From: Rhodanobacter sp.
GTDB lineage: Bacteria > Pseudomonadota > Gammaproteobacteria > Xanthomonadales > Rhodanobacteraceae
Assembly: GCA_026193555.1 (NCBI GenBank)
Contig: JAPHUU010000335.1
Span: 1-12,038, forward strand
DNA: 12,038 nt
Direction of reading: 5' to 3'
Position numbers and translations under genes: made by a program. Positions 1-12,038 of this stretch are shown in pieces. Numbering within the stretch: the first letter of the stretch is position 1; each line of letters begins with the position of its first letter. Below the pieces are notes generated by a model. The model was not told the DNA's origin and did no database searches. It saw only the letters and a list, made by a program, of their open reading frames with translations.

Positions 1-243
1 GGCAACCCCGATTTCTGACTGATCTGGCGGTGGCCTGGGCCACACTTTCCGTCCTGCCGCGATCGGTTCACGACCTGTCCGTAGCGGTCGAACCGCCGAT
101 TATACGGATTCTCGAAGATCGGCGCCAGTAGGAACTCGCTCCCTGCACGACAGCGCTTTGGGGAGATTCGCACCAAGGCATCTCGTGCACGGGACGACGT
201 CCTGCAACAGCAGGCCGCGCCCGGAGTCGCTCGGCGCCTGCTG
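1..243 (-). promoter_or_regulatory. infC downstream region, probable leader of rpmI-rplT
   Basis: This gap lies downstream of infC on the minus strand and contains no recognisable coding sequence; the start of ribosomal protein L35 is not yet visible. It is rich in inverted repeats. An 8-bp stem directly follows the infC stop codon (208-215 with 236-243). TGCACGA/TCGTGCA pairs 144-150 with 183-189. An irregular 10-bp stem has a 2-nt bulge (64-69 plus 72-75 with 86-89 plus 90-95). A 5-bp hairpin sits at 30-34/39-43. A perfect minus-strand TATAAT lies at 99-104, but no good -35 is found 16-18 nt before it. In E. coli, L20 represses rpmI-rplT by binding structured RNA between infC and rpmI. The same role here is inference from position and structure only. 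None of the stems has a T-run, so a terminator is not supported. Confidence 0.4.
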
Positions 244-771
244 CTACTGCTTCTTCTTGGGTCCGATCATCATGATCATCTGGCGGCCTTCAAGCCGCGG
301 AAACGATTCGACCTGACCGTTCTCGCCAACGTCTTCCTGGATCTTCCTGGCCAGGTTCTGACCCAGATCCTGGTGCGACATCTCGCGACCACGGAAGCGA
401 ATGGTGACCTTGACCTTGTCGCCTTCCTCGAGGAAGCGAAGCATGTTGCGCAGCTTGATCTGGTAATCGCCCACGTCCGTGACCGGCCGGAACTTCACTT
501 CCTTGATCTCGACCTGCTTCTGCTTCTTCTTGGCGGCCTGCGCCTTCTTCTGGGCGTCGAACTTGAACTTGCCGTAGTCCATGATCCGGCAGACGGGCGG
601 GTCGCCGTTCGGCTGGATCTCAACCAGATCCATGCCGGCTTCCTGTGCCAGCGTCAGTGCCTCGTCACGGGTAAGGATGCCGAGCTGCTCGGCGTCTGCA
701 CCGATCACACGAACCCGCGGAACACGGATTTCCTGGTTGCGACGATTGCCCTTGTTGTCTGTGGTTGCGAT
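244..771 (-). CDS. infC: Translation initiation factor IF-3 (AUC start)
   Basis: IF-3 binds the 30S subunit, prevents premature joining of 50S, and proofreads start codon and initiator tRNA. The protein is 175 aa (E. coli 180). It has the N-terminal domain ending in [12 protein letters not shown], a lysine-rich linker ([16 protein letters not shown]), and the C-terminal domain with [19 protein letters not shown], finishing in [15 protein letters not shown]. No ATG or GTG fits the N-terminus. The first in-frame ATG or GTG lies well inside the conserved region, which begins [14 protein letters not shown] full GGAGG (780-784) sits 8 nt before an ATC codon (769-771), giving (M)[12 protein letters not shown]. 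This is taken as the start and matches the family's habit of using AUU/AUC so that IF-3 represses its own mRNA. It lies 43 nt downstream of thrS on the same strand and is presumably co-transcribed. Confidence 0.96.
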
Positions 772-779
772 ACCACGAT

Positions 780-784
780 CCTCC
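780..784 (-). promoter_or_regulatory. Shine-Dalgarno site fixing the infC AUC start
   Basis: Minus-strand GGAGG is a full anti-SD match. It is separated by 8 nt from the ATC at 769-771, which is in frame with IF-3. It decides the start, because no standard start codon lies at a suitable distance. A strong SD paired with a non-AUG codon is the arrangement known from infC autoregulation. Confidence 0.8.
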
Positions 785-814
785 AGAAGAAGTAATGAAT
801 TGACCGTCCGACGC

Positions 815-2716
815 TCAGCGTCGGCTTTCGGTCAGCAGTCGTTCGACGAAATCGGCCAGCGCCATGCTGCCCAGATCCTCGCCGGAACGGGTACGTACGG
901 AAACGCCCTCCATCTCTTTCTCGCGATCACCGACCACCAGGAGATAAGGGACTTTCTGCATCGTATGTTCGCGGATTTTATAGCCGACCTTCTCATTGCG
1001 CAAATCGGACTGTACCCGGAAACCTTTGTCGACAAGGGTTTGCGTTACCTGCCGGACGTAATCGGCCTGCGCATCGGTGATGTTGAGCACCACTGCCTGC
1101 ACCGGCGCCAGCCAGGCGGGCAGCAGCCCGGCATGGTGCTCGATGAGGATGCCGATGAAGCGCTCCATCGAGCCGACGATGGCCCGGTGCAGCATGACCG
1201 GATGCCGCTTCTGCGACTGTTCGTCGACATATTCGGCACCCAGACGCTCCGGCATCATGAAATCGACCTGCATGGTACCGACCTGCCAGGCACGACCGAT
1301 CGAGTCCTTGAGGTGGTATTCGATCTTGGGCGCGTAGAACGCCCCCTCGCCCGGCAACTCCTCCCATTCGACACCGGCGGCGCGCAGTGCACGGCGCAGC
1401 ATTTCCTCGGTGCGATCCCAGAACTCGTCCGAGCCGATGCGCTTTTCCGGTCGCAGCGCCAGCTTGATCGCCAGCTCGGTGAAGCCGAAGTCGGCATACA
1501 CCTTCATCGCCTGCAGGTGAAACGCGGTAACTTCTTCCTCGACCTGATCCGCTGTGCAGAAGATGTGGCCGTCGTCCTGGGTGAAGGCACGCACCCGCAT
1601 GATCCCGTGCAGGGCACCGGATGGCTCATTGCGGTGGCAGCCGCCAAACTCGCCATAACGGATCGGCAGCTCGCGATAGCTGTGCAGGCCGGTGTTGAAC
1701 ACCTGGACGTGGCCGGGGCAGTTCATCGGCTTCAGCGCGTAGGTGTGCTTCTCCGATTCGGTGAAGAACATGTTCTCGGCGTAGTTGTCCCAGTGCCCGG
1801 ACTTTTTCCACAACGACACGTCCAGCACCATCGGGCAGCGGATTTCCTGGTAGCCGCTGCGGCGGTACACGCCGCGCATGTACTGTTCCACCTGCTGCCA
1901 GATCGCCCAGCCATTCGGATGCCAGAACACCATGCCCGGGCTTTCTTCCTGCTGATGGAACAGATCGAGCGCCTTGCCGATCTTGCGGTGATCGCGCTTC
2001 TCGGCCTCTTCGAGCTGGAACAGGTGAGCCTTCAGATCCTTGTCATTGAGCCAGGCCGTGCCATAGATCCGGGTCAGCATGGCCTTGCTGGAATCGCCGC
2101 GCCAGTACGCACCGGCAACCTTCATCAGCTTGAATGCACGCAGCTTGCCGGTGTTCGGCACATGCGGGCCGCGGCAAAGGTCGGTGAACTCGCCCTGGCT
2201 GTAGAGCGACAATTGCTCACCGGCCGGGATCGACTCGATGATCTCGGCCTTGTACTCCTCGCCCATGCCGCGGAAGAATGCCACTGCCTCGTCGCGCGAC
2301 TTCACGCTGCGCGTCACCGGCAACTGCTCGGCGACGATCTTCGCCATCTCGGCCTCGATCCTGGGCAGATCGTCCGGGGTGAACGGCCGTTCGTAGGCGA
2401 AGTCGTAGAAAAAACCGTTGTCGATCACCGGACCGATCGTCACCTGCGCTCCCGGATACAGGCGCTGCACTGCCTGGCCCATCAGATGCGCGGTGGAATG
2501 GCGAAGGATCTCCAGCGCCTCCGGGCTCTTGTCGGTGATGATTTGCAGGCTGGCATCGTGGTCGATGGCAAAACTGGCATCCACCAGCTGACCATCGACC
2601 TTGCCGGCCAGAGTCGCCTTGGCCAGACCGGCGCCAATCGAGGCGGCCACGTCCTGCACGGTAACGGGATGCTCAAACGGCCGCTTGCTGCCGTCGGGTA
2701 GCGTGATCTCAATCAT
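815..2716 (-). CDS. thrS: Threonine--tRNA ligase
   Basis: A class II aminoacyl-tRNA synthetase that charges tRNA-Thr in the cytoplasm and hydrolyses mischarged Ser-tRNA-Thr. The protein is 633 aa, close to the usual length. Domains in order: TGS (about 1-60); editing/SAD domain with HSTAH (H73, H77) and C181/H185 in DLCRGPH; catalytic core with zinc ligands C333 (MNCPGH), H384 (DDGH) and H510 (VMLH); C-terminal anticodon-binding domain (about 540-633). All editing and zinc residues are present. The frame stays open upstream to 2770, but the ATG at 2714-2716 gives [10 protein letters not shown], the normal TGS start, and the extra upstream residues would be encoded by the terminator hairpin. 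The SD before this ATG is weak. infC follows after 43 nt. Expression is probably controlled by the attenuator just upstream. Confidence 0.98.
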
Positions 2717-2737
2717 GGAAGCGATATCTCTGGAAGC

Positions 2738-2760
2738 AAAAAAAGGCGCAACGCGCCTTT
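2738..2760 (-). terminator. Intrinsic terminator (attenuator) in the thrS leader
   Basis: On the minus strand this reads as a hairpin with 8-bp arms AAAGGCGC and GCGCCTTT around a GTT loop (GGCGC/GCGCC core, 2753-2757 with 2745-2749). It runs into seven consecutive T, three of them in the stem. It works only in the minus direction, because the plus strand has just TTT. The T-run ends 21 nt before the thrS start codon, leaving no room for another promoter, so thrS transcripts must read through it. Its 5' arm can pair alternatively with CGCCTT at 2769-2774. It could also end transcripts coming from the upstream pdxH pair. Confidence 0.8.
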
Positions 2761-2768
2761 CGGGACAC

Positions 2769-2774
2769 AAGGCG
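2769..2774 (-). promoter_or_regulatory. Candidate antiterminator segment of the thrS leader
   Basis: Minus-strand CGCCTT (2774 to 2769) is perfectly complementary to AAGGCG in the 5' arm of the terminator (2759 to 2754), with a 9-nt loop between. The two structures are mutually exclusive. The overlapping CTTGTG (2771-2766) is in turn complementary to CACAAG near the 5' end of the leader (2855-2850), giving a possible third, pre-emptive pairing. It lies 9 nt after the stop codon of the tiny leader ORF. A ribosome stalled on the Thr codons would leave it free, while one parked at the stop codon would cover it. Confidence 0.5.
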
Positions 2775-2783
2775 TGACGGGCT

Positions 2784-2810
2784 TCAGCGTGGGCAGCGTG
2801 TAGTTGACAT
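2784..2810 (-). CDS. Putative threonine-containing leader peptide of thrS
   Basis: An eight-residue [11 protein letters not shown], with Thr codons ACT and ACA side by side at positions 3-4. It lies between the candidate promoter and the attenuator. The proposed role is to measure Thr-tRNA supply by ribosome stalling, as leader peptides do for several biosynthetic operons and for pheST in enterobacteria. The SD is poor: only GAG, 8 nt before the ATG. An in-frame GTG three codons earlier is an alternative start, giving an N-terminal V/M-C-D extension. Support is positional: two Thr codons, short length, and a stop just before the antiterminator segment. Chance occurrence of such a short ORF cannot be excluded. 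Confidence 0.5.
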
Positions 2811-2867
2811 GTCGCACACTCGGCCGGCGCGGACGCGGGCCACCTTCGTCTTGTGGTTGGTGCCGAA

Positions 2868-2896
2868 ACGCTAGTTTAGCCCAAACCGGCTGTCAA
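2868..2896 (-). promoter_or_regulatory. Candidate sigma-70 promoter of thrS-infC
   Basis: The minus-strand -35 is a perfect TTGACA (2891-2896). It is followed after exactly 17 nt by TAGCGT (2868-2873), a 3/6 match to TATAAT. Transcription would begin near 2861 and give a leader of about 145 nt before thrS. TAAACT, just upstream of the -10, is a less likely alternative because its spacing is only 12 nt. The promoter sits in the gap after the binding-protein gene, so thrS need not depend on pdxH transcription. Confidence 0.6.
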
Positions 2897-2953
2897 TCTT
2901 CGCCGCGACGCACGCGTTGTCCAGGCAGCACCCCATACTGCCAGTCCGCCGCT

Positions 2954-3751
2954 TCAGCGGGTCGCCCATGCCTTGATGATGCGATGGATCTCGTCCAGCC
3001 CGTCGAACAGCGCCGCCGGACCGGGCTGCAGGATGATCGGCGATTTGATCTCGTGCAGGTCGCCGTTGCTTACCGCCGGAATCGTGTCCCAGCCGGGACG
3101 CGCGGCGACGCGTTCGGGCCGGAAGCGCTTGCCACACCACGAGCCGAGAATGATGTCCGGCGCGCGGCGCACCACTTCGTCGCCGTTGGCCAGGATGCGT
3201 TGCTTTGCCAGCGACTCCCTCGACAGCTCGGGAAAGCAGTCGTCACCGCCGGCGATGCCGATGATTTCCGCTACCCAGCGGATCCCGCTGATCATCGGCT
3301 CGTCCCATTCCTCGAAATATACTCTGGGCCGTCGCGGCAATTGGGCAGCGGCGATCCGGATCTCCTCGATGTGCTGTTCGGCCTGCTGCGCGCAGGCTTC
3401 GGCCTTGTCCGCCGCGCCGACCATGGCGCCTAGCCGCCGGATGTAGGCGAGGATGCCCTCCACACTGCGATGGTTGCTGATCCACACCTCGACGCCCGCC
3501 TTGATCAGGTCGCGCGCGATATCTGCCTGGATATCGGAGAAACCGATCGCCAGATCGGGCGCCAGCTTCAGGATCTCGCCGATCTTCGCGCTGGTGAACG
3601 CCGAGACTTTCGGCTTCTCCCTGCGCGCCCGCGGCGGGCGCACGGTGAAGCCGGAGATGCCGACGATTCGATGCTCCTCGCCCAAGGCGTACAGCACTTC
3701 GGTCGGCTCCTCGGTGAGGCAGACGATCCGCTGCGGGTACGCATCACCCAT
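2954..3751 (-). CDS. BtuF-like (cobalamin-binding-type) periplasmic-binding-fold protein without signal peptide
   Basis: The 265-aa protein has the two-lobed COG0614/BtuF-type fold signature: an N-terminal RIVCLTEEPTEVLYALGEEHRIVGISGF, then LKLAPDLAIGF, a connecting helix through the middle, and a C-terminal half with PDIILGSWCGKRFRPE and a final long helix. Family members bind vitamin B12 or iron chelates for ABC importers. Here the conserved fold begins within eight residues of the start, so there is no secretion signal or lipobox. No permease or ATPase gene is nearby. The start is fixed by TGATG: its ATG shares one base with the pdxH stop, implying translational coupling. The ligand and a cytoplasmic role are unknown. 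Many proteobacterial homologues are annotated simply as cobalamin-binding protein; that label is by similarity. Confidence 0.75.
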   Translation of the reverse strand: MGDAYPQRIVCLTEEPTEVLYALGEEHRIVGISGFTVRPPRARREKPKVSAFTSAKIGEILKLAPDLAIGFSDIQADIARDLIKAGVEVWISNHRSVEGILAYIRRLGAMVGAADKAEACAQQAEQHIEEIRIAAAQLPRRPRVYFEEWDEPMISGIRWVAEIIGIAGGDDCFPELSRESLAKQRILANGDEVVRRAPDIILGSWCGKRFRPERVAARPGWDTIPAVSNGDLHEIKSPIILQPGPAALFDGLDEIHRIIKAWATR

Positions 3752-4338
3752 CAGGGGTACAGCAACCGGCTCGTCCAGGCCTGGCCATCGCGATCCCAGC
3801 GGACCCGTTCGTGCAGGCGGAATTCGGCGCCATACCAGAATTCCAGCATGTCCGGTTCAACAAGGTAGCCGCCCCAGTGTGGCGGGCGAGTCACCTCGCG
3901 CCCCTCGAATTCCCGCTCGTATTGCGCCACCCGCTCTTCGAAAGTGTCCCGGTCCGGCAGCGTCTGTGACTGCAGCGAGGCCCAGGCGCCAATCTGACTC
4001 AGGCGCGGGCGGCTGGCGAAGTAGGTATCCGACTCCTCGTCCGGCAGCTTGCGCACGACACCCTCGACCCGCACCTGCACGCCCTCACGCAGCTGCTTCC
4101 AGTGGAAGCACAGCGCCACCTGCGGGTGCGCTTGCAGCTGACGACCCTTGTCACTGTGGTGGTTCGTGAAGAAGCGGAAGCCACGCTCGTCGACGCTCTT
4201 CAGCAGCACGATCCGTGAAAACACCCGGCCGGAGTCATCGGCCGTGGCCAGATTCATGGCGATCGGGTCGCGCTCGCCGCTCGCCGCGGCCTCGTCCAGC
4301 AGTCGCGAAAATGTATCCAGAAGCACCGAGTTGAGCAT
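3751..4338 (-). CDS. pdxH: Pyridoxine/pyridoxamine 5'-phosphate oxidase
   Basis: An FMN-dependent cytoplasmic enzyme that oxidises PNP or PMP to pyridoxal 5'-phosphate, the last step of B6 synthesis and salvage. The 195-aa protein shows the family's FMN and substrate motifs: SRIVLLKS (41-48), FFTN followed by SDKGRQL (62-68), ASRPRLSQIGAWAS (108-121), and the C-terminal signature WGGYLVEPDMLEFWYGAEFRLHER, ending in RLLYP. It lacks the first ~20 flexible residues of the E. coli enzyme, as Xanthomonas homologues also appear to. The frame remains open far upstream, but that extension is low-complexity shadow sequence. The ATG at 4336-4338 puts the start just before the first conserved helix, with GGGAAG about 11 nt ahead. 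It overlaps the downstream binding-protein gene by one base. Confidence 0.96.
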   Translation of the reverse strand: MLNSVLLDTFSRLLDEAAASGERDPIAMNLATADDSGRVFSRIVLLKSVDERGFRFFTNHHSDKGRQLQAHPQVALCFHWKQLREGVQVRVEGVVRKLPDEESDTYFASRPRLSQIGAWASLQSQTLPDRDTFEERVAQYEREFEGREVTRPPHWGGYLVEPDMLEFWYGAEFRLHERVRWDRDGQAWTSRLLYP

Positions 4339-4377
4339 GGCTTTTGAAACTTCCCTTTGGCAACGTGGTCGACACAC

Positions 4378-4411
4378 GCCATCATGGCGCGAAAAATCAC
4401 CAGTGATGATA
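4378..4411 (-). promoter_or_regulatory. Candidate pdxH promoter element with two inverted repeats
   Basis: In the 200-bp divergent gap between pdxH and the kinase gene, minus-strand TATCAT (4406-4411) matches five of six -10 bases, but no convincing -35 lies 17-18 nt before it. Overlapping it is the inverted repeat ATCAC-CA-GTGAT (4396-4407). A second, GCCAT-C-ATGGC (4378-4388), lies just downstream. Repeats at the -10/+1 position could be an operator. The arms are only 5 bp, so this is tentative. Nothing else is recognised in the gap. Confidence 0.25.
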
Positions 4412-4538
4412 GTGCAATGCCCAACCCATCCAGTAGCTCGAACCCGCCTTTCGCCATGACGCGGCTGCGGCTGATGACACGGGGCGCCGGGCGCCTGCCT
4501 GCCTGCCGCGCCAACCGGTACGGTCTGGCTGATCACGG

Positions 4539-5369
4539 ATGAAGTCGCCAGCCAGCACCGACATGCTTGCACTCGCTGGTCGCCTGCTCGATCACTATGC
4601 CGAGTCCATTGCCCGCGCACGACGCCCCTGGATCCTGGGCCTGTCCGGCCTGCAGGGCAGCGGCAAGAGCACGCTTGCCCGGGAGATGAAGGCGCAGGCC
4701 GAGGCCCGGGGCTGGCACACCGTGGTGCTCTCGCTGGACGACTTCTACTATGCCCGCAGTGACCGTGAGGCGCTGGCCCAGCAGGTGCATCCGCTGTTGC
4801 GCACGCGCGGCGTCCCCGGCACGCATGAGATCGAGCTGTTGATGTCGGTGCTGGCTGCGTTGCCGCAGGCGTCCGCGAAGCTGCCGGTGACACACCCGCG
4901 CTTCGACAAGGGGCGCGACACGCGTATCACACCGTCGCGCTGGCCACGCATCACCCGGCCCCCGAAGCTGGTGATCGTGGAAGGCTGGGCGCTGGGCATC
5001 CGTCCGCAGCTGCAGGCTGCACTTGCCACACCGGCCAATGCGCTGGAACGCGATGAAGACCCCGATGGCAGCTGGCGCCACTGGGTCAACAAGCAGCTGC
5101 GCAGCTACCAGCCGCTATGGCGCAAGTTCGACGCGCTGATCGTGCTGCAGGCTCCGAGCTGGGACATCGTGCGTCGCTGGCGTGGCGAACAGGAGCAGGC
5201 GCTGCTGGCGCGCCATGCGCCACTGGCGATGGATGCCGCAGCGATGGATCGGTTCCTGGCGCACTTCGAGCGGTTGAGCCGGCACGCGCTGGCGACCCTG
5301 CCAGCACTGGCCGACACCTGCGTCGAGTTCGACACCGCCCGACAGGTCACTGCGATCACTCACGCCTGA
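4539..5369 (+). CDS. P-loop kinase, probable D-glycerate 3-kinase
   Basis: The 276-aa cytoplasmic kinase of the uridine-kinase/GLYK superfamily transfers phosphate from ATP, probably to D-glycerate. Walker A is GLQGSGKST (37-45). LSLDDFYY (65-72) follows the second strand and carries the acidic DD pair typical of the family. HPRFDKGRD (119-127) and RPPKLVIVEGWALG (140-153) correspond to the substrate region and the VIxEGW strand seen in GLYK proteins; YQPLW (190-194) is also characteristic. The ATG at 4539 leaves about 36 residues before the P-loop; the SD is weak. It diverges from pdxH and converges on ybjQ with a 37-bp gap that shows no terminator. Substrate assignment rests on family resemblance. 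A related kinase specificity is possible. Confidence 0.8.
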   Translation: MKSPASTDMLALAGRLLDHYAESIARARRPWILGLSGLQGSGKSTLAREMKAQAEARGWHTVVLSLDDFYYARSDREALAQQVHPLLRTRGVPGTHEIELLMSVLAALPQASAKLPVTHPRFDKGRDTRITPSRWPRITRPPKLVIVEGWALGIRPQLQAALATPANALERDEDPDGSWRHWVNKQLRSYQPLWRKFDALIVLQAPSWDIVRRWRGEQEQALLARHAPLAMDAAAMDRFLAHFERLSRHALATLPALADTCVEFDTARQVTAITHA

Positions 5370-5406
5370 GCGCGGCACGCGAACCCGTGGCGACTCAAGC
5401 CCCCTT

Positions 5407-5751
5407 TCAGCCTGCCGGTTCGACCTGCGCCGCCGTGCCGTAGGCCAGCACTTCAGTGACCCCTTCGGCAACATCATTGGCGTCGTAGCGCATCGCCAGA
5501 ACTGCATTGGCACCCATCGCGGCGGCGTGCTGCAGCATCAGCTCGAAGGCTTCCTCGCGTGCCTTCTCGCACAGCTCGGTATAGATCGAGATATTGCCAC
5601 CGACCAGGGTCTGCAGTGCCGCGCCAAGATTGCCGATCACGCTGCGCGAACGCACCGTGATGCCGCGTACGATGCCGAGCGAACGCACGACGCGACACCC
5701 CGGCAGCTCGTTGCTGGTGGTGACCTGGTGATGCGGTATCGAAGTGGCCAT
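5407..5751 (-). CDS. ybjQ: YbjQ/UPF0145 family protein
   Basis: The 114-aa protein of the YbjQ family, small soluble proteins that form ring-like oligomers in solved structures, often labelled heavy-metal-binding though the function is unproven. Visible family marks are the start VTTSNELPGCRVVRSLG, then GITVRSRSVIGNLGAALQTLVGGNISIYTELCEKAREEAFELM, and the closing MGANAVLAMRYDAND followed by GVTEVLAYGTA. The frame stays open upstream to 5922, but the ATG at 5749-5751 has a good AGGGAGA SD 6 nt ahead and matches the usual N-terminus. It lies 31 nt downstream of the SDR gene on the same strand, so the two are probably co-transcribed. Confidence 0.92.
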   Translation of the reverse strand: MATSIPHHQVTTSNELPGCRVVRSLGIVRGITVRSRSVIGNLGAALQTLVGGNISIYTELCEKAREEAFELMLQHAAAMGANAVLAMRYDANDVAEGVTEVLAYGTAAQVEPAG

Positions 5752-5782
5752 GCGGGTTCTCCCTGGTGTGATGAATAACGGG

Positions 5783-6616
5783 TCAGGCATCGAGCAATGC
5801 TGCGTAGCCATCGCGTGCGTCGGGCCAGCGTGGCACGAATCCACTGGCCAGCAGCCGCGCATTGCAGAGTTTCTTGCTGCCGATCCCGGCAGGTGCCGAG
5901 CCTTCCTGTGGCCGCGGCGCACCGATCAGCTCAGCCAGTGAGTCGTACAGCACGTCCAGTGGCAACGGCGTGCTGTCCGCGCCGAGGTACAGCGGCATCG
6001 GATCGGCCAGCGCCAAAAGGTGCACGATCGCCGTGGCGGCATCCTCGACATGCATGCGGTTGGCCCAATGCGGGGTCGTTCGCGGAACCCGTGCCTGTCC
6101 CGCACGCAACCGATCGAACAGTTGCAGCCGGCCGGGGCCATACAGCCCCGCCAGCCGCAGCACTACCGCGCCGATGGGTCGCGCCGCCAGCAACCGCTCG
6201 GCCTCCAGCAGTACCGCACCGTTGAAACCTGGCGGTGCAGGCACGGTGCGTTCGTCCACCCAGTCACCCGCATGGTCACCGTAGACGGCGCTGGAGGAAA
6301 CCAGCAGCACCCGCTGCAAGGACGCATGGCCCAACGCATCGAGCAGATGGCGCAGGCCATCGACAAAGGTCGCGCGATAGGCCGAAGGCTCTCGTCGGTC
6401 CGGTGTCGGCAGATACACCATCCGGGTGATGCCGCCCGGCAATGCGCGCAGAGTTTCCGGCCGGGTCAGATCGCCGCGCAACCAGCGGATGCCGCTGTCG
6501 AGCGAGGCGGGTGGCTGGCGTCGCAAGGCCCACACCTCATCGCCGCGCGCCAGCAGACGCTGCGCCACGCGCAGACCGAGATCGCCACAGCCGGCCAGCA
6601 ACACCCTTTCGTTCAC
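5783..6616 (-). CDS. Atypical SDR / NAD(P)-dependent epimerase-like protein (YeeZ-like)
   Basis: The 277-aa Rossmann-fold protein has a nucleotide-binding loop at LLAGCGDLGLRVAQ (GxGxxG, G9-G14), followed by strand RGDEVWALRR and an acidic RGDL near residue 48. LLVSSSAVYGD (104-114) and the RLAGLYGPGR segment (154-163) place it with extended SDR sugar epimerase/dehydratase-like proteins. The catalytic YxxxK position is lost: the aligned segment GFNGAVLLEAE has F131 and V135. It therefore belongs with atypical SDRs that may bind NAD(P) without standard redox chemistry. The start is GTG (6614-6616) with GAGG 6 nt ahead. It is divergent from aroK, with only 35 bp between starts, and is followed by ybjQ. 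The substrate is not predictable. Confidence 0.85.
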   Translation of the reverse strand: MNERVLLAGCGDLGLRVAQRLLARGDEVWALRRQPPASLDSGIRWLRGDLTRPETLRALPGGITRMVYLPTPDRREPSAYRATFVDGLRHLLDALGHASLQRVLLVSSSAVYGDHAGDWVDERTVPAPPGFNGAVLLEAERLLAARPIGAVVLRLAGLYGPGRLQLFDRLRAGQARVPRTTPHWANRMHVEDAATAIVHLLALADPMPLYLGADSTPLPLDVLYDSLAELIGAPRPQEGSAPAGIGSKKLCNARLLASGFVPRWPDARDGYAALLDA

Positions 6617-6651
6617 CGCAACCCTCGCGTCTGCCCTGTTAGGATTTGTCC

Positions 6652-7209
6652 ATGAATCCGTCGTGCAATCTGTTCATCATCGGTCCCACCGGCGCCGGCA
6701 AGACGTCGGTCGGTCGCCGGCTTGCCGAACATTATGGACTGCCCTTCGTCGATCTCGACCAGGAGATCGAACGGCATACCGGTGTCGACGTGAACACGGT
6801 TTTCGAAATCGAGGGCGAGACGGGCTTTCGCCTTCGCGAAAGCGCCTTGCTGGACGAATATACCCAGCGCACCGGCATCGTGCTGGCCACCGGCGCTGGC
6901 GCCGTGCTGGCGCCATCCAATCGCCAATGGCTGATCGAACGTGGCTACGTGATCTGGTTGCAGACCAGCATCGAGCAGCAGCTCGAACGCCTCGAACGCG
7001 ACACCCATCGCCCCTTGCTGGCAGGAGGGGATCGCCGCGAACGGCTGCAGGCGATGGCGCAGACTCGCGCGCCGCTGTACCAGCAAATCGCCGATCTCGC
7101 CGTGCCCGGTGAACACGGCAGCGCGCTCGCTGCCAGCGCGCGCTGCATCACCCTGATCGACCGTCACTGGCAGCGCCAACCCACCGCAAGGCCCCAACAG
7201 AGCGCATGA
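6652..7209 (+). CDS. aroK: Shikimate kinase
   Basis: Phosphorylates shikimate at O3 with ATP, the fifth step of chorismate synthesis. The 185-aa protein carries Walker A GPTGAGKT (11-18), the DLD motif (34-36) for Mg and shikimate, R60 in [10 protein letters not shown] for substrate binding, the lid arginine in THRPLL (R120), and R139 in the adenine-side helix. The usual GGG substrate loop reads GAG here (81-83), so the middle glycine is alanine. The ATG at 6652 has AGGA 7 nt before it; an in-frame TTG two codons earlier is less likely. The stop overlaps the aroB start as ATGA. The promoter is not evident in the 35-bp divergent gap and may lie inside the SDR gene. Confidence 0.95.
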
Positions 7210-8306
7210 ACAACATTGCCATCCAGACCATCACGGTCGCCCTCGGCCAGCGCAGCTATCCGGTATGGATCGGCGCCGGCCTGCTTGCCGATCCCGCGCG
7301 CTGGCGCACCATGCTGCGTGGCCGTCATGCGCTGGTGATCAGCAACACCACGGTGGCGCCGCTGTATCTGGAACGCGTGGCGCAGGGGCTCGATGGCCTG
7401 CACTGGTCGTCGTTCCTGCTCGACGACGGAGAGGCGCACAAGAGCTTCGCCAACGTCGGCCGTGCGCTGGAAGCGCTGGGCCAGCTCGGCGCCACCCGCG
7501 ATGCCTGCGTGATCGCGCTCGGCGGTGGTGTGGTTGGCGACCTGGCCGGCTTCACCGCGGCCTGCTGGATGCGCGGCATCGACTTCATCCAGATCCCGAC
7601 CACCCTGCTGGCCATGGTTGACTCCTCGGTCGGCGGCAAGACCGGCGTCAACCTGCCGGTCGGCAAGAACCTCGCCGGCGCATTCCATCAGCCGCGCGCG
7701 GTGGTCGCCGACATCGACACCCTGGCCACCCTGCCCGAGCGCGAATACCGCGCTGGCTGGGCTGAGGTGGTCAAGGGCGCGGCAATCGGCGACACCGCGT
7801 TTTTCAGCTGGCTGGAACAGCATGCCGACGCGCTGGCCGCCCGCGACCCCGCCACCGTGCTCGAGGCGATCGCCCGCAAGGTCCGCTACAAGGCCGGTGT
7901 GGTGGCCCGCGACGAAACCGAACAGGGCGAACGCGCCCTGCTCAACCTCGGCCACACGTTCGGCCATGCCCTGGAAACCGCCGGCCACTACACCACCCTG
8001 CTGCATGGCGAGGGCGTGGCGATCGGCATGCGGCTGGCCGCGCAGCTGTCCGAACGCCTCGGCATGAGCGAGGCTGCCGACACCGGACGGCTGCAGCGCC
8101 TGCTCGAGAAACTCGGCCTGCCCATCGCGATTCCGCCCGGCATGGATCCCCAGCCGCTGCTCGCGCTGATGCGGCTGGACAAGAAGAACAGCGCCGGCCA
8201 GCTGCGACTGATCCTGTGGCGCGGCATCGGTCGTGCGGAAATCGTCGGCGGCGTTGCCGAAGCGGATGTGCTGGCCATCCTGCAGGCCGCCACGCACCAA
8301 CCCTGA
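7206..8306 (+). CDS. aroB: 3-dehydroquinate synthase
   Basis: A Zn- and NAD-dependent cytoplasmic enzyme that converts DAHP to 3-dehydroquinate, the second step of the shikimate pathway. The full-length 366-aa protein shows DDGEAHKS (73-80), the NAD-binding [11 protein letters not shown] (106-116), [19 protein letters not shown] (131-149), zinc ligands E187 (WAEVVKG), H250 (LNLGHTFGH) and H267 (LLHGEG), and DKKN (325-328). Nothing is missing. The ATG at 7206 overlaps the aroK stop by four bases, so translation is coupled, as in the widespread aroKB unit. No T-rich terminator follows. Confidence 0.98.
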
Positions 8307-8410
8307 AGCGTTGACCACACGCTGCGTCATCCCCGCGCTCGCTACCAGCGCCTCAGCCTTCTAGAATGGCGGGGCTGCGGCCTCCCGCGCTGCACTGATC
8401 AACGGACACC

Positions 8411-8671
8411 ATGCGCCTTTACCTGCAAACCGTGCCCGGCACCGCCGAGGCACCACGCTACGTCCAGATCACGCTGGAGCAGGATCTGCTTGGCGGCTGG
8501 ACGCTGTACCGCGAATCCGGAATCGAGGGTGGCCGCGCCACGCTCAAGCGCGAACAGTATCTCGAGCGCGACGAAGCCACCGCCGCGTTCGAGAAAGCCC
8601 GCGATGCCCAGATCAAGCGCGGCTACCGGGTGATGTTCGCCCAGGGACAGGAAGGCCCGTACGGCCGCTGA
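8411..8671 (+). CDS. Small WGR-domain-like protein
   Basis: The 86-aa protein is made almost entirely of one WGR-like domain. It has strands MRLYLQTV and RYVQITLEQDLLGGWTLYRESG, a turn EGGRATLKREQYLERDEATAAFEKARDAQIKRGY typical of the second half (charged helix after the GR), and a final VMFAQG strand. The name-giving W-G-R residues are diverged: W is at GGW and GR at GGR. WGR domains in PARPs and bacterial proteins are thought to contact nucleic acid, but the role of single-domain bacterial versions is unknown. It lies 18 nt before hemE on the same strand and is likely co-transcribed. A TAGAAT -10-like box (8362-8367) precedes it but lacks a -35. The SD is weak. Confidence 0.75.
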   Translation: MRLYLQTVPGTAEAPRYVQITLEQDLLGGWTLYRESGIEGGRATLKREQYLERDEATAAFEKARDAQIKRGYRVMFAQGQEGPYGR

Positions 8672-8689
8672 CACCCACCTCACAAGTTG

Positions 8690-9763
8690 ATGACCATGCC
8701 TGATGTACTGAAGAACGACCGCTTCCTGCGCGCGCTGCGCCGCGAGCCCACCGATACCACGCCGATATGGGTGATGCGCCAGGCCGGCCGCTATCTGCCG
8801 GAATACCGGGCCACCCGCGGTCGCGCCGGCAGCTTCATGGGCCTGGCGCAGAATCCCGAATATGCCTGCGAGGTCACCCTGCAGCCGCTGGACCGCTTCG
8901 ATCTCGACGCGGCGATCCTGTTCTCCGACATCCTCACCATTCCCGATGCGATGGGCCTGGGCCTGTCCTTCGCCCAGGGCGAGGGCCCGCAGTTCGCCCG
9001 TCCGGTGCGCAGCGCCGCCGACATCGCCAGGCTCGCCGTACCCGACATGGATGGCGAGCTGCGCTACGTGATGGACGCCATGCGGCTGATCCGCCGGGAA
9101 CTCCACGGCCGTGTGCCGCTGATCGGTTTCTCCGGCAGCCCGTGGACGCTGGCCTGCTACATGGTCGAGGGCCGGGGCTCGCGCGACTTCGCCACGCTCA
9201 AGGCAATGTGCTGGAACGAGCCGAAACTCGCCCACCAGCTGCTCGCCACGCTGGCGCAGTCCGTCGCCGCCTATCTGATCGCCCAAGCCGCCGCCGGCGC
9301 CCAGGCGCTGATGATCTTCGATACCTGGGGCGGCCTGCTCGGCCCCGCCCCGTTCCGCGAATTCTCGCTGCGCTACATGGCACAGATCGTCGCCGCCCTG
9401 CAAAGCGATCCCGCCTCGCGCGAGTTGCCGGTCATCCTGTTTTCCAAGGGTGCAGGCTCACACCTGGCCGAAATGGCCGACACCGGCTGTGCCGGCCTCG
9501 GCGTCGACTGGACCATCGATCTGGCCGACGCCCGCGTCGCCGTCGCGGGCCGCGTCGCGCTGCAGGGCAACCTCGATCCCGCGATCCTGCGCGCCAGCCC
9601 CGACGTGATCCGTCGCGAGGCACGCGTGGTGCTGGACAGCTATGGCAACCACCCCGGGCACGTGTTCAACCTCGGTCACGGCATCACCCCGGAAGTCGAC
9701 CCCGACAACGTCAAGGTGCTGGTGGACGAAGTCCACGCCTACGGACGCACCCTGCGCGCCTGA
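8690..9763 (+). CDS. hemE: Uroporphyrinogen decarboxylase
   Basis: A cofactor-free cytoplasmic enzyme that removes four acetate carboxyls from uroporphyrinogen III to give coproporphyrinogen III in heme synthesis. The 357-aa protein has the N-terminal signature [15 protein letters not shown] with R30 and R34, the catalytic D80 in LFSDIL, Y157 in [16 protein letters not shown] (209-215) and H330 in FNLGHGI. All key residues are present and the length is normal. The ATG at 8690 ([11 protein letters not shown]) and the ATG at 8696 (MPDVLKNDR) are both plausible; neither has a good SD. A TTG at 8687 is less likely. It is preceded by the WGR gene and followed by a truncated gene remnant with strong hairpins. 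Confidence 0.98.
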
Positions 9764-9789
9764 GCACCTCACTGCACGGCGTCGGGCTG

Positions 9790-9927
9790 ATGGTGTGGCT
9801 GGTCTCCACATGCCTGATCACCGCCGCCGTGCTGGTGCTCGTCTGCGAAGTCGCCAGGCACAGCGAACGTTTCGGCGGCCTGCTCGCCGCTCTGCTGGTG
9901 CGGCGAGCAGGCCTCGCGTTGCCGTAG
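9790..9927 (+). pseudogene. Truncated DUF3147-like membrane protein remnant
   Basis: A 45-codon ORF begins [18 protein letters not shown], continues [17 protein letters not shown], and then ends VRRAGLALP with TAG. The first ~36 residues look like the start of DUF3147 membrane proteins (a TM helix followed by SEVAKRSDRLGALLAALP), which are normally about 115-120 aa with several TM helices. After LLAAL the resemblance stops. No continuation is visible in any frame before valS. The break coincides with a perfect 14-bp inverted repeat. It may instead be a functional one-TM small protein. Start and SD are uncertain; it begins 26 nt after hemE. Confidence 0.5.
9877..9913 (+). repeat. Perfect 14-bp inverted repeat, 9-nt loop
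   Basis: GGCCTGCTCGCCGC (9877-9890) and its exact reverse complement (9900-9913) flank TCTGCTGGT. In RNA this would be a very stable GC-rich stem-loop 114 nt after the hemE stop. No T-run follows in either direction, so an intrinsic terminator is not supported, though mRNA 3'-end stabilisation is possible. The left arm encodes part of the conserved DUF3147-like start, and the right arm lies where that similarity is lost. Confidence 0.85.
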
Positions 9928-10083
9928 CGCTTGGCTCCCTCCGGCCTCCCCCGACGCGTTGGGGGGCAGATGGTTGAGGCGACGGGCAGGTGCAGCTGGA
10001 CTTTCGCGACCCGGCTCGCCTGCGATCCATGCATATTTCCCCGCGCCCTCTCCCGCAAAGGCCAAAAGATGGAAGGCGCCGTT
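9928..10083. other. Noncoding stretch between the hemE remnant and the valS promoter
   Basis: I see no gene here. It contains an imperfect 18-bp palindrome at 9948-9965 (CCCCCGA, CGCG loop, TTGGGGG, with one G-U pair in RNA) that could form a second hairpin downstream of hemE, again without a T-run. The rest has no recognised signal. Long minus-strand frames across it are rich in A, G, P and R and look like GC-rich shadows. Confidence 0.5.
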
Positions 10084-10112
10084 TTGGCAGCCCGGCGCCC
10101 TCCCCGTACAAT
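10084..10112 (+). promoter_or_regulatory. Near-consensus sigma-70 promoter of valS
   Basis: TTGGCA (10084-10089, 5/6 to TTGACA) and TACAAT (10107-10112, 5/6 to TATAAT) are separated by exactly 17 nt. Transcription would begin near 10119. This leaves about 53 nt of 5' UTR before the valS ATG at 10172 and makes an upstream in-frame ATG at 10127 nearly leaderless. The UTR holds a 9-nt direct repeat, GTGCGCGCC, at 10136-10144 and 10147-10155. Confidence 0.75.
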
Positions 10113-10171
10113 CACCGGCTTTCCCCATGACAGAAGTGCGCGCCCCGTGCGCGCCAGCGAGCCCAATCCCG

Positions 10172-12038
10172 ATGGAAAAGAGTTTCGAGCCAGCCCAGAT
10201 CGAATCCAGGTGGTATGCACACTGGGAGGCCATCGGCGCGTTCCAGCCGTCGGGCAAGGGCGATCCGTATTGCATCCTGCTGCCACCGCCGAACGTCACC
10301 GGCACGCTGCACATGGGGCATGCGTTCCAGCAGACGGTGATGGACATGCTGGTGCGCTACCAGCGCATGCGCGGGATGAACACGCTGTGGCAGGTCGGTA
10401 CCGACCATGCCGGCATCGCCACCCAGAAGATCGTCGAGAACCAGCTCGCCGTGGAGGAGAAGACCCGCCACGACCTCGGCCGTGACGCGTTCATCGAGCG
10501 GGTGTGGAAGTGGAAGGAGGAGTCCGGCTCCACCATCACCCACCAGATGCGCCGGATCGGCGCCGCCGCCGACTGGTCGCGCGAGCGCTTCACCATGGAC
10601 GAGGGATTGTCGGCATCGGTGCGCAAGGTGTTCATCGAGTGGTATCGCGCCGGCCTGATCTACCGCGGCAACCGGCTGGTGAACTGGGATCCGGTGCTGG
10701 GCACCGCAGTGTCGGATCTGGAAGTGAACAACGTCGAGCGCGACGGCCACATGTGGTCGATCCGCTACATGACGGTCGATGGCGCTGACAGTCTGGTGGT
10801 GGCCACCACCCGTCCGGAGACCATGCTGGGCGACGTCGCCGTGGCGGTGCATCCGGAGGACGAACGCTATGCGCACCTGGTCGGAAAATCGCTGCACCTG
10901 CCGCTGACCGGCCGCACGATTCCGGTGATCGCCGACGATTACGTGGACCGCGAATTCGGCACCGGCTGCGTGAAGATCACCCCCGCGCACGACTTCAACG
11001 ATTACGCGATCGGCCAGCGGCATCAGCTGCCGCCCATCACCATTTTCACTCTGGAAGCCAAGGTCAACGAGAACGGTCCTGAAAAGTACCGCGGTCTGGA
11101 TCGTTACGAAGCGCGCAAAGTTGTACTGGCCGATCTCGAGGCAGCCGGCCTGCTGGTCGAGACCAGGCCGCACAAGCTGCAGGTGCCGGTGAGCCAGCGC
11201 TCGGACGCGGTGATCGAGCCGATGCTGACCGATCAGTGGTTCGTCGACCTGACCACCGACGTGCTACCCGAAGGCCGTGCCAAGCCAGCCGGCACGATCG
11301 GTGGCCGCAAGGCGATCACCGAGCCGGCGCTGGAAGCGGTGACGTCCGGCGAGATCAAGTTCGTGCCGGAGAACTGGACGACGACGTATACCCAGTGGCT
11401 GGACAACATCCAGGACTGGTGCATCAGCCGCCAGCTGTGGTGGGGCCATCGCATCCCGGCGTGGTACGACGAGGCGGGCAACATTTTCGTGGGCGAGGAC
11501 GAGGCCGACGCGCGTGCGCATGCCGCCACGCCGCCAGTCGGTGCGCTGCGCCAGGACGAGGACGTGCTGGACACCTGGTTCTCCTCCGCGCTGTGGCCGT
11601 TCTCCACCCTGGGCTGGCCCGGCGACGGGCCGGTGAAGAACGAGCGCGGCGAGATCGTCGCGGACTGGCAAGCCGACAAGATCTTCCTGCCCAGTGCGGT
11701 GCTGGTCACCGGCTTCGACATCATCTTCTTCTGGGTCGCGCGGATGGTGATGGCGACCAAGTATTTCGTCGGTCAGGTGCCGTTCCGCGAGGTCTACATC
11801 AACGCCATCGTGCGTGATGCGGAAGGCCAGAAGATGTCCAAGTCCAAGGGCAACACGCTGGACCCGCTGGACCTGATCGATGGCATCGAGCTGGAGCCGC
11901 TGGTGGAGAAATCCACCCGCTCGCTGCTGCTGCCGCAGGTGCGCGCCAAGGTCGAGAAGCGCATCCGCAAGGATTACCCGGACGGCATCCCTTCGATCGG
12001 CACCGATGCGCTGCGCTTTACCTTCGCCGCACTGGCCA
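10172..12038 (+). CDS. valS: Valine--tRNA ligase, N-terminal part (runs off the window)
   Basis: A class I aminoacyl-tRNA synthetase that charges tRNA-Val and edits Thr-tRNA-Val. About 622 codons are present; the C-terminal anticodon-binding and coiled-coil parts lie outside. Marks: [13 protein letters not shown] (HIGH motif, 47-50), [16 protein letters not shown], the editing domain with [13 protein letters not shown] and [54 protein letters not shown], and KMSKS (554-558). The start [15 protein letters not shown] aligns with the E. coli N-terminus MEKTYNP. An in-frame ATG 15 codons upstream (10127) is possible but lies almost at the predicted transcription start. Relative to E. coli from memory, there are extra residues after LTDQWFV (about 359-385) and after STLGW. 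It is transcribed from its own promoter. Confidence 0.98.

Follow-up and report, generated by a model that had tools for sequence, protein, structure and literature searches.

A candidate ribosome-mediated attenuator of thrS with a predicted hairpin-bridged Shine-Dalgarno sequence in Rhodanobacter and its relatives

The thr, trp, his, leu and ilv leaders of enterobacteria are leader-peptide attenuators that control amino-acid operons, and in E. coli the pheST operon has an attenuator with the pheM leader peptide. For thrS, there are two well-known solutions, an enzyme-operator system in E. coli and the T-box in Firmicutes. In the former, ThrS binds its own thrS translational operator, in which tRNA-anticodon-like stem-loops lie next to the thrS ribosome-binding site. 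In bacilli, His leader peptides were predicted before hisS/hisZ paralogues, in a study whose main text makes no mention of thrS (PMC2965389).

Here, the region upstream of thrS was analysed in a 12,038-nucleotide stretch of DNA from Rhodanobacter sp. (contig JAPHUU010000335.1; this whole stretch is hereafter the window), for which a preliminary description had proposed an attenuator with a Thr-Thr leader peptide. All the elements that it had named were found in place when the minus strand was checked base by base, and are listed below together with the further ones discussed here.

2891..2896, minus strand: TTGACA, -35 hexamer of the predicted leader promoter (base-by-base check)
2868..2873, minus strand: TAGCGT, -10 hexamer, after a 17-nt spacer (base-by-base check)
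2855-2850, minus strand: CACAAG (base-by-base check)
2841..2846, minus strand: AAGGTG, likely Shine-Dalgarno (SD) of the leader peptide, which doubles as region 1 and complements region 2 (anti-SD match; pairing permutations)
2822..2841, minus strand: bridging hairpin GGCC-C-GCG-UCCG-CGC-C-GGCC, predicted between the SD and the start codon (RNAalifold, covariation)
2811..2821, minus strand: pre-start stretch GAGTGTGCGAC, consensus GNGTGYGAC (invariant columns of alignment A1)
2784..2810, minus strand: leader peptide MSTTRCPR, ATG TCA ACT ACA CGC TGC CCA CGC TGA (sequence, ORF counts)
2799..2804, minus strand: Thr codons ACT ACA (conservation of codon 3 and codon 4)
2769..2774, minus strand: region 2, CGCCTT, 5' strand of the putative antiterminator (AAGGCG complement in the terminator; compensatory pairs)
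2741..2761, minus strand: predicted terminator hairpin, regions 3 and 4 (terminator-like hairpin in 91/94 leaders)
2738..2744, minus strand: seven T, which overlap and follow the terminator stem (base-by-base check)
815..2716, minus strand: thrS, the presumed regulated gene (Pfam TGS, tRNA_SAD, tRNA-synt_2b, HGTP_anticodon)

Transcription would be expected to start near 2861, and the T run lies 21 nt from the thrS ATG (2716). In the window, infC comes after thrS, and the gene upstream of the leader (2954-3751), co-oriented with thrS, encodes a periplasmic binding protein. The leader is not beyond chance from the window alone, and the case therefore depends on comparison: within the window, neither the minimum free energy of the leader (z -0.82) nor that of the short hairpin (z +0.80) was unusual, terminator-like sites were not in excess (3 vs a shuffled mean of 5.1), and no Rfam family, including the amino-acid leader families and the T-box, matched at E<=1. 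A similar search of 20 relatives gave tRNA as the sole Rfam match at E<=0.1. The comparison largely supported the leader-peptide reading through the conservation of the Thr codons, the terminator and the alternative pairings, and we estimate at roughly four in five the probability that this leader controls thrS by ribosome-mediated attenuation of transcription and has a hairpin-bridged SD.

Protein searches found thrS in 144 of the 147 genomes of the family, and the set of upstream regions compared here (n=110) comprised the 80 best of 586 loci that had been confirmed, 29 more, and the window. A short ORF occurred in 102 of these regions (94 distinct leaders) under a filter that requires Thr at codons 2-5. 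This filter being circular for Thr conservation, counts were anchored instead on every distinct GYGACATG octamer within 400 nt upstream of thrS, with no Thr required, the anchor itself being taken from conserved sequence. The octamer was absent in 13 of the 110 loci and gave 89 distinct sites. Conserved Thr codons in a short ORF of the relatives, a check that the preliminary description had called for, were indeed observed: codon 3 encodes Thr at all 89 sites (ACT 84, ACC 3, ACA 2) and codon 4 at 76 of them, with silent variation of the third base (ACC 53, ACG 17, ACA 5, ACT 1). The ORF is 5-9 residues long at 88 sites and 14 at one, and ends with TGA in 87, TAG in 4 and TAA in 3 of the 94 leaders. 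Some lineages have Thr-Arg-Thr, in which CGA encodes the Arg and the Thr codons vary. The predicted ORF, of about eight codons with one to three for Thr, carries the cognate codons that a leader-peptide attenuator would have; their small number speaks against this reading. ACT and ACA represent 2.9% and 1.5% of the Thr codons in 80 thrS genes, and the leader therefore favours a rare Thr codon, both being used in the window. At codon 3 (window 2802-2804), the rare, and perhaps slow, codon ACT seems to be selected.

Eight loci had no short ORF according to the filter (L037, L047, L069, L104, L106, L108, L110 and L111). The contig of L047 begins at the ORF, which is visible there, and the ThrS tree places the last five loci away from those that bear a leader. 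No leader was recognised at L037, L069 and L158. By eye, L037 (a Rhodanobacter MAG) and L158 are apparent natural losses, with a thrS but no recognisable leader ORF, and L037 seems to retain a terminator-like hairpin as well as what looks like a degenerate leader. Two of the 20 fetched regions (L171 and L172) gave no thrS start. The contigs of L047 and L063, labelled Eremiobacteraeota and Rhizobium, have thrS genes and leaders that are Dyella-like and Arenimonas-like, and are probably misbinned. At eight loci (L082, L084, L085, L093, L097, L160, L162 and L164), the leader is immediately preceded by a gene for tRNA-Val (GAC), and it may therefore be co-transcribed with the tRNA there.

A terminator-like hairpin follows the ORF in 91 of the 94 distinct leaders, a predicted intrinsic terminator thus standing between the leader ORF and the structural gene, as in an attenuator. 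The three leader ORFs with no recognised terminator (L102, L105 and L107) all belong to one ThrS clade of four. This separate clade, which also includes L109, has a support of 100. The distance from ATG to terminator stem is 48-64 nt (5th-95th percentile, n=91; median 51), and pairing of region 2 starts about 8 nt past the stop codon (median). Such a terminator might just end upstream transcription, with an ORF that is fortuitous or encodes a general small peptide, and no sensing of Thr-tRNA; in the window, the upstream gene is co-oriented, and the terminator alone is statistically ordinary. We nevertheless give this explanation hardly any credence: 67 of 93 leaders have a TTG-type promoter-like pair scoring at least 8/12 at 36-120 nt before the ATG of the peptide (a further leader was too short to be scanned; single-base shuffles reach 1%), and the lineages have jointly retained the Thr codons, the alternative pairings and the spacing between ORF and terminator. 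In four Dyella relatives (L036, L050, L052 and L053), palindromes like CCGGCCATCCATGGCCGGAC were noticed between terminator and thrS.

In the window, region 2 (CGCCTT) pairs with AAGGCG of the terminator. Across 91 loci, pairing of region 2 with the 5' arm of its own terminator (-12.88 kcal/mol) was stronger than with swapped partners (-12.04), none of 2000 permutations being as good, and the same was observed for the pairing of the SD with region 2 (-12.96 vs -11.80 kcal/mol; 0/2000). Control pairings were matched by 1392 (SD with terminator), 1975 (ORF with region 2) and 806 (reversed) of 2000 permutations. When each similarity cluster was represented by a single locus (48 of 137), 13 of 5000 permutations were as good for regions 2 and 3 and 11 of 5000 for SD and region 2, with controls ranging from 693 to 4576, although such permutations leave some kinship effects. 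The compensatory changes are lineage-specific, with region 2:3 pairs such as CGCCTT:AAGGGCG, CCAGG:CCTGG, CGAGG:CCTCG, CGAAG:CTTCG and ACCGG:CCGGT. These results, which are what the preliminary description had anticipated for relatives, suggest that a mutually exclusive antiterminator has been retained in evolution. Its proposal that CACAAG pairs with CTTGTG holds for the window, but as a local case only, the region-2 complement being usually CAAGGTGG in the relatives inspected, where it overlaps the leader SD. Two changes to the initial proposal follow from our reading of these sequences: region 1 would be the leader SD rather than CACAAG, and a hairpin would bridge the distance from this SD to the ATG.

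The start signal was analysed in an alignment (A1) of 67 leaders, corresponding to 73 distinct leaders (window included) minus the six that lack the main-type hairpin (L082, L085, L092, L093, L097 and L100); 21 other distinct leaders were also left out. For these 67 leaders, RNAalifold predicted unaided a hairpin between AAGGTG and ATG, with six pairs that each show two-sided changes. In a seven-pair version, 94.9% of the cells are paired and 35 two-sided cells were counted vs 7.4 in shuffled data, slid versions of the hairpin reaching 14.5-43.2% paired; further pair types were not above shuffles (12 vs 10.7; 103/500 as high). GNAA loops occur in 38 of the 67 leaders, and the remaining loops are diverse. 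In 97 of 98 hairpin-type loci, the better match to the 16S tail (anti-SD) lies upstream of the hairpin, with a mean pairing of -6.6 kcal/mol vs -3.2 kcal/mol adjoining the ATG (98 leaders), in a scan that favours the upstream side (15 windows vs 7; best single-window means -5.64 and -3.18). The weak SD of the peptide, raised as the main doubt in the preliminary description, thus finds an answer in a likely SD, AAGGTG, sitting upstream of a conserved, covarying hairpin, which we read as bringing this SD to the leader ATG. It may be objected that AAGGTG is conserved as region 1 only, the leader being started from a weak bulged SD (GAGYGUG) adjoining the ATG. The complementarity of AAGGTG to region 2 exceeding that of permuted partners and some anti-SD pairing next to the ATG (best-window mean -3.2 kcal/mol) speak for this view, which we regard as doubtful: the upstream element is still SD-like when changed (AGGAA, AGGAG, GAGGTG), and it adjoins the ATG in three hairpin-less loci (L085, L097 and L100, classed by eye), where GAGGTG stands directly before it. 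The hairpin-less state needs two changes on the ThrS tree.

A second leader type, found at 10 loci including Dokdonella fugitiva (L092), bears on the same question. Its sequence is unrelated, and the order SD, hairpin, ATG ACG/ACT CGA is kept. The SD-like stretch, for the most part GGAG but weaker at two loci (L082 and L164), is followed by a predicted hairpin, CGUA-GUUC-loop-GAAC-ACG (GCCC/GGGC in L093), then AUCAC and ATG. Nine of these ten leaders have no anti-SD pairing adjoining the ATG (0.1-0.2 kcal/mol), and the tenth, L093, reaches -2.5 within a hairpin arm, both of which argue against a start from a site next to the ATG and for the hairpin-bridged SD. With the hairpin excluded, the gap between SD and ATG measures about 7 nt in the second type, against 11 for main-type and 6 for hairpin-less leaders (by-eye count).

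Among leaders with the main-type hairpin, GNGTGYGAC (window 2811-2821) is nearly invariant, and neither coding nor the hairpin explains it. Its core is kept in the hairpin-less L085 and not in L097 and L100, and by eye no pairing of this pre-start stretch with other parts of the leader was seen. An E. coli-like operator, in which ThrS would bind a tRNA-like leader structure and block ribosomes while the short ORF is incidental, could draw on this stretch and on the near-fixed ACT codon, which look beyond coding constraint, as well as on the split ribosome-binding site of E. coli thrS mRNA, whose hairpin is accommodated by the ribosome (PMC3936740). Several observations make such an operator very unlikely here. 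The ORF length, the Thr codons (with silent changes at codon 4) and the stop are all conserved; the hairpin loop varies, with no conserved anticodon-like loop by eye; and the leader ORF comes after the conserved hairpin, with the T run only 21 nt from thrS in the window and a leader-to-thrS spacing that varies among relatives.

The elements, their conservation, the covariation of the hairpin and the two alternative pairings are features of the compared sequences themselves. Promoter use, translation, stalling, termination and the direction of the response, as we infer them for a ribosome-mediated attenuator, would be as follows. The leader RNA would present in order the SD, the hairpin, a tiny ORF in which Thr is encoded close to the start codon, region 2 and, last, the intrinsic terminator. 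A 30S subunit would bind the SD, moved towards the ATG by the hairpin. When Thr-tRNA is scarce, the ribosome would stall at codon 3 or 4 and leave region 2 free to pair with the terminator's 5' arm and loop as these emerge, so that RNA polymerase reads into thrS. With plentiful Thr-tRNA, it would get to the stop codon, cover the start of region 2 and leave, after which region 2 could pair with the SD and the terminator would form, as it would with no ribosome loaded.

One folding test went against this scheme. When a ribosome was placed on the Thr codons in a full-fold partition function, the region 2:3 pairing did not differ between real and shuffled region 2 (0.52 vs 0.51). A ribosome at this position also leaves the SD uncovered, so that SD:region 2 pairing could still form. 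When only the RNA downstream of the ribosome was folded, the pairing was 0.932, vs 0.901 with swapped partners (sd 0.009, 60 swaps) and 0.852 when shuffled. With a modelled ribosome at the stop codon covering 10 nt, it decreased from 0.932 to 0.822, by no more than the swapped controls did, and stayed above 0.5 in 87 of 91 leaders, whereas covering more led to 0.576 (16 nt) and 0.419 (18 nt). The geometry initially proposed, with a ribosome at the stop codon masking region 2, thus agrees only partly with the models (0.93 to 0.82). Because the antiterminator is weakened only partly, the off state probably also depends on SD:region 2 pairing after ribosome release.

A more speculative view, to which we give low odds, is that the hairpin is more than a spacer and acts as an active loading device: RNA polymerase would pause just past it, with the SD exposed, and a 30S subunit would dock before the ATG is made. 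The fixed GTGYG would fit, as it resembles the elemental pause consensus. Were this true, translation of an eight-codon leader would be synchronised with transcription, loading and folding would compete for one sequence, the SD being also region 1, and the leader would represent a distinct attenuator design built around a hairpin-bridged SD.

To assess how widely the leader occurs, a covariance model built on its SD-hairpin-ATG portion was searched in 299 genomes of the order and 369 of the class. Within the order, 156 of the 299 genomes matched at E<=0.1, counted irrespective of a neighbouring thrS. These included 70 of the 76 genomes in the family of the window (f1; listing counted by hand) and 78 genomes of a second family (f2; a count of matches, not a rate), among them all 35 f2 genomes drawn for sampling. 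Of the eight matches outside both families, seven were weak (E 0.05-0.08) and one, G195, was strong (4e-12), with thrS following it. Among the six misses in f1, five carry second-type leaders, and in the sixth (G023) no leader was recognisable. In the class, 7 of the 369 genomes matched at E<=0.01, five of them belonging to f1 and f2 and the other two being weak (E ~0.008). Among the 46 loci L112-L157, some of them repeated, the octamer was found near the centre in 42, with the thrS start 94-204 nt downstream in 41 of the 42.

If the attenuator reading is true, it would represent a third solution for thrS, in most sampled members of f1 and many of f2. In the literature searched, no description of a thrS leader peptide in this group was found, which does not settle priority. 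The SD-hairpin-ATG arrangement, with its hairpin-less variants and an unrelated second version, amounts to a natural experiment on initiation at structured sites, and the leader also informs how very short peptides may serve as sensors. As in the enterobacterial leaders, a short ORF has codons of the regulated amino acid, and an antiterminator competes with an intrinsic terminator; in contrast to them, the gene here is that of a synthetase, the ORF has about eight codons with one to three for Thr, a hairpin separates SD and ATG, and region 1 overlaps the SD and not the ORF. Leader-peptide attenuation of an aminoacyl-tRNA synthetase operon is shared with pheST, which differs in its Phe codons, its gene, and its leader sequence and structure. 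Predicted leader-peptide control of a synthetase gene is likewise shared with the hisS/hisZ leaders, which belong to Firmicutes and use His codons (PMC2965389). The E. coli thrS system concerns the same gene, with a hairpin splitting the ribosome-binding region (PMC3936740), but the split site is there that of thrS itself and the enzyme regulates, whereas here it would be the site of the leader peptide, upstream of a terminator. The Firmicutes thrS T-box also acts on this gene, by transcription antitermination that senses tRNA charging (PMC2494555). Unlike the latter, the present leader gave no T-box match, and its sensing would be by the ribosome.
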